Assembly (NCBI RefSeq): GCF_016617715.1
Contig: NZ_CP067225.1
Span: forward strand, 2,468,501-2,532,500
DNA length: 64,000 nucleotides
Source of the DNA: Paracoccus sp. MC1862
Lineage (GTDB): Bacteria > Pseudomonadota > Alphaproteobacteria > Rhodobacterales > Rhodobacteraceae
Direction: 5' to 3'
This document shows positions 1 through 64,000 of the stretch, one piece after another (the first letter of the stretch is position 1; each line of letters begins with the position of its first letter). Under the pieces are notes generated by a model that worked only from the letters and a program-made list of their open reading frames with translations, searched no databases and had not been told where the DNA came from. The position numbers and the translations under genes were made by a program.

Positions 1-600
1 ACGAGCCTTCTCTCGCTCACGCTGTCCCACCTGTCGATGGTCGCGGCGGCGGTGGTCGCCTCGACACTCGTGGCGGTCGGACTGGGTGTGCTGGTCACGC
101 GCGAGGGCTGGCGGGATTTCCTGCCGCTCGCCCGCACCGTCACCTCGGTCGGGCAGACCTTTCCACCCGTCGCGGTGCTGGCGCTGGCCGTTCCGGCGAT
201 GGGCTTCGGGGCGGGGCCGACGCTGCTGGCGCTGTTCCTCTACGGCCTCCTGCCGATCTTCGAGAACACGCTGGCGGGCTTGACCGCCCTGCCGCCGCAG
301 GTGATCGAGGCCGCGCGCGGCATGGGCATGACCCGCGCCCAGCGCCTGTGGCAGGTGGAACTGCCGCTGGCGCTGCCGGTGATCCTCGCGGGCGTGCGGC
401 TGTCGGCGGTAATCTCGCTTTCGACCGCCACCATCGGCTCGACCGTCGCAGCGCGGACGCTGGGCGAGGTCATCATCGCGGGGCTGCTGTCGTCCAACAC
501 CGCCTTTGTCCTGCAGGGGGGCCTGGTCGTCGGCACGCTCGCCCTGCTGATCCATGCAGGCTTCAAGGCGCTGGAAGCACGGGCCTGCGTGAGAGGGTAA
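1..600 (+). CDS. ABC transporter permease, osmoprotectant/choline (OpuB/ProW-like), 5'-truncated by window edge
   Basis: The reading frame is open from base 1, so the gene begins before the window; the ATG at 37 is internal. About 199 residues are visible, all hydrophobic helices of a binding-protein-dependent permease. The cytoplasmic EAA loop is clear (IEAARGMGMTRAQRLWQVEL), followed by the STATIGSTV segment typical of glycine-betaine/choline/osmoprotectant permeases. It would form the inner-membrane channel of a quaternary-amine importer. Its partners must lie upstream, because the next gene is convergent. Family assignment is good; the substrate is inferred only. Confidence 0.8.
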   Translation, partial: TSLLSLTLSHLSMVAAAVVASTLVAVGLGVLVTREGWRDFLPLARTVTSVGQTFPPVAVLALAVPAMGFGAGPTLLALFLYGLLPIFENTLAGLTALPPQVIEAARGMGMTRAQRLWQVELPLALPVILAGVRLSAVISLSTATIGSTVAARTLGEVIIAGLLSSNTAFVLQGGLVVGTLALLIHAGFKALEARACVRG

Positions 601-611
601 GGTCGCCAGGT

Positions 612-630
612 GGTGGGGTATAACCCCACC
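612..630. terminator. Hairpin between convergent genes
   Basis: GGTGGGGT-ATA-ACCCCACC forms an 8-bp stem 12 bases after the permease stop, in the gap between two convergent genes. There is no clear T-tract, so it is a probable bidirectional terminator rather than a textbook one. A second short inverted repeat (GGGTG...CACCC, about 674-688) follows. Confidence 0.5.
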
Positions 631-735
631 CGCCCAAAACCACATCCGCGCCGGATTACCGCGCCAGTGCGTAGGGTGGGTTGCACCCCAACTGTCGCCT
701 TCCCCCACCCGCCGGACCCCCGCGCCTGCGCCGGA

Positions 736-1560
736 TCAGCGCGCCAGCCCCAGCCGCTTCAGGTATTCGACCGAGGGCAGGATGCCCGCCTTGTCGCGCA
801 ACTCAAGGATCAGGCGCGGCTTCGAGGTGAATTCGCCCAGCGCTCGGAAGACGGCGGGCCAGCAGATCGTGCCCTCGCCGATGGTCCAGTGGCGGTCGGC
901 ATAGCCGTCGGCGTCCTGCAGGTGGATATGCTCCAGCCGGTTGCCGGCGCGGCGGACGTAGTAATCGACGGGCGGCGCCCCGGTCGAGCCGTAAGCGTAA
1001 TGCGCGTGGCCGGTATCGATGGACACCGCCATCGCCGGCGAGTTGAAGCTGTCCGCGAGGATGCGGCGGATGTCAGGGTCCTTGTCCTGGATGTTCTCGA
1101 CGACCATGGTGACGCCGATCTCCTCGGCGCGGCGGACCACCGGGTCCATGGTCAGGTGGCAGCATTCCAGCACGCGGTCATAGGCCGAGCGGCTGGGGAA
1201 GTTGTCAAGGTTGTTGAAATCCCAGGTCGAATAGGGCGAATGGATCACCATCTGCGTGGCCCCCAGATACTCGCAGACCTCCAGACCCTGCATGAACTTG
1301 CGCGCGTTCAGCGCCCGCATGTCGGGATCGAGGCTGGCGATGCTGAGGCCCCAGAACGGGCCGTGGATGCCAAGACGGCCGGTATAGCCTGCCAGCAGCG
1401 ACTTGGCGCGGTCGGCGACAGACTTCCAGTCGCCGTTCAGCAAGTCGGCGTCGAAGAAATCCTGCAGCTCGAGATCACGGTTCTCGGACAGGATGAAGTC
1501 TTGCATGGTTTCGAGCGCGGAAAGGAGAAGGGCAGCGTCCAGCAGGGGAAGGTCGGTCAT
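736..1560 (-). CDS. Sugar phosphate isomerase/epimerase family protein (xylose isomerase-like TIM barrel)
   Basis: This 274-residue protein has the AP-endonuclease-2/xylose-isomerase-like TIM-barrel pattern: IHGPF near residue 70, VIHSPYS near 105, VVENIQDKD near 154, SIDTGHAHY near 180 and HIHLQDADG near 212, ending with LILELRD. These His, Glu and Asp positions normally bind a divalent metal. It is the last gene of a minus-strand operon with a HAD phosphatase (12 bases upstream), a glycerophosphodiesterase and an ABC importer, so it probably acts on the sugar or polyol moiety released by them. The exact substrate cannot be read from the sequence. Confidence 0.75.
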   Translation of the reverse strand: MTDLPLLDAALLLSALETMQDFILSENRDLELQDFFDADLLNGDWKSVADRAKSLLAGYTGRLGIHGPFWGLSIASLDPDMRALNARKFMQGLEVCEYLGATQMVIHSPYSTWDFNNLDNFPSRSAYDRVLECCHLTMDPVVRRAEEIGVTMVVENIQDKDPDIRRILADSFNSPAMAVSIDTGHAHYAYGSTGAPPVDYYVRRAGNRLEHIHLQDADGYADRHWTIGEGTICWPAVFRALGEFTSKPRLILELRDKAGILPSVEYLKRLGLAR

Positions 1561-1572
1561 TGTTCGTCCAGT

Positions 1573-2262
1573 TCAGGCAGCGAGGGGAAGGAGAAGCCGG
1601 GACAGCAGGCCGTGGAACTCGGCCATGCCGTGGACGACATGGTCGGCGCCGGCATCGCGCAGGGTCTGCGCGTGGTTCTGGCGGTGGTCCGATGGGCCGA
1701 TGAAGCCCACGGCGAGGCAGCCTGCTGCGGCGGCGCAAAGGATGCCATGCGGGTTGTCGTCGATGAAGATCGCTTGGCTTGGCGCGACGCCCAGGCGTTC
1801 GCAGGCGTAAAGCGCCAGGTCAGGCGCGGGCTTGGGCGCGGGGACGTGCTCGGCCGAATAGACATGGGGGCCGAAGCGGCTCGCTAGCGGGGTGCGGACG
1901 ATAGAACGGTCGAGCCGCATGACCGACGAGTTCGAGCAGACCGCCATCGGCAGGTCGAAGCCGGACAGCACCGCCTCGATCCCTTCGACATGGGGGATGC
2001 CGCGGTCGAACATCTCGAACAGGATGCGGTCTGATTTAGCGAACACCTTGGCCGCGTCGAGGCCCGCCTGCCTCATCCAGGCGATGCTCGCCTGCGCCGC
2101 ATTCCCGGAGAAGATGCGGGTTGCTTCGTCGCGGGTCATGGGAAGGCCTGCGGCAGTGACGGCCCGAGCCAACGCTTCGCAGCCCAAAGGCTCGCTGTCC
2201 AGCAGCACGCCATCGCAGTCGAAGAGGATCGCGCCGTATTCCCTTGCGGCGTATTCCCTCAT
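1573..2262 (-). CDS. HAD-superfamily phosphatase/phosphomutase-like hydrolase
   Basis: This 229-residue protein has HAD motif I FDCDGVLLDSEP (Asp15 nucleophile, Asp17 acid/base), a helical cap, motif II VCSNSS, a lysine in APKPAPD and motif IV FIDDNPHG. The order is that of the beta-phosphoglucomutase/phosphatase subgroup. Its ATG overlaps the stop of the glycerophosphodiesterase gene by 4 bases (ATGA), indicating translational coupling. In context it probably dephosphorylates a sugar or glycerol phosphate made by its neighbour; this role is inferred. Confidence 0.8.
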   Translation of the reverse strand: MREYAAREYGAILFDCDGVLLDSEPLGCEALARAVTAAGLPMTRDEATRIFSGNAAQASIAWMRQAGLDAAKVFAKSDRILFEMFDRGIPHVEGIEAVLSGFDLPMAVCSNSSVMRLDRSIVRTPLASRFGPHVYSAEHVPAPKPAPDLALYACERLGVAPSQAIFIDDNPHGILCAAAAGCLAVGFIGPSDHRQNHAQTLRDAGADHVVHGMAEFHGLLSRLLLPLAA

Positions 2263-3020
2263 GCCGGGACGCCTTCCTGCATCAGTTCGCGCAGCAGCAC
2301 CGGGTTGTCGGATACGAGGAAACCCGGCGCACGGGCGATCCAGCGGCGGATCAGGGCAGGCTCGTTGATCGTCCAGACCGAGCAGGACTTCAGCGGACGC
2401 AGGCGGGAGATGAGGTCGAACTCGGCCTCGAACAACTCGTGGTGGATGCCGACGACATCAACCAGATCATCGACCTGTTTCAGGAAAGCCGCGATGCCGC
2501 CCTGCCGGTCGGCCCAAGTGCGGTTGACCGAGATGAGGCGGCGCAGGTCGGGGGCTGTGGCGCGGATGTGCCGCACGACCTTGATGTCGAAGCCGTGCAG
2601 GATGGACCGCTCGGCCAGTCCGAAGCGTCGCAGGGTTTCCACCGTCCGTTCCACCAGCCCGGGATAGGGAGTGCCGTTCTGGTCGGACTTCAGTTCGACA
2701 TAAAGGTCTGTCCCGGTATGGGGCGCGAGGATCTCCAGCACTTCTTCCAGACTGGGCACGCCCTCGTCGATCAGCACACCATCCGGCCCGCGCAGGCGCA
2801 GGGCCTTGCGGCTCTCCGGCGTCAGGTCGCGGGTCCGGCCGGTGCCGTTGGTGGTCCGGTCCAGCGTCGGGTCGTGGATGACCACGATCTCGCCCGCCTC
2901 GGTCAGGTGCAGGTCGAATTCGATGCCGTCGAAGCCGTGACGTGCGGTTTCACGGAAGCCGGTGGCCGAGTTCTCGGCCCAGAGGTTGCGGGCCCCGCGA
3001 TGGGCCATGATCTGCGACAT
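2259..3020 (-). CDS. Glycerophosphodiester phosphodiesterase
   Basis: The 253-residue protein begins with the GDPD catalytic signature: HRG at residues 7-9, AENS about ten residues later, then GIEFDLHLTEAGEIVVIHDP and LDRTTNGTG, which supply the metal-binding Glu/Asp and the second catalytic His. The family hydrolyses glycerophosphodiesters to glycerol-3-phosphate and an alcohol. There is no signal peptide, so it acts in the cytoplasm after import. It lies 22 bases downstream of two ABC permease genes and overlaps the HAD gene, suggesting the operon imports and breaks down a glycerophosphodiester-like compound. Confidence 0.88.
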   Translation of the reverse strand: MSQIMAHRGARNLWAENSATGFRETARHGFDGIEFDLHLTEAGEIVVIHDPTLDRTTNGTGRTRDLTPESRKALRLRGPDGVLIDEGVPSLEEVLEILAPHTGTDLYVELKSDQNGTPYPGLVERTVETLRRFGLAERSILHGFDIKVVRHIRATAPDLRRLISVNRTWADRQGGIAAFLKQVDDLVDVVGIHHELFEAEFDLISRLRPLKSCSVWTINEPALIRRWIARAPGFLVSDNPVLLRELMQEGVPA

Positions 3021-3042
3021 ATCAATGCTTTCCTTGAAAGGG

Positions 3043-3906
3043 TCAACGAATCGTCGGGTCCAGCCGGTCGCGCAGCCAGTCGCCCAGAAGCGAGATCGAC
3101 AGCGTCGTCATCACGATCACCGCCGACGGCGCGAGCATGATCCACGGCGCCCGCGTCAGGTATTCGCGCCCGAAGCCGACCATGTTCCCCAGCGAGCTTT
3201 CCGGCGGCTGCACACCGAGGCCGAGGAAGCTGAGGCCGGATTCCATCAGGATGATTTCCGGGAAGGTCAGCGTCATCGACACGATCAGGGTCGAGGCGAC
3301 ATTGGGCAGGATGTGCCGCAGATAGACGCGCGAGGGTTTCGCCCCAAGCTGCACCACCGCCGCCGCATAGCCCTGCGCCGAGGCTGAAATCGCAAGTCCG
3401 CGGGCGATGCGGGCGTATCGCTCCCAGCCATAGAAGCCCATCAGGCAGACCAGCAGGATCATGGACGAGCCGAAGAAGGCCAGCACCGCCAGCGACATGA
3501 TCATGAAGGGCAGCGCCGCCTGAAAGTCGGCCAGCGCCATGACCAGATGCTCGACCCAGCCCCGGAACTGGGCAGCGAGGAAACCCAGCGTGGTGCCGAA
3601 GACGGCGGACAGGATCGTGGCCCCGAAGGCGATGACCAGCGAGACGCGGACCGACTGGATCAGCCGCAACAGCAGGTCCCGGCCAAGCTCGTCGGTGCCG
3701 AGCCATTGGCCCGGCGTTCCCATCGGCGCAAGCCGCGCCGACAGGTCCATCCGGGTGATCTCGTAGGGCCGCAGTCCGTCGGCGAAGATGGCGGTCAGCA
3801 CTATCAGAAGGGTCCAGCCGGTGGCGAGCATGACCAGCCACGGCATCCTCAGCCGAGTGCGTGTCAGAAGGCCCGGTGCGGGGGTGGCGATTGCGGCATC
3901 GGCCAT
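3043..3906 (-). CDS. ABC transporter permease, DppC/OppC type
   Basis: This 287-residue inner-membrane permease has an N-terminal helix after a short cytoplasmic tail, the GTDELGRDLLLRLIQSVRVSL motif of DppC/OppC-type subunits, and further helices ending in SISLLGDWLRDRLDP, the usual C-terminus. It is coupled to the DppB-type gene with a 12-base gap. The gene itself is intact, but the binding protein and one ATPase of the same operon are disrupted, so it may no longer work as part of a complete importer. Confidence 0.88.
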   Translation of the reverse strand: MADAAIATPAPGLLTRTRLRMPWLVMLATGWTLLIVLTAIFADGLRPYEITRMDLSARLAPMGTPGQWLGTDELGRDLLLRLIQSVRVSLVIAFGATILSAVFGTTLGFLAAQFRGWVEHLVMALADFQAALPFMIMSLAVLAFFGSSMILLVCLMGFYGWERYARIARGLAISASAQGYAAAVVQLGAKPSRVYLRHILPNVASTLIVSMTLTFPEIILMESGLSFLGLGVQPPESSLGNMVGFGREYLTRAPWIMLAPSAVIVMTTLSISLLGDWLRDRLDPTIR

Positions 3907-3918
3907 CGTTATCCCTCC

Positions 3919-4845
3919 TTAATGGCTGCGCTTCTGGCGCAGGCGGGGGTCGAGCAGGCCATAGGCGAAATCGACACACAGGTTGGCGACCACCATCGAG
4001 GCCGCGATGACCAGCAGCAGGCATTGCACCACGGCAAGGTCGCGGTTCGAGACCGACACCACGATCAGCCGCCCGACGCCGGGCCACGAGAAGATGCTTT
4101 CCACCACGACCGCCCCCGCGATCAGCGCGCCCACCATGAAGCCGATCAGCGTCACGATGGGGATCGCGGCATTGGGCAGCGCGTGCCTCCAGACGACCTC
4201 GCGCCAGGGCAGGCCCTTGGCCATGGCGGTGCGGATATAGGGCTGGCCCAGCACCTCGATCATCGCGGAGCGCGAGAAACGGGCGAGGATGCCGATGCCG
4301 CCGATCGACAGCGTGGCGATGGGCAGGATCGCGTGGCGCCATGTGTCCTGCCCGCCCGAGGGCAGCCAGTCGAGCGTGACCGCGAAGACCAGCACCAGCA
4401 CCAACGCCAGCACGAAGGAGGGGATGGTGAAGCCGAAGATCGACAGCATGATCACCCCCCGGTCGGCGATGGAGTCCCGGTGCAGCGCCGCATAGACGCC
4501 CGCGGGGATGCCGATGCAGATCTTCAGGATCAGCGCCGGGACAGTGATCGACAGGGTGGCCGGGATGCGTTCCAGCACGAGATCGATGGCGGGCGAGTGG
4601 TCGCGCATCGAGATGCCGAAGTCGAAGCTCAGGATCTGCTGCAGATAGGCCAGATATTGCTGCCACAGCGGATCGTTCAGCCCCCAGCGGGCGCGGAAGG
4701 CCTCCACCGCGTCCTGCGGCGCGTCCGGTCCCAGCAGCACCTGTGCGGGGTCGCCCGACAGGCGCAGGACGACAAAGGCGAAGCTCATGACCAGCAGGAT
4801 GGTCAGGGCCGCGCGGGCGGTCTTGGCGAGGATGAAGCGAAGCAT
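3919..4845 (-). CDS. ABC transporter permease, DppB/OppB type
   Basis: This 308-residue permease starts with the classic DppB N-terminal helix (a basic residue group, then ALTILLVMSFAFVVLRLSGDP), has WGLNDPLWQQYLAYL and a C-terminal DFAYGLLDPRLR. It pairs with the DppC-type subunit downstream to form the channel of a family-5 (peptide/opine/nickel class) importer. It lies 7 bases after the ATPase gene. It is intact. The substrate is unknown; the operon enzymes suggest a phosphodiester or glycoside rather than a peptide. Confidence 0.88.
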   Translation of the reverse strand: MLRFILAKTARAALTILLVMSFAFVVLRLSGDPAQVLLGPDAPQDAVEAFRARWGLNDPLWQQYLAYLQQILSFDFGISMRDHSPAIDLVLERIPATLSITVPALILKICIGIPAGVYAALHRDSIADRGVIMLSIFGFTIPSFVLALVLVLVFAVTLDWLPSGGQDTWRHAILPIATLSIGGIGILARFSRSAMIEVLGQPYIRTAMAKGLPWREVVWRHALPNAAIPIVTLIGFMVGALIAGAVVVESIFSWPGVGRLIVVSVSNRDLAVVQCLLLVIAASMVVANLCVDFAYGLLDPRLRQKRSH

Positions 4846-4852
4846 GGGTTCC

Positions 4853-5830
4853 TCACGCCGCCTGCCGCGCAGGGCGGGACAGCTTCAGGCAGGCGGCAAG
4901 CCGGCCGCCGTGGTTTTCAAGTTGCGGCACCTGCGCGACGCAGCCCGCGTCGGCAAACTGGCAGCGGGGGTGGAAGGCGCAGCCTTGGGGACGGGCGGCG
5001 GGGTTCGGCGGCTCGCCATGCAGGATGATCCGAGTTTCCAGCCCCTGCCCCGCCTGCGGGATCGAGGAGACCAGCGCCTGCGTATAGGGGTGGCGCGGGA
5101 CGGCGAAGATGCGGTCCGAGGGCGCTTCCTCGACCACCCGGCCCAGATACATCACCGCCACCCGGTCGCAGATGTTGCGGACCACCTTCAGGTCGTGGCT
5201 GATGAAGACCATCGTCAGCCCGTCCTGTTCCTGCAGGTCGCGCAGCAGGTTCACCACCTGCGCCTGAATGGACACGTCCAGCGCCGACACCGGCTCGTCG
5301 CAGACAAGGAAGCCCGGGTTCGTCGCAAGCGCCCGGGCGATCACGACGCGCTGGCGCTGGCCGCCGGAGAGTTCGTGCGGATAGCGGTCCGCCTGGTCGC
5401 GGCGCAGACCGACGCGGGCCATCAGCGCCAGGGCGCGCTCGGCCAGTTCGACGCCTTTTGCGATGCCGTGGATTTGCAGCGGCTCGGCGATCTGGGCGGC
5501 GATGGTCATGCGGCGGTCGAGCGCGGCCAGCGGGTCTTGGAAGATCAGTTGCATCTGGGCGCGCAAGCGGCGCCAATGTTCGGTCCGGGGCGCGGGCATG
5601 GGCTGGCCGTGATAAAGGACCTCGCCCGCAAAGGGGGTTTCCAGCCCCAGCAGCATCCGGCCGAGCGTGGACTTGCCGGAGCCGGACTCGCCCACGACAC
5701 CGAGGATCTCGCCCTCGGCCACGGAAAGGTCGATGCCGTCCACGGCGCGCAGGGTCGTGGGCTTGCCGAACAGCGACTTGCCGGTGGTGTATTGCTGGAC
5801 GAGGCCGCGGGCTTCCAGAAGGACGCTCAT
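4853..5830 (-). CDS. ABC transporter ATP-binding protein, DppF/OppF type
   Basis: This 325-residue ATPase is complete: Walker [10 protein letters not shown] (47-55), Q-loop FQDP (97-100), signature LSGGQ (154-158), Walker B FLVCDEP (174-180) and the C-terminal oligopeptide-transporter extension with GCAFHPRCQFAD cysteines. It would normally work as a heterodimer with a DppD-type ATPase, but that gene immediately upstream (overlap ATGA) has lost its nucleotide-binding domain. Unless DppF forms a homodimer or another ATPase substitutes, this importer lacks one motor subunit. Confidence 0.9.
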   Translation of the reverse strand: MSVLLEARGLVQQYTTGKSLFGKPTTLRAVDGIDLSVAEGEILGVVGESGSGKSTLGRMLLGLETPFAGEVLYHGQPMPAPRTEHWRRLRAQMQLIFQDPLAALDRRMTIAAQIAEPLQIHGIAKGVELAERALALMARVGLRRDQADRYPHELSGGQRQRVVIARALATNPGFLVCDEPVSALDVSIQAQVVNLLRDLQEQDGLTMVFISHDLKVVRNICDRVAVMYLGRVVEEAPSDRIFAVPRHPYTQALVSSIPQAGQGLETRIILHGEPPNPAARPQGCAFHPRCQFADAGCVAQVPQLENHGGRLAACLKLSRPARQAA

Positions 5831-6147
5831 GCGACCACCGCTTGCGGTTGCCGGGCGGCGATCGTTACCTTGGGATGGAAGCAGGCGACCTCGCCGCCTT
5901 CCGCCTGCGGCTTCAATTCAGGCACATAGGCCGCGCAGAAATCTGTTGCCCGCGCGCAGCGGGGCGCGAAGGCGCAGCCCTGCGGCAGGTTCCTAGGGTC
6001 GGGGACGGTGCCCTCGATGGGGACCAGCCGGGCGCGGCCCGCGTCCAGTTCCGGGATCGCGTCGAACAGGCCGCGCGTATAGGGGTGCTTCGGCGCCTCG
6101 AACAGCCGCGCCACCTTGTTCGTTTCCACGATCCGCCCCGCATACAT
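5827..6147 (-). pseudogene. DppD-type ABC ATPase, C-terminal remnant only
   Basis: Only about 106 residues remain, beginning at MYAGRIVE, the strand that in DppD/OppD proteins lies about 210 residues from the start (usually preceded by VAV). The rest matches the C-terminal extension: HPYTRGLFDAIP, then GCAFAPRCARA with its cysteines. Walker A, Q-loop, signature and Walker B are all absent. The break lies within 45 bases of the binding-protein stop codon, next to a GC hairpin. This looks like a deletion joining the intergenic hairpin to the 3' third of dppD. The remnant still overlaps the dppF start by ATGA. Confidence 0.85.
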
Positions 6148-6152
6148 CAAAG

Positions 6153-6180
6153 CGCGGGGCGAGCCATCAGCCCGCCCCGC
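6153..6180 (-). terminator. GC-rich hairpin after binding-protein gene
   Basis: On the minus strand GCGGGGCG and CGCCCCGC flank an 11-base centre that extends the stem by three more pairs. It lies about 10 bases after the binding-protein stop and just before the dppD remnant. The run of T after it is short. Such hairpins after binding-protein genes commonly reduce read-through and stabilise the first cistron. It may also mark the deletion junction. Confidence 0.6.
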
Positions 6181-6188
6181 AAAAGTGG

Positions 6189-7820
6189 TCAGACGTTCCA
6201 GTTGTTCGCGCGGAAATCCATCGCGAAGGCCGGAGCGGCTTTCCAGTTCAGTTCCGACTTCATGCCGGTGAAGACGGCGTTCTGGTGCAGGACGGTATAG
6301 GCCGGGTCCTCGCGCTCGCAGATCTCCAGCATCCGGGCATGGGCCTTCAGCCGCGCGGCGGGGTCCATCGAGGTTTCCATCACCACGGAAAGCTGGTTCA
6401 CCTCGTCGTTCCAGAAGTTGCGCTTCTGCTGCGCCTCGCCGTTCGGGCCGAACTGGACGACCAGCGGCGTGACCGGATCGTTGATGTTGTTCGAGGCCGA
6501 CCAGTCGAAGACGCCGCGCACCCCTTGGGGGTCATGGATCTGCGCCCAGTTTTCCTTCATCTCGATCTCGACGTTCAGGCCGACCTGCTTCCACATCTCG
6601 ACCAGCACCTGCGCGGTGGGCGTCTGGTTGGTGTAGTAGTTGTTGAGCAGCCGATAGGGGATCGCATCGCCCTTGTAGCCCGCCTGCTTCAGCAGGTCGC
6701 GGGCGAGGTCGGGGTTGTATTCCGGCACGGCCCAGCCTTCGACGAACATCCCCGAGGTCCTGAAGCTTTCGAACTGCAGGCCCGCCGGGACGACGGTCTG
6801 CCCGCCCCACAACGCCTCGACGACGGCCTGCCGGTCGATCGCATGGGTCATGGCGCGGCGGACCAGCGGATCGGCGAGAAACTCGTTCTGCTTGTTGAAG
6901 ACGGTGACGCGGTGGTTCCAGATGGTCGAGGACTGCACTTCCAGCCCCGGCGCGGCAGCGACCGTCGCGATCTGGTCGGGCGGCAGGTCGCAGGCGAAGT
7001 CGTATTCGCCCGAGAGCAAGCCGTTCACGCGGCTGGCGACCTCGGGGACCTCGACGAAGCGGATGCGTTCAAGCGGCGGGCAGCCGCCCCAGTAGTCGTC
7101 AAAGGCCACCAGCGTCAGCGAGACGTCGGGGCGGAACTCCTCGACCCGGTAGGGGCCGGTGGTGACGGGGCTGTTGGCCCATTCGGCGTAAGATGCGGCC
7201 TCGTCCCAGGCGCGCTTGCTGGCGATCTGCGATCCGAAGGCGTAAAGGCGGCCTTCCAGCGTGATGTCGGGCGTCGCGTTGTGGAAGCGGACGGTGTATT
7301 TGTCCACGGCCTCGACGCCGCGCAGCGCGGGCCACAGCCGGCGGGCAATGCCGGGGATGTTGGCCGGCAGTTCCTTGGCGTTCTGCAGCTTGAAGTTTTC
7401 GGCGTAAAGCGTCTGGCCGCCGGCAGGCTCGGCCCCGGCGAACAGCCGCTCGTCCTAAAAGGAAAAGACCACGTCCTCGGCGGTCAGTTCGTCGCCGTTG
7501 TGGAAGCGAACGCCCTGACGCAGCTTCAGGTCGATGGTCCGGTCGTCCAGACGCGTCCATTCGGTCGCAAGGCCCGCGACCGGGCCCTGGTTGCCCATCC
7601 AGTCGCGCAGGATCAGCCCTTCCCAGAGGTTGGGGAAGAACACCCGCTCGCCCACGTTCGACTGCTCGTTCCAGATGTCCAGCGTGTTGTTGTTGGTGAT
7701 CTTATGCACCGCGACGGTGATGGAACGGCGCGGCGCCTGGGCCATGGCGTGACGCGGCAGGATCAGGGAACCGGCGGCGGCGCCGAACAGGCCCAGGGTG
7801 TGGCGACGGGTGATAAGCAT
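6189..7820 (-). pseudogene. ABC substrate-binding protein, SBP family 5, interrupted by an in-frame amber codon
   Basis: The frame from ATG at 7820 to the stop at 6189 is continuous (about 542 codons, full family length) except for one TAG at 7455-7457, codon 122. Both sides are clearly SBP_bac_5: the N-terminal part has a twin-arginine-like signal (TRRHTLGLFG...AMA), NLWEGLILRDWMGNQGP and VRFHNGDELTAEDVVFSF; after the stop the frame resumes with DERLFAG and ends in WNV. The family normally has a polar residue at the interrupted position. A single base change or sequencing error explains it. With the truncated dppD in the same operon, real decay is likely. Confidence 0.8.
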
Positions 7821-8003
7821 GGGTCTCTCTCATGTGCAGTGCAGGGCGGGCGGCGATCGGTGCCACTTCGGCGCGCCTTCTGGCCCCGCCATGTGGCCGT
7901 CGGATGACGCGGCCGTGACATTCTTGTTAACTTCAGGGTGGCGGGCGAACTTTCCCTGCCGAGGATCGTTGGGGCAGGCCCCCGCAGCAGGAAAGGAACC
8001 GCG

Positions 8004-8330
8004 ATGACCGAACGTGTGGTGACGATCCCCATGGCCGACGTGGACATGGACGAGTTGCGCTGGAAATCGCGTCCGGTCGTGATCCTCGCCCGTGACCAGG
8101 AAGACCCGCGCGTGGCCGAGCAGATCGCCATGCTCAACGCGGCCGCGCATGGCATGGGCGAACGTGACATGCCGGTGCTGACCGATTTCGGTGGTGACAC
8201 GGGCTTCGAGCTGCGCCTGCTTGGCCGCGACGGCACGCTGAAGCAGCGCTTCGATGCCCCGGCTCCTGCCGAGACGCTGTTCGGGATCGTCGATTCCATG
8301 CCCATGCGGCAGGAGGAGATGAAGGACTGA
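8004..8330 (+). CDS. DUF4174 domain-containing protein
   Basis: This 108-residue protein has the DUF4174 pattern: LRWKSRPVVILARDQEDP near residue 13, an aspartate-rich middle, a LLGRDGTLKQRF strand-turn and the conserved end SMPMRQEEMKD. The start at 8004 is preferred over an in-frame start at 7938 because AGGAAAGGAACC lies just upstream. The fold resembles small thioredoxin-like proteins, but no CxxC is present. Function is unknown. It is followed by a hairpin and an Old Yellow Enzyme gene. No signal peptide is visible in this version. Confidence 0.75.
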   Translation: MTERVVTIPMADVDMDELRWKSRPVVILARDQEDPRVAEQIAMLNAAAHGMGERDMPVLTDFGGDTGFELRLLGRDGTLKQRFDAPAPAETLFGIVDSMPMRQEEMKD

Positions 8331-8352
8331 CCTCGCCGCCCGCGACGGGCCG

Positions 8353-8375
8353 GCCCGATGGGCGGGCTTTCCTTT
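8353..8375 (+). terminator. Intrinsic terminator-like hairpin
   Basis: GCCCG-ATGGG-CGGGC is followed immediately by TTTCCTTT, 22 bases after the DUF4174 stop. This is consistent with termination before the next gene at 8437. Confidence 0.6.
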
Positions 8376-8436
8376 CGCGCCTGGAACGATCACGGTCCCG
8401 CATCGTTGCACTCCCCTGCCACGAAAGGAGCCGTCC

Positions 8437-9555
8437 ATGTCATCGCGCCTGTTCACCCGGCTGGATGTCGGCAAGCTGAGCCTGTCCAACCGCATCGTCA
8501 TCGCGCCGATGTGCCAGTATTCGGCCGAGGACGGCTGCATGACCGACTGGCACCTGATCCACTACGGCAGCCTCGCGCTGTCCGGCGCCGCCCTGCTGAC
8601 CATCGAGGCGACCGCCGTGGTCCCCGAGGGCCGCATCAGCTATGCCGATGTCGGCCTGTGGTCGGACGAGACCGAGGCGGCAATGGGCCGTACGCTGGAC
8701 AGCATCCGCCGCTGGTCGGACATGCCCATCGCGATCCAGTTGGCCCATGCGGGCCGCAAGGCGTCGACCGACCTGCCGTGGAAGGGCGGGGCGCAGATCG
8801 CGCCGGATCACCGGAATGGCTGGCAGACCGTCTCGGCCAGCGCCGATCCCTTCGCGGCGGGGGAAAACCCTCCGGTCGCACTGGATGAGGACGGGCTGAA
8901 GCGGGTCCGCGACGGCTTTGCCGAGGCCGCCCGCCGCGCCGGCCGGCTGGGGATCGACGCGGTGCAGATCCATGCGGCCCACGGCTACCTGCTGCACCAG
9001 TTCCTGTCGCCGCTGTCGAACCGGCGCGAGGATCCCTATGGCGGCAGCCTCGAAAACCGGATGCGCCTGACGCTGGAGGTCTTCGATGCCGTGCGCGCAG
9101 CCTTCCCGGCAGATCGCCCGGTGTCGGTGCGGGTGTCCGGGACCGACTGGGTCGAGGGCGGCTGGGACATCGAGCAAACCATCGCCTTGGCGCAGGCGCT
9201 GGAGGCGCGGGGCTGCGATGCGATCCATGTGTCCAGCGGCGGGCTGGACCCGCGCCAGAAGATCCCGGTCGGGCCGAACTACCAGGTGCCGCTGGCCCGC
9301 GCCGTGAAGCAGGCGGTGACGATGCCGGTGGTCGCGGTGGGGCTGATCACTGACTATGACCAGGCCGAGGCCATCGTCGGGACGGGCGACGCCGACATGA
9401 TCGGGCTGGCGCGGACGATCCTCTACGATCCCCGCTGGCCCTGGCACGCGGCGGCGCATCTGGGCGCGGCGGTGCAGGCGCCAGAGCAGTATCACCGCTC
9501 GCAGCCCCGACAATACAAGGCGCTGTTCGACATCAAGGGCAGCGCGGAAAACTGA
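8437..9555 (+). CDS. NADH:flavin oxidoreductase, Old Yellow Enzyme family (YqjM/XenA-like)
   Basis: This 372-residue TIM-barrel flavoenzyme opens with NRIVIAPMCQYSAEDG, whose Cys corresponds to the redox-tuning Cys of YqjM-class OYEs. It has IQLAHAGRKAS, the paired catalytic histidines and arginine region in HAAHGYLLHQFLSPLSNRR, DPYGGSLENRMRL, and a C-terminal ADMIGLARTILYDPRWPWHAA. The family reduces activated C=C bonds (enones, nitro-olefins) with FMN and NAD(P)H. A good ribosome site (AAAGGAG) precedes the ATG. It stands as its own unit between two hairpins; the physiological substrate is unknown. Confidence 0.9.
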   Translation: MSSRLFTRLDVGKLSLSNRIVIAPMCQYSAEDGCMTDWHLIHYGSLALSGAALLTIEATAVVPEGRISYADVGLWSDETEAAMGRTLDSIRRWSDMPIAIQLAHAGRKASTDLPWKGGAQIAPDHRNGWQTVSASADPFAAGENPPVALDEDGLKRVRDGFAEAARRAGRLGIDAVQIHAAHGYLLHQFLSPLSNRREDPYGGSLENRMRLTLEVFDAVRAAFPADRPVSVRVSGTDWVEGGWDIEQTIALAQALEARGCDAIHVSSGGLDPRQKIPVGPNYQVPLARAVKQAVTMPVVAVGLITDYDQAEAIVGTGDADMIGLARTILYDPRWPWHAAAHLGAAVQAPEQYHRSQPRQYKALFDIKGSAEN

Positions 9556-9569
9556 GGCTTGACGGAAAC

Positions 9570-9592
9570 GGCCCGCCTTTCAGGGGCGGGCC
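9570..9592. terminator. Bidirectional terminator-like hairpin
   Basis: GGCCCGCC and GGCGGGCC flank a 7-base loop in the gap between the convergent OYE and metQ genes. On the minus strand it is followed by GTTTCC; no long T-tract is present on either side. Confidence 0.55.
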
Positions 9593-9631
9593 GATCTGGA
9601 GTTTGCTGGAAGGGCGATCATCAGGCGAAGA

Positions 9632-10402
9632 TCACCAGGCGGGGATGACCGCGCCTTCGTACTTCGTCTCGATATATTCCCTGACTTCGGGCGAGTGATA
9701 GACCTCGACCAGCGTCTTGACCCAAGGCTGCTCCTCATCGCCCTTCCGCACGGCGATCACGTTCGCATAGGGGCTGTCCGCCTTTTCCATGGCAATGGAA
9801 TCTTCGCGCGGGCTGATCCCGGCGGCGAGTGCGAAGTTCGTGTTGATGACGGCCGCGTCGGCATCATCCAGCGCGCGGGGCAGTTGCGCCGCGTCAAGCT
9901 CGCGGAAGCGCAGGTTCTTCGGGTTCTCGCTGATGTCCAGAACCGAGGGCACGAGGCCCGCGTCAGGGTTCACCGTGATCACGCCCTCATCGGCCAGCAC
10001 CAGCAGCGCGCGGCCGCCGTTGGTCGGGTCGTTCGGGATGGCGACATTGGCGCCATCAGGCAGTTCGTCCAGCGATTCCAACTTGTTGGAATAGACGCCC
10101 ATCGGGGTAGTGATGGTCTTGGCGACGACCACCAGGTCGAAGCCGCGATCCTTGATCTGGTTTTCAAGGAAGGGGACGTGCTGGAAGCTGTTGGCATGGA
10201 GGTCGCCATCGGCCAGCGCGACGTTCGGGACGACATAGTCCGAGAACTCGATCACGTCGATGTTCAGGCCCTTGGCGGCGGCCAGAGGCACGATCTGTTC
10301 CATGATCTCGGCATGCTCGCCGGGTGTCACGCCGACCTTGATGTCCTCGGCGGCGGCCATTCCGGCGCTCAGCGCCAGGGCGGCAGCGATCAGTCGCAGC
10401 AT
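9632..10402 (-). CDS. metQ: MetQ-type methionine ABC transporter substrate-binding protein
   Basis: This 256-residue NlpA/MetQ-family protein has a Sec signal peptide (cleavage near AAA-ED, residue 19), IKVGVTPGEHAEIMEQI, HANSFQHVPFLENQ near residue 92, and IPNDPTNGGRALLVL, all typical of methionine-binding proteins. There is no lipobox cysteine, so unlike many MetQ proteins it should be soluble in the periplasm. It is the last gene of metN-metI-metQ on the minus strand, 15 bases after metI. Confidence 0.9.
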   Translation of the reverse strand: MLRLIAAALALSAGMAAAEDIKVGVTPGEHAEIMEQIVPLAAAKGLNIDVIEFSDYVVPNVALADGDLHANSFQHVPFLENQIKDRGFDLVVVAKTITTPMGVYSNKLESLDELPDGANVAIPNDPTNGGRALLVLADEGVITVNPDAGLVPSVLDISENPKNLRFRELDAAQLPRALDDADAAVINTNFALAAGISPREDSIAMEKADSPYANVIAVRKGDEEQPWVKTLVEVYHSPEVREYIETKYEGAVIPAW

Positions 10403-10417
10403 GGTTGTTCCTTTCAG

Positions 10418-11092
10418 TTAAAGTCCACGGTCCTTGGCGGCGCGGTGGTCGAGCCGGCGGGCGATCCATTCGCCGAAGGACTGCACCCCCTGCACCAGCA
10501 CGATCAGGATGATGACGACGGCCAGCATCACGTCCGGCATGAAGCGCTGATAGCCATAGCGGATGCCGAGGTCGCCCAAGCCCTCGCCGCCGACCGCGCC
10601 GACCATTGCGGAATAGCCGATCAGGCTGACGATAGCGAGCGTAAGGCCCAGAACGATCCCCGGCAGCGCCTCGGGCAGCAGCACCTTGGCGATGATCTGG
10701 CCGGGCGTGGCGCCCATGGCACGGGCGGCCTCGATCAGCCCGCCATCGACCTCGCGGATCGCGGTTTCCACGATGCGGGCGATGAAGGGGGCGGCGGCCA
10801 GCGTCAGCGGCACGATGGCCGCCGTGGTGCCGATGGATGTGCCCGCGATCATCCGGGTGAAGGGGATGATCGCCACCACGAGGATGATGAAGGGGATCGA
10901 CCGCAGCGCGTTCACCACCAGCCCCAGCGCGCTGTTGGTGACGGGGGCCGACAGAAGCTCGCCGCGCTTCGAGGTCGCGAGGAACACGCCCAAGGGCAGG
11001 CCCAGAGCCGTGCCGATCAGGCCCGAGACGACGACCATGTAGATCGTCTGCCAGGTGGCCTCCCACAGGATGGGGATCATGTTAGCCGACAT
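10418..11092 (-). CDS. metI: MetI-type methionine ABC transporter permease
   Basis: About 224 residues with five or six helices. Recognisable segments are ATWQTIYMVVVSGLIGTALG, RSIPFIILVVAIIPFTR, the EAA loop IEAARAMGATPGQII and GLGDLGIRYGYQRF, matching MetI. The start at 11092 overlaps the metN stop by 11 bases; an alternative ATG at 11080 (MIPILW) directly follows metN's TAA, and a longer frame to 11119 is less likely. It carries methionine across the inner membrane together with MetN and MetQ. Confidence 0.88.
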   Translation of the reverse strand: MSANMIPILWEATWQTIYMVVVSGLIGTALGLPLGVFLATSKRGELLSAPVTNSALGLVVNALRSIPFIILVVAIIPFTRMIAGTSIGTTAAIVPLTLAAAPFIARIVETAIREVDGGLIEAARAMGATPGQIIAKVLLPEALPGIVLGLTLAIVSLIGYSAMVGAVGGEGLGDLGIRYGYQRFMPDVMLAVVIILIVLVQGVQSFGEWIARRLDHRAAKDRGL

Positions 11093-12131
11093 GGCCCAGC
11101 ACCTCCGTCCGCAGGTCATGGGCCTGCAGGTAGGCTTGCGCGCGGGGCAGCGCCTCGGCGGGCACCTGCACGGTCAGGTTGCCGAAGGGGCGGCCGTCGA
11201 TCTCCTCGATGGCGCCGCCGAGGATGCTGGCGTCGATTCCCAGTTCCGAACCCAGCCGCGACAGCACCGGATGGGTGGCACTGTCGCCGGCGAAGGTGAT
11301 CCGCAGGATCGCGGGGCCGGTGCCCTCGGGCGTGATGCGGCGGGCGATGAAGCCGGGCAGCGAGGCCCCGGTCACACCCGACAGGAAGCTGCGGGTCACA
11401 GGGTCGTGCGGGTTGGCGAAGATGTCGTAGGTCTCGCCCGTCTCTACGATGCGGCCCCCCTCCATCACCGCGACATGGTGGCAGATGTCGCGGACCACGG
11501 CCATCTCGTGGGTGATGAGCAGGATCGTCAGGCCAAGTTCGCGGTTGATGTCGCGCAGCAGCGCCAGCACCGCCTGCGTCGTCTCGGGGTCGAGCGCGCT
11601 GGTCGCCTCGTCCGACAGAAGCACCTTCGGCTCGGTCGCCAGCGCCCGGGCGATGCCGACGCGCTGCTTCTGCCCGCCGGAAAGCTGTGCCGGATAACGG
11701 TCGGCGAAGGGGGTCAGGCCCACAAGCTCGATCAGGCGGGCGACACGGGCAGCGGCCTCGGCGCGAGGCACGCCCGCGATCTCCAGCGGCAGGGCCACGT
11801 TGCCGCGCACGGTGCGGTTGGCCAGCAGGTTGAAATGCTGGAAGATCATGCCGACGTCGCGGCGCAAGCTGCGCAACTCGCGCCCGCGGGCGGCGGTCAC
11901 GTCGCGGCCCAGCACCTCGACCCGGCCCGATGAGGCGCGTTCCAGTCCGTTGACCAGCCGCAGCAGCGTGGACTTGCCCGCGCCGGAACGACCGATGACG
12001 CCGGTGATGCCGCCCGCCTGCACGTCCAGGCTGACCCGGTCCAGCGCGGCCACGTCGCCGCCCTTCTGGGGCCATGTCTTGATGACATCCCGGAAGGCGA
12101 TGGCGGGGGAAGGATCTGCGCTGCTGGCCAT
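11082..12131 (-). CDS. metN: MetN-type methionine ABC transporter ATP-binding protein
   Basis: This 349-residue ATPase has Walker A GRSGAGKST (47-55), Q-loop IFQHFNLL, signature LSGGQKQRV and Walker B VLLSDEATSALDPETT, the exact MetN wording. A C-terminal NIL/ACT-like domain (about 270-345) normally binds methionine and shuts the transporter down when it is abundant. It is the first gene of the metNIQ operon. No strong ribosome site precedes the ATG at 12131, and no known methionine riboswitch could be recognised upstream. Confidence 0.92.
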   Translation of the reverse strand: MASSADPSPAIAFRDVIKTWPQKGGDVAALDRVSLDVQAGGITGVIGRSGAGKSTLLRLVNGLERASSGRVEVLGRDVTAARGRELRSLRRDVGMIFQHFNLLANRTVRGNVALPLEIAGVPRAEAAARVARLIELVGLTPFADRYPAQLSGGQKQRVGIARALATEPKVLLSDEATSALDPETTQAVLALLRDINRELGLTILLITHEMAVVRDICHHVAVMEGGRIVETGETYDIFANPHDPVTRSFLSGVTGASLPGFIARRITPEGTGPAILRITFAGDSATHPVLSRLGSELGIDASILGGAIEEIDGRPFGNLTVQVPAEALPRAQAYLQAHDLRTEVLGHVG

Positions 12132-12495
12132 GCGCGGTCAGGTATCGGGAGTGGCCGGCAGCTTCAATGGCCGGACTACCGCGACAGCGGAAAAGGACCG
12201 GCATCCGCGCCGCCGTCCGGGCTTGCACGAAACGGTTTCTGTCGTGGCCCTGAGGCACAAGGATTTTCCGCGATGCATCGACTTCTTGGTAAAATCAATC
12301 CCGCTCTTGCAGCGGCGGAGGCAGGAAAAAGGACGATTATTCCTGATTTGCCGCCGATGGGCCGAAGCAACGGGGACGCGCATGGTGTCGTGTCGCGCGA
12401 TCCGGGCGACCCTGGCGTGACCCATAGGGGCATCAGTCTCCGCGCTCAACACCGCTGCGGAACAGGACAGCCGAGAGAGGCCCGGACAGGCAAAA
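12132..12495. other. Non-coding stretch between metN and the pseudoazurin terminator
   Basis: About 360 bases without a convincing gene. It should hold the metNIQ promoter. I looked on the minus strand for SAM-II, SAM/SAH or other methionine riboswitch cores and saw none. Near 12283-12300 a TTGAT/ATCAA-like half site occurs, but the partner half is out of register by one base. Confidence 0.5.
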
Positions 12496-12514
12496 GCGGC
12501 CCCAAGGGGGCCGC
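12492..12514 (-). terminator. Rho-independent terminator of the pseudoazurin gene
   Basis: On the minus strand an 8-bp stem GCGGCCCC/GGGGCCGC with a 3-base loop is followed by TTTT, 24 bases after the pseudoazurin stop. This is the clearest intrinsic terminator in the window. Confidence 0.85.
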
Positions 12515-12538
12515 CTGCATCCGCGCGACGAGGATGGC

Positions 12539-12973
12539 TCAGCGCGTGACCTTGGCCAGTTCCGCGTCCAGCCGCGCGCGCGCGCGCTTGGGCAGCTTGC
12601 CCTCGGCCAGCACGTCGTAGTTCGAGGCGTCGGCGCCGACCTGCACCAGCGCGACCATCCCCATCGGCGTGTGGGGCGAGCATCGCAGCCCGTAAAGGCC
12701 CGGCTCGGTCACGGTCAGGACATATTCCTCGTTCACCTTGGACTTGAACTCCTCGACTCCCTCGGGAAGCATCCCCTTGATCGAGGCGACATCGTGGCTT
12801 TTGTCCGTGGGTACGAAGGTGATGGTGTCGCCCACTTCGGCCTGCACGAAAGCGGGCTGGAACACCATCGGGCCTTCGTCGCCCTTGTTCAGCATCTCGA
12901 CGCGGTGGTCGGCGGCCATGGCCGGAGCGGCAAGGAACGCAAGCGCCAGCGCGACGGAAATGGAACGTTTCAT
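12539..12973 (-). CDS. Pseudoazurin, periplasmic type-1 copper electron carrier
   Basis: The 144-residue precursor has a Sec signal (cleavage after AMA, residue 20) and one cupredoxin domain. The copper ligands are His60, Cys98, His101 and Met106 in [12 protein letters not shown], with the spacing of known pseudoazurins. A good Shine-Dalgarno (AAGGAG) fixes the ATG at 12973 over upstream in-frame starts. Pseudoazurin passes electrons from cytochrome bc1 to periplasmic denitrification enzymes such as nitrite and nitrous oxide reductases, so its place downstream of the nos cluster and a Crp/Fnr gene makes sense. Confidence 0.93.
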
Positions 12974-13043
12974 TCGTCTTGTCTCCTTCAGACGGGGAAT
13001 CACCCGTTGACCGAAACAATAGGGCTTCCCGCGGCACCGCATG

Positions 13044-13057
13044 TTGCGCTGCAGCAA
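13044..13057 (-). promoter_or_regulatory. Candidate Fnr/Nnr-type box upstream of pseudoazurin
   Basis: TTGCG-CTGC-AGCAA is a near-palindrome with the 14-base geometry of Fnr-family sites, centred about 77 bases before the pseudoazurin start and overlapping the 3' end region of the Crp/Fnr gene. The half-site TTGCG differs from canonical TTGAT. Binding is inferred only. Confidence 0.4.
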
Positions 13058-13058
13058 A

Positions 13059-13754
13059 CTAGTCCTCGTCGCCCGCGATGTCCTGCAGCGCACGCGCGTC
13101 GGCGATGACGACCTTGCGCCGCCCGCGCCCCAGCACCCCTTGCGATTCCCAAGCCGCCATGATGCGGGACACGGTGTGAAGCGTGTTGCCGCTCATGTCG
13201 GCGATGTCCTGCCGGGTCAGGGGATAGGGCAACTCGATCCCCTCGTCGGTCTCCAGCGCGTCCTCCCCCGCCTTGGCCCGCAGCCGCAGCACCAGCCGGG
13301 CCACGCGGCGGGCGGCTTCCTCGGTGCTCAACTCGCGCAGCCGGTCATGGGCTTCGTCCAGCTTGCGGCCGATTGCCTGCACGATCGACAGCGTGACGGA
13401 TGGCGCCGCACCCAGCACCGCCTGCCAGCGGCGGCGAGGCCAGACCAGCGCCTCGCTGTCCACGATCGCCTCGCAGGTGCCGGGATAAAGGTCGCGCTGC
13501 AGCGCGGGGGCAAAGCCGAAGAACTCGCCCGGATGGACGATGCGGACGATCAGCTTCTGCCCGTCGGCCGTGACCTGCGTGACCTTGAGCCAGCCCTCCT
13601 TCAGCAGGAAGAACCGGTCGGCGGGATCACCCTGCAGGAACAGCGGCTCGCCCGCCGCAAGCCGGGCGGTGGTGGTGCCGGTCAGGATCGTCCCGATCTC
13701 GGCGGGGCTGAGGCCCTGAAAGGCGGCGCGGACGGTCGGGTGGTCGTCGGGCAT
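13059..13754 (-). CDS. Crp/Fnr-family transcriptional regulator (Nnr/Dnr-like)
   Basis: The 231-residue regulator has an N-terminal cyclic-nucleotide-like sensor domain (about 15-125; [24 protein letters not shown]), a dimerisation helix (about 120-145) and a C-terminal winged HTH (about 179-210). It has only one cysteine, so it cannot hold an Fnr 4Fe-4S cluster; this fits the NO-responsive Nnr/Dnr group, inferred from context. The recognition helix reads TLHTVSRIM (residues 191-199): His replaces the Glu of the Fnr E-xx-SR pattern. The start MPDDHPTVR at 13754 is preferred to the open upstream extension. It probably controls nos and pseudoazurin genes. Confidence 0.82.
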
Positions 13755-13824
13755 GAGGGCCGCAACCTTTCGGGACGGGAACTGGCCCGCCCTTCTATCC
13801 TGCCCTACCGTGGAAAGTGAACCG

Positions 13825-14328
13825 TCAGCCGCTGCCCGCCCGCCGCACCAGCAGCCGGTAGCCGCTGGCATCGGCGGCATGGTTGCCGACCCATTGATGG
13901 CCCTGCGCCTTCAGTTGCGGCAGCAGCGACAAGGGTTCACGATCGAGAAGCGCGAAGATCACTTCTTCGGGCGGGGCGGCCTCGACCTCGGCCAGCAGGC
14001 GCCGCATCGGTTCGGGCGGCTCCATCCCCGTCAAGTCCAGAAGCCGCGTGGGGGCGGGCCAGTCCGCCGCGTCAAGCGAGCTTCCCGCCGTCAGCGTCCC
14101 CGGCGCAGGCTGGAAATCCACCTGCCACAACGCGCCGTCCAAGGCCGTTTCCGCCAGCGTGAAGCCGCAGTTCCGCAGCACGCTCATCAGCGGGACCGGG
14201 CGGAAGGGCGCGATCAGGCGCAGGGTCTGGCCCGGTCCCAGTGCCTCGGCCGCCTGCATGACTGCGGCGAATGGCTCTTGCCCCGAGGCGAGCAGGGGGC
14301 GGACGTCGAGGGTGACGATCCGGTTCAT
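13825..14328 (-). CDS. Two-domain DUF2249 protein
   Basis: This 167-residue protein has two DUF2249 units. The first (about 4-75) has LDVRPLLASGQEPF and IAPFRPVPLMSVL; the second (about 95-160) has LDLTGMEPPEPMRRLL and REPLSLLPQL. GGGAGG lies 6 bases before the ATG at 14328; an alternative ATG at 14334 abuts it. DUF2249 proteins are often encoded beside denitrification and nitrite/NO-related genes, but the biochemical role is unknown. It lies between nosX and the Crp/Fnr regulator on the same strand. Confidence 0.8.
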   Translation of the reverse strand: MNRIVTLDVRPLLASGQEPFAAVMQAAEALGPGQTLRLIAPFRPVPLMSVLRNCGFTLAETALDGALWQVDFQPAPGTLTAGSSLDAADWPAPTRLLDLTGMEPPEPMRRLLAEVEAAPPEEVIFALLDREPLSLLPQLKAQGHQWVGNHAADASGYRLLVRRAGSG

Positions 14329-14375
14329 CTGCATCCTCCCTGATGCGCCCCGCGGGTTCTGCCCGGCATGATCCG

Positions 14376-15308
14376 CTATCCGCCGAAGCGGCTTTCGCGG
14401 CCCTGCGCGTCCAGCGCGCGGACCTGAATGCCCGGCAGCCCGGCCAGCGCGCCGCGGATCGCGGGCGCGGGGGCAAGCGACAGCCCGGTGGACAGCGCAT
14501 CGGCCAGCCCCGCCTGCGGCGCGATGACCGCGATGCGGCGCCATTCGGCGCGGGGGGCGCCCGTGCCGGGGTCGATCAGATGCGGCAGACGGCCTTCAGC
14601 GTCGAAGCTGTAGCCCGCGGCCTCGGTCACGGCGAGGGCGCGGTCGGCAAGCTCGACCTCGCCGCCGCCCGACAGGCCCACGCGCCACGGATCATGGGCG
14701 CTGCGCCCGCCGATGGCGCTGATCTCGCCCATGTTGACCAGCGTGTGCCGCGCGCCTTCGGCCCGCAGCATCGCGGCGATGCGGTCCGAGATGAAGCCCT
14801 GTGCGATCCCGTTCAGCGTCAGTTCGGTCCCGCGCGGCATGGCGATGCGGTCTTCGCTGACATGAACGCGGTCGAAGCTGATCAGGGCACGCGCAGTCGC
14901 CACCTCGGTCGCATCCGCGCCGGTGGCATAGGCCCGCCACAGCGGTTGCACGGTCGGGTCAAATCGGCCCTGCGTCGCGGCATGGACCTGCCGCGCCAGC
15001 AGCAGCGCCTCGACCAGTTCGGGGCTGGGCGCGGCCAGGGCGCCCGTGCGGTTCAGCCGCGACAGTTCCGAATCCGCACGGTAGAGCGTGAAGATCCCCT
15101 CCAGCCGCCGCAATTCGGATTCGACCCGTCGCAGGATCGCCCCCGCCTGTTCGGGATCGGGATGGTTCAGGATCAGCGTGGCTTCCGCCCCCATCGCCTG
15201 ACCGCGCCAAGTGACCGGCTGCGGCGCGGCATGGCCCGGCCCCGCAGCCAGCACCGCCCCCATCGCAGCGGCGATGGTGATGAAGCGGCGGCGGTCAATG
15301 CATGGCAT
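14376..15308 (-). CDS. nosX: NosX, FAD:protein FMN transferase (ApbE family) of the nos cluster
   Basis: The 310-residue protein begins with a twin-arginine signal (DRRRFITIAAAMG) and has the ApbE fold: LYRADSELSRLNR near residue 76, GRFDPTVQPLW near 115, LNGIAQGFISDRI near 165, LVNMGEISAIGG near 190 and the C-terminal DALSTGLSLAP, where ApbE proteins bind metal. It attaches FMN covalently to the threonine of the NosR SGAT motif in the periplasm. It follows nosL with a 14-base overlap, consistent with one nos transcript. Confidence 0.92.
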   Translation of the reverse strand: MPCIDRRRFITIAAAMGAVLAAGPGHAAPQPVTWRGQAMGAEATLILNHPDPEQAGAILRRVESELRRLEGIFTLYRADSELSRLNRTGALAAPSPELVEALLLARQVHAATQGRFDPTVQPLWRAYATGADATEVATARALISFDRVHVSEDRIAMPRGTELTLNGIAQGFISDRIAAMLRAEGARHTLVNMGEISAIGGRSAHDPWRVGLSGGGEVELADRALAVTEAAGYSFDAEGRLPHLIDPGTGAPRAEWRRIAVIAPQAGLADALSTGLSLAPAPAIRGALAGLPGIQVRALDAQGRESRFGG

Positions 15309-15831
15309 GTTCGTGATCCTCGGGGTCCACCGCCATCTCGTCGCCGCCGCCCAGCACCTGTTCCGGCGTCAGGTCGGCGAAAGCCAGAACCGTGCCGCCC
15401 TTTTCGGCGGCGAAGGCGTCGGCGGCCTCGCGGGTGGAAAAGGGCACGATCTCGGACCCGCCCATGCCGCCCCGCGCGTTCGAGCCATGGACATAGAAGG
15501 CTTGCCGCGCCTCGACCCAGTTGTCCGCGCCCGGATCGTCCCAGTTGTCCGCGCGGGCCATGTCCGAGACATAGACGGCGGCATAATCCTTGGGTTCGTC
15601 GGGCATCATGGTGAAGGCCAGCGTGTCGCGGGCCGACGAGAACCAGAAGGGGTCATGCCCCTCAGTCAGCACCACCTGCCCCTTGGGTCCGTCATGCTCG
15701 ATCAGGTTCATCCCGCAATAGCGGCCGATGGCCTCGGCCGTCAGCGTGGCCGGCGGGGCCGAGGCCACTGTCTCCTCGCGGCAGCCGGCCAGCGACAAGG
15801 CCAGAAGCGCGGCAAGCAGGATCGGTTTCAT
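15295..15831 (-). CDS. nosL: NosL, copper chaperone lipoprotein for N2O reductase maturation
   Basis: The 178-residue protein has a lipoprotein signal with lipobox LAGC (Cys17), then the NosL core: YCGMNLIEHDG (Cys39, Met41), DPFWFSSARDTLAF, an SNARGGMGGSEIVPFS segment with the conserved Met, and a His-rich tail (HEHAMH) that could bind metal. NosL delivers Cu(I) to NosDFY for assembly of the CuZ site. Its ATG shares one base with the nosY TGA; the upstream in-frame extension is a shadow of nosY. Confidence 0.9.
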   Translation of the reverse strand: MKPILLAALLALSLAGCREETVASAPPATLTAEAIGRYCGMNLIEHDGPKGQVVLTEGHDPFWFSSARDTLAFTMMPDEPKDYAAVYVSDMARADNWDDPGADNWVEARQAFYVHGSNARGGMGGSEIVPFSTREAADAFAAEKGGTVLAFADLTPEQVLGGGDEMAVDPEDHEHAMH

Positions 15832-16706
15832 CACAGGTTCCTTCGCGAAAAGACGGCCATGGCGAGGGCCAGCGGGGCCGCGCACCACAGCACCAGCGCG
15901 CCGATCAGGACGCCCGGTGTCAGGGCAGAGTTGTCGAAGACCCCGCCCATGCCCGACAGCATCGCGGACGAGCCCTCGCCCAGCGTCAGCAGCCGGTAGG
16001 CGTCGGTCGGGTTCATCACCAACGCCAGATCCATGATCCAGCCGGGGATGGCATGGCCGCCCTGCGCGACAAGGATCGCCAGCAGCGCCATGTCGTAGAT
16101 CGCCACGAACAGAAGCCACAAGCCGATGGAGATCCCGGCGGCGGTGGAACTTTCCTGCACCGAGGCCGAGGCCAGCAGCCCCAGCGACAGGAACACCGCC
16201 CCCAGCAGGATCGAGGCCCCCGTCATGCTGGCGAAAGCCTGCCAGCCCTCGGACCCGTGCTGCCAGACGACGAAAGCGGCGGCGAAGCTGAAGCCGATGA
16301 TGGTGGCGAAACCCATGATGCCGAGCTGGCCCAGGAACTTGCCCGCGATCACCTGCCAGCGCGACAGCGGATGGCTGAGCAGCAGCAGCAGCGTGCCGCC
16401 CTCGGCCTCGCGCGTGATGGCGTTGTGCGAGATCAGCAGCGCGATCAGGGGCACGAGGAAGATGGTCAGGCTCGCCAGCCCCACCACCACGACATCCAGC
16501 GCCCCGGTCGAGGTCGATCCCGTGGGCGCCGATCCCAGCGCCGCGATGGCCGACGCCAGCGCCGCCAGCAGGACGGTGGTGGAAACGACCCAGCGGTTCC
16601 GCATCCCCTCAGCCAATTCGCGGCGGGCGATGGTCAGGACGGGGGACGAGGGCATGGCGGGGCGGGTCGCGGTGGGCATGGCGATGGATGTGGTCTCGGT
16701 GGTCAT
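15831..16706 (-). CDS. nosY: NosY, ABC permease for CuZ assembly
   Basis: This 291-residue protein has six predicted helices: about 42-62, 72-95, 129-150, 160-180, 187-210 and 260-285, with an N-terminal cytoplasmic tail and a REAEGGTLLLLLSHPLSRWQ loop between helices. This matches NosY, the membrane subunit of the NosDFY complex. The start overlaps nosF by 4 bases and the end overlaps nosL by one base. Confidence 0.9.
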   Translation of the reverse strand: MTTETTSIAMPTATRPAMPSSPVLTIARRELAEGMRNRWVVSTTVLLAALASAIAALGSAPTGSTSTGALDVVVVGLASLTIFLVPLIALLISHNAITREAEGGTLLLLLSHPLSRWQVIAGKFLGQLGIMGFATIIGFSFAAAFVVWQHGSEGWQAFASMTGASILLGAVFLSLGLLASASVQESSTAAGISIGLWLLFVAIYDMALLAILVAQGGHAIPGWIMDLALVMNPTDAYRLLTLGEGSSAMLSGMGGVFDNSALTPGVLIGALVLWCAAPLALAMAVFSRRNL

Positions 16707-17575
16707 GCGGCCTCCCGGCGCAGGAAATGCGCGTAGATGTCGTCAAGGCTGGGGTCTTCCAGCGTGATGTCGCGGGCGCCCGCGTCCAGCGCGGCGCGCA
16801 GGGCGGCGGGTTTCTCGGCCTCGGACAGTTCGACCTGCCACTGGTCGCCGATGCGGGCCGCGCCTGCAGGCGCCCCCTCGGCCCGGAAGCGCAGGAGAGA
16901 AGGCAGCCCGGCCAGCCGGCGCAGTTCCTCCATGGTGCCGTCGGCGATCAGATGGCCCCGGTTCATCACCAGAACGCGGGCGGCCTGATCTTCCAGTTCC
17001 GTCAGCGCGTGCGAGGATAGAAGCACCGTCGTCCCTTCGCGGGCGAGGTCGGCCACGATCCCGTAAAGCTCGCGCCGCAGCGCGGGGTCGAGGCCCGAGG
17101 TCGGCTCGTCCAGCAGCAGCAGCCGCGGGTGGCCGAGGATCGCCTGCGCCAATCCCAGCCGCTGCCGCATCCCCTTGGAATAGCCGCGCACCGGGCGGTT
17201 GGCAGCATCGGCCAGACCCACGCGGGCGAACAGCGCGTCATGGCCGCGCGCGGGCAGGCCCTTGAGGCGGGCGTAGAAGCCCAGCGTCTCGCGCGCGGTG
17301 AAGCTGGGGTGGAACTGGACGCTTTCGGGCAGGTAGCCCAGCGCGCTGCGGGCATGACGGCCATGCGCGGGATCGGCGCCCAGCACCTGCAGCAGCCCGC
17401 CATCGGGGCGCACCAGTCCCAGCATCATCTTGATCTGCGTGGTCTTGCCCGCGCCGTTATGGCCGACGAGCGCCACGACCTCGCCCGGCGACAGCCGGTA
17501 GGTCAGGTCATGGACCACCTCGCGCCCGCCATAGGACTTGCGGACGCCGTCGAGGATCACCGTCGCATCGCTCAT
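16703..17575 (-). CDS. nosF: NosF, ABC ATP-binding protein for CuZ assembly
   Basis: This 290-residue ATPase has Walker A GHNGAGKTT (38-46), signature YSKGMRQRL and Walker B LLLLDEPTSGLDP, then a C-terminal regulatory region. The ATG at 17575 overlaps the nosD stop (ATGA); the longer upstream frame is a nosD shadow. NosF drives the NosDFY complex in the cytoplasm during sulfide and copper delivery for the CuZ centre of NosZ. Confidence 0.92.
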   Translation of the reverse strand: MSDATVILDGVRKSYGGREVVHDLTYRLSPGEVVALVGHNGAGKTTQIKMMLGLVRPDGGLLQVLGADPAHGRHARSALGYLPESVQFHPSFTARETLGFYARLKGLPARGHDALFARVGLADAANRPVRGYSKGMRQRLGLAQAILGHPRLLLLDEPTSGLDPALRRELYGIVADLAREGTTVLLSSHALTELEDQAARVLVMNRGHLIADGTMEELRRLAGLPSLLRFRAEGAPAGAARIGDQWQVELSEAEKPAALRAALDAGARDITLEDPSLDDIYAHFLRREAA

Positions 17576-18912
17576 GGCAGCGGCCTTTCGGAATTCGGGA
17601 ACATCAGGGGGTTGCTGTCGGTGACACCGCCCGGCAGCACGGCGGGAAAGCGGCTCTGGGCAAAGCGGATGATCTGCACGGCGGGGCTGGTCATCAGCAT
17701 CCGTGCCTGTGGGGCCGTCCACATCACCTTGTCCACCATGTCGTTCGGCCGATAGACTGAATCCGCCAGCCCGTCCCCGTTCAGGTCGAAGCCCGAATTG
17801 TCGGACCAGTAGTTGCCGATCCCGCCCTCGGACCATTCGAGGTTCCGGCTGCCCACGTATTTCACCTGCACCCGGTTATCCACGAAGTCGTTGCGGGACA
17901 TCCGGTTGCCCTCGGCCCCGGCGGTGAAGTGGATGCCGGTGCCGCAGCCCTCGAAGCGGTTGCCGGTGAAGACGTTCTGGTTGGCGTTGTAGATGAAGAC
18001 GCATTTCGTGGGCGCGATGAACTCGCTGCCCTGAAGATCCTCGGGCTCGGGCACGTCCGCGTCGCGGGTCAGGCCCAGGTCGCGCCAGCGCGTGGGGTCG
18101 GCGGGAAAGCCCTTGACCGTGTTGCCGGTCAGTTGCGAACGGTTGGCGGTGTTGAACAGGAAGCCGTAGTCGCGGTCGTTTTCGGAACTGTTGTTCAGGA
18201 CCTTCAGCCGGTCCGAGAACATGATGGCGTAGCCCATGCCGTTGTTGACCGAAACGTTGCCGCTGATCTCGCTGTTGTTGGTGAACATGTAGTGGACGGC
18301 AAAGCGCACGCCCTCGAAGTAATTGTCGCGGAAGACGTTCTGCTTCGAGGCGTTCGAGAAGATGCCGTCGCGGCCACGGGTGATGTGGTTGCGCTCGACC
18401 ACCGCGCCCGGCGCGTTCCAGACGGTCACGCCGTTCCCCAGTTCCTGCTGCCGTCCGCTGCGCCCCACGATGGTGTTGCCGCGCACGATGGAATCGCGCG
18501 AGCCGTGGATGCGGACGCCGTGCAGGTTGTCTTCCAGCCGGTTGCCCTCGACCAGCGCGCGGCGCGAGGAGCGGGCCAGGAACACGCCCGAGTCCATCTC
18601 GTTCATGTCGTCGCCCGACCGGGTGATGGTCAGGCCGCTGACGGTGACGTCCTCGGCCGTGACCTCGATCGCATGGCCCTGACCCTGCCCGTCCACCACT
18701 GCGCCCGGTTCGCCCCGCAGCGCCAGCGGCTTGTCGATGAGAAGGGGGCCGGTCCACCGGCCCGCCTTCAGGATGATCTCGTCCCCTGCCTCGGCGCCCG
18801 CAAGCGCGGCGGCCAGTTCGGCATCCGACGCAGGTTTCCAGATGGCGGCGGAAAGCGGCGCGGCCGAAAGGGCCGCGACGCCAAGCGCCAGGAGGGAACG
18901 CAGGATGGTCAT
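17572..18912 (-). CDS. nosD: NosD, periplasmic beta-helix copper-binding protein
   Basis: This 446-residue protein has a Sec signal (cleavage near residue 23) and a right-handed beta-helix of CASH/NosD repeats: recurring N-x-I/V...G-N patterns such as [43 protein letters not shown] and [33 protein letters not shown] segment near the end is typical. NosD works with NosF and NosY on CuZ maturation. The ATG at 18912 overlaps the nosZ stop by 4 bases. Confidence 0.93.
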
Positions 18913-20858
18913 GCCGCCCGCGGCTCCACCAGCATGCGGCCCTTCATCTCCATGTGCATCGCATGGCAGAACCACGAGCAGTAATACCAGTAGACGCCGG
19001 GCCGGTCGGCCTTGAACGTCACCGAAGCCGTGGCCTGGGGCGCAACTTCCATGTTGATGCCGTAGTTGATGATCGAGAAGCCGTGGGTCAGGTCCTCGAC
19101 GTCATCGACGTTGGTGACGAAGACCGTCACCTCGTCGCCCTGCTGGACGGTGAAGCTGTCCAGCCCGAAGGTCGGCGCGGTCGAGGTCATGTAGACGCGC
19201 ACCTTGGTCGGGTCGGCGGCGTCGCGGATCACCTCGCTGTCCGAGGTCAGGTCGATGCCGTCGGCCTCGGCCTGCTTCACCGCGTCGGCGAAGAACGGGT
19301 CGGCACGGTCCCACAGGTGGACGGGGTTGATCTTCGACGCATGGACGATCGTCGCGTCATGGGGTTCGGCGAAGGTCGGGTTGTCGTGAACGATCACCAT
19401 CTCGTCGCCCGAGATGTCGATCAGCTGGTCGCATTCCGGCTTCAGCGGACCCACGTTCAGGAAGCGGTCCTTCGAGAACTTGTTCAGCGAGATCAGCCAC
19501 TTGCCATCTGCTTCCTTGGTCTGGCCCATCGAGGTGTGGTTGTGGCCCGGCTGGTAGTGGACGTCCAGCTTCTGCCGGATGGGGTCCACCTGCTCGCCGT
19601 TATACGCCCGGATCGCGTCCTCGATGTTCCACTTGCAGATCTGGCTGTCGATGAACAGTGTCGTATAGGCGTTGCCGCGCCCGTCATAGGCGGTGTGCAG
19701 CGGGCCGAGGCCCAGTTCCGGTTCCGCCACCACAGTGTCGCGCGGCTGGATAGTGCCGGCGAACAGGTCGTCAAAGCGGCGCACGTCGAACACCGTGACG
19801 GTCGGCGCGAGCTTGCCGTTCGCCACGATGTGGATGCCGTCCGGCGCGGTGTTGATGCCGTGCGGGCCGTTCGCCACGGGGATGTAGCGGGTCAGCTTGT
19901 TGTTCTCGCCCCGCCCGTCCAGCACGCGCACGCCGTTCAGCACCTGGCCCTCGCCCGCCGCCACCGCGGCCTCGATCGCGCCGAGATTGAATACGGTCAG
20001 CCAGTCCTGATCGGTTTCCATCATCTCGGGCAGGGTGACGCCCTTTTCCGAGTTGTAGCAGGTCGCGAAGGCATATTTGCCCTGGTAGTCGGCGTCCACG
20101 TTGTCGAGGTTGCCGTCCACGATGATCTGCCAGGCGACTTCCATCGTGTCGCCGTCAATGGCCGAGAAGATCGAGTGATACTGCGACGGATCGTCCAGCG
20201 CGGTGCCGTCGTTCGGCAGCGGAACGCCATCCTCGCCATTGGCGAAGACATAGCCGGTGCGCGGGTATTTCTGCACGCGCAGCCCGTGGACGGTGTGCTG
20301 GTTCGGGATCTCGATGATCTTGTCGGTCTTCATCACATCCAGACGGATGCGGGCGACGCGGGTGTTGGCCTTGTCGTTGATGAAGACATAGCGCCCGTCA
20401 TAGGTCCCGTCGGTGAAGGACGGGTGCGGATGGTGGGCGTCGCCGTTCATGAAGATGCCGCCCTTGTCGGCGAGGAACTCGCGCGTCTGGGGCGTCATGC
20501 CTTCGGTCAGGACCTTCAGCGATTCGTTGGTCTGGCCCCAGCCCGTCGCGCTTTCGCGGTTGAAGACCGGGATGCGGATCAGTTCGCGCATCGAGGGGGC
20601 GCCGACGACGCGGATCTCGCCCGAATGGCCGCCGGACAGGAAGACGTAGTATTCGTCAAGCTCGCCCGGCCCGACATGATAGGGCTGGTTGCCGGTCGCG
20701 CCCTGCGCGGCCGCCTGAGTGGCGACGCCGCCCGCGACCAGCGCCGCGCCTGCGCCCAGCATGGCGCGGGGGGCTACGGTGCCGGCGCCTGCAGCCAAGG
20801 CCATGGTGCTGCCCAGCAGCTGGCGGCGGTTCAGACCCGTTCTGGTTTCTTCGGTCAT
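18909..20858 (-). CDS. nosZ: NosZ, nitrous oxide reductase (clade I, Tat-exported)
   Basis: The 649-residue precursor has a twin-arginine signal (NRRQLLGS, residues 10-17), a seven-bladed propeller carrying CuZ and a C-terminal cupredoxin domain carrying CuA. CuZ histidines begin in DAHHPH (140-145). The CuA motif [12 protein letters not shown] gives Cys627, Trp629, Cys631, His635 and Met638 with exact family spacing. The Tat signal and the NosR/NosX partners mark clade I. It reduces N2O to N2 in the periplasm. AAGGAG inside the end of nosR is its ribosome site; the nosR stop lies one base before its ATG. Confidence 0.97.
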
Positions 20859-20859
20859 C

Positions 20860-23208
20860 TCAAGCTCCTTGAGGGTTTGACGTGGTGGATGCCGCAGCCT
20901 GCTCGGCCAAGCGTTTCTGCGCCCGGAAGGCCGGAGGCTCCTTGCCGGCAGGACCGGGGGTGGTGACTGTCGCGACGGGGGTGCCGCCGATGGCGCCGGT
21001 TGCGGGCTTCAGCGCGGGCTGGGCGCCCCCGAGGTCGGGCATCTTCGGGCCGCCGCTGCGGGCGATCTTTTCGCGCCGCGCCTTGACGGTCATCATGTGC
21101 GGGCAGCGTGTGTCGTCGTGGTAAAGCACCTGGCAATGCATGCAGTAGATGCATTCGTTGACGTTGATGTTGCCTTCGGGGTGGATCGCCTGCACCGGGC
21201 ATTCCTTGGCGCAGCGGTGGCAGGGCGATCCGCATTCCGGCCAGCGCTTGAGCCATTCCAACATCCGCATCCGGCCGGGGATCGCCAGCGCCGCGCCAAG
21301 GGGGCACATGTAGCGGCAATAAAAGCGTTCGATGAACAGCCCCGGCAACAGGCAGGCCAGCGCGAACGCGATGAACCACCATTCCCGCATGAAATTCAGG
21401 ATGATCGCGGTCTTGAACGGTTCGACCTCGGAATAGACCTCGGCGCGCGCCAAGGAATACAGCGACAGGCCGAACAGTCCGAGGAAGATCATGTATTTCA
21501 GCGGCCACATGCGTTCGTGCAGCGCCCATGGCACGGTGAACTGCGGCACGCGCAGCTTGCGGGCGACGGTGTTCGACAGTTCCTGCAGCGCGCCGAAGGG
21601 ACACAGCCAGCCGCAGAAAGGCCCCCGGCCCCAGAACAGCAGCCCCGCCGCCACCGCGATCCACAGGATGAAGACCAAGGGCGCGGTCAGGAAATATTCC
21701 CACGAGAAGCCGCCCGACAGCAGCGAGTTGAAGAAGGTCAGCACGTTCACGACGGACAGTTGCGCGTTGACCAGCCAGCCCAGCCAGACCAGCGTGAACA
21801 GCAGGTAGGCGCGGCGGACCCAGGTGAACAGCACCGGGCGGCGCACCAGCAGGTCCTGGAAGAAGAAGATCAGCGTCAGCACGCCCAGCGCCACGGAGGC
21901 GATGGCCACGTTCAGCCGGTTCATGTCCCAGATCGTCTTCCACAGCGCCGGGCCGTCATCCTCGGGCATCGGCTCGCCGACCGTGGTGGCCGCGACGGCG
22001 GTCGTGGCGGCAGGCACCGGTTCGGGCGCGGGCAGCATGTAGCTTTCCGGCAGGTTGTAGCCGAGATTGAAGGACAGCGTGGCGGTGTCGCGTCCTTCCG
22101 TCGCGCGATGAACCAGCAGTTGCAGCTCGAAAGGCTCGGTCACGTCGAACTCGGCGCCCTCTGGGACGACGAACAGCGCGATCTCGCGCAGGCGGGGCGC
22201 CCCCTGCGCCGCCAGCGTAGGCAGGCGCGTGTGGTTGCGGTCCTGAAAGCGCAGGCCCTGGCCGTCCTGCAGCAGCTCGACCCGGTCGAAGACGCCGCCC
22301 CGGACATAGCCCGAGCCCTTCCACGAATAGGCCCCGTCGCCCGCCACCAGAAGCGCTGCCTGTCCCGGCTCAAGCCGCTGGGCCAGCCGGTCGTATCCCT
22401 GCTGGCCCAGCAGGCTGACCCCGATCGAGGGCACCGACACCGGCGCCACGTAAAGCTGGATGAATGTATCTTCGGGATTCTGCGTCTCGGGCCGCCCGGC
22501 GGCCAGCGGCTCGCTGGCCTCTGCGAAGGCCGCGCTGACCTCGCCCACGGTCATCACCAGCGAACGCACGCTGCCGTCGCCCACCAGCGTTTCCCAGTCC
22601 GCCGCAGCGGTTGCGGCGGGATCAAGCTCGCGCTGCACCTCGGGGGCAAGTTCCGCCGGGGCCACGCCGCCCAGCCGCCCGGAACGGATCAGCCGCACCG
22701 CGGACCGCACCACGCTGTCGCCCATCACCAGCACGGTGACGGTCGCGCCCGAGACGATGTCCACCTGCGGCGGACGCGCCTCTCCGGCGGCGACGCGACC
22801 CAGATCGGCGCCGATCAGCCCATTGATGGCTTCCAGCACCCGCGCCTCGGGGATGCCGATCAGGACGATCGGCTCGTGATGCTCGATCATGCTGAGGCCG
22901 CGGACCACGCCCTCGGGGTCGATGCCGACGAGAATGTGGATCGGCTTGCCCGAATAGCCGGTCGAGGGGGTGAAATCGGACGCGAGATAAGCGTAGCCCA
23001 GCGTCTCGGCCCCGCGCATCACCGGCACGATGGCGGGTTCGCCCTGGGGCGGGCCGTAGCTCTCCGCCCCCGCGAACAGGTCGGCCGCCGGGGTCTTCGC
23101 CAGCGCCTCGTCCAGCGTCAGCGCCTGGGCGGCCGAGGCGAAGCCCAGCCCGGCCATTGCAAGGATCACGGCGCGAATCAGGACCAGAAGGACAGCAGGA
23201 AAGGGCAT
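20860..23208 (-). CDS. nosR: NosR, membrane flavo-/iron-sulfur protein for N2O reduction
   Basis: This 782-residue protein has a signal segment (about 1-29), a periplasmic FMN-binding domain with the flavin-accepting SGAT (153-156), several transmembrane helices with [13 protein letters not shown] and [11 protein letters not shown] cysteine motifs on the polytopic domain, and C-terminal cysteine clusters from Cys659 ([20 protein letters not shown]) for two 4Fe-4S centres. NosR donates electrons to, or maintains, NosZ. The start at 23208 is chosen over 23241 because GGAG lies 7 bases upstream. It is the first gene of the nos operon. Confidence 0.95.
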
Positions 23209-23270
23209 TGCAGGCTCCGGCCAAGGGCTTGGCTTGGGCAAACGTCTGGGCTTTTCAGCCCGGCAGGACG

Positions 23271-23284
23271 TTGCGCTGGGTCAA
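23271..23284 (-). promoter_or_regulatory. Candidate Fnr/Nnr box of the nos operon
   Basis: TTGCG-CTGG-GTCAA has the TTGnn-N4-nnCAA layout of Fnr-family operators. Its centre is about 69 bases before the nosR start, a suitable place for activation. The TTGCG half equals that of the box before pseudoazurin (both read TTGCGCTG). Confidence 0.5.
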
Positions 23285-23387
23285 AGTCCGGGCCGGAAGG
23301 CCCGCTTTCTTGCCCGGCCATCCTGCGAAGACCGCGCCTAGGTTGCAATACCGAAGGTTGCCACTGCGGGCCTTGCAGGGTTTTCCG

Positions 23388-23412
23388 GGAACATCGCCCG
23401 CCCCCATCCGTT
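23388..23412 (+). promoter_or_regulatory. EcfG-like (general stress sigma factor) promoter
   Basis: GGAAC, a 16-base spacer and CGTT match the alphaproteobacterial EcfG consensus GGAAC-N16/17-CGTT. The -10 element lies 49 bases before the first of three small hydrophilic-protein genes. The match is exact in both boxes, but short enough that chance cannot be excluded, and not all Rhodobacterales carry EcfG. Confidence 0.5.
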
Positions 23413-23460
23413 GAGACACGGACCGCCGCGACGATGCGGCCCGACGGAAAGGAAAAGCCG

Positions 23461-23757
23461 ATGGCAAACGCAAGCAGCAAGAAATTCGGGGCAGGCCAAC
23501 AGGACCAGGGCAAGGGCGACGGCTCGGGCGGCTTGAACCCGGTCGAACCGGATACCCCGCTGCCGACCGAGGTGCTGTCGAACCGCGACACCTCGCGTCA
23601 TTCCGAGCAGCGCGGGCTCGATTCCCGCCACGTCAAGAACGAGCAGGGGCACGAGCATGTGGGCGCGCAGGACCCCGATGACATCGACAGCGAAAAGCTG
23701 GCCGACGAGCGTCCCGAGGGGCGCGAGCAGCCTACGGACCGTGGCACCGCCCGATAA
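23461..23757 (+). CDS. Small hydrophilic, probably disordered protein 1 of 3 (98 aa)
   Basis: The ATG at 23461 is set by a strong GGAAAGGA ribosome site. The product has a single aromatic residue (Phe9), no cysteine, and is rich in Gly, Asp, Glu, Arg, Gln and His; no helix, membrane segment or known domain is visible. Composition resembles hydrophilins or LEA-like stress proteins. Two more genes of the same character follow with 13- and 23-base gaps, so the three form an operon. Function is unknown; a stress-protective role is inferred from composition and the promoter. Confidence 0.7.
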   Translation: MANASSKKFGAGQQDQGKGDGSGGLNPVEPDTPLPTEVLSNRDTSRHSEQRGLDSRHVKNEQGHEHVGAQDPDDIDSEKLADERPEGREQPTDRGTAR

Positions 23758-23770
23758 GGGAGACCAGCAG

Positions 23771-23971
23771 ATGAGCAGCAACAAGCATCCCAAGACCACC
23801 GAGCCCTCTGACGCCGACCTCAAGCGCGATCCGGGCATCGGCAGTTCCAAGGGCGCCACCGGCGCGGACCGCGATCTTGAGGGCGAGAACACCTTTGAGG
23901 GCGACGTGATGAACGACACCACCCCCGAGGGCGGCATCGACCCAGACCAGCGGGGACGCGAGAACAAATAG
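23771..23971 (+). CDS. Small hydrophilic, probably disordered protein 2 of 3 (66 aa)
   Basis: The gene is preceded by AAGGGAG. The 66-residue product is acidic and polar, with repeated Asp-Arg and Glu-Gly pairs, one Phe, no Trp, Tyr or Cys, and no predicted fold. It opens with a Lys/Thr/Ser-rich segment and ends in RGRENK. It is not an evident duplicate of either neighbour, but it shares their composition. Confidence 0.68.
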   Translation: MSSNKHPKTTEPSDADLKRDPGIGSSKGATGADRDLEGENTFEGDVMNDTTPEGGIDPDQRGRENK

Positions 23972-23994
23972 CCGTCAACCGAAAGGAGACCGCG

Positions 23995-24276
23995 ATGAGC
24001 GCCGACAAGACCCAGCAAGGCGACAAGACCCACCAGCAGCAGCGCCAGATCATCGAAGGGCGCGTGGACACCAGCAATGCGGACAAGGACTTCGATCCGC
24101 GGCCTTACCTGAACGCCTCGAAGGAGGTGCGCGACCGCATCACCGAGACCGACCTGCCCCGCGACCCGACGCCTCTGGCGAGCGATGACGGCGATCCGGC
24201 GGTGCGGGGCGAGAACCAGGAACGCCACAACAAGCGCGGCGGACACCCCGAGGATCAGGAGCAGGAGAACGGCTGA
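23995..24276 (+). CDS. Small hydrophilic, probably disordered protein 3 of 3 (93 aa)
   Basis: The gene has a good AAAGGAGA ribosome site 5 bases before the ATG. The 93-residue product is Gln-rich at the N-terminus (HQQQRQ) and ends in an Arg/Glu/Asn/Gln tail. The middle segment DFDPRPYLNASKEVRDRITETDLPRDPTPL is the most structured-looking part of the three proteins and could be a short binding motif. There is no cysteine, signal peptide or membrane segment. Function is unknown. Confidence 0.7.
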   Translation: MSADKTQQGDKTHQQQRQIIEGRVDTSNADKDFDPRPYLNASKEVRDRITETDLPRDPTPLASDDGDPAVRGENQERHNKRGGHPEDQEQENG

Positions 24277-24387
24277 CCCCGGCGGGCGATCCTTCCCATC
24301 TGCGCGTGGCCCGCGTCAGGCGGCATGATCCGCCCGGTTGGCGGCTTCGGGCTGATCGTGAATGCCTGCTGCCTGCCGCACCCAAAC

Positions 24388-24425
24388 TGTGGCAGGGTTC
24401 AGATCATCTGAATGACACTGCCACG
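24388..24425. repeat. Long imperfect inverted repeat between convergent units
   Basis: An inner perfect palindrome TTCAGAT-C-ATCTGAA (24398-24412) is enclosed by TGTGGCAG (24388-24395) and CTGCCACG (24418-24425), giving a two-part stem with a small asymmetric internal loop. It lies in a 238-base gap between the hydrophilic-protein genes and the end of the FGGY kinase gene. No T-tract follows. It could be a terminator, a cruciform or a protein-binding site. Confidence 0.6.
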
Positions 24426-24514
24426 TCCGCGCCCATCAAGGCGACAGATTCCCAGACCACGACCGCAGTGCAGCCTGATGGCCGCAAGGCGGACATGAAT
24501 GCTGGATACCGGCC

Positions 24515-26125
24515 TTATGCCCTGCCAGCGCGGCTGTCGCGCAGCGCCGATTGCAGCGCGCGGAAGCTGCGGTAGCGGGCATCGTGCAGGGTCGCGGCTT
24601 CCGCATCGGGGCGGTATTCTTCCGCAGGCCGTGACATGGCCGCCATCGCCTCGGGCACCGTCGCGAAATGACCGGCGGCCACCGCGCCGATGATGGCCGA
24701 GCCCAGCAGCACCGGCTCGGGCGCCATGCTGGACAGAACCGGCTTGCCCGAGCCGTCCGCGAGCAACTGGCGCACGAGGTCCAACTGACCCGCTCCCCCC
24801 GAGATGACGATGCGGTCCACCGAGGCCCCGGCCTTGTCCTGCGTTTCGATGATCTGGCGCAGCCCATAGGCGATGCCGCAGAGGCCTGCGACGTAAAGCG
24901 CAATCATGCTGTCCAAGTCCCGCTCCATCCCCAGCCCGGCGATGATCGCGCGGGCATGGGGGTCGGCGAAGGGGGCGCGGTTGCCGAGGAACTCGGGCAC
25001 GACATGCAGCCCCTCGGCCAGCGTCACCGCGGCGGAAAGGTCGCCTGCCTTGCGGGCAGCCTGTTCGGCCAGCCAGACCGGCAGCGGCTGGCCTGCGGCA
25101 TTGGCCTCGGCGGCGGCCTGAGGCGCGGCCGGGTGGAAGGCGAGAAGCTGCTCGATCGCGGCGCCGGCGGCGGACTGGCCGCCCTCGTTCAGCCACATCC
25201 CCGGGACCATCGCCTGATAGTAAGGTCCCCAGACGCCCGGGACGAAGACTGGCTCGCGCGTCGTCGTCATGGTGCAGGACGACGTGCCGAAGACATAGGC
25301 GAGGTTGCTTTCCGGGCGGCCCTGCATCCCCACGGTCCCGATTCCGCCTGCATGGGCGTCGATCAGCCCCGCGCCGACTGGAATCCCCGCCCGCAGGCCC
25401 AGATCGGCCGCCGCTGCCTCGGTCAGCCCCGATCCCAGCGGGGTGCCGGGCGCGACGATCCTCTGGCCGATGCGGGCGAAGTTGTCGTCCGCCAGATCCT
25501 CCAGCCCGATGCTGCGGAAATAGTCCGGGTCCCAGCGGTCCTCATGGGCAAGATAGGTCCATTTGCAGGTGACGGTGCAGCTTGACCGCGCAAGGTCACC
25601 CGTCGCCCGCCAGCCAAGGTAATCGGCAAGGTCGAAGAACTGCCATGCCTGTGCGTAGCTCTCGGGCAGGTTCTCGCGCAGCCACAGCAGCTTCGGCGTC
25701 TCCATCTCGGGCGAGATCACGTCGCCGACATAGCGCAGGACCGGATGGCCCAGGGCGTTGATCCGCTCGGACTGACCCACGGCGCGGTGGTCCATCCAGA
25801 CGATGATGTTGCGCGCCGCGTCGCCCGAGGCGCTGACGGTCAGCGGACGCCCGCCCTCGCCCAAGACGACCAGCGAGCAGGTCGCGTCGAAGCCGATGCC
25901 CGCGACCTGCGCCGGGTCGATCCCCGCCACCACCTCGCGGGTCGCGGCGCAGACGGCGGCCCAGATGTCCTCGCTCGACTGCTCGGCGATGTCGGCGCCA
26001 TCTCGCCACATCCTGATGTCACGTTTCGCGCTGGCGACCATCTGGCCTGTGGCGTCGAACAGCCCGGCGCGGGCGCTGCCGGTGCCGACATCGACGCCAA
26101 GGAAGAACGGTCCGTCGCTTGTCAT
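24515..26125 (-). CDS. FGGY-family carbohydrate kinase, probable D-ribulokinase of the ribitol pathway
   Basis: This 536-residue kinase has the FGGY fold: GVDVGTGSARAGLFD (phosphate 1) at the N-terminus, IVWMDHRAVGQSERIN, GLIDAHAGGIGTVG, GTSSCTM, and C-terminal FLGNRAPFADPHARA and ISGGAGQLDLVRQLLADG (adenosine site). Length and the DAHAGG wording fit pentulose kinases. It follows a clear ribitol dehydrogenase gene by 11 bases, so D-ribulose is the likely substrate. The start MTSDGPFF at 26125 is preferred; the frame runs open upstream as a shadow. Confidence 0.85.
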   Translation of the reverse strand: MTSDGPFFLGVDVGTGSARAGLFDATGQMVASAKRDIRMWRDGADIAEQSSEDIWAAVCAATREVVAGIDPAQVAGIGFDATCSLVVLGEGGRPLTVSASGDAARNIIVWMDHRAVGQSERINALGHPVLRYVGDVISPEMETPKLLWLRENLPESYAQAWQFFDLADYLGWRATGDLARSSCTVTCKWTYLAHEDRWDPDYFRSIGLEDLADDNFARIGQRIVAPGTPLGSGLTEAAAADLGLRAGIPVGAGLIDAHAGGIGTVGMQGRPESNLAYVFGTSSCTMTTTREPVFVPGVWGPYYQAMVPGMWLNEGGQSAAGAAIEQLLAFHPAAPQAAAEANAAGQPLPVWLAEQAARKAGDLSAAVTLAEGLHVVPEFLGNRAPFADPHARAIIAGLGMERDLDSMIALYVAGLCGIAYGLRQIIETQDKAGASVDRIVISGGAGQLDLVRQLLADGSGKPVLSSMAPEPVLLGSAIIGAVAAGHFATVPEAMAAMSRPAEEYRPDAEAATLHDARYRSFRALQSALRDSRAGRA

Positions 26126-26136
26126 GGCGTCCCTCG

Positions 26137-26865
26137 TCACAGATCGACGCTGTTGGGCAGGATCACGAGGTCGCGGATCACCACGCCCCGCGGCCGCGTC
26201 AGCATGAACAGCACCGCGTCGGCCACCTCCTTCGGCTGCATCAGTGAACCGTTGGCCAGCGCCTCCTCCATCTTGGCCTTGGGCCAGTCGTCCAGCAGCG
26301 CCGTGACGACGGGCCCAGGCAGCACCGCGCCCATGCGGACGCCGTGCGGCGCCACTTGCCGACGGGTCGCGTGCAGGAAGGCCTGCACCGCGAATTTCGA
26401 TGCGGTGTAGATCGGCTCCCACACCACCGGCACGACGCCGGCGACGGACGAGGTGAAGATCACGTCGCCGGTCTTTCGCTCGATCATGCCGGGCAGGACC
26501 GCGCGGACGCTGCGGAAGGCCGCGTTGATGTTGAGGTTCAGCATCCGGTCCCAGGCGTCCGGGTCGCCCTCGGCTGCGGGGCCGCCGATATAGGCGCCGG
26601 CATTGGCGTGGAAGATGTCCACGGGGCCGGCCAGTTCCTCGATCCCTGTGGCGATCCTGTCCACCTGCGGGCCATCCAGCAAGTCCACGACCAGCGGATG
26701 CGCCTTGGGTCCGAGTTCACGGCACAGCGCCTCGAGCCGATCGGCGGCGCGGTCGATCAGCACGACCTCGGCGCCTTCGGCCAGCATGGTGCGGGCGCAT
26801 TCCAGTCCGATCCCGGACGCGGCGCCGGTAACGGCCGCGACCTTGCCTGACAGTTGCTCAGCCAT
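26137..26865 (-). CDS. rbtD: Ribitol 2-dehydrogenase (short-chain dehydrogenase)
   Basis: This 242-residue SDR has TGAASGIG (13-20) for NAD binding, NAGAYIGG (88-95), a catalytic Ser at 139/140, Tyr153 and Lys157 in YTASK. Long stretches such as [27 protein letters not shown] and VILPNSVDL are, as far as I recall the Klebsiella ribitol dehydrogenase sequence, nearly identical to it. It oxidises ribitol to D-ribulose in the cytoplasm, followed by phosphorylation by the neighbouring kinase. It sits 12 bases after the permease gene. Confidence 0.92.
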
Positions 26866-26877
26866 GGTATGTCCTTC

Positions 26878-28119
26878 TCAAGCGCGGCCGTGGCTCGCGC
26901 GCGACTGCCGCGCCAGCGAATCGACGATCACCGCAATGGCCAGGACCGCGCCGGTGATCATATAGCGCAGTGACGAACTGAGGTTCAGCAGCGTCAGCCC
27001 GTTCGAGATCGACTGGATCACGATGATCCCCAGCAGCGCCGACCAGGCCGAGCCGCGCCCTCCGAACAGAGACGTCCCCCCGATCACCGCCGCCGCGATG
27101 GCGTTGAGATTCACGTCCCCCGTCCCCGCCTGCTGGCTGGACGACGCAAGCCGCGAGGCCGCGAGGATGCCCCCCAGCGCCGCCAGAGTGGAACACAGCA
27201 TGAAGGCCGAGATTCGGATGCGGTTCACGTTAATGCCCGACCGCCGCGCGGCCTCGCGGTTGCCGCCGACCGCGAACATGGCGCGGCCCCATTTCGTGCG
27301 CGTCAGGGCATAGTTCATGATGACGACCAGCAGCACGAACAGCCCGAACATCCACGGGATGCCCCGGCCCTGGTTCAGGTAATAAACGGCCCCCAGCAGG
27401 ATCACCGTCAGGATGCCCGCCTGCGCCAGCAGGACTGACAGGCCGCCGGGGTTGGACAGGTTGACCGCCCGCCGGCGCCGCATCCGGTCGAGGCCCAGCC
27501 ACAGGATCACCGCCCCCGGCACCACCGCCAGCAGATAGCTGAACCATGCGGGCATGACGTGGATCTGGCCGAAGCGCACCAGCGGCGAGGCGTAAGGAAG
27601 GTTGATCGAGCCGGTCGAGCCCAGCAGGTAAAGCTGCAGGCCCAGCATCGCCAGCAGCCCCGAGAGGGTCGACACGAAGCTGGGCATCCCGAAGCGGTTC
27701 AACAGCGTCGCATAGACGAAGCCCATGAAGGCGCCCGAGGCCAGCGCCACAAGGATCGCCAGCGCCACCGGCAGCCCCATCTTGACCCAGATGACGCCGA
27801 GGATGGCGGATGCCAGTCCGCTCATCGACCCCACGGACAGGTCGATCTCGCCCAGCATCAGCACGCAGACGACCCCCAGCGAGATGCAGCCCACTGCCGC
27901 CGCGTCGAACAAGAGGTTCGCGAGGTTGTTGGGCGCCAGAAACACCGGGTTCAGCGACCAGAAGACGGTGCCGATCAGGATCAGGCCGAGGATGACCGGC
28001 AGCATCCCCAGGTCGCCCGACCGCACCCGGTCGATAAAGCCCCGGACGGCGCCGCTGATCCCTTCGTCATGGCGGACACGGCTGTCGGATCGGTCCAGCG
28101 CGGCTTGTGGCTCGGTCAT
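26878..28119 (-). CDS. Sugar/polyol ABC transporter permease (RbsC/XylH type)
   Basis: About 413 residues with roughly ten helices of the BPD_transp_2 family. It contains LMLGEIDLSVGSMSGLASA near the first third, MNYALTRTKWGRAMFAVGGN and AAVIGGTSLFGGRGSAWSALLG near the C-terminus, all typical of ribose/xylose permeases. The ATG at 28119 lies one base after the ATPase stop. With the neighbouring dehydrogenase and kinase, ribitol is the likely cargo. Confidence 0.9.
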   Translation of the reverse strand: MTEPQAALDRSDSRVRHDEGISGAVRGFIDRVRSGDLGMLPVILGLILIGTVFWSLNPVFLAPNNLANLLFDAAAVGCISLGVVCVLMLGEIDLSVGSMSGLASAILGVIWVKMGLPVALAILVALASGAFMGFVYATLLNRFGMPSFVSTLSGLLAMLGLQLYLLGSTGSINLPYASPLVRFGQIHVMPAWFSYLLAVVPGAVILWLGLDRMRRRRAVNLSNPGGLSVLLAQAGILTVILLGAVYYLNQGRGIPWMFGLFVLLVVIMNYALTRTKWGRAMFAVGGNREAARRSGINVNRIRISAFMLCSTLAALGGILAASRLASSSQQAGTGDVNLNAIAAAVIGGTSLFGGRGSAWSALLGIIVIQSISNGLTLLNLSSSLRYMITGAVLAIAVIVDSLARQSRASHGRA

Positions 28120-28120
28120 G

Positions 28121-28912
28121 TCAGGCCCCCGTTTCTTCGAGCTTACGCGCCTGCCGGCGCGAGACGGCGTTCTCGGTGGCCCCCGTGATGGCCGAGACCA
28201 GCTCGGCATTCGAGGACTCGGCCGTGAAGATGCCGTTGTTGCGGCCCAGCCGCAGGACGACGATGCGGTCGGCGACGGCGCGCACGTCCTCCATGTTGTG
28301 GGAAATCAGGATGACGCCGAGGCCGCGGTCGCGGACCCGCTCGATCAGGTTCAGCACCTCGGCGGTCTGCGCCACGCCCAGTGCAGCGGTCGGCTCGTCC
28401 AGCATGATGACCTTGGGGTCCAGCAGAAGCGAGCGCGCAATGGCGACGGTCTGGCGCTGGCCGCCCGACAGCGAGGCCACAGGCTCGCGGACCGAAGGGA
28501 TGCGGGCGGCAAGCTCGCGCAGCAGGGTCCAGGCGCGGACCTCCATCTGCACCTCGTCCAGCCGCCATGGGGAAATCTCGTGGCCGAGGAACAGGTTGGA
28601 GACGACATCCAGGTTCTCGCACAAGGACAGGTCCTGAAAGACGGTGGCGATGCCCATTTCCAGCGCCTTTCCGGGGCTGTCCAGCGTCACGGGCTTTCCC
28701 ATGAACTCGACCGTGCCGGCAGTCGGCTGGTGGACGCCCGCCAGCACCTTGACCAGCGTGGACTTGCCCGCGCCGTTGTCGCCGACCAGGGCCACGACCT
28801 CGCCCGCGTGAATGTCCAGTTCGATGTCGGCCAGCGCCTGCACGGCGCCGAACTGCTTGGACACGCCGCGCAGCTTCAGGATCGGTTCGGCGGATCGGGG
28901 GCTTTCGGCCAT
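28121..28912 (-). CDS. Sugar/polyol ABC transporter ATP-binding protein (single NBD)
   Basis: The 263-residue ATPase has Walker A GDNGAGKST near residue 45, FQDLSLCENLDV, signature SGGQRQTVAIARSLL and Walker B VIMLDEPTAALG. Most sugar importers of this class (RbsA, XylG) carry two fused nucleotide-binding domains; this has one, as in FrcA-type systems. The start at 28912 follows AAGGAA; the open frame to 29005 runs through the intergenic hairpin and is unlikely. Confidence 0.9.
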   Translation of the reverse strand: MAESPRSAEPILKLRGVSKQFGAVQALADIELDIHAGEVVALVGDNGAGKSTLVKVLAGVHQPTAGTVEFMGKPVTLDSPGKALEMGIATVFQDLSLCENLDVVSNLFLGHEISPWRLDEVQMEVRAWTLLRELAARIPSVREPVASLSGGQRQTVAIARSLLLDPKVIMLDEPTAALGVAQTAEVLNLIERVRDRGLGVILISHNMEDVRAVADRIVVLRLGRNNGIFTAESSNAELVSAITGATENAVSRRQARKLEETGA

Positions 28913-28928
28913 CTGCGGTTCCTTCCCT

Positions 28929-28958
28929 TGAAGGACGCGCGCCGCCGGGGCGCGCGCC
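28929..28958 (-). terminator. Intergenic hairpin between binding protein and ATPase genes
   Basis: AAGGCGCGCGC and GCGCGCGTCCTT can pair around a short loop, forming a very stable stem. It lies between the binding-protein stop and the ATPase ribosome site; it is a probable attenuator or 3'-end stabiliser that favours high binding-protein expression. Confidence 0.65.
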
Positions 28959-28967
28959 TTTGTCATC

Positions 28968-30017
28968 TTACTGCAGGATGCCCAGTTCGCGGCAGGGATC
29001 GGCATATTCGGCGGTGCAGACTTCCTCGGGGGTCTGGATGCCCTTGTCGAAGATCTCGGCCTTGATGTTCTCGCGCGTGACCACCGCCGGGACGAACAAC
29101 TCGGACGGGGTGTCGTAGAGCGTGGTCTTCGCCTCGGGCGTCTCTCCCTTCAGGAAGGTCGCGACGATATTGGCGGCGGCCTCGGCCACGATTTCCGAAG
29201 GCTTCGAGATGGTGTTGTACTGGTCGCCCGCGATGATCAGTTGCAGCGCCGCGATGGTGGCGTCGTTGCCGGTCACGGGCGGCAGCGGATCGACGCCCGC
29301 GGCCTTCAGCGCGGCGATGGCGCCACCTGCGGTGCCGTCGTTGGCGGCGACGATCCCCTTGATGTCGGCGCCAAAGCGGTTGATCTGACCTGCGGTGAAT
29401 TCCTGTGCCCTGGGCGGCGCCCAGTCGGGCGTGTCGTATTCCGCCAGCGTCTGATAGCCCGAGGCATCCAGCGCCGCGTCGATCCCGTCGCGGATCAGCC
29501 CCGCCGCCGCATCGGTGGGCGAGCCGTTGATCTGCAGCACGCCCGCGCCCTCCGGCACGCCCTGGGCCTTCATGTGATCGACCAGCGACTGCGCGATGGC
29601 CTGGCCGATGCCCTTGTTGTCGAAGGAGACGTAGTAGTCGGCCGGCACGTCCGGGATCGGGCGGTCATAGGCGATGATCTTCACGCCCTGCGATTGCGCC
29701 ATCTGTACAAGGCCTGCCGCGGCCGCCGAGTCCACCGGATCGAGAACGACGATCTTCGCGCCCTGGGTGACGACCGAGTTGAACTGCTGCTGCTGCAGCG
29801 ACACGTCCGCGTTGGCGTTCTGGTAGATCACCGTGCAGTCGGGGCAGAGTTCCTTCATCGCGGCCTGAAAGCCGGGAAAGTCGTGTTCCTCGTAGCGGGT
29901 GGATGCCTGATCGGGCATCAGAAAGGCGACCGTCGCGGCTTCCTGCGCCATCGCCGCACCGCCCAAAAGCGCCGCCGCGACAACCGGGGCGGCTGCAAGC
30001 GAAAGTTTCGACATCAT
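28968..30017 (-). CDS. Periplasmic sugar/polyol-binding protein (RbsB/XylF type), probable ribitol
   Basis: The 349-residue precursor has a Sec signal (AAPVVAAALLGGAAMA, cleavage near residue 24) and a Peripla_BP_4 fold: VAFLMPDQASTRYEEHDFPGF, VLDPVDSAAAAGLVQMAQSQGVKIIAYDRPI, NDGTAGGAIAAL and PPVTGNDATIAALQLI. Such proteins resemble xylose- and ribose-binding proteins. The start is set by GGAGGAG seven bases upstream. It is the first gene of the ribitol operon and is divergent from the LacI-type regulator. Confidence 0.9.
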   Translation of the reverse strand: MMSKLSLAAAPVVAAALLGGAAMAQEAATVAFLMPDQASTRYEEHDFPGFQAAMKELCPDCTVIYQNANADVSLQQQQFNSVVTQGAKIVVLDPVDSAAAAGLVQMAQSQGVKIIAYDRPIPDVPADYYVSFDNKGIGQAIAQSLVDHMKAQGVPEGAGVLQINGSPTDAAAGLIRDGIDAALDASGYQTLAEYDTPDWAPPRAQEFTAGQINRFGADIKGIVAANDGTAGGAIAALKAAGVDPLPPVTGNDATIAALQLIIAGDQYNTISKPSEIVAEAAANIVATFLKGETPEAKTTLYDTPSELFVPAVVTRENIKAEIFDKGIQTPEEVCTAEYADPCRELGILQ

Positions 30018-30096
30018 GATCCGTCTCCTCCACATGTCAGGCGCCGCCTGTCCGTGATGCAGGCCGATGTTCGTGCGCCACCGATACAGCATCCCT

Positions 30097-30112
30097 GCTC
30101 AATCGATGTAGC
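30097..30112. promoter_or_regulatory. Candidate LacI-family operator
   Basis: GCTCAATCGATGTAGC is a 16-base inverted repeat with a central CG, matching in 6 of 8 pairs (GCT-nn-ATCGAT-nn-AGC). It lies directly downstream of the proposed -10 box of the ribitol operon, where a repressor would block transcription start. Confidence 0.55.
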
Positions 30113-30141
30113 TAAATTGCGTCACCCTGCTATCCTGTCAA
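30113..30141 (-). promoter_or_regulatory. Sigma-70-type promoter of the ribitol operon
   Basis: On the minus strand a perfect -35 box TTGACA (30141-30136) is followed after 17 bases by AATTTA (30118-30113), a weak -10. The binding-protein ATG lies about 95 bases further on. The region is AT-richer than its surroundings. Confidence 0.5.
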
Positions 30142-30188
30142 GATTCCTCTAAGGGCAGGTTCACTGCCTCACCTCATCTGGCGGGGAC

Positions 30189-31199
30189 ATGGCCGACGAC
30201 AATGAGACCACCGCCAGGCGGCCCACGATCTACGACATCGCGCGGATCGCGGGGACCAGCGCCAGCGCCGTCAGCTCGGTCCTGAACGGGACCTGGAAGA
30301 AGCGCCGCATCAGCGCCCGTCTGGCCGAGCGGATCAGCCGCATCGCCGCCGAACAGGGCTATGCCGTCAACCTGCAGGCCAGTCTGCTGCGCCGGGACCG
30401 CTCGCGCATCATCGGCATGATCATCCCGAAATACGACAACCGCTATTTCGGCGCGATCGCCGAACAGTTCGAGACGATGGCGCGGGAACGCGGCCTTTTT
30501 CCCGTCATCACCTGCACCCGGCGCGAGCCTGAGCTTGAGATCGAGGCCGCCCGCGCCATGATGTCCTATCAGGCCGAATGGCTGGTGGTGACCGGTGCGA
30601 CCGAACCCGACCGGATCGCCGAGCTTTGCGGCCCCACGGGCCTGCGGGCGATCAACCTTGACTTGCCGGGAACGCGCGCGCCCTCGGTGGTGTCCGACAA
30701 CTTCACCGGGGCGCTGGACCTGACCCGGGCAATCCTGGCGCGGCTGCGGGCGGATTCCGGGGCGCAGGCGCCGCTTTATTTCGTCGGCGGTCGGGCGCAG
30801 GACAACAACACGCGCGAACGCCTGCGCGGCTTCATGGCCGCCCATGACGAGGCAAACCTGCGGGTGCCCGCCGGACACTGCCTGATGCGCGGCTATTCCG
30901 CCGACAAGACCCTTGCCGCGATGAACGAACTGCGGATCCCCGACGGCAGCGGCGTTTTCGTCAACTCGACCATCGCGCTGGAAGGCGTGGTCCGCTGGCT
31001 GCACGGGCAGCCGGCCATGCCGCTGCTGCGCTTCGGCTGCTTCGACTGGGACCCTTTCGCGGCCTTCCTGCCGCAGAACGTGGGCATGATGCAGCAGGAC
31101 GTGGGCGCCATGCTGTCCAGGGTCTTCGACCTGATCGAGTCCCCGCCGGAAGGCGCCCCCCGGATCGAGATCCCCTGCCGCTTCCGCGCAAGGGCCTGA
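30189..31199 (+). CDS. LacI-family transcriptional regulator (putative ribitol repressor)
   Basis: This 336-residue regulator has an N-terminal LacI HTH (PTIYDIARIAGTSASAVSSVLNG, about 12-35) and hinge, then a periplasmic-binding-protein-like effector domain (RSRIIGMIIPKYDNRYFGAIAEQF onwards). It is divergently transcribed from the ribitol transport and catabolism operon, and a palindromic site lies in the shared 170-base gap. By analogy it should release DNA when ribitol or ribulose is bound. Effector identity is inferred. Confidence 0.87.
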   Translation: MADDNETTARRPTIYDIARIAGTSASAVSSVLNGTWKKRRISARLAERISRIAAEQGYAVNLQASLLRRDRSRIIGMIIPKYDNRYFGAIAEQFETMARERGLFPVITCTRREPELEIEAARAMMSYQAEWLVVTGATEPDRIAELCGPTGLRAINLDLPGTRAPSVVSDNFTGALDLTRAILARLRADSGAQAPLYFVGGRAQDNNTRERLRGFMAAHDEANLRVPAGHCLMRGYSADKTLAAMNELRIPDGSGVFVNSTIALEGVVRWLHGQPAMPLLRFGCFDWDPFAAFLPQNVGMMQQDVGAMLSRVFDLIESPPEGAPRIEIPCRFRARA

Positions 31200-31239
31200 A
31201 GCGTGGCGCGGAGGGGAACCTTGCCCTCGGCCCTGACCG

Positions 31240-31257
31240 TTGACAGAAAACCGTCAC
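31240..31257 (+). promoter_or_regulatory. Candidate Pho box overlapping a -35-like TTGACA
   Basis: TTGACAG-AAAA-CCGTCAC has the two 7-base direct repeats and AT-rich 4-base spacer of PhoB sites (CTGTCAT-N4-CTGTCAC): the first repeat matches in 4 of 7 positions and the second in 6 of 7. It also contains TTGACA, so part of the likeness may simply be a -35 element. It lies 22 bases before an importer operon that includes a phosphatase gene. Confidence 0.35.
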
Positions 31258-31279
31258 GATCAATGCCTATCAGGGCCGA

Positions 31280-32374
31280 ATGACCGAAATCCGCTTTCAG
31301 GACCTTTCCCGCCGCTTCGGCGGCACCCGCGCCGTGGACGGCCTGTCGGCGTGCCTGCCCGAAGGCAGCTTCACCGCCCTGCTCGGGCCCTCGGGTTGCG
31401 GGAAATCCACGCTTCTGCGGCTGATCGCGGGGCTGGAACGCCCCGATGCCGGCAGCCTCTGGCTGGGCGGGGAGCTGACCGCCGGGCCGGGGCGCTTTGT
31501 CGAACCCGAGGCGCGGGGGCTGGGCATGGTCTTCCAGTCCTATGCGCTGTGGCCGCACATGACCGTCGCCGGCAACATCGGCTTCGGCCTCAACCGCCTG
31601 CCCCGGCCCGAACGGGACGCCCGCATCCGCGAGGCGCTGGCCACCACCGGCCTGCAGGGCCTGGACGGGCGAAAGCCGCACGAGTTGTCAGGCGGGCAGC
31701 GCCAGCGGGTGGCGCTGGCTCGCAGCCTTGCCGCGCGGCCGCGCATCCTGCTGCTGGACGAATCGCTGGCGAACCTTGACGCGCACCTGCGCCAGTCCAT
31801 GCTGGCCGAGTTCCGCCGCATCCATGCCGCGACCGGCTGCACCATGGTCTTCGTCACCCATGACCAGAACGAGGCCATGGCCGTCGCAAGCCTCGTGGGC
31901 GTGATGCAGGCCGGCCGGCTGGAACAACTGGGCAGCCCGCAGGAGCTTTACGACCGTCCCCGCAGCGAGATGGTCGCGCGCTTCATCGGCTACGGCCGCA
32001 CCCTGCCGGTGACGGTGACCGCCAGCGCCGCCAGCCGGTGCGAGGTCGCGATCGGCCCGCACCGGATCACCCTGCCGGGGCAGGCGCCGCCAGGGCCGGC
32101 GTGGCTCTGCCTGCACGCCCGCGACCTTGCGGTGGCGCCGGGCGGCCTGCCGGCGCGGATCGCCGCCACCCGCTTCGAGGACGGCTTCTTCGTGGCAGAT
32201 GTGCTGCTGGACGACCTGCCCGAGGCCGAACACCTGTCCCTGCGGCTGGACCGGCGGGCAGAGACCGGCGAGCGGATCGGCCTTGCCATTCACGGCGGCT
32301 GGGTCCTGCCGCGCCACTCGGGCGAGCACGCCATGTCCCTGCCCGCCCCCGTCCCGGCCACCGAACCTGCCTGA
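31280..32374 (+). CDS. ABC transporter ATP-binding protein, AfuC/FbpC/PotA type
   Basis: The 364-residue ATPase has Walker A GPSGCGKST near residue 36, Q-loop FQSYALWPHMTV, signature LSGGQRQRVALARSL near 137, Walker B ILLLDESLANLD and a C-terminal TOBE domain (about 240-350). The usual DEP after Walker B is DES here; the catalytic Glu is kept. It is the first gene of a five-gene operon with an MBL hydrolase, a histidine phosphatase, a binding protein and a fused permease. Confidence 0.9.
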   Translation: MTEIRFQDLSRRFGGTRAVDGLSACLPEGSFTALLGPSGCGKSTLLRLIAGLERPDAGSLWLGGELTAGPGRFVEPEARGLGMVFQSYALWPHMTVAGNIGFGLNRLPRPERDARIREALATTGLQGLDGRKPHELSGGQRQRVALARSLAARPRILLLDESLANLDAHLRQSMLAEFRRIHAATGCTMVFVTHDQNEAMAVASLVGVMQAGRLEQLGSPQELYDRPRSEMVARFIGYGRTLPVTVTASAASRCEVAIGPHRITLPGQAPPGPAWLCLHARDLAVAPGGLPARIAATRFEDGFFVADVLLDDLPEAEHLSLRLDRRAETGERIGLAIHGGWVLPRHSGEHAMSLPAPVPATEPA

Positions 32375-33450
32375 TGTCCGAGCTTCGTGCCCTGGGCGGC
32401 TTCGACGCGAAGGGACCGGCCTGCTTCCTGCTGGACATCGGCGGGCGCCGGTTGCTGCTGGATTTGGGCCGGGGACCTGACGCGGGCCGGTGCCCCGATC
32501 TGGACGGCGTGGGTCCGGTCGATGCAGTTCTGATCTCGCACGGACATGGCGATCACACCGGCGCGTTGGGGATGGCCGAGCGGCTGGGCTGCCCGCCAAT
32601 CCATGCCACCGCGCCGGTGCGGGCGCTGGCACCGGACCCGCACCTGCAAGATGCCCGCGACCTTCCCCGCGACGGCATGGTGGCCGGGGTGCGGGTGGAA
32701 AGCGGGCGCGCGGGCCATGCGCCTGGCGCGGTCTGGATACGGATCGGCGGAACAGAGGGGATGCTGTATTCCGGCGATTTCGCCGCCCCGTCGCGGCTGT
32801 TCCCGGCTGATCCGATGCCACTCGCGACAGTGGCGGTGCTTGACTGTTCCTATGGCCTGCGGGCCGAGACGCTGGATGCGCAGCTCCCGGCGCTGCTGGA
32901 CGTCATCGGACGCGGCCCCTGCCTGCTGCCCGCCCCAGCCGACGGGCGGGGGCCGGAACTGGCGCTTGCCTGCCTTGAGGCGGGCCTGACGGTCCGATTT
33001 TGCGACCAGACGTGCCGAACGGCTCAGACGCTGCAAGGGTTTGGGGATTGGCTCGGCCCCTCGGGCGCAAAGGCGCTCGAACGATTGCTGCACCACGGCC
33101 TTCCCCTTGATCCGCAGGGTCCGCTGGACGGCATCATGATCGCGGCGGGACCGAACTGCGGCAGCGGCGCGGCGCGAATACTGGGGCCGCGCGCGATCGC
33201 AGCGGGGGTGCCGGTGATCTTCACGGGGCATCTGGCGCAGGGCTCGCCCGCCGAGGGCTGGGTGGCGGATGGCTGCGCCCGACGGATGGGCTGGAACGTG
33301 CATCCCGACCGCGCGACGCTTTCCGCCGCGCTGGCGCAGGTCCGTCCCGCCCAGGCGCTTGCGGCTTTCGCGCTGCCCGAAAGCCGCCATGCGGTCGCGG
33401 CCGCCTTTCCCGGCATCCGCTGGACCGGCAACGGGCGCATCGCATGGTGA
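32374..33450 (+). CDS. Metallo-beta-lactamase-fold hydrolase, beta-CASP-like
   Basis: This 358-residue protein has the MBL metal motif HGHGDH near residue 56 and a second-shell GDFAAPSRLF segment near 135, with the N-terminal strand-loop LLDIGGRRLLLDLG. The later part, with VIFTGHLAQGSPAEGW, resembles the beta-CASP region of RNA-processing MBL enzymes, but phosphodiesterases such as PhnP share the same fold. It is coupled to the ATPase gene (TGATG) and overlaps the phosphatase gene by 7 bases. A phosphodiester-cleaving role for the imported compound is suggested by context, not shown. Confidence 0.75.
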   Translation: MSELRALGGFDAKGPACFLLDIGGRRLLLDLGRGPDAGRCPDLDGVGPVDAVLISHGHGDHTGALGMAERLGCPPIHATAPVRALAPDPHLQDARDLPRDGMVAGVRVESGRAGHAPGAVWIRIGGTEGMLYSGDFAAPSRLFPADPMPLATVAVLDCSYGLRAETLDAQLPALLDVIGRGPCLLPAPADGRGPELALACLEAGLTVRFCDQTCRTAQTLQGFGDWLGPSGAKALERLLHHGLPLDPQGPLDGIMIAAGPNCGSGAARILGPRAIAAGVPVIFTGHLAQGSPAEGWVADGCARRMGWNVHPDRATLSAALAQVRPAQALAAFALPESRHAVAAAFPGIRWTGNGRIAW

Positions 33451-33983
33451 TCCGCCCCGGCGAGTTCCTGTTCATGCGCCACGGCGAAACCGGGGCCAAT
33501 GCCGCCGACGTGATCTGCGGCAGCACCGACCTGCCCCTGACGCCGCGCGGCCATGAACAGGCGCGGCAGGCGGCTGTGGCGCTGGCGGGATGCGGGATTG
33601 CCCGCATCATCACCTCGCCCCTGCTGCGCGCCTGCCAGACCGCCGAGGCCATGGCCGCGACCACCCGCGCCCCCGTGGTTGTGGCCGAAGGCCTTGCCGA
33701 ACGGAACTGGGGCGAATGGGAGGGCCGGCCTCGCGCCATCCTGCGGCGCGACCAGACCCCGCCGGGCGGCGAATCGCCCGCCGGTTTCCGCGACCGCATC
33801 CGCGCGGCCCTTGCCGCCATCGACCCGGGCCAGCCAGTGCTGATCGTCGCCCATTCCGGCACCGACCGCGAAATCCATGCGGCCCTGACGACGGCCCCGC
33901 ACCGGCGGATGGGCAACGGCGAAATCCGGCTCTGGACGCCGCCGCAATGGATCTGTCACGAATTCTTCAAACCCCGCGCCTAA
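33444..33983 (+). CDS. Histidine phosphatase (phosphoglycerate mutase-like superfamily)
   Basis: This 179-residue protein has the catalytic RHGET (His13), the pattern LPLTPRGHEQARQAA, TSPLLRACQTAEAM, ERNWGEWEG and the second catalytic His in VAHSGTDREIHAAL, which match the cofactor-independent phosphatase branch (CobC/PhoE-like). It has no signal peptide and so is cytoplasmic. As part of an importer operon it would remove phosphate from a taken-up phosphorylated compound; the substrate is unknown. Confidence 0.87.
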   Translation: MVIRPGEFLFMRHGETGANAADVICGSTDLPLTPRGHEQARQAAVALAGCGIARIITSPLLRACQTAEAMAATTRAPVVVAEGLAERNWGEWEGRPRAILRRDQTPPGGESPAGFRDRIRAALAAIDPGQPVLIVAHSGTDREIHAALTTAPHRRMGNGEIRLWTPPQWICHEFFKPRA

Positions 33984-34016
33984 AGAGGCGCCGCAAACCG
34001 GCCACAGGACCTGTCC

Positions 34017-34997
34017 ATGACAAAGATGCATTTCGCCGCCCTCGGGCTGATCGCGCTTGGGGCGCCGGCCCTTGCCGCGCCCTCGGGCACGATCACCGTC
34101 TATACCTCGCAGCCGCAGGACCAGATGGCGATGGTCGTCGAGGCCTTCAACAAGGACTATCCCGACGTCGAGGTCGAGATCTTCCGCACCGGCACGACGG
34201 AACTCATGTCCAAGCTGCAGGCCGAGTTCACCGCCGGATCCACCCCCGCCGACGTGCTGCTGATCGCCGACGCCGTGGCGATGACGCAACTGAAGCAGGA
34301 CGACCGCCTGCTGGCCCATCCCGAGGCGCCGATCGAGGGCATCCCGGAATCGGTCATCGACCCCGACCGGACCTTCTTCGGCACCAAGCTGATCACCACC
34401 GGCATCGTCTACAACACCGGCATGGTGCAGGCGCCGCCGCAGGGCTGGGACGACCTCAGGGCGCCGGACGTGGCGGGCTCGCTGATCATGCCCAGCCCGC
34501 TTTATTCCGGCGCCGCGACGATCCATGTCGGCACCATGGTCCAGCAGCCCGAGTTCGGCTGGGGCTATTACGAGGCGCTGGCCGACGCGGGCGCGGTCGC
34601 CGGACAGGGCAACGGCACCGTGATCGAGGCCGTCGCGCGGGGCGAGAAGTCCTACGGCATCATCATCGAATACATGGCGATGAATGCGAAGAAGGACGGC
34701 TCGCCGGTCGATTTCGTCTGGCCGGATCAGGGCGTCAGCTCGATCACCCAGCCGGTCGCGATCCTGAAGGACAGTGACAATGTCGAGGCCGCCAGGGCTT
34801 TCGTGGACTGGCAATTGTCGCGTGCCGCGCAGGAACAGTCGGTCACGCAGGGCTATTTCCCGATCATCGCAGGCGTCGCCCCGCCCGAGGGTTATCCCGA
34901 CCCTGCCACGCTGAACATCCTTCCGCTGGATGCGGCGGCGCTGATGGCCGACGACCAGGCCAACAAGGAACAGTTCGCTGAGCTTTTCGGCGGCTGA
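34017..34997 (+). CDS. ABC transporter substrate-binding protein, AfuA/FbpA type
   Basis: This 326-residue precursor has a Sec signal ending near ALA-AP (about residue 20) and the two-lobe SBP_bac_6 fold: ITVYTSQPQDQMAMVVEAFNKDYPDVEVE, PADVLLIADAVAMTQL, and GVSSITQPVAILKDSDNVEAARAFVDW. This group was first named for ferric iron, but AfuA proteins bind sugar phosphates and related ones bind 2-aminoethylphosphonate. No tyrosine pair typical of FbpA iron sites is evident, which favours a phosphorylated cargo. Confidence 0.85.
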   Translation: MTKMHFAALGLIALGAPALAAPSGTITVYTSQPQDQMAMVVEAFNKDYPDVEVEIFRTGTTELMSKLQAEFTAGSTPADVLLIADAVAMTQLKQDDRLLAHPEAPIEGIPESVIDPDRTFFGTKLITTGIVYNTGMVQAPPQGWDDLRAPDVAGSLIMPSPLYSGAATIHVGTMVQQPEFGWGYYEALADAGAVAGQGNGTVIEAVARGEKSYGIIIEYMAMNAKKDGSPVDFVWPDQGVSSITQPVAILKDSDNVEAARAFVDWQLSRAAQEQSVTQGYFPIIAGVAPPEGYPDPATLNILPLDAAALMADDQANKEQFAELFGG

Positions 34998-35040
34998 CAT
35001 CCGCAGCCTGCACAGGCGCCGGGCCCGCGGTCTGTGGATC

Positions 35041-36732
35041 GTGGCCCTTGTCGCCTGCTTCGTCCTTGTCACCGGGCTGTGGCCGCTGATCCGGCTGTTC
35101 GCACTGGCCCTGGGTCCGGGTGAAACCGGCGAACCCCTCGGGCTGCTGCGCGAAACCCTGTCGGGCCGCGCCTTCGGGCGGGCGCTGGGGAACACGCTGG
35201 CCTCGTCGGGCGGATCGGTGGTGATCTCGGCGGCCCTGGGCACGGCGCTGGCGCTGGCGACGGGGCTGCTGCGCCTGCCGGGGCAGGCGCTGCTCGGCTT
35301 CCTTGCGCTGTCGCCGCTGCTGATCCCGTCGCAGATCATGGCGCTGGCCTGGATCGAGCTGATGGGCAGCGGCTCGGCCGTCCTGGGCGCGCTGGGGCTG
35401 GCGCCGGCGCCCGGATCGCGCAATCCGCTTTATTCCGGCGCGGGCGTGGCCTGGCTGATGGGGATCGAGCATATGCCGCTGGTCTTCATCGCCGTCCGCG
35501 CAAGGCTCGCGGGCCTGCCGCTGGATCTGATCGAGGCCGCGCGGATCGGCGGCGCGGGACCCGCCCGCATCCTGCGCCGGATCGTGCTGCCCTTGACGCT
35601 GCCTTCGGTCGCCGCCGGGTCGGTGCTGGCCTTTGCCGCCGCCGTGGGCAATTTCGGCGTGCCGGCGCTGCTGGGGATACCGGGGCGGTTCCCGGTGCTG
35701 ACGACGCTGATCTACCAGCGGCTGAACGGCTTCGGCCCCGGCGTGATCGGCTCGGTCGCGGCCATGGCGCTGGTGCTGGTGGCGCTGGCGGCGGCGGCGC
35801 TGATCCTGCGGCAACTGGTGCTGCGCTGGACGGCAGTGCCGGTTCCCGCCGGGCGCAGCTTCACCGGCTTCGAACGGGGCCGCTGGCACTGGCCGCTGAC
35901 GGCGGCGGTCTGGGCGGTGCTGGTGGCGCTGTCGGTCCTGCCGATCGTCGCGCTGGCGACCACGGCGCTGGTGCCGGCGCTGGGCGTGCCCTTCGGCCTT
36001 GGCACCGCCACCCTGCGGAACTTCGAGGCGGTTCTTGCCAATCCCGCGATCCGGCGGGCCTTTGCCAATTCCTTCATGCTCGCAGGGGCCGCGGGCCTCG
36101 TCTCGGCCGTGGTCGCGCTGCCGATTGCCTGGCTGTCGCTGACCGCCCGCAACCCGCTGGCGCGGGTGCTGAGCTGGCTTGCGGAACCCGCCCATGTGGT
36201 GCCGGGCACGGTGCTGGCGCTGGCGATGATCCTTGCCTATCTGCGCCCGCTGCCGCTGCTGGGCGTTTCGATCTACAGCACCGGCGCGATATTGCTGATC
36301 GCCTATCTCGGCCGCTTCCTGCCCCTGGCGCTGCGCCCGGTCGAGGCCGCGCTTTCCGCCTCGGACCCCGCGCTGGACGAAGCCGCGCGCATCCATGGCG
36401 TCCCGCCCCTGCGCCGGATGCTGGGCATCGCGGTCCCGGCGGCGCTGCCCGCGATGGCGGCCGGGGCGCTGGTCATCTTCATGACGGCCATCAACGAACT
36501 GACGCTGTCGGCGCTGCTGTGGTCGGCGGGCAACGAGACCATCGGCGTGCAGATCTTTTCGCTGCAATACGAAGGCAACTCGACCGCGGCGGCGGCGCTG
36601 TCGGTCCTTGCGCTGGCCGCCGTGGCGATGCTGGTGATGGCCGCCGACCGCCTGGGCCGCAGGCTGCCGCCCGGCGCCCTGCCGTGGCGGGTGGCGCAGG
36701 ACCAGCCGGGCCGAACCACGTCCCCTCGCTGA
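35041..36732 (+). CDS. ABC transporter permease, fused double-domain (AfuB/FbpB type)
   Basis: At least 563 residues with about twelve helices in two repeats, each with an EAA loop (IEAARIGGAGPARILRRIVLP near 165 and LDEAARIHGVPPLRRMLG near 450). This fused form is typical of iron/sugar-phosphate/AEP permeases. The first usual start is GTG at 35041, without a clear ribosome site, but the frame is open further upstream and encodes a basic N-terminus (SLHRRRARGLW), so the real start may lie in the 3' end of the binding-protein gene. Confidence 0.85.
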   Translation: MALVACFVLVTGLWPLIRLFALALGPGETGEPLGLLRETLSGRAFGRALGNTLASSGGSVVISAALGTALALATGLLRLPGQALLGFLALSPLLIPSQIMALAWIELMGSGSAVLGALGLAPAPGSRNPLYSGAGVAWLMGIEHMPLVFIAVRARLAGLPLDLIEAARIGGAGPARILRRIVLPLTLPSVAAGSVLAFAAAVGNFGVPALLGIPGRFPVLTTLIYQRLNGFGPGVIGSVAAMALVLVALAAAALILRQLVLRWTAVPVPAGRSFTGFERGRWHWPLTAAVWAVLVALSVLPIVALATTALVPALGVPFGLGTATLRNFEAVLANPAIRRAFANSFMLAGAAGLVSAVVALPIAWLSLTARNPLARVLSWLAEPAHVVPGTVLALAMILAYLRPLPLLGVSIYSTGAILLIAYLGRFLPLALRPVEAALSASDPALDEAARIHGVPPLRRMLGIAVPAALPAMAAGALVIFMTAINELTLSALLWSAGNETIGVQIFSLQYEGNSTAAAALSVLALAAVAMLVMAADRLGRRLPPGALPWRVAQDQPGRTTSPR

Positions 36733-36765
36733 GGTTCCCTTGCCGTCTGCGGCCTGATCACGCTG

Positions 36766-36781
36766 CTGCCCGCATGGGCAG
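36766..36781. terminator. Weak hairpin after the permease gene
   Basis: CTGCCC-GCAT-GGGCAG forms a 6-bp stem 34 bases after the permease stop. There is no T-tract. It is a possible end of the preceding operon. Confidence 0.3.
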
Positions 36782-36828
36782 GGCGGCTGTCATGCTGCAC
36801 TGCGGAATGAAATGACCGACCTGCACGG

Positions 36829-36857
36829 TTGACAGGCTCATGGGCGGGCTGAATAAC
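36829..36857 (+). promoter_or_regulatory. Promoter of the peptide importer/GGT operon
   Basis: TTGACA (36829-36834), a 17-base spacer and AATAAC (36852-36857) form a plausible sigma-70 promoter. Immediately downstream AACCA...TGGTT (36860-36878) is a 19-base inverted repeat with 5-base arms, a possible operator for the GntR-family regulator encoded at the end of the operon. Confidence 0.5.
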
Positions 36858-36916
36858 TGAACCACTTTCAACATGGTTCGGATATTGGTTTGCCCCCATC
36901 CCTTGAAGCGAAACAG

Positions 36917-37900
36917 GTGAACCGCGCGCCCCTGCTGAAGGTGCAGGACCTTCGCGTGGATTTCGGCACCGGAACCGAGGTCATCGCCGGCGTCGATCTT
37001 GCCGTCGCGCCGGGCGAGACGCTGGCCATCGTCGGCGAATCCGGCAGCGGGAAAAGCGTGACCTCGCTGGCCATCATGGGCCTGCTTTCGGCCAGGGGCC
37101 TGAAGATCGAGGGCCGGGCCGAGTTCGACGGCCATGCGCTGGACCTGTCGCAACCGAAAAGCCTGGCCGGCATGCGCGGCGACCGGATGGCGATGATCTT
37201 CCAGGAACCGATGACCTCGCTGAATCCGGTCTTCCGCATCGGCGACCAGATCGCGGAAGCCGTGCTGTGCCACCGCGACGTATCCGAGGCCCAAGCCGAA
37301 ACGCGGGCGCTGGACATCATGCGCAAGGTGGGCATCTCGGCCCCCGAACGCCGCATGCGCCAGTATCCGCACGAACTGTCCGGCGGGATGCGCCAACGAG
37401 TGATGATCGCCATGGCGCTGGTGAATGAACCGGCGCTGCTGATCGCGGACGAACCGACGACCGCGCTGGACGTGACCATCCAGGCGCAGATCCTGGACCT
37501 GATCTCGCGGCTGCAGCGGGACCGGGGGATGGCGGTGGTGTTCATCACCCATGACCTGGGCGTCGTGGCGCAGGTCGCCCACCGGGTCGCCGTCATGTAT
37601 GCGGGGCGGATCGCGGAAACCGGCACGGTCGAGCAGGTCTTCAACGATCCCCAGCATCCCTATACCATCGGGCTTCTCGGCTCGATCCCCTCGCTGACCG
37701 GGCCGCGCAGGCGGCTGGCCACTGTGCCGGGCACGGTGCCCTCGCCCGCCGAGATGCCGCAAGGCTGCCGCTTTTCCACCCGATGCCCCTTTGCGCAGCC
37801 GAAATGCGCCGAACAGCCGCCACTGCGCGAGATCACGGCTGACCACCGCGCGGCCTGCCACTTCGCGCCGCTGGAACAAAGCTTCGGGGCCGCCGCATGA
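36917..37900 (+). CDS. ABC transporter ATP-binding protein, DppD/GsiA-N type
   Basis: The ATPase (about 327 residues) has Walker [10 protein letters not shown]-loop [10 protein letters not shown], signature [15 protein letters not shown], Walker [19 protein letters not shown] and the C-terminal extension with [15 protein letters not shown]. It is complete, unlike the dppD remnant of the first operon. GTG at 36917 is chosen; a TTG at 36890 is also possible. Its stop overlaps the next ATPase gene (ATGA). Confidence 0.9.
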
Positions 37901-38994
37901 GCGACGTGATCCTTTCGGCCCGCGGCCTGACGCGGCATTTCCAAGGCACCGGGTCGCTGTTCCGCAAGCCGCCGCCGGTCCGCGCGGTGGACGGCGTCTC
38001 GCTGGACATCCACCGGGGCGAGACCTTCGCCATCGTCGGCGAATCCGGGTCCGGCAAGTCCACCCTCGCGCGCCTGCTGGCACGGCTGCTGGAACCGACG
38101 GCGGGCAGCGTCACCTTTGAGGGGCGCGAGATTGCGGGACTGTCGGGCAAGGCGCTGAAGGACCTGCGCCGCGATGTGCAGTTCATCTTCCAGGACCCCT
38201 TCTCGTCCCTGAACCCGCGCGCCAGCGTCGGCACCCTGATCGGCGAGCCGCTGGAAACCCATTTCCCGCAGATGACCGCGGCCCAGCGGCGCGAGCGGGT
38301 GGCGGAACTGCTGAAACAGGTCGGCCTGCGCCCCGAGCACATGGGCCGCTATCCGCACGAGTTTTCCGGCGGCCAGCGCCAGCGGATCGGGATCGCCCGC
38401 GCGCTTGCCTCGCGGCCCACGCTGGTGATCGGGGACGAGCCGGTCAGCGCGCTGGACGTGTCCGTGCAGGCGCAGGTGGTGAATCTGCTGGCCGACCTGC
38501 GCGAGGCCCTGGGACTGACGCTGATCGTCATCGCCCATGACCTGGCGGTGATCCGGCACATGTCGAACCGGGTGGCGGTGATGTATCTCGGCACGCTGGT
38601 CGAGGTGGGGGACACCGATGCGATGTTCTCGCAGCCGCGCCATCCCTATACCCGCGCGCTGCTGGCGGCGATCCCCGAACCCGTGCCGGGCCTGTCCCGC
38701 CCCGCAGAGGCGATCGGCGGCGAGATCCCTTCGCCCGCCGCGCCCCCGCCCGGCTGCCGCTTTCACACTCGCTGCCCCTATGTGCAGGACCGCTGCCGCC
38801 TCGATGTGCCGGAGCTGCTGGACGACACGGGCGACGGCCATCCCGTCGCCTGCCATTTCTGGCGCGAGATCGCGGCGGAAAACCCCTTCGCGCCGCCCGC
38901 CCCGCGTGACGAGGACGGCCCTGCCGCCGAACGCATCGCCCTTTACCGCCGTGCCGTGGCGCGGGCCGAGACTGCAACGACAACAGGGGAGTAA
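37897..38994 (+). CDS. ABC transporter ATP-binding protein, DppF type
   Basis: The 365-residue ATPase has Walker [10 protein letters not shown] near 47, Q-loop FQDPFSSLNPR, signature FSGGQRQRIGIARAL, Walker B LVIGDEPVSALDVSVQAQVV, and a C-terminal extension with GCRFHTRCPYVQDRC. It is longer than usual by an Ala/Pro-rich C-terminal tail (FAPPAPRDEDGP). It pairs with the preceding DppD-type subunit. Confidence 0.9.
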   Translation: MSDVILSARGLTRHFQGTGSLFRKPPPVRAVDGVSLDIHRGETFAIVGESGSGKSTLARLLARLLEPTAGSVTFEGREIAGLSGKALKDLRRDVQFIFQDPFSSLNPRASVGTLIGEPLETHFPQMTAAQRRERVAELLKQVGLRPEHMGRYPHEFSGGQRQRIGIARALASRPTLVIGDEPVSALDVSVQAQVVNLLADLREALGLTLIVIAHDLAVIRHMSNRVAVMYLGTLVEVGDTDAMFSQPRHPYTRALLAAIPEPVPGLSRPAEAIGGEIPSPAAPPPGCRFHTRCPYVQDRCRLDVPELLDDTGDGHPVACHFWREIAAENPFAPPAPRDEDGPAAERIALYRRAVARAETATTTGE

Positions 38995-38998
38995 GAAC

Positions 38999-40504
38999 AT
39001 GACCACCAGAGTTTCGCTGATCGCGGCGCTTCTGCTGTCCACTACGGTCGCCGCCGGGGCGGCCGAACTGCGGATCGGGCTTGAGAACGACCCCGACGCG
39101 CTGGACCCCGACCGCTCGCGCCTGTTCGTGGGGCGGATCGTCTTCACCGCCATGTGCGACAAGCTGGTGGACGTGAACGAGAAGCTGGAGCTTGTCCCGC
39201 AGCTTGCCACCGCCTGGACGCAGGCCGAGGACGGGCGGTCGATCACCTTCACCCTGCGCGAAGGCGTCAGGTTCCACGACGGCACCGATTTCAACGCCGA
39301 GGCCGTCAAGGCCAATATCGAGCGGTCGAAGACCCTTGAGGACAGCGTCCGCAAGTCGGAACTCGCATCCGTCGAGTCGGTCGAGGTGATCTCGCCCACA
39401 GAGGTGCGGCTGAACCTTTCGGCGCCGGACGCGACCGTGATGGCGCAGCTTGCCGACCGCGCGGGGATGATGATGTCGCCCGCAGCCTTCGCGGATGGCA
39501 AGGACTTCGCCAGCGCCCCTGCCTGCGCCGGGCCATTCAGGTTCGTCAGCCGCGTGGCGCAGGACCGCATCACGCTGGAACGCTTCGCCGACTACTGGGA
39601 TGCCGATGCGGTCAGACTGGACAGCGTGGTCTACCTGCCGATCCCGGATTCGACCGTGCGACTGGCGAACCTGCAGTCCGGGGACCTCGACATGATCAAC
39701 CAGTTGGCCGCGACCGACATCCCGGCCGTGCAGGGCAACGGCAACCTGCGGGTGGAACAGGTCACGGGGCTGGGCTACCAGGGCATCTACTTCAACATCG
39801 CCAACGGCCCGCAGGCCCAGAACCCGCTGGGGCAGGACGCCCGCATCCGGCAGGCGCTGAACCTGTCGATCGACCGCAACGCAATCAGCCAGGTGGTCTT
39901 CCAGGGCGCCTTCCCGCCCGCGGGCCAGCCTTTCCCGCCGGACAGCCCTTATTACAACGAGGCCTTCGCCGCGCCCGAGCGTGACGTGGAACGGGCCAGG
40001 GCGCTGCTGGCCGAGGCCGGCGTGACCACGCCCCTGACGGTCGAGCTGCAGGTCGCGAACCGCCCCGAGAACCAGCAGATCGCCCAGATGATCCAGGCGA
40101 TGGCGGCCGAAGCGGGCTTCAACATCAGCATCGTCGCCAAGGAATACGCCACGCTGGTCTCGGACGGGGCCGAAGGCAACTTCCAGTCCCATGCCAAGGG
40201 CTGGTCGGGCCGGATCGACCCGGACGGCAACCTGCACCAGTTCGTCACCACCGGCGCGGGCTTCAACGACGGGCATTATTCCAACGCGGAAGTGGACCGG
40301 CTGCTGAACGAGGCCCGCACCATCACCGACCCGGCGCAGCGCAAGGAACGCTATGACGCGGCGCAGGCGATCCTGCAGCAGGACCTGCCGGTGAGCTACC
40401 TCTACTACCAGGCGTGGCTTTATGGCGTGGATTCGGGCGTCGAGGGCTTCCGGCCCTATCCCGACGGCATGATCCGCCTGCAGAACGTGTCCGACGCGGA
40501 CTGA
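38999..40504 (+). CDS. ABC transporter substrate-binding protein, SBP family 5
   Basis: This 501-residue precursor has a Sec signal (cleavage near AGA-AE, residue 22) and the family-5 pattern: LRIGLENDPDALDPDRS, ATAWTQAEDGRSITFTLREGVRFHDGTDFNAEAV, and RQALNLSIDRNAI. The ribosome site GGGGAG lies just before the ATG. With the gamma-glutamyltransferase gene downstream it probably binds glutathione or gamma-glutamyl peptides, as in GsiB systems; this is inferred from context. Confidence 0.9.
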   Translation: MTTRVSLIAALLLSTTVAAGAAELRIGLENDPDALDPDRSRLFVGRIVFTAMCDKLVDVNEKLELVPQLATAWTQAEDGRSITFTLREGVRFHDGTDFNAEAVKANIERSKTLEDSVRKSELASVESVEVISPTEVRLNLSAPDATVMAQLADRAGMMMSPAAFADGKDFASAPACAGPFRFVSRVAQDRITLERFADYWDADAVRLDSVVYLPIPDSTVRLANLQSGDLDMINQLAATDIPAVQGNGNLRVEQVTGLGYQGIYFNIANGPQAQNPLGQDARIRQALNLSIDRNAISQVVFQGAFPPAGQPFPPDSPYYNEAFAAPERDVERARALLAEAGVTTPLTVELQVANRPENQQIAQMIQAMAAEAGFNISIVAKEYATLVSDGAEGNFQSHAKGWSGRIDPDGNLHQFVTTGAGFNDGHYSNAEVDRLLNEARTITDPAQRKERYDAAQAILQQDLPVSYLYYQAWLYGVDSGVEGFRPYPDGMIRLQNVSDAD

Positions 40505-40522
40505 CCGCACCCGTGATCCGGG

Positions 40523-40542
40523 GCGCGGCCTTCGGGCCGCGT
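40523..40542 (+). terminator. Hairpin after binding-protein gene
   Basis: GCGCGGCC-TTCG-GGCCGCGT forms a stable stem with a TTCG loop between the binding-protein stop and the permease gene. There is no T-tract; it is a likely attenuator or mRNA stabiliser. Confidence 0.6.
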
Positions 40543-40573
40543 CCACCCCCCTGATTGCCGGAGCCTTCGGCCC

Positions 40574-41518
40574 ATGCTCAACCTTTTCCTGCGGCGCGTG
40601 CTGACCGCCATCCCGACGATCCTGCTGATCTCGGTCTTCGTCTTCGCGCTGCAGAAACTGCTGCCGGGCGACCCGGTGCTGGCGATGGCGGGCGAAGAAC
40701 GCGACCCCATCGCGCTGGCCGCCATTCGCGAGCAGTTGGGCCTGAACGACCCGCTGCCGGTGCAATATTTCAACTGGCTGACGGCGGCGCTGCAGGGCGA
40801 CTTGGGAATGTCGCTCAGGACCGGCCAGCCGGTGACGGAACTGATCCTGCAGAAGCTGCCGGTGACACTGCAGCTTGGCGTGATGGCGATGCTGATCGCG
40901 CTGGTCATCGGCATCCCTGCGGGCATAGTCTCGGCCGTCCGCAAGGGCACGCTGACCGACTATGCCGCGAACATGGTGGCGCTGTCGGGCATGTCGGTGC
41001 CGAACTTCTGGCTGGGCATCCTGCTGATCATGCTGGTCTCGGTCCGCTGGCAGCTTCTGCCCGCCTCGGGCTATGTGCCGCCGACCGAGGATTTCCTGCA
41101 GTCCATGCGCACCATGATCATGCCTGCCTTCGTGCTTGGCACCGGGCTTGCGGGCGCGCTGATGCGGCACACCCGGTCGGCGATGCTGGGCGTGCTGAAA
41201 CAGGACTATGTCCGCACCGCCCGCGCCAAGGGCGTGCCGGAACGCCGCGTGGTCATGCGCCACGCCTTCCGCAACGCGCTGACGCCCATCGTCACCCTGA
41301 CCGCGCTGCTGTTCGGCGAACTGATCGCGGGCGCGGTGCTGACGGAACAGATCTTCACCATCCCCGGCTTCGGCAAGCTGGTGGTCGATGCCGTCTTCAC
41401 CCGTGACTACGCCGTCGTGCAGGGCGTGGTGATGGTGACGGCGGTGGGCTTCATCCTGATGAACCTTGTGGCCGACATGCTGTATATCCTTCTGAACCCC
41501 CGCCTGAGGGCCGCGTGA
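40574..41518 (+). CDS. ABC transporter permease, DppB/GsiC type
   Basis: This 314-residue permease has the DppB N-terminus (FLRRVLTAIPTILLISVFVFALQKLLPGDP), LGLNDPLPVQYFNWL, the EAA-like YVRTARAKGVPERRVVMRHAFRNAL and the C-terminal LYILLNPRLR. It forms the membrane channel with the following gene, whose ATG shares its TGA by one base. Confidence 0.9.
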   Translation: MLNLFLRRVLTAIPTILLISVFVFALQKLLPGDPVLAMAGEERDPIALAAIREQLGLNDPLPVQYFNWLTAALQGDLGMSLRTGQPVTELILQKLPVTLQLGVMAMLIALVIGIPAGIVSAVRKGTLTDYAANMVALSGMSVPNFWLGILLIMLVSVRWQLLPASGYVPPTEDFLQSMRTMIMPAFVLGTGLAGALMRHTRSAMLGVLKQDYVRTARAKGVPERRVVMRHAFRNALTPIVTLTALLFGELIAGAVLTEQIFTIPGFGKLVVDAVFTRDYAVVQGVVMVTAVGFILMNLVADMLYILLNPRLRAA

Positions 41519-42396
41519 TGGCGGCCAAGGCCATCGCCGCACGCACCGTCGCGCCGGTCATCGACACCCCCGCCCGGCGCAGCTGGCGCAAGTTCCGCAC
41601 CCATCGCAGCGCGATCCTGGGCGCGGTCATCGTGGGGGCGTTCCTGCTGATCGCGCTGCTGGCGCCGGTGCTGCCGATCCCCGACCCGGCCGCGACGGAC
41701 TGGGCCGCCGTGCGGCAGGCGCCCAGCGCCGCCCATCCGCTGGGCACCGACGAGATCGGCCGCGACGTCCTGTCGCGCATGATCTGGGGGGCGCGGGCCT
41801 CGGTGCTGGCGGGCATCGTCTCGGTCGGCATCGCGATCCTTCTGGGCGTGCCGTTGGGCGTGCTGGCGGGCTATTTCGGCGGCTGGACCGACGCCATCAT
41901 CTCGCGCTGCACCGAGGCGCTGCTGGCGGTGCCCTTCCTGATCCTCGCCATCGCGCTGGCCGCCTTCCTGGGGCCGAGCCTTACCAATGCGATGATCTCC
42001 ATCGGGATTTCAGCCATGCCGATCTTCGTGCGCCTGACGCGGGGGCAGGTCATCAACATCCGGGCCGAGGATTACGTCAAGGGCGCCCATGCCATCGGGC
42101 TGTCCACGCGCCGCATCCTGACCCGCTATATCCTGCCCAATGCCATGCCCCCCATCCTCGTTCAGGCCACGCTGACGGTCGCCGCCGCGATCATCGCGGA
42201 AGCCTCGCTGTCCTTCCTTGGCCTCGGCCAGCAGCCGCCCGCGCCGTCGTGGGGGTCGATGCTGAACACGGCCAAGAACTTCATGGCGCAGGCGCCGTGG
42301 CTGGCGCTGTGGCCGGGCCTCGCGATCTTCCTGGTCGTGCTGGGCTTCAACCTTCTGGGCGACGGGTTGCGCGACGCGCTCGACCCCCGCGAATGA
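41518..42396 (+). CDS. ABC transporter permease, DppC/GsiD type
   Basis: About 292 residues with a cytoplasmic tail, first helix (AILGAVIVGAFLLIALLAPVLP), HPLGTDEIGRDVLSRMIWGARASV, an EAA loop (RAEDYVKGAHAIGLSTRRIL) and the usual end GFNLLGDGLRDALDPRE. A GTG at 41515 is an alternative start one codon earlier. It completes the importer with DppD, DppF, DppB and the binding protein. Confidence 0.9.
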   Translation: MAAKAIAARTVAPVIDTPARRSWRKFRTHRSAILGAVIVGAFLLIALLAPVLPIPDPAATDWAAVRQAPSAAHPLGTDEIGRDVLSRMIWGARASVLAGIVSVGIAILLGVPLGVLAGYFGGWTDAIISRCTEALLAVPFLILAIALAAFLGPSLTNAMISIGISAMPIFVRLTRGQVINIRAEDYVKGAHAIGLSTRRILTRYILPNAMPPILVQATLTVAAAIIAEASLSFLGLGQQPPAPSWGSMLNTAKNFMAQAPWLALWPGLAIFLVVLGFNLLGDGLRDALDPRE

Positions 42397-42418
42397 CAAA
42401 GAACCAAAGGGACTGACA

Positions 42419-44206
42419 ATGAGCGACTTCACCACCCGGCCCGAGATCCGGGGCACCTTCGGCACCGTGGCCTCGACCCACTGGATCGCCTCGGCCGCGG
42501 GCATGGGCGTCTTGGAACGCGGCGGCAACGCCATCGACGCGGCGGTGGCGACGGGGCTGGTGCTGCAGGTGGTCGAGCCGCATCTGAACGGCCCGGCGGG
42601 CGACCTGCCGGTGATCTGGCGCAAGGCTGACGGTGAGCCGCAGGTGATCTGCGCCCAGGGGCCCGCGCCCAAAGCCGCGACCATCGCGGCGATGCGCGAA
42701 CTTGGCCTGACGCTGATCCCCGGGTCGGGGCTGCTGGCGACCGTCGTGCCGGGCGCCTTCGACGGCTGGATGAAGTTGCTGGCCGAGGGCGGCAGCCTGA
42801 CCCTGCGCGAGGTGATGGAGCCCGCGATATTCTACGCCGGCGAGGGCCATCCGGTGCTGCCGCGCGTCGCCAACACCATCAAGGGCATCGACGCCTTTTT
42901 GCGTGACGAATGGCCCAGTTCCGCCGCCGTCTTCATGCCCGGCGGCGAGGCGCCCGAACCGGGCGGCATCTTCCGCAACCCTGACCTTGCCGCCACCTGG
43001 CAGCGCATCGTGGACGAGGCTGAGGCCGCATCCGACGACCGCCTGGGCCAGATCGAGGCCGCCCGCGCCATCTGGTCGGACGGCTTCGTGGCCGAGGCCA
43101 TCGCCGGTTTCGTGGACACCGCCGAGGTCGCTGACGTGACCGGCCAGCGTCACCGCGCCCTGCTGGCGCGCGAGGACCTGTCGGGCTGGCGGGCGCGAAC
43201 CGAGGAACCGCTGTCGCTCGATTACCACGGCTGGACCGTCTACAAGACCGGGCCATGGGGTCAGGGGCCGGTGCTGCTGCAGGCCTTGGCGATCCTGCGC
43301 GGCATCGACATCGCCGCGATGGACCCGGTCGGCGCCGAGTTCGTGCATACCGTCACCGAGGCGATGAAGCTCGCCTATGCCGACCGCGAGGCCTATTACG
43401 GCGACCCCGACTTCTCGGACATCCCGATGGACGTGCTGCTGTCCGAGGATTACGCCGCCGAACGCCGCAAGCTGATCGGCGCACAGGCCTCGACCGAGCA
43501 GCGCCCCGGACGGGTGCCGGGCCACGAGCATCTGGCCGAGGCCGCCATCGCCCGCGCCTTCCGCGACTTCGGCGTGGGCCGCGCCGTCAGCGTCGAGCCG
43601 ACCATGGCGCATCTGACCGAGAAGCGCGGCGACACCGTGCACCTGGACGTGATCGACCGCTGGGGCAACATGGTCTCGGCCACGCCCTCGGGCGGGTGGC
43701 TGCAAAGCTCTCCGGTCATCCCCGGCCTTGGCTTCCCGCTGAACAGCCGTGCGCAGATGTTCTGGCTTGAGGAAGGCGTGCCCTCGGGCCTGCGCCCCGG
43801 CTCGCGGCCAAGGACGACCTTGACGCCGTCCATGGCGCGGAACGGCGACCGCTGGCTGGCCTTCGGCACGCCGGGGGGCGACCAGCAGGACCAGTGGCAG
43901 TTGATCTGGTTTTTGCGCTTCGTCCATCACGGCGGCAACCTGCAGGCCAACATGGACCGGCCGCTGTTCCATTCGCTGCATTTCCAGGGCTCGTTCTACC
44001 CGAGGAAGGCCGAACCCGCGCGGATGCTGATGGAGCCGGCCTTCGGCGAGGCGGTGATCGCGGACCTGCGCGGGCGGGGCCACATCATCGAGGTCACGGA
44101 ACCCTGGGCCGTGGGCCGGCTGACCGCGGCCCTGCGCGAGCCGGACGGCCTCCTGCGCGCCGCCGCGACGCCGCGGCTGATGCAGGCCTATGCGGTGGGG
44201 CGCTGA
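42419..44206 (+). CDS. Gamma-glutamyltransferase family protein
   Basis: This 595-residue Ntn-hydrolase starts with the GGT-type segment ASAAGMGVLERGGNAIDAAVATGLVLQVVEP and has the autocleavage/nucleophile Thr406 in GDTVHLDVID, followed by GNMVSATPSGGW. No signal peptide is present, so it acts in the cytoplasm, unlike the periplasmic E. coli GGT. It directly follows the peptide importer, suggesting cleavage of imported gamma-glutamyl compounds such as glutathione. Family members also include other amidohydrolases, so the substrate is open. Confidence 0.87.
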   Translation: MSDFTTRPEIRGTFGTVASTHWIASAAGMGVLERGGNAIDAAVATGLVLQVVEPHLNGPAGDLPVIWRKADGEPQVICAQGPAPKAATIAAMRELGLTLIPGSGLLATVVPGAFDGWMKLLAEGGSLTLREVMEPAIFYAGEGHPVLPRVANTIKGIDAFLRDEWPSSAAVFMPGGEAPEPGGIFRNPDLAATWQRIVDEAEAASDDRLGQIEAARAIWSDGFVAEAIAGFVDTAEVADVTGQRHRALLAREDLSGWRARTEEPLSLDYHGWTVYKTGPWGQGPVLLQALAILRGIDIAAMDPVGAEFVHTVTEAMKLAYADREAYYGDPDFSDIPMDVLLSEDYAAERRKLIGAQASTEQRPGRVPGHEHLAEAAIARAFRDFGVGRAVSVEPTMAHLTEKRGDTVHLDVIDRWGNMVSATPSGGWLQSSPVIPGLGFPLNSRAQMFWLEEGVPSGLRPGSRPRTTLTPSMARNGDRWLAFGTPGGDQQDQWQLIWFLRFVHHGGNLQANMDRPLFHSLHFQGSFYPRKAEPARMLMEPAFGEAVIADLRGRGHIIEVTEPWAVGRLTAALREPDGLLRAAATPRLMQAYAVGR

Positions 44207-44245
44207 CATGACGCAGGCAACCGGAACGGCCCGGCGGAGGACGCG

Positions 44246-45076
44246 ATGCTGGGCATGACGACCGAGGCGCTGGTCCAGTTGACCCTGATCGCCCTCGCCG
44301 CAGGGGCCTTTGGCGGCATCATCGCCGGGCTCCTGGGCGTGGGGGGCGGAATTGTGATCGTCCCGGCGCTGTATTTCGCGCTGTCGCTGACCGGGATGGA
44401 CCCGGCGCTGACGATGCAGGTGGCGGTGGGCACGTCGCTCTCCACCATCGTCTTCACCTCGCTCTCCTCGGGGATCGGGCATCACAGGCGCGGGGCCATC
44501 GACACCGCGCTGCTGCGGCGCTGGGTGCCGTGGATCGTCCTGGGCGTGGTGCTGGGCTCGGTCGTCGGCGGCTATGTCTCGGGCTGGGTGCTGGTCGCGG
44601 TCTTCGCCACCATCGCGCTGTTCGTGGCCGGTGACATGATCCTGCGCAAGCCCTCGCAGGACGTCGAGCCGCGCAGCTTCCCCGCTGCCGCCTGGGCGGG
44701 CTTCGGCGTCTTCGCGGGCGCGGTCTCGGCCATGATGGGGATCGGGGGCGGGACCGTCTGCGTGCCACTGCTGAATTTCTTGGGCTATGACATCCGCCGC
44801 GCGGTCGGCACCTCGGCCGCCATCGGCTTCGTCATCGGCCTGCCCGGCGCCATCATCTACGCGCTGACCGGGCTGGGGCAGGACGGGCTGCCGCCGCTGT
44901 CCTTGGGCTACGTGAACCTGTATCTGGCCGCCGTCATCATCCCGCTGTCCACCTGGATGGCGGGCTATGGCGTGCGGCTGGCCCACAGCATCGACCGGCG
45001 CAAGCTGCGGATGGCCTTCGGGATCTTCCTGCTGCTGACCTCGATCAGGATGTGGATCGACCTTGCCGGCGCCTGA
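44246..45076 (+). CDS. TauE/SafE-family anion exporter (sulfite/organosulfur type)
   Basis: This 276-residue membrane protein has about eight helices and the two family repeats with GLLGVGGGIVIVPAL near 35 and MMGIGGGTVCVPLLNFLGYDIRRAVGTSAAIGF near 165. The family exports sulfite, sulfoacetate or related anions. Next to a gamma-glutamyl/glutathione-type utilisation set it may remove sulfite formed from cysteine sulfur. GGCGGAGGA precedes the ATG. Confidence 0.88.
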   Translation: MLGMTTEALVQLTLIALAAGAFGGIIAGLLGVGGGIVIVPALYFALSLTGMDPALTMQVAVGTSLSTIVFTSLSSGIGHHRRGAIDTALLRRWVPWIVLGVVLGSVVGGYVSGWVLVAVFATIALFVAGDMILRKPSQDVEPRSFPAAAWAGFGVFAGAVSAMMGIGGGTVCVPLLNFLGYDIRRAVGTSAAIGFVIGLPGAIIYALTGLGQDGLPPLSLGYVNLYLAAVIIPLSTWMAGYGVRLAHSIDRRKLRMAFGIFLLLTSIRMWIDLAGA

Positions 45077-45734
45077 GGCAGAAACCCTCTCGCTCGAGGA
45101 CAGACTGCGGGCCGAACTGCCCCGCATCGCCGACGAGGGCGGCCGCCTGCCGCCCGAACGCGAACTGGCCGCTCGCTTCGGCGTCGGCCGCACCCGGCTG
45201 CGGCGGGCGCTGGCGGTGCTGGAAGGCGACGGGTTGCTGTTCCGCCGCCACGGGCAGGGCACCTTCACCCTGCCGCCCCCGGTGCCCGGCGGCCTCGGGG
45301 CGCTGGTCCGCAGCGTCACCCCCGCCGACGTGATGGAGGTGCGGATGGAGGTGGAGCCCGCGCTGGCCGCCCTTGCCGCCGAGCGCGCCACCCCCGAGGA
45401 CGCCCGCGCCCTGCGCGACCTGATGGCCAACACGCTGACCGCGCGGACGCCCGAGGGCTACGAGATCGCCGACGCGATCTTCCACTTCCGCATTGCCGAA
45501 CTGGCGCGCAACCCGCTGTTCCTGCGCGTCTACGACCAGATCCGCAGCATCCGCGAGCAATCCGACTGGGCCGCCTGGCGGGGCGACCGGCTGGACGCCG
45601 CCCGCATCCGCGACCTCGGCCGTCAGCATGCGGCCCTGGCAGACCGCATCGCCGCCAATGACAGCACCGGCGCCGCCGCGGCGATGGAACGCCACCTTCT
45701 CAGCATCGAACACGGAATCCGGCGGAAAAGATGA
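45063..45734 (+). CDS. GntR-family regulator, FCD (FadR) subgroup
   Basis: This 223-residue protein has an N-terminal winged HTH (LPPERELAARFGVGRTRLRRALAVLEGDGLLFRRHGQGTF, about 28-68) and an all-helical FCD effector domain with the metal-binding His-containing segment ADAIFHFRIAEL near 140 and LGRQHAALADRI near 182. The start is TTG at 45063, overlapping the tauE-like gene by 14 bases; no ATG start is available in frame. It is probably the operon's own regulator. Confidence 0.82.
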   Translation: MPAPEAETLSLEDRLRAELPRIADEGGRLPPERELAARFGVGRTRLRRALAVLEGDGLLFRRHGQGTFTLPPPVPGGLGALVRSVTPADVMEVRMEVEPALAALAAERATPEDARALRDLMANTLTARTPEGYEIADAIFHFRIAELARNPLFLRVYDQIRSIREQSDWAAWRGDRLDAARIRDLGRQHAALADRIAANDSTGAAAAMERHLLSIEHGIRRKR

Positions 45735-45821
45735 CCCGGCCCTGCGGCGGGCGGCAGGCCGCAACCGGGATCGCGCGCCTTTGCGCCATGAAACCAGCCG
45801 CGGCCTGCGCCGTTGAGGGTC

Positions 45822-46883
45822 ATGCCCCGCTGCCGCCCCCAGAATCCTTCAGACGTCGGCCCGGCCTTCCGGGCGGCGCTCGACGGCTTCGACCCGGACC
45901 GGCCGGCGCTGATCCTCGGCCATTTCGACGCGGACGGGCTGGCGGCGACGGCGATCCTAGCCCGCGCGCTGGACCGCGCCGGCCGGCCCGCAGAGATCCG
46001 CATCACAGGCAAGGGCGAAAACCCCTGGTCGCTCGCCATGGGCCGGGAACTGCAGGCCCGCCAGCCCGGCGGATTGATCGCCACCGATCTCGGCATCCGC
46101 GAGGGCGACATCCTGCCGGGGGTGCCCACGGTGCTGGTCGATCACCACGTCCCCTCGGGCACGCCCGGCGGGGCGGTCGTGATCTCGGGGAACGGCTGGG
46201 TGCCCGAGCCGACCTCGGCGCTGCTGGCCTTCTGGTGCGCCGAAGGGCTGGGCCAGGCGGAGGGACTTTCGTGGCTGGCCGCCCTGGGGCTGATCGGCGA
46301 CATGGCAACGGGCGATTTCCCCGAGCTTGCCGAGGCGCAGGCGCGATACGGCAAGACGGCGCTGCGGGAAGCGGTGGCGCTGGTCAACGCCCCGCGCCGG
46401 ACCGCAGCGGCCGACGCAGGCCCGGCGCTTGAGCTTCTGCTGAAATGCGACGGACCCAAGGAACTTGTGAAGGGCGACCACCCCGAAACCGCCCTTCTGC
46501 GCGAAGCCCGCGCCGAAGTCGCGGCGGAACTCGACCGCGCCAGGCGGACAGCGCCGAAGGTCCGCGGCGACATCGCGCTGATCCGCTTTGCCTCGCCCTG
46601 CCAGGTCCATCCGCTGGTCGCGCAGGCCTGGCGCGGGCGGCTGAAGAACAAGATCGTGCTGGCCGCGAACACCGGCTACCGGCCGGGCTGGGTCCATTTC
46701 GCCGCGCGCACCGCGACCGGGACGGACCTCATCCGCTTTCTGGCCGACCACCGGCCGCCCGGCGCGGGCACGGAATACGGCAGCGGCCATGTCCAGGCCA
46801 CCGGCGGCGCCCTGCGCCCGGCCGACTGGAACGACTTCGCCGCCCGGATCGGCTTTCCCGAGGAACAGGTGCCCGATGCATGA
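45822..46883 (+). CDS. DHH/DHHA1 phosphoesterase (RecJ-like)
   Basis: This 353-residue protein has the DHH-family motifs: GHFDADGLAATAI near residue 35 (motif I), VLVDHHVPSG near 100 (DHH, motif III), and a C-terminal DHHA1 domain with FAARTATGTDLIRFL and YGSGHVQATGGAL near 330. It is shorter than RecJ and without its OB domain, so the substrate (nucleic-acid end or small nucleotide) is uncertain. ATG at 45822 has GAGG upstream; TTG at 45813 is possible. It overlaps uvsE by 8 bases, suggesting a repair role. Confidence 0.82.
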   Translation: MPRCRPQNPSDVGPAFRAALDGFDPDRPALILGHFDADGLAATAILARALDRAGRPAEIRITGKGENPWSLAMGRELQARQPGGLIATDLGIREGDILPGVPTVLVDHHVPSGTPGGAVVISGNGWVPEPTSALLAFWCAEGLGQAEGLSWLAALGLIGDMATGDFPELAEAQARYGKTALREAVALVNAPRRTAAADAGPALELLLKCDGPKELVKGDHPETALLREARAEVAAELDRARRTAPKVRGDIALIRFASPCQVHPLVAQAWRGRLKNKIVLAANTGYRPGWVHFAARTATGTDLIRFLADHRPPGAGTEYGSGHVQATGGALRPADWNDFAARIGFPEEQVPDA

Positions 46884-48021
46884 ACGACCCCTGCGGATGG
46901 GCTTTCCCGTCAAGGTGATGGGACAGCCCGGCCTGAAAAGCAACGATACCCGGCGCTGGCAGCAGAACCCGCACCTCAAGACCTCGCTGGAATACGTGGA
47001 CGCGATCCTCGACTACCTGGCCCGCACGGGCATCGGGATGTACCGCCTGTCCTCGGACCTCGCGCCCTATGCGACCCACCCGGACATGCCGCAGTTCCAC
47101 GGCATGGTGGCCGAAAGCGATGCAGAACTTGCGGCGCTGGGGCGCAAGGCGCGCGAGCTGGACATCCGGCTGTCCTTTCACCCCTCGCAGTTCGTGCTGC
47201 TGAACAGCCCCGACCCGGCGCTGACGGCGAAAAGCATCTGGGACCTGTCCTCGCAGGCCGAGATGCTGGACCGGATGGGCATGGGACCGGAAGCAGTGCT
47301 GGTGACCCATGTCGGCGGCGTTTACGACAACCGCGAGGAAAGCCGCGCCCGCTGGATCGAGGGCTATAACCAATGCCCCGACCATGTCCGCCGCCGCCTC
47401 GTGCTGGAAAACGACGACATCCGCTTTTCTGCCTCTGACGTGCTATGGATTCACGACCGCTGCGGCGTGCCGCTGATCTTCGACTACCAGCATCACTGGT
47501 GCCTGAACCCCGAGGGGCTGGCGCTGCGGACCGCGCTGGAACGGTTCATCGGCTCGTGGCCCGAAGGCGTGCGGCCGAAGATCCATTTCTCCTCGCCCCG
47601 GACCGAGATGCGCGAGATCAAGCGCAAGGTCACGGACAAGGAACGCGAGGCGGCCAGAACTGCCGGCCCGCCCAAAGGCGCGCTGACGAAGGGGGTGGTC
47701 AAGGCCACGTCCCGCGTCAAGACGGTGCTGCTGCCGCCGGTGTGGACCGGGCACGCGGATTTCACCAATCCCTTCGAGTTCGCGACCTTCATGCGCGACG
47801 CGGCAGGGCTGGAATTCGACGTGATGCTTGAAGCCAAGACCAAGGACCTGTCGCTCTTGCGGCTGCGGTCGGACCTGCTGCGCTATGCCCCTGATGTCGC
47901 AGCCCGCTTCGGCCCCGGTGACGCGGCCCGTCTGGCAGAGGCCGAACGGATGCTCGGTGCCGGGATGGAGGCCGGTGCCGACATCGACGAGGGCGAACCG
48001 GCTGCCCTTTCCGAGGGGTGA
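46876..48021 (+). CDS. uvsE: UV DNA damage endonuclease UvsE/UvdE
   Basis: This 381-residue TIM-barrel nuclease has the UvdE metal-site pattern: RLSFHPSQFVLLN near residue 100, LVTHVGGVYDN near 145, LVLENDDIRFS near 175, IFDYQHHWC near 200 and KIHFSSPRTEMREIK near 236. UvdE cuts 5' of UV photoproducts and other lesions, an alternative to nucleotide excision repair. A Lys/Arg-rich insert (about 245-285) and a C-terminal extension of about 80 residues follow. The start overlaps the DHH gene. Confidence 0.92.
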   Translation: MHERPLRMGFPVKVMGQPGLKSNDTRRWQQNPHLKTSLEYVDAILDYLARTGIGMYRLSSDLAPYATHPDMPQFHGMVAESDAELAALGRKARELDIRLSFHPSQFVLLNSPDPALTAKSIWDLSSQAEMLDRMGMGPEAVLVTHVGGVYDNREESRARWIEGYNQCPDHVRRRLVLENDDIRFSASDVLWIHDRCGVPLIFDYQHHWCLNPEGLALRTALERFIGSWPEGVRPKIHFSSPRTEMREIKRKVTDKEREAARTAGPPKGALTKGVVKATSRVKTVLLPPVWTGHADFTNPFEFATFMRDAAGLEFDVMLEAKTKDLSLLRLRSDLLRYAPDVAARFGPGDAARLAEAERMLGAGMEAGADIDEGEPAALSEG

Positions 48022-48362
48022 ACTTCCGCCTCGGCCGGCAACAGGGCGGAGGTATGGCGTCCGGCTGGCGGCCTGCCTGCCTGCCTGCGGACCGGCATCA
48101 TGCGCGGCGGGCTTCACCAGCCAGAAGCGCTTCCGCCTGATCGGACCCGCTGCAGGTTCAGTGCCGGCAGCCAAGCCGAGATGCTGCAAGCACGGGCAGC
48201 AAAGGGGCGTCGGGCAGGACAAGGGCTGCGGCTCACCGGCCACCACCAGCGTCGTCGGGTCCGGGGTGGCCGGGGGGGCCTGCCCTACTGCAGTTGGCAA
48301 TCCGGCATGCAAGGCCGCCTCCCTTGCGCGCCTGCGGCCAAGCGGGCAACATCCTGCGCGTC
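48022..48362. other. Gap between uvsE and the AAA ATPase gene
   Basis: About 340 bases with no convincing gene. Directly after the uvsE stop a 9-bp stem (ACTTCCGCC/GGCGGAGGT, 48023-48054, 14-base loop) is a possible terminator. A short tandem GCCT x4 occurs near 48071-48086. No promoter stands out. Confidence 0.5.
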
Positions 48363-49440
48363 ATGTCCTTGGCCTGTCTCGATCATTTCGGTCTCCGCCG
48401 GGCGCCTTTCGACAACGCGCCTGACCCGTCCCTGTTCCACGCGTCGCAGCCTCACCAACCCGTGCTCGACTGGATCGGGGAGGGGGTCGTCGCAGGCGCA
48501 CCCGTTCTGTCGCTGACGGGCGTTGCCGGGACGGGCAAGACGGCGCTGCTGAAGCTGCTGGCTGATCGGCGCCACGGCAAGGGATGGATCACCGGGCTTG
48601 TCTCGGCTCTGCAGCCCCGGCCCGGCAGCCTTTTCGGTCAGGTGCGCGATGCCTTCGGCCTGCCTGAACAAAGCGACGGTCCCAACCTTTCGGATCAGGT
48701 CCGCCGCTTTGCCGAGGCGAACCGGGCAAAGGGCCATTCCACCCTGCTGATGGTGGACGACGCGCAGACGCTGGAGGTCGAGGGCATCGCAGCCCTCGCA
48801 TCGCTGGCGGCGGAGGGCGGCCTGACGCTGCTGCTCGCCGGCCGCCCGGAATTGCGGGGCCGACTAGTCGCGCCGAGGCTGCGCTTCGCGCGGGGCGTCC
48901 ATGCGGTCCTGACCCCCTTGGGCGAGGGCGACACCGCCGGCTATGTCGCGCACCGGCTGGCGCAATCGGGCGCGACCGCGCCGATCTTCAACGCCGGCGC
49001 GATGCAGGTGCTGCATTTCTTCGGGCTGGGCCTGCCCCGGCTGATCAACGTCATGGCCGATCATTGCCTGAGAACCGCCGCATCGGCAGGGTTGTCCCGG
49101 ATCGACGGCGCATGGGCGGGCGCAGTGCTGGACGAGGCAAGCACCACCGGCGTGCTGAGCCGTCTGGCCGAGCAGGCGGCGACGGGATCGCGCCAAGCCC
49201 CCGATGTTCCCCTTGCCGGCACCCCCGAGGGCCAGCTTGCAACCATAGCGCCGCACCCCCCGGCATCGGACAGCGCGGGCACTACGGACCATGCCGCGCC
49301 GCCGGCCCTGATGCCTGATCCTTTTCCGGCATCGGCCACGCGGCCCGACTTGCCAAAGACCCGGCAGGCGCTCTCCGAAGGCGGTGCGTTGCGAGAGCCA
49401 CCGCCGCGACGACCCGATGCCCTGCGCGCCTGCCCCGTCA
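48363..49440 (+). CDS. ExeA/GspA-like AAA ATPase, N-terminal part of a probably frameshifted gene
   Basis: From ATG at 48363 the protein is an ExeA/MshM-type ATPase: HFGLRRAPFDNAPDPSLFH, Walker A GVAGTGKTALL near 53, Walker B TLLMVDDAQTLE near 130, LLLAGRPELRGRL and GLPRLINVMADHCL near 220. After about residue 260 it becomes a Pro/Ala linker. The frame continues to 49754, but beyond about 49440 it reads as arginine/proline-rich nonsense while frame +2 encodes a linker, a membrane helix and Sel1 repeats. A lost base between about 49390 and 49445 would explain this. Confidence 0.7.
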
Positions 49441-49441
49441 C

Positions 49442-50257
49442 GATCCTGCGCCGGCCCCTGCCCTTTATCCTGCGGTCGATCCGGCCCTGTTTTCCCCCTT
49501 CCGCGAACCCGGCAGGCGTCAAGGCTCGTGGCTGGGGGCAGCGGCGGTTATCGCCAGCGGCGCGGCATTGGTCTGGCTTCAATGGGGGCAAGCGCCCGCG
49601 CCGGCTGCCATGCGCCCGGCCCCGCCCGCGGCCGGTGCCGCCATGGAACAGGCGGCAGCCGCAGCGGGGCAGCCCGCACCCTTTGCCCTGCAGCCGGCCT
49701 TTTCGGTTCCCCATCCGGTCGCCATCACACCGGAACTGGCCATTCCGGCCCTGATGACACAGGCGCTGGACCTCGAAAGCCGCGATCCCGGCCGGGCGGC
49801 CATCTCCTATGCCCGCGCGGCCCTTCGCGGAAGCGCCCGCGCGGCCTATTACCTCGGACAGCTTCATGAAACCGGCAGCGGAGTCGCACCGAACCCGGAC
49901 ATGGCGCGGCTGTGGTATGCCGCGGCCGCCGATCTGCCAAGGGCGCAACAACGATTACAGGCCCTGGCGACCGCCGATGCGCCGGGCATCCCGGCACCGC
50001 CGGTCCCCGTCTTTCAGGCCCGGCCAGGCAACGGCGGCAGCGAGATGATCTGGCGCCTGCCCGAAGGCGCCGCGCCCGTCCGCTTCCGGGTCGAGATCTT
50101 CGGCCCGGTGGATCAGCCTCTGCCCGTTCAGGAAACAACGGTCCCGGGGCTGATCCTGCCTTTTCCGGTCAGCGCATGGCGCGTCACCGCACTCGGGGCG
50201 GATGGTTCGGAAAGCGTCCCTTCCGCCCTGGTCCGCATGATCCCCGCGGAAGAATAG
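49442..50257 (+). CDS. Membrane helix plus Sel1-like repeat protein, probable C-terminal half of the AAA gene
   Basis: In this frame the sequence reads DPAPAPALYPAVDPALFSPFR, a basic patch, then a membrane helix (GSWLGAAAVIASGAALVWLQW, about 49520-49585), a Pro/Ala linker and a Sel1-like repeat (GRAAISYARAALRGSARAAYYLGQLH and MARLWYAAAADL), ending with a beta-rich domain (FRVEIFGPVDQPL). A TTG at 49568 could start a separate protein, but this would cut the membrane helix. ExeA/GspA proteins join an AAA domain, a membrane helix and a periplasmic domain in one chain, which favours one split gene. The left coordinate marks the estimated frame change, not a start codon. Confidence 0.6.
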   Translation, partial: DPAPAPALYPAVDPALFSPFREPGRRQGSWLGAAAVIASGAALVWLQWGQAPAPAAMRPAPPAAGAAMEQAAAAAGQPAPFALQPAFSVPHPVAITPELAIPALMTQALDLESRDPGRAAISYARAALRGSARAAYYLGQLHETGSGVAPNPDMARLWYAAAADLPRAQQRLQALATADAPGIPAPPVPVFQARPGNGGSEMIWRLPEGAAPVRFRVEIFGPVDQPLPVQETTVPGLILPFPVSAWRVTALGADGSESVPSALVRMIPAEE

Positions 50258-50287
50258 CCGGCCTTCGGGATCGGCACGAACCCCGGA

Positions 50288-51361
50288 TCAGCACCCCAGC
50301 GTGGCGCAGATATATTCGCGGTAGGCCCGGTTCGCGTCGCTTTCCGCGGGTTGCTCGGGCTCTTCTGCGGGCGCTGCGCTTGCGCTGGCAAGCGGGGCGG
50401 CGCATTGAAGCTGGTAGCCCTGCTGCAGCCCCTGATTGACGCAGTTGCCGATGTCCCAGCCGGGGGGGATGTCCTGCAGGTCGACGTTCCGCCACTTGGG
50501 ATGGCCGCTTTCCTGCAGCTGCGGCAGCCGGGTCAGCATCAGGTGGGACAGGTCGGACACCGCCTTGCAGCTTTGCTGCTGGTAGCCGTTGCCCCGGGGA
50601 TCATATTCAAAGGTCATCAGCAGCGCCTTGACGGCGATTCCTTCCACCGCCTCGGGCTGGAACGGATAGGTGTTCGCGGGAATGGTCGCCGTGTCGTAAA
50701 CGCTGCCGAGCGTCTGGTCCGCGATCGGCACCAGTTGGAACCGTTCTCCGTCGATTTCGCCCTCGGCGAACAGGGCAGTGGGGGCGCCGGCGACATAGAA
50801 GAAGGCGTCGATCTCTCCGGCCTTGAGCGCGGGCAGCGCATCGGCGGGCGAGATCAGGCGCCGTTCGGCCGGCTGGGTGCCGGTCAGGTCCAGCACCAGC
50901 GAGGCGGTCAGAAAGGTGCCGCTGTTCTCGACCCCGATCGCCACCCGCTTGCCCGCCAGGTCGGCAAGACTGTCGATGTCCGATGTCGCCAGCAGATGCA
51001 CCTCCTCGTCGTAAAGCGGGAAGGCGATGCGGACATTGTAGATCGCGCGGGCCACGTCGGGATCATTGGCGGAATAGGTCTTCAGATATTCCAGCACGTC
51101 GTTCTGCACGATGCCGAACTGGGTATTGCTGCGCTTTCGGACAGCCATGAAGTTTTCCAGCGAGCCTGCGGATTCGATCACGTTCAGCGTCTGGCCGCAT
51201 TGCGCCATCAGCCCGGCGAGGTCGCGGCCGATCTGGATATAGGTGCCCGACGCCCCGCCGGTCATCACCGCCTTGCGGAATTCCTGCTGGGCGGCGGCGG
51301 GGCCTGTGGCCAGGGCCAGCACCGCGCCAAGGGCCATGCCGAGCCATCGGGTCTTGCTCAT
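50288..51361 (-). CDS. TAXI-family TRAP transporter solute-binding protein
   Basis: The 357-residue precursor has a Sec signal (cleavage after AAA, near residue 25) and the TAXI/NMT1-like pattern: AVMTGGASGTYIQIGRDLAGLM, NVIESAGSLENFMAVRK, FGIVQNDVLEYL, ADLAGKRVAIGVENSGT and KAGEIDAFFYVAGAP. No TRAP membrane genes are nearby, so it is an orphan. Its C-terminus is extended by an Ala/Pro/Glu linker and a small segment with two cysteines (REYICATLGC). AGGAAAGAC precedes the ATG. It lies 40 bases after the coiled-coil gene. Confidence 0.85.
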   Translation of the reverse strand: MSKTRWLGMALGAVLALATGPAAAQQEFRKAVMTGGASGTYIQIGRDLAGLMAQCGQTLNVIESAGSLENFMAVRKRSNTQFGIVQNDVLEYLKTYSANDPDVARAIYNVRIAFPLYDEEVHLLATSDIDSLADLAGKRVAIGVENSGTFLTASLVLDLTGTQPAERRLISPADALPALKAGEIDAFFYVAGAPTALFAEGEIDGERFQLVPIADQTLGSVYDTATIPANTYPFQPEAVEGIAVKALLMTFEYDPRGNGYQQQSCKAVSDLSHLMLTRLPQLQESGHPKWRNVDLQDIPPGWDIGNCVNQGLQQGYQLQCAAPLASASAAPAEEPEQPAESDANRAYREYICATLGC

Positions 51362-51401
51362 CTCGTCTTTCCTCCCCTTTCGGCTTTGCGGGCCGGTGGT
51401 G

Positions 51402-53273
51402 TCAGTTGCAGGCGCCAAGCTCGGCCACCAGCGCCAGCAGGGTCTGCCGGTTGATCTGCCCATAGGCGCCCCTCAGGGCCTCTGCCGCGCATTCCCCGCC
51501 GGTCAGACGCCGCTGCAACTCAGCGCGCTCGGGACCCGAGCCGAGCGCCGGGGCGCGCGACAAGGCGGCCTCGACCTCCTCTGCCGTCCAGCGCGCCGGC
51601 TGCGAGTCCGCCGCGGGAACGGACAGGGCCGTGTCCTCGGCGGGCGCCGCCGCCATCTCACCGGGGGCCGCAGTATCCTCGGCAAGCGCGGGCGCTGTTT
51701 CCTGCACTTCGGCAGAGAGCCGGGCGACCTCCTGTTCCATGGCCTCGCGCGTGGCGGATGCCTGTTCAAGCCGGGCGGTCACTTCGGCCAAGGCCGCCTC
51801 GGCACTGGCGCGGCGGTCCTCGGCCGCGGCGAAGGCCTGATCGGCCTCGTCCCGGCGGCGCTCGGCTTCCATCGCGGCGGCGGTCGCGGCCGTCTGCCGC
51901 GTCGTCGCCTCCTCCAGCCCCTGCCGCAGCTCCGCCTCGCTCCCTTGCGTCCGGGCCAGCGCAGCCTCTGCCTCGGCCCGGCGGGTGCCCAGCGCGGCGA
52001 TCTCTGCCTCTGCCGCCTCGCGTTGCGTGGTGAGATCAGTGATTTGCTGCTGCATCTGGGAAAGGGCAGCCTCTGCCGCGATCCGGCGGGTATCCAGAGT
52101 GGCGATCTCGCTTTCCGCCGTCTCGCGCTGTGTGGCCAGATCGGAAACCTGCTGCTGCACTTGGGAAAGCGCGGCTTCCGCCTCGGCCCGGCGGGCATCC
52201 AGCGCGGCAACTTCGTTCTCCGCCGCTACGCGCTGCGCAGCGAAATCAGCGGCCTGCTGCTGCACTTGGGAAAGGGCGGCCTCCGCCTCGGTCCGGCGGG
52301 CGTCGAGGGTGGCAATCCCGCTTTCCTCCGCATCGCGCTGAGCGGCGAAATCGGCGAGCTGCCGTTGCGCGGTGCCAAGGGCTTCCCCGGCATCGGCGAC
52401 CTGCTGTTCCACGGCGGCACGCTGCTGGCCGAGTTCCGCCAGACGCGCCTCGGTCTCGGCCGTCTGTTGCTGCAGTTCGGCAAGGCGCGCTTCCGCCCCG
52501 GCCAAAGCCTCCGAGGATTCGCTTTCGAGGCCCTCGGCCTGCTGCCGCGCCGCAAGCTCCTGTTGCAGCGCGTTCAAGCGGGATGCCAGATCGGCGCGGG
52601 CCGTTTCCGCCTGTTGGCGGGCGGCCTCCGCTTCGGCAAGGCGCGCGCGCAGGTCGGCCAGATCCCGTTCCATCCCGGCCTGCGCATCGGCGCTGGCCGC
52701 TGCCTGCGCCGCGCGTTCCTCGGCGCTTGCCAGTTCGGCCTCGCGCCCTTGCAAGGCCGCTTCTGCCGCCGACAACCGTTCTTCCGCCGAAAGCGCGTCG
52801 CTTCGGGCAGCCTGCAACTGCGCGGTCAGTTCCCGGACCTGATCCTCGGCGACCTGCAGGGCCTCCGCATCCGCCGCCTCAGAGGTGGTCTGCCGGGCAG
52901 CCTGCAGTTCCGCGTCGCGTTCGGCCAGCAGGCGCTGGGCGGCAGCGGCCTTTTCCTCTGCCGCCTGCGCTCGGGCTTTCGCCGCTTCGAGTTCCTCGGT
53001 CTGTTCCGTCATCGGCGGGGTGGGCGCCCCGTCTTCGGGAAGCGCGGCATCCGAAGCCTGCCTGCCAGATGCAAGCTCGCTCCGCATGGCCTCGATCTGG
53101 CTTTGCAGGTCGGCGGCCTCATCCTCCATCAGGACGATGATCTCCCGCAGCGCGCTGGTCTTTCCCGGGTTCGGCAACTCGGCGGAAACGCTGTCGTCCT
53201 GGCCCAAGGCCATGCCCGCCATGATGGCCCAGAACCCACTTGCGGCAAGCAGCCTGATCACGTTCCACCCCAC
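51402..53273 (-). CDS. Exported coiled-coil protein with 35-residue repeats
   Basis: This 623-residue protein has a signal segment (about 1-24, ending MALGQ), an acidic linker, and a long alanine/glutamine/glutamate coiled coil (about 35-540). Residues encoded by about 51933-52352 form four 35-residue repeats (five heptads each) built on AQR-x-AAE...AALDARR-x-EAEAALSQVQQQ. A Pro/Ala linker leads to a small C-terminal helical domain with two cysteines (GECAAEAL...LGACN). No known family is recognised. It is co-transcribed with the TAXI-type binding protein and probably acts in the cell envelope. Confidence 0.75.
   Translation of the reverse strand: MGWNVIRLLAASGFWAIMAGMALGQDDSVSAELPNPGKTSALREIIVLMEDEAADLQSQIEAMRSELASGRQASDAALPEDGAPTPPMTEQTEELEAAKARAQAAEEKAAAAQRLLAERDAELQAARQTTSEAADAEALQVAEDQVRELTAQLQAARSDALSAEERLSAAEAALQGREAELASAEERAAQAAASADAQAGMERDLADLRARLAEAEAARQQAETARADLASRLNALQQELAARQQAEGLESESSEALAGAEARLAELQQQTAETEARLAELGQQRAAVEQQVADAGEALGTAQRQLADFAAQRDAEESGIATLDARRTEAEAALSQVQQQAADFAAQRVAAENEVAALDARRAEAEAALSQVQQQVSDLATQRETAESEIATLDTRRIAAEAALSQMQQQITDLTTQREAAEAEIAALGTRRAEAEAALARTQGSEAELRQGLEEATTRQTAATAAAMEAERRRDEADQAFAAAEDRRASAEAALAEVTARLEQASATREAMEQEVARLSAEVQETAPALAEDTAAPGEMAAAPAEDTALSVPAADSQPARWTAEEVEAALSRAPALGSGPERAELQRRLTGGECAAEALRGAYGQINRQTLLALVAELGACN
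51933..52352 (-). repeat. Four tandem 105-bp repeats inside the coiled-coil gene
   Basis: Four consecutive 105-base units encode the 35-residue coiled-coil repeat. The middle copies are the most alike at the DNA level, which implies recent unit duplication; copy number could vary between strains. Confidence 0.75.
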
Positions 53274-53394
53274 TTTCCGCCATCAAGCGCAATCATCGCC
53301 GAACCTGTCAAGCATCCGCGTTCCCCGCCGGGACGGTGGCGTCCTGCAAGATCAGGTCTCGCGATGCGCGGACATCCAAAGCCTGCGGGCAGGG

Positions 53395-54504
53395 CTAGGG
53401 TCCTGCGGGTTCTTCCTGCGGGAAAGAGGCCACGCCGGGCGCCTTCTGGCGACGGATGGCGACATCGCGGCCGGTCACCTCGGCCAGAGCCGCAGCCAGC
53501 CGCGCGACCGAACACCGACGCCCGGCCCGGACCGCGGCTTCATGGGCCATCCGCGCGGCGGCATGGCCAAGGGCGGCGCTGCGCCCCTGCCCGGTCATGC
53601 GCGCCCAGGCGGCGGCCTCGGGGAAGGGATCGGTCAGGATCAGGTGCAGGCCGGGTCGGGCGGCTGCGGCGATCAGCGCCGGGCTGAGCGCATCACGCCG
53701 GGCGTAGATGGCGGTGGCCTCCAGCGCGGCGGCGCGGTCGTCGGACAGCGCGCCCAGGACCAGCACCGCCGCGGAGGACGGGCCCAGCGCGACCCCCGCC
53801 GCCGCGGCTTGCGCCTGCAATCCCCGATCAGGGGGGGGCCCGGCGACGGCCAGCGCGGTCAGGCCATCCTCGGCGGCGGCGGACAGAAGGGCGCGGGCCT
53901 CGGCTGCTGCCAGGGCGTTCGCCACGGCCGAAAGATCGGACAGGTCCAGCGCCGCGGGCTCGTTCGGGCGGGCGGCCCGCAGCAGGCGGCCATGGGCGCC
54001 GCCCTCGTCATTCAGGCGGGCCAGCGCGGCCTCGAACCCGGCCCGTGCGGCGGCATCCGAGGGTGGGCGCAGGAGAAGCTCAGCGCCGTGGATGCCCGCC
54101 TGCTGCTCGGCCTCGATGGCGGCCAAGGCCGAGGCCAGGGCGGCCAGTGCCTCGGGGGCGACCTCGAAGCGCGGCATCGCGGCCCCGAGGGGACGTCTGG
54201 CCGGGTCCAGCCCCTCGGCCAGCGCGCGGGTCAGCGCCGGGCCGTCATAGGCCGGGCGCCGGGGCGTGGGGACGGACAGGCGGCTCCACCCGACAGGGGG
54301 GACCACGACCCCGCCCTCGCGGCCGCCGAGAGTGTCGGCACCGTGGCAGTTGGCGCAGGGAAAGGCGCGGGCGGGCATCCGCGCGGCGCCCCCCGCCAGC
54401 ACCGCCGTCGCCCCTTCGCCCCGCTGATACAGCGCATGGCCCGCGTCCTCGGCAGCGGCGATGCCTGACGCAAGCGCGAGCAGGCCGCCAAGGACAAATC
54501 TCAT
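53395..54504 (-). CDS. c-type cytochrome domain protein of the multicopper oxidase operon
   Basis: This 369-residue protein has a Sec signal (about 1-18), a haem c site CANCH near residue 50 with a GREGGVVVPPVGWSRL segment after it, and a probable axial Met in MPRFEV near 110. A longer C-terminal region (about 130-360) alternates alpha and beta, with VLVLGALSDDRA and LHLILTDPFPEAAAW, resembling a periplasmic binding fold without a recognised name. It overlaps the SCO-like gene by 4 bases. It may take electrons from the giant oxidase operon's reaction. This is inferred. Confidence 0.78.
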   Translation of the reverse strand: MRFVLGGLLALASGIAAAEDAGHALYQRGEGATAVLAGGAARMPARAFPCANCHGADTLGGREGGVVVPPVGWSRLSVPTPRRPAYDGPALTRALAEGLDPARRPLGAAMPRFEVAPEALAALASALAAIEAEQQAGIHGAELLLRPPSDAAARAGFEAALARLNDEGGAHGRLLRAARPNEPAALDLSDLSAVANALAAAEARALLSAAAEDGLTALAVAGPPPDRGLQAQAAAAGVALGPSSAAVLVLGALSDDRAAALEATAIYARRDALSPALIAAAARPGLHLILTDPFPEAAAWARMTGQGRSAALGHAAARMAHEAAVRAGRRCSVARLAAALAEVTGRDVAIRRQKAPGVASFPQEEPAGP

Positions 54505-55082
54505 CGCGCGGGCGCCCCGGCGATGGCGAGAAGGCTTGCCGGATCGGGGATGCCGACCACGCGGGTGAACTCGCCCGAGGACAGGCTGCCCACGAGGATC
54601 GTGGGGACATGGGCCTCGGGCGGGCCGACGGGCACGCCGAAGGCCGTCATCAGCAGGCGCGTGTCGGGCACCGATCCCGCGACCCATTCCCAGGACGGCC
54701 CTGCGCCGAACTGTTCGGCCGAGACGGACATCAGCGCGGGCGTGTCGCGGGCGGGGTCGATCGACAGGGAAACGATCCGCGCCCCCGCGGCCGTCAGTTC
54801 GTCCTGGACCTCGGCCAGCACCGCGTTCGACAGGGGGCAGACCGTCCCGCAGCTTGCATAGGTGAAGCTGACCACCAGCATCGGCGCCTCTGCATAGCGG
54901 CTGACGAAGCCTTTGGTCGTCCCGAAGCGGTCCGTCACCGGCAGGTCCGGGGGCGACAGCCGCTCGGCCGGAAAGACGGCCTGCGCGGGCACGGGCGGGT
55001 GGGCATGGCCCTCATGCGCCCGGGCGGGACCGGGAAGGATCGCGGCAAGGACCAGCAGCAGGGCGTTCGCGCGGAAGATCAT
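54501..55082 (-). CDS. SCO1/SenC/PrrC-family copper chaperone
   Basis: This 193-residue protein has a Sec signal ending near ARA-HE and a thioredoxin-like SCO domain: copper-binding SCGTVCP near 78 (two Cys, three residues apart), IVSLSIDPARDTP, and the conserved His in AHVPT near 160. An N-terminal HEGHAHPP adds possible metal ligands. SCO proteins deliver copper or keep copper-site cysteines reduced. It overlaps both neighbours (ATGA), so copper loading of the giant multicopper oxidase is the likely task. Confidence 0.88.
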   Translation of the reverse strand: MIFRANALLLVLAAILPGPARAHEGHAHPPVPAQAVFPAERLSPPDLPVTDRFGTTKGFVSRYAEAPMLVVSFTYASCGTVCPLSNAVLAEVQDELTAAGARIVSLSIDPARDTPALMSVSAEQFGAGPSWEWVAGSVPDTRLLMTAFGVPVGPPEAHVPTILVGSLSSGEFTRVVGIPDPASLLAIAGAPAR

Positions 55083-56884
55083 GGGCCAAGCTCCATCACA
55101 AGCGGGGGAACGCCGGCGCTGTCCGCCCCCGAGAGGGTCACGACAAAGGTGCCTCGGGCCGGCAGGCGCAAGGTCATCCCGGAACCCCTTTCGTCCCGTT
55201 CGGGCCAATCGGCCCGCTGCAGCCATCCCGTTTCCAGCGCGGCCACGCTGAGGACGCCGGCGACGCCGGGCAGGGCCAAGCCGTCCGGCCCGACGATCCG
55301 CAAGGTGACCTGCCGCGATCCGTCGGCGGCAGGCACGGGGTCGACCTCGGCCGCGATCCGTGCGGCGGGCGCCTGCGCCCCGGGCAGGGGCAGGGTCGGG
55401 ATCTCGTGGCACAGCGTCAGCCCGCCCACGCCGGTGCTGAGCACAAGCTCGTAGCGGCCGGGGCCGGGGATGACCGCGCCCGCGCGATACCGGCCGGGGC
55501 CGGTTTCGGAAAAGCCGCGCGCCAGGATGGCGGCCGTCCGCGGCACGCCCCCGCGCAGCCGGACCGAGGCCATGGGCGGCGCGGCGCCGATCGCCGAGGT
55601 CGGCCCCACCACAAAGCCGGTGAAGCTCTGGGCGTGGATGGCCAGCGCCTCGCTGCCGCCCGGCACCGCCAGAAGAAACCCCGGTTCGGTCACGGGCCGG
55701 GACGCGGCCGCCCCCAGGGGCACCGCGCCGAGCTGCGGTTCGGTTCCGGGGCGAATGGAATCCAGCGCAAGGGTGGCCGCCTCGGACTGGTCGGCGCGCA
55801 GCAGGACCGCCATCCGGTCCAGGACCACGACTTCCGAGATGGCCGAACCATGCGCCCCCACCGTCCGGGCTAGATGCCCCCGCGCCAGGTCGATGACCGA
55901 GACCGGCCCGCCCGCGGGATCCCAGGCGAATGCCAGCCGCCCCGCCGGATCGACGGCCAGGCGCGCGACGGGACTGGCCAGCGCGATCTCGCGCGCGCTG
56001 TCGGGCGCGTCGAGGTAATGGACGGCCAGCCGGTTCTTGGTCAGACGCAGGACCGCCACGGGGCCATCGGGACCGGGCAGCAGCGCCTCGGCGGTGGCAT
56101 CCGGCGCGGGGGGCAGGACGGCCAGCGGCGTGGCGGTCGCGGCGTCCAGCACCTGCAGCCCGCCCGCCCCGTCGCGGAAAAGGATCGTGGCCGCGTCCCC
56201 CGACAGGGCCACCGCGGCCAGCGTCGCGGTCTTGTGTCCCCCGCCGTCGAAGCGGCTGATCCGCGCGGCGCCTTCCTCAAGAACCCAGACGCCCCCCGCG
56301 CCATCGGCGATCAGCGTGGTCGGGCGGTCAAGCCCCCCGGCCACGACCCGCGACCGCGCGCCGAAGGCGGTAAGCGCCCGCACCTCGCCCGCCGCGGGCA
56401 GGCTGACCAGAAAGCCCCCCCACAGCGGCGCCGCAGCCAGGGCGGCGGGCTGTTCCGGCAGGGTCGCGGCGCCGATCAGGTTGGCGCTGGCCAGGCTGAT
56501 CGCAGGATCGACCACCGTGAAGGACCCTTCCTCCGACAGGACCCCCAGCACCGGCCCGTTCAGCGACACCGCGTCGGTGGGCAGGCTTCCGGTCGAAAAG
56601 AAGGCCCGCGCCGCCTGGTGGCAGGGCAGGTTCCGCGCCGAAACCCGCCGCAGCCAGCCGGCAAGGCGCAGCCCGGCCGGCGGCTCGGGTCCGGCGTGGT
56701 TGCGGACGGAAACCGCAAGCTGGAACGGCTCGCCCGGCGGCACGGGGTCAAGCGCCCGGCCGCCGTCGTCAAGGACCTCGATGCTGGCGGTCAGCGCCGG
56801 GCGCAGCGGCTCGGGCGGGGCTTCCTGCGCGGCCACGGCGCCTGCGGCCAGCAGAAGCGGCGCGATCCAGCGCCCGCTCAGCAT
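55079..56884 (-). CDS. Exported beta-propeller (YVTN/WD40-like) protein
   Basis: This 601-residue protein has a signal peptide (about 1-19), an N-terminal beta domain (about 28-90), a repeat region of about 40-residue strands (LWGGFLVSLPAAGEVRAL, GGVWVLEEGAARISRFDGG, RLAFAWDPAGGPVSVIDLARG) typical of beta-propellers, then a C-terminal Ig-like region from about 450. A few histidines and cysteines (LPCHQAARAFF, LCHEIPTLP) could bind metal or haem, but no CxxCH is present. Its start overlaps the giant oxidase gene by 7 bases. Function is unknown. Confidence 0.72.
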   Translation of the reverse strand: MLSGRWIAPLLLAAGAVAAQEAPPEPLRPALTASIEVLDDGGRALDPVPPGEPFQLAVSVRNHAGPEPPAGLRLAGWLRRVSARNLPCHQAARAFFSTGSLPTDAVSLNGPVLGVLSEEGSFTVVDPAISLASANLIGAATLPEQPAALAAAPLWGGFLVSLPAAGEVRALTAFGARSRVVAGGLDRPTTLIADGAGGVWVLEEGAARISRFDGGGHKTATLAAVALSGDAATILFRDGAGGLQVLDAATATPLAVLPPAPDATAEALLPGPDGPVAVLRLTKNRLAVHYLDAPDSAREIALASPVARLAVDPAGRLAFAWDPAGGPVSVIDLARGHLARTVGAHGSAISEVVVLDRMAVLLRADQSEAATLALDSIRPGTEPQLGAVPLGAAASRPVTEPGFLLAVPGGSEALAIHAQSFTGFVVGPTSAIGAAPPMASVRLRGGVPRTAAILARGFSETGPGRYRAGAVIPGPGRYELVLSTGVGGLTLCHEIPTLPLPGAQAPAARIAAEVDPVPAADGSRQVTLRIVGPDGLALPGVAGVLSVAALETGWLQRADWPERDERGSGMTLRLPARGTFVVTLSGADSAGVPPLVMELGP

Positions 56885-59800
56885 GACTCGCCCGTCGAGC
56901 CGAGCGTCTCGCCCGGCTTGCGCGCGACGATGAGGCCCCAGACCCCCTGCGCCCGGCGCGTCAGCGGCCCGTCGAACCACAGCGCCACGTCCCCTGCCCG
57001 CAGGCTGGGGGTGAGCCAGGCCGAGACCGACTTGCCCGGCGCCAGCAGGGCGGCGTTCGGGAAGCCGAAGCCGGGGAACAGGTCGTCATAGGCAAAGCCG
57101 TTCATCACGAAGGCCCGCTGGCGGGCGCGGCCGCCCGGATGGACCACCCGGATCACCACCTCCTCGCCCCCGCAGGCTTCAAGGACGATCGGCTTCGGGC
57201 TAGACGCGGGGTCGAAGAAGTCGCGGGGGAATTTCACGGGGTTCAGGTCGTCCTGGGCCTCCGCGTCGATCCCCAGCCTTCGCCGCAGCATCCGGTCGAA
57301 GCCGGGGGCGGCGTAGTTCACCCCGGCCTCGCCCAGGTCATAGCTGTCGTCGCAGACAAGGCAATCGGCCACCGGGCGGACGTTCCTGACCGGGATGCCG
57401 TCGTCCCACAGCCATTTCGTGCGGCTGTCCGAGGCGTGAAGATTGAGCCCGTCCTGCCAGAACAGCACGAATTCACGCAGGCGCGTGGCAGGCAGGTCCA
57501 CCGGCATCGGACCCGGCCGGGACGCGGGCAGGATCTCGATCCGCCGCGTGGGCAGCCCGGCGCCCGCCGGGACATGACCGATGCTGCGGCGGGGGAACCC
57601 GTCCACGAACGGGGGCAGGGTCGTCCGGGCGGGGTCGGCGGCGGAAAGGTCCCAGTCCACCGGCACCACGTCGATCACCCCCATCATCCCGTGCGGGACG
57701 TGCGAGATCACGTCCGCCGTCGAGGTGACGGGCACCGGGCCGAAGGCATAGGGAATCCAGTGGATACGGTCGGTGACGGCCTGCCGGGCCTCAAGGCCGG
57801 CGGCCCGTTCCAGATCACCAACCAGATCACCAAGCAGAGCGTCGTGATCCGTGACGCAGGGAAGGGCTGCGCAGAGGCTTCCGATCACGGTGGCATCCGA
57901 TCCCGGAAGCTGCGCAGACTGGCCGGAGTCCGGGTCGGACAGCGCGATCCCGAACCGCCGCCCCATCACCTCGAACAGGAAGTCCTCGCCGGGCTGGACC
58001 TCGTGGACCCCAACAATGACGTTCGGCTTCAATCGCCCGGCAAGCTGTTTCCACGCGGGGTAAAGGTCACTGCCGTTTCCATCCTGCCCCCCGGCGGCCT
58101 GCAGCAGCGAAAGACGGAGCTGCTCGTCCAGGACGTCCGGAAGCTTGAGTTCGGGGTCCACGCGATAGCGCCCGGCAAAGAACTGCAGGATCGGGCCGAT
58201 GCTGACGCGCTTGTCCGAGGCGGGCGGCAGGGCGCCGGCGGAAAAGCCCACGCCCAGCGGCAGGTCGCGCAGCAGGTCCAGCGCCGGCAGGCCGATCCGC
58301 AGCCCCATGCGGGCCGAGGGGCGCAGCCCGCCGTCCGGCAGGCCGGGTCCGGGCCTGTCCAGGATCATCCGGCGCGGCCTGCCCTCGGGTCCGTCCGCCC
58401 GGACGGCCGGGTCGGTGTTGAGCGGCACGATCGGGGGCATCCGCGCATCCCCCAGCAGGTCGCGCAGGCCCCCGCGCCGACCCTCGTCCCGCAGCAGGTT
58501 GACGAAGCGCAGCGTCACGCAATCGCCCGCGTTCACGCGCATGACGAAAGGCTCGGGCCCCCGGTGGTAGGCCGTCTTGACCGCCTTCAGCACCGTGTCG
58601 CGGGAAAGGCCGCTCCCCCAGTTCTCGTCATGGAAGCCGACGTTCCCGCCCAGCGCCTCGGGGCGCAGCAGCGCCAGCATCAGCCCGTCCGGGTCATGGC
58701 GGCCCATCCCGTAATCGGTTCCCTCGGGCCAGATGTCGCGGGTCTGCAGCGCGACGATCACGGATTCGCTGCGGTGTGTGATGATGCCGGAAACGGGCTT
58801 TGCCGGGCAGGACAGGCCGCTTGAGGCGGGGGGGACGGGTTCGGGGGCATCGGCGGATTCAGTGGAGCTTCTGAAGGCTTGCCCCCTGGCCCCTCCCTCC
58901 CCGATCGGCCTCAGCCGGCTGCCGATCTGCCTGCCGGTCGCGGGGTCCAGAGTAGCTGCGTCGCGATAGGTCCGCACGAGGCCCCAGGCCCCGTTCCAAG
59001 TCGCATCGATCGAGCCGAAGTCGTAAAGCGAATCCGCCACCCCCTCGGGCACCCGGTGGCCGTCGCGGTCCGTGACGTCCGACGAGCGGGACGCAGCCGC
59101 TGCAGAGGACGAGGCGAAAGGTCCCGCGGGCGCCAACTCGAAGGGGCCGCTGCCCACGTCCGAACGCAGCGTGCCGCGCATCTCGAAATGCTCGGAAATG
59201 CCGACCTCCTGCACGAAGGTGAAGCCCTCGGGGTTGTCGCAATGCGCCAGCAGCCATTCGTGCCGTTCCCAGAACTCTCTGTCCGCCGGGCTCTGCGGGG
59301 GGTCGAATTCCTTGAGGCCCCGTTCCAGCCACCTGCGATAGTCCTCGGGGCGGCCGTCCGACATCGCCTCGGCGCAAAGACGGTGGCGCGTCGGACCCGG
59401 CTGCGGGTCCAGCGCCAATGCGGCGCGGGGAAAGGGCTGGTCGGCATTGCGGCGGAAGGGCTGGCCCAGCACGCGGAAGACATGCTGCACCTCCTGCGCG
59501 CCCTGGATCAGCCGGACCTGGATCGATTCGCCTTCATAGCTTTCAAGCAGAGGCGTGGCGGGGTCGCCATGGACATGGGAACTCAGCGCAAGGCCCATGT
59601 CGCCCCGGTATCCCGCAAGCTGGCGGTCGACCGAGCAGAGCGGGAAGCGGTCCCGGAGCCGGGCGCCGGGGTCCAGCGCGGCCTCGACCTGGCTGGGACC
59701 CGCGCCTTCGCGGCCGGGGCGGTCCATGCGGAAGGGCCGGCAGTCGCGGGAATGGACGCTCGCCGCATGGCTGGGCCAGGGTTGCGGCCCCGAGGGCGCA

Positions 59801-62800
59801 GGCCTTGCGCCGGGAGGGGGAAGAAACGGCCCGAAGCCGGGCGGCTCGCGTGCAGCCCTGTTCCCGTTCTCGTCATAGGTCAGTGCCGGGGGCCTCGTTT
59901 CGGGCCGGCCGGCCCGGCTTCCCCCTGCCGCGTCCTTGTCGCCGATACGCAGCGGGATCGGCTCGCCCCGGTAGTTGACGAGATAGGGGTCGTGATGATC
60001 GACCGAGATGGACTCGGGCCGCTGGGGCGGGGCGACGGGGCTTGCCAGCGCGCGGGCAGAGGCAGGGGCGGCGGGCATCCCGGCGGCGTTCCTGCGATAG
60101 GCCACAAGATGATCGGTCAGGCGCTTGAGGTCCGCCTGCGTGAGCAGGTCATTGCCCAGACCGGTGCGATGGGCGGGAGTGTCGCCGATGCGGCCCTGCG
60201 CTTCCCAGGCGGGCGGCACGTCTTCGCCGGGGGACATCCAGTGGCCGCGGGCGTCGCGCGAAAGATCGGCGCCGCAGACCGATGCCAGCGACCTCGGCGA
60301 ATTGCGCCAGTGCAGCTCGCAGGCCAGCGTGGCCATGCCGCCGAGGCTGCCGGTCGAGGACGTCCTGATCCTGCGGCGAAGCTCGGTTTCCGAGATGCGG
60401 TCGCGGGGATCGTAGAGCAGGGCGAAATCCGCGATCGCCAGGGCATATTCGCGGAAATCCGGGGTCAGCGCCCTGTAGTCCTGTTCACCGTCCTGATGCC
60501 AGAGCTGGACGGTCCGGCTTGCCCCCACCATCGAGGCGGTGCCGAAGGCCACGGTGGACAGCGCCTCGGCGGCAAGGGGCCTGTAGCATCCCGCCGGCCC
60601 CGAGGGGTCGCAGACGCTTTGAAGGCCATGGGTCAGCCGTCCGAAGCCATCGCCCGGCGGTTGCGGCACGTCGGGGTTGCTGACATCGGCCAGGGGCCGC
60701 GCCTCGGGCTCGACCACCAGCGCCGAATAGAAGCCGTGCTGCTGGATCGAGGATGGCCCGAAATGGTCGTGGGTAAAGACCGTCCGCAGCGTGCGGTCGC
60801 GGGTCCGGTCGGTGCCGGCCGCGACCGACGACAGGATCGGGTCGGCAAACCAGCGCTGCACGGTGGTCTGGAAGCGGTCGCGCGCCTCGGGCAGCGGCTT
60901 TTTCCAGATGTCATGCGCGCGGGGCTTGCCGTTCTCGCATTCCCCGTCGGTGGAACGGGTCAGGGCGCCGCCCTCGACCCCGCCACCGGGGGCGGTGGTG
61001 GCGCAGCGGCGATGCGCGATCTCGTCGGCGGCGAAGGTGCCGTCCTCGTAGTTCCAGCCGTTCCCCGAGCCGTCCGAGGAGGTCACGTCGAACTTCACCA
61101 GATGGATGTGCTGGCCGATGGTGTCGGTGGGGGTGCGGACCTGGAAATCGTCCAGCTCCAACGTTCTGGGCAGTTCGTTGGTGTGGCGGAACTCGATGCA
61201 TTCGCCCGACAGGGCGCGGAAGAAGAACGGCTCCTCGCTGTCGCTGATGCGCGGCGAGATGCGGCCCCGACCCTGCTTGTAGACGGGCGACCTTGCGCTG
61301 AGGACATTGATGCGCGCCTGCGGGTCGTGCCAGCCGGCGGTGTTGACGATCATGTCCAGTTGCACCGCCGAGACCTCGTAGCGGCGAAAGCCGGTCAGGT
61401 CGGGATCGGGCGCATAGGGGCCGCCGGCCAGCGGGTCGGTCCGGGACGGGCCGATGGCCTCGGCCGGGGGGATGCCGCAGGGATCGGCGAAAGGCGCGCC
61501 GGGGCGCGGCGGGCTGCCGTTCACGGCAAAGACCGGAGAGGCGACAGGTCCGGGGCCGGGCGCGCTGGCGGGATAGGGGGCGGCCCGGGTGGGATAGGGG
61601 GCGGCCCGGGTGGGATAGCTGCCGCTGGCGCCGGTCCCGGTGTCCAGGGTGACCTCATTGCCGTCCGGCTGCGACAGGGCCAGCGGCAGGGGGGCCGCCG
61701 CCTCTGGCCGATGGACCAGCCCGTTGTGGTGAAAGCCCATGGCCGCCCGTTCCAGCGGCGTGCCTTCGGGGTCCAGCACGCGCAGCCGGGCACGGGTCAG
61801 GTCCAGCGTCATGTCGCCCATGGCGAGCGACCGGGCCACGACCTGCCGCAGCAGCGCCGCCCGCTCGGCCGCGGGCAGGGCCGCGTCCTGCAGCCGGGCC
61901 GTGACCCCGGAAGGCAGGGGGTCGAAGGACAGTTCCCGCTCGGACCCGTCGAGCATGACATGCCGGGGCAATCCCCCGTCGAGCCAGGCCCCGGCGACAG
62001 GGCTGCGGGTGTCGACGGGGCTTTCGGAACTTTGGTCCGGTTCCGGTCCCCCGAGCCTTCGGGCGAGGTCCAGCGGCGCCTGCGGCGGGCGGTGGCCCGC
62101 CTCTCCCGCGATATAGAAGGGATAGCCCGGCATCGCCGCGACCTCGGCATCGGGGTCGAAGGCTTCCGGCGCATCCGGCTCGGCAGGTCCCGATTTGGCC
62201 TCGTCCCAGTCCGGCGCGTCGGCATAGCCGGGCAGCAGCGGCAGCGGCTCGCCCGGCAGGGGGATCACCGCGGGGATCGGGGTGCCTGCCGCGCCACGCA
62301 GCCAGTTGCCGTTCGGATCGACGCTGCCCGGCCGTCGGTCGGCGCCGGGGGGCCTGAAGCCCAGCGACAGGCCGGGTTCCGGCTGGCCGTCGGGCAGCAG
62401 GCGGGTGCCGTCCTCCAGCACGTCATGGACGCGCCACAGCGCCCACATCCCTTGCGCGAAATGCGGGTAAAGATGGCAATGGAAGATCGAATCCCCGACC
62501 GTCCGGTTGCGGTTCCCCGATCCCTGGTGGCCCCACCAGCCTTGGCCCTCGCCATTCGGCCGACGTCGCCCGCCATGGTAGATGTTGTAGCTGAATCCCT
62601 GCTGGGGCGCGACGGTCTGGCTGTCGAGATAGCTGCCCCGGTTGGGATCGTTGCCCGCGAACCATTGATGCGCGTGAAGGTGGAATACATGGGTTTCCTT
62701 CGGCCCGGCGTGGAAATTGCGGAACACCACCGGATCGTTGAGATAGGAATGATGGACGTTCGAGGGATCGTCGTCATACCATTCCAGCAACGCCGGATCG

Positions 62801-64000
62801 CCATTGGCCCAGGAGGTCAGGAAGAATTCCTCGTAAAGGCATTCGGTGCAATCGGCGGCAGGACCGATGCCCTTGCGGTTCGCCAACAGCAGCGACCCCA
62901 TCCCCGAGGCCCCGTAATTGATTGCAAATCCGTCGCGCACCCCGGCAAGCTGGCCGAAATCGCCCAGTTCCTCGAAATTCGAGGTGTAGAAGGTCTTGAG
63001 CTCGTCATGGAAGAAGACCGAGAACTCCCGGAATGCAAGAACCGGGGGCTGGGCCGGATCGCGGTTGCGAAGGCCGGGACCGGAGTCTTGGCCATCCTCG
63101 CCAGTGATCCGGCAATCGGCGTCCCCGCCGGTCGCGCCGCAATAGACGATGGCATTGAGGTCGGCATGGACGATTTCGGCGCGGGCGGCCGACAGCACGC
63201 CCGCCTGCGGTCCCTCAAGCGGGCGCAGCATGTTCAGGTAAGGGATGCCCTTGTCGTCCGCCTTCTCGTAGTCGATCCCGTCTGCGCGGCTGTGCAGCGG
63301 CCGGTCGTGGGCCGCCGGCAGCCAGGCCTTGTCGAATGCCGCTCGGCTGGTCTGGCTGCGATACCATGTGCTGCCCTTCCGCTCGGCCAGCACCGCGCCG
63401 AAAAGCCCGTGGACCAGCGAGCCGCCGTCCCCTTCGCCACCTGCGGGCGCGGCGGTCGAGGCGAAGAACATCGGCCCTTCGCGCAGGATCCGGTAGGCAC
63501 AATAGAAGTGGTCGTTCGGTCCCACGGCATCGATCCCGCGGCAGGCGGGATGGATGACCGGATTGCCGGGACCGTCCCGGGGATCGTCATGGGGCACCGG
63601 CGTCAGCCCCTGGATCACCAGGTTGAGATGCCGCGTGGCCGGCCAGTCATGCGCGCCGTCGGCGGCATGCCTGCCATCTGGCGGCTGGCAGGCGGCGTGC
63701 CCATGCGCGACGTGTCCGGTGTTCCCCTGTGACACGCCAGCCCTGACAGCGCCGCGCACAGGATCGTTTTCCCCCGTGACGCCGCAGAAATCGGCCGAGA
63801 AGTCGGGGGCGGGCTGCATCAGCAGGTTGGTCACCCGCAGCACCAGCCGGTCGCCCACATTGGCGCGCAGCGTCAGCGGGCGCGGTCGCTCGCAATCGCG
63901 CAGCCGCACCTTGCCGGCTTCCAATGCGCTGTTTTCATTGCCGTTCTCTGTTCCGGTCAGATCCTCGCACTGGGCGTTGTCCAGCAGCACCGCCCCGCCC
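56878..64000 (-). CDS. Giant multicopper oxidase (MnxG/MofA-like), 5' end outside window
   Basis: At least 2373 residues are visible and the frame is open to the window edge. Numbering from the GTG at 63990, copper motifs are HLHAHQW (His437, 439, 441), HCHLYPHFAQGM (504-515, with the type-1 Cys505, His510 and Met515), HIHLVKF (His961, 963), and HDHFGPSSIQQHG (His1074, 1076, 1085). Thus the type-1 and third sites come before the first two, a permuted order. Further cupredoxin-like domains without ligands follow to the end. Size and order fit large Mn(II)-oxidase-type proteins; substrate is inferred. It leads the operon with propeller, SCO and cytochrome genes. Confidence 0.85.
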   Translation of the reverse strand, partial: GGAVLLDNAQCEDLTGTENGNENSALEAGKVRLRDCERPRPLTLRANVGDRLVLRVTNLLMQPAPDFSADFCGVTGENDPVRGAVRAGVSQGNTGHVAHGHAACQPPDGRHAADGAHDWPATRHLNLVIQGLTPVPHDDPRDGPGNPVIHPACRGIDAVGPNDHFYCAYRILREGPMFFASTAAPAGGEGDGGSLVHGLFGAVLAERKGSTWYRSQTSRAAFDKAWLPAAHDRPLHSRADGIDYEKADDKGIPYLNMLRPLEGPQAGVLSAARAEIVHADLNAIVYCGATGGDADCRITGEDGQDSGPGLRNRDPAQPPVLAFREFSVFFHDELKTFYTSNFEELGDFGQLAGVRDGFAINYGASGMGSLLLANRKGIGPAADCTECLYEEFFLTSWANGDPALLEWYDDDPSNVHHSYLNDPVVFRNFHAGPKETHVFHLHAHQWFAGNDPNRGSYLDSQTVAPQQGFSYNIYHGGRRRPNGEGQGWWGHQGSGNRNRTVGDSIFHCHLYPHFAQGMWALWRVHDVLEDGTRLLPDGQPEPGLSLGFRPPGADRRPGSVDPNGNWLRGAAGTPIPAVIPLPGEPLPLLPGYADAPDWDEAKSGPAEPDAPEAFDPDAEVAAMPGYPFYIAGEAGHRPPQAPLDLARRLGGPEPDQSSESPVDTRSPVAGAWLDGGLPRHVMLDGSERELSFDPLPSGVTARLQDAALPAAERAALLRQVVARSLAMGDMTLDLTRARLRVLDPEGTPLERAAMGFHHNGLVHRPEAAAPLPLALSQPDGNEVTLDTGTGASGSYPTRAAPYPTRAAPYPASAPGPGPVASPVFAVNGSPPRPGAPFADPCGIPPAEAIGPSRTDPLAGGPYAPDPDLTGFRRYEVSAVQLDMIVNTAGWHDPQARINVLSARSPVYKQGRGRISPRISDSEEPFFFRALSGECIEFRHTNELPRTLELDDFQVRTPTDTIGQHIHLVKFDVTSSDGSGNGWNYEDGTFAADEIAHRRCATTAPGGGVEGGALTRSTDGECENGKPRAHDIWKKPLPEARDRFQTTVQRWFADPILSSVAAGTDRTRDRTLRTVFTHDHFGPSSIQQHGFYSALVVEPEARPLADVSNPDVPQPPGDGFGRLTHGLQSVCDPSGPAGCYRPLAAEALSTVAFGTASMVGASRTVQLWHQDGEQDYRALTPDFREYALAIADFALLYDPRDRISETELRRRIRTSSTGSLGGMATLACELHWRNSPRSLASVCGADLSRDARGHWMSPGEDVPPAWEAQGRIGDTPAHRTGLGNDLLTQADLKRLTDHLVAYRRNAAGMPAAPASARALASPVAPPQRPESISVDHHDPYLVNYRGEPIPLRIGDKDAAGGSRAGRPETRPPALTYDENGNRAAREPPGFGPFLPPPGARPAPSGPQPWPSHAASVHSRDCRPFRMDRPGREGAGPSQVEAALDPGARLRDRFPLCSVDRQLAGYRGDMGLALSSHVHGDPATPLLESYEGESIQVRLIQGAQEVQHVFRVLGQPFRRNADQPFPRAALALDPQPGPTRHRLCAEAMSDGRPEDYRRWLERGLKEFDPPQSPADREFWERHEWLLAHCDNPEGFTFVQEVGISEHFEMRGTLRSDVGSGPFELAPAGPFASSSAAAASRSSDVTDRDGHRVPEGVADSLYDFGSIDATWNGAWGLVRTYRDAATLDPATGRQIGSRLRPIGEGGARGQAFRSSTESADAPEPVPPASSGLSCPAKPVSGIITHRSESVIVALQTRDIWPEGTDYGMGRHDPDGLMLALLRPEALGGNVGFHDENWGSGLSRDTVLKAVKTAYHRGPEPFVMRVNAGDCVTLRFVNLLRDEGRRGGLRDLLGDARMPPIVPLNTDPAVRADGPEGRPRRMILDRPGPGLPDGGLRPSARMGLRIGLPALDLLRDLPLGVGFSAGALPPASDKRVSIGPILQFFAGRYRVDPELKLPDVLDEQLRLSLLQAAGGQDGNGSDLYPAWKQLAGRLKPNVIVGVHEVQPGEDFLFEVMGRRFGIALSDPDSGQSAQLPGSDATVIGSLCAALPCVTDHDALLGDLVGDLERAAGLEARQAVTDRIHWIPYAFGPVPVTSTADVISHVPHGMMGVIDVVPVDWDLSAADPARTTLPPFVDGFPRRSIGHVPAGAGLPTRRIEILPASRPGPMPVDLPATRLREFVLFWQDGLNLHASDSRTKWLWDDGIPVRNVRPVADCLVCDDSYDLGEAGVNYAAPGFDRMLRRRLGIDAEAQDDLNPVKFPRDFFDPASSPKPIVLEACGGEEVVIRVVHPGGRARQRAFVMNGFAYDDLFPGFGFPNAALLAPGKSVSAWLTPSLRAGDVALWFDGPLTRRAQGVWGLIVARKPGETLGSTGESC
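61570..61618 (-). repeat. Tandem 21-bp repeat in the giant oxidase gene
   Basis: Two identical 21-base units (61570-61590, 61591-61611) plus 7 bases of a third encode PTRAAPY repeats in a linker of the oxidase. Only one linker is affected. Confidence 0.8.

Follow-up and report, generated by a model that had tools for sequence, protein, structure and literature searches.

The four-gene locus and its oxidase gene

At the end of the analyzed window, a 64,000-nucleotide stretch of the genome of Paracoccus sp. MC1862 (contig NZ_CP067225.1), lie four consecutive genes on the minus strand that encode a very large multicopper oxidase, a beta-propeller, a copper chaperone of the SCO type and a cytochrome:

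56878..64000, minus strand: six-domain multicopper oxidase, residues 89-2461 of 2461 (open frame; matches to the MnxG model and to PDB entry 9bxa)
62374..63111, minus strand: domain 2 segment of the oxidase, even type, with sites 3 and 4 (profile repeat test; borders set by hand)
62668..62691, minus strand: copper site 3, HVFHLHAH (H525, H528, H530; domain 2)
62446..62481, minus strand: copper site 4, HCHLYPHFAQGM (H595-C596-H597, H601, M606; domain 2)
60664..61461, minus strand: domain 3 segment of the oxidase, odd type, with sites 1 and 2 (profile repeat test; borders set by hand)
61102..61110, minus strand: copper site 1, HIH (H1052, H1054; domain 3)
60763..60771, minus strand: copper site 2, HDH (H1165, H1167; domain 3)
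55079..56884, minus strand: exported beta-propeller, 601 amino acids (profile family common to propellers adjoining other MnxG-type oxidases)
54501..55082, minus strand: SCO1/SenC copper chaperone, 193 amino acids (CGTVC and H158)
53395..54504, minus strand: exported MofC-like protein, 369 amino acids (one CANCH haem site and a longer part)

Within the window, an open reading frame scan found the oxidase frame to comprise 2373 unbroken codons and to exit at the window end. A preliminary description of this DNA had bounded the gene at position 64000; in the strain's own genome (G000) it runs on to an ATG at window coordinate 64263 (L015:13264), 263 bases past the window. On this contig, whose locus record L015 is identical to the window where the two overlap, the full protein comprises 2461 amino acids with zero internal stops. 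Its N-terminus reads MGSLFRINYIILSIFLALLPGLGAAG, the first 88 residues lying outside the window up to coordinate 64263, and, judged by eye, it plausibly carries a signal peptide.

The oxidase scores 452.1 bits (E 3e-135) against the NCBIfam MnxG model and matches the sequence of the structurally solved Bacillus MnxG (PDB 9bxa) with an E value of 8e-64; chance or a frame artefact as the origin of this open, ligand-bearing frame is therefore excluded. The score lies below the 3100-bit cut-off of the MnxG equivalog NF041487, which was passed nowhere in the genomes of 61 relatives. The oxidase is a further member of the known MnxG-type kind, within a clade for which we found no test.

The four genes overlap at each junction (ATGCTGA between oxidase and propeller, ATGA between propeller and SCO, and ATGA between SCO and cytochrome). 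No Pfam match was obtained for the 601-residue partner, and its predicted structure is a propeller. The SCO protein exceeds the cut-off of the Pfam SCO1-SenC family (45.2 bits; cut-off 22.8). The window's CANCH cytochrome itself had no Pfam match, and a MofC-like homologue (locus L038) contains Cytochrom_C and Peripla_BP_6 domains; the longer part of the 369-residue protein would correspond to the periplasmic-binding domain of this homologue. Downstream of the cytochrome gene, a gap of about 120 bases is followed on the same strand by genes for a coiled-coil protein and an NMT1-type binding protein. In three of the inspected plasmid relatives the next gene is annotated as choX, a phospholipase or an amine dehydrogenase, and in the other three it is hypothetical or distant; we infer that the operon ends at the cytochrome gene. 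Propeller, SCO and cytochrome genes are all kept in this order in 42 of 62 related loci.

Copper ligands and domain organization

All 12 type-1 and trinuclear copper ligands are kept in the oxidase, with the motifs in the order 3-4-1-2. From the general motifs of multicopper oxidases we take H525 of site 3 to be a type-1 ligand and H528 and H530 to be trinuclear ligands, and in site 4 C596, H601 and M606 to be type-1 and H595 and H597 trinuclear ligands; the roles of H1052 and H1054 (site 1) and of H1165 and H1167 (site 2) are presumed from the same motifs. In a profile repeat test a two-domain cupredoxin unit recurred three times along the protein, odd and even segments matching their own kind only, which makes six domains. 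The type-1 ligands lie in domain 2 and the trinuclear ligands in domains 2 and 3, as in the six-domain MnxG type. The copper cluster of bacterial six-domain oxidases is placed at domains 2/3 in a 2013 paper (PMC3600357), and by homology to Bacillus MnxG the cluster of the present oxidase would sit there as well.

The observation in the preliminary description is borne out, namely a frame of more than 2370 codons carrying four copper motifs in this order, with overlapping genes for an exported beta-propeller, a SCO1/SenC protein and a CANCH cytochrome after it. Its interpretation is borne out in part: kinship with MnxG, an operon with copper loader and cytochrome, and a Paracoccus host are supported. 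Its view of the oxidase as permuted is not supported: in a six-domain chain with the copper cluster at domains 2/3 the order 3-4-1-2 is not odd but the normal MnxG layout. A true circular permutation was ruled out by the domain test, which yields an ordinary six-domain chain.

The structure model of the oxidase aligns with 9bxa over residues 26-1102, sites 3 and 4 being of low confidence in the model. That Bacillus MnxG might be without one of the type-1 ligands was considered and set aside: the title of 9bxa names an H340A construct, and the aligned residue is A340 (position counted by hand). A literature search combining MnxG, cryo-EM and trinuclear returned no paper.

Relatives, known systems and proposed function

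Matches to the oxidase occur in eight of the 61 genomes of relatives (own genome counted), all of them among the 37 genomes of the genus Paracoccus, which is genetically tractable. The window's oxidase fragment was matched in 12 of 390 genomes of the order, and the MnxG model in four of 398 genomes of a phylum sample (one marginally) and in seven of 370 genomes of the class to which genome G161 belongs; 15 genomes from the order of the L135 row yielded no further matches. A scan of named genomes returned at least 576 relatives among at least 594 pattern matches, and the 80 kept include Nitrospira, Nitrosomonas, Rhizobiales, Methylococcaceae, Acidobacteria, Myxococcus, Chloroflexi, Geobacter, Jettenia and Methanoperedens. 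Of the 16 plasmid records matched, six of whose neighborhoods were inspected, 13 annotate the oxidase as "hypothetical protein"; it bears this name on large plasmids of Roseivivax marinus (L137), Paracoccus yeei (L138), Shinella sp. (L139), Methylobacterium sp. (L140) and Paracoccus sp. SMMA_5_TC (L141).

In a quick tree (111 rows, 383 columns; SH-aLRT support only; 39 of 106 inner branches open; L062, L115 and L068 dropped beforehand from 114 rows for gaps), the window's oxidase falls into a separate, alphaproteobacterial clade of 16 rows with an SH-aLRT value of 100, made up of loci of the window's genus, proteins named after alphaproteobacteria and one other genome of the class. The two best scores for the MnxG model belong to L135 (2183 bits) and L136 (matched in three pieces of 1156, 450 and 330 bits), which share a different clade of 11 rows (SH-aLRT 100) with nine further rows. 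Neither the MnxG of Pseudomonas putida GB-1 nor MofA appeared by name among the 120 matches listed per protein search, so that G706/L135 served as stand-in for the GB-1 protein. In this tree, which holds no non-metal oxidases and represents GB-1 by L135, the window's oxidase stands apart from the GB-1-like rows; the position of 9bxa, with an end branch of 6.8 changes per column, is unsafe, and so is the root.

For the P. putida GB-1 operon, published work describes an oxidase, a YVTN propeller, SCO and a cytochrome c with a substrate-binding part (PMC11409713, PMC8218464), and propeller, SCO and cytochrome-binding protein follow the oxidase gene of the window in this GB-1-type order; GB-1 sequences were set beside it by description only. 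The GB-1 operon has two SCO genes, whereas the window operon has one; the second SCO and the SurA-type gene of GB-1-type operons were not seen at the window locus, where the coiled-coil and NMT1-type genes come next. The window's oxidase also differs from GB-1 MnxG in reaching 452 of the required 3100 bits and in belonging to another clade than the stand-in. As reported in PMC11930936, Mn(II) removal by a GB-1 mnxG deletion strain is slower by an order of magnitude, and no Mn oxide was seen in an mnxG mcoA double mutant.

MnxG of Bacillus sp. PL-12 (9bxa, H340A) shares the order of the four copper motifs and matches in sequence and fold, but it is half as long and acts with MnxE and MnxF (PMC5622069). 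MofABC of Leptothrix discophora likewise pairs a giant oxidase with a cytochrome c/periplasmic-binding protein (PMC5566968; MofA compared by description), and its peptidyl-prolyl isomerase MofB had no match among the six genes scanned at the window locus. In Geobacter sulfurreducens the MofA homologue OmpB shares a gene cluster with SCO and a homologue of MofC (PMC5566968). OmpB is required for Fe(III) oxide reduction; it, too, was compared by description.

Ligands, six-domain build, operon and conservation are all evident at the level of sequence. We consider it probable that the locus is a four-gene mnxG-type operon for exported metal oxidation, most likely of Mn(II), with copper loading and exported partners. 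Mn(II) is the likeliest donor since the GB-1 operon of the same order drives Mn oxidation, and by this analogy we tentatively name it as the substrate. In multicopper oxidases, electrons pass from the type-1 copper through the cysteine and its flanking histidines to the trinuclear cluster. We accordingly infer a cluster geometry, an export, a copper loading and an electron path as follows: the six-domain oxidase would be exported and receive its copper from SCO; its lone type-1 copper, in domain 2, would accept electrons singly from a metal ion, with Mn(II) the most likely, and hand them on through H595-C596-H597, the His-Cys-His bridge, to the trinuclear cluster that lies between domain 2 and domain 3; there O2 would be reduced to water; and the propeller and the cytochrome-binding protein, exported as well, may help in assembly, in substrate handling or in electron transfer. 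The P. putida mnxG gene order belongs to an old module of four genes whose known range takes in Nitrospira, Myxococcus and Acidobacteria.

The separate clade of the oxidase, apart from the rows that most resemble GB-1 MnxG, and the occurrence of the family in anaerobes would also suit the same architecture with another substrate: the exported enzyme might oxidize Fe(II), Cu(I) or organic compounds, or it might be an OmpB-like electron-transfer protein. This we hold to be rather unlikely: the operon partners agree with the GB-1 operon, and the tested relatives with motif order 3-4-1-2 that we met (GB-1, Bacillus) are Mn oxidases.

The upstream region and divergent peptidase genes

Upstream of the oxidase gene, insertion sequences occupy the site at which many related loci carry a divergent peptidase gene:

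64721-67324 in window coordinates (L015:13722-16325), outside the window: two integrase pieces flanking an IS110-family transposase gene

We read the integrase pieces as one element split by another. About 460 bp separate the nearer piece from the oxidase ATG, and a single weak promoter-like site was found upstream of the oxidase, promoter and terminator scans being otherwise uninformative. One could thus imagine a decaying relic in this strain, which lost the divergent gene, and perhaps its promoter too, to the insertion sequences; we judge this improbable, as all 2461 codons and the three further frames are open, the ligands are all kept and the overlaps are intact, and related frames in the order-wide search are free of stops at about 50-70% identity in their matched parts. 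Past the insertion sequences, also outside the window (L015:17539-19438), lie genes for a PKHD-type 2OG-Fe(II) oxygenase and a TonB-dependent receptor, resembling iron-uptake neighbors.

At the Pfam cut-off, a divergent peptidase gene adjoins the oxidase in 17 of the 23 loci examined (L015-L022 and L137-L151), 13 of the trypsin type and four of the caspase type:

L016-L022, L137-L139, L141, L143-L146, L148, L149: divergent peptidase gene, opposite strand, upstream of the oxidase

The 23 loci examined take in 11 of the 12 oxidase-positive genomes of the order, including G000 and G012; the twelfth, G992, has its match at the edge of a contig and was omitted for that reason. In six of the 13 trypsin-type proteins (L019, L020, L143-L146) a papain-type part passes the Pfam cut-off, and in L137 and L141 it falls below. 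Among the 12 trypsin-type proteins aligned, the presumed His, Asp, Ser triad is present in all and the presumed papain Cys, His and Asn in ten. The trypsin gene of Shinella (L139) is followed by one for a subtilase. A PADLOC scan of the neighbors gave a generic caspase match and a weak RT-protease match. On the 3' side of the caspase-type genes stands a gene for a protein of 598-605 amino acids, for which Pfam gave no match at cut-off in the two scanned (L021, L148; L021 with a weak Peptidase_M4 match of 15.4 bits):

L021:15985-17799, L022:16952-18769, L148:3643-5457, L149:4039-5835, L152:11585-13396: 598-605-residue partner gene, 3' of the caspase-type gene

Long trypsin-papain homologues (at least 626 of 901 residues matched) occur in five of the 61 genomes, all five oxidase-positive and with the gene at the oxidase; partial papain matches occur in two oxidase-negative genomes (G024, G025). 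That the oxidase of the alphaproteobacterial clade was recruited to a divergent-peptidase system, in a role different from that of GB-1 MnxG, would accord with these counts, but we deem it quite improbable: neither the trypsin-papain nor the caspase type was found anywhere in the window's genome, no peptidase gene stands next to the oxidase in L015, L142, L147, L150 or L151, the neighbor in L140 is a sub-threshold zincin match only, the caspase type, present in three of the 61 genomes and adjoining the oxidase in two, occurs in the third (G006) without an oxidase match, and the peptidases may never meet the oxidase since they lack a signal peptide by eye.

We regard the linkage of peptidase and oxidase genes as real; a literature search found no paper on this pairing. 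It is conceivable, if unlikely, that a distinct clade of MnxG-type operons, in Rhodobacterales and certain Rhizobiaceae, forms a functional pair with the divergent peptidase, in which one catalytic type can stand in for another (trypsin-papain, trypsin together with a subtilase, or caspase next to the 600-residue partner). Proteolysis would then control metal oxidation, or metal oxidation would belong to a conflict or cell-death response, and the operon of the window would have lost its peptidase to insertion sequences.

In L152 of genome G006, which lies outside the count of 23 loci, the caspase-type gene and its partner adjoin a gene resembling one in L021, presumably tRNA-dihydrouridine-synthase-like, and a sigma-54 activator gene stands on the side where L021 holds the oxidase operon; the two arrangements suggest that the operon was gained or lost at a single site.
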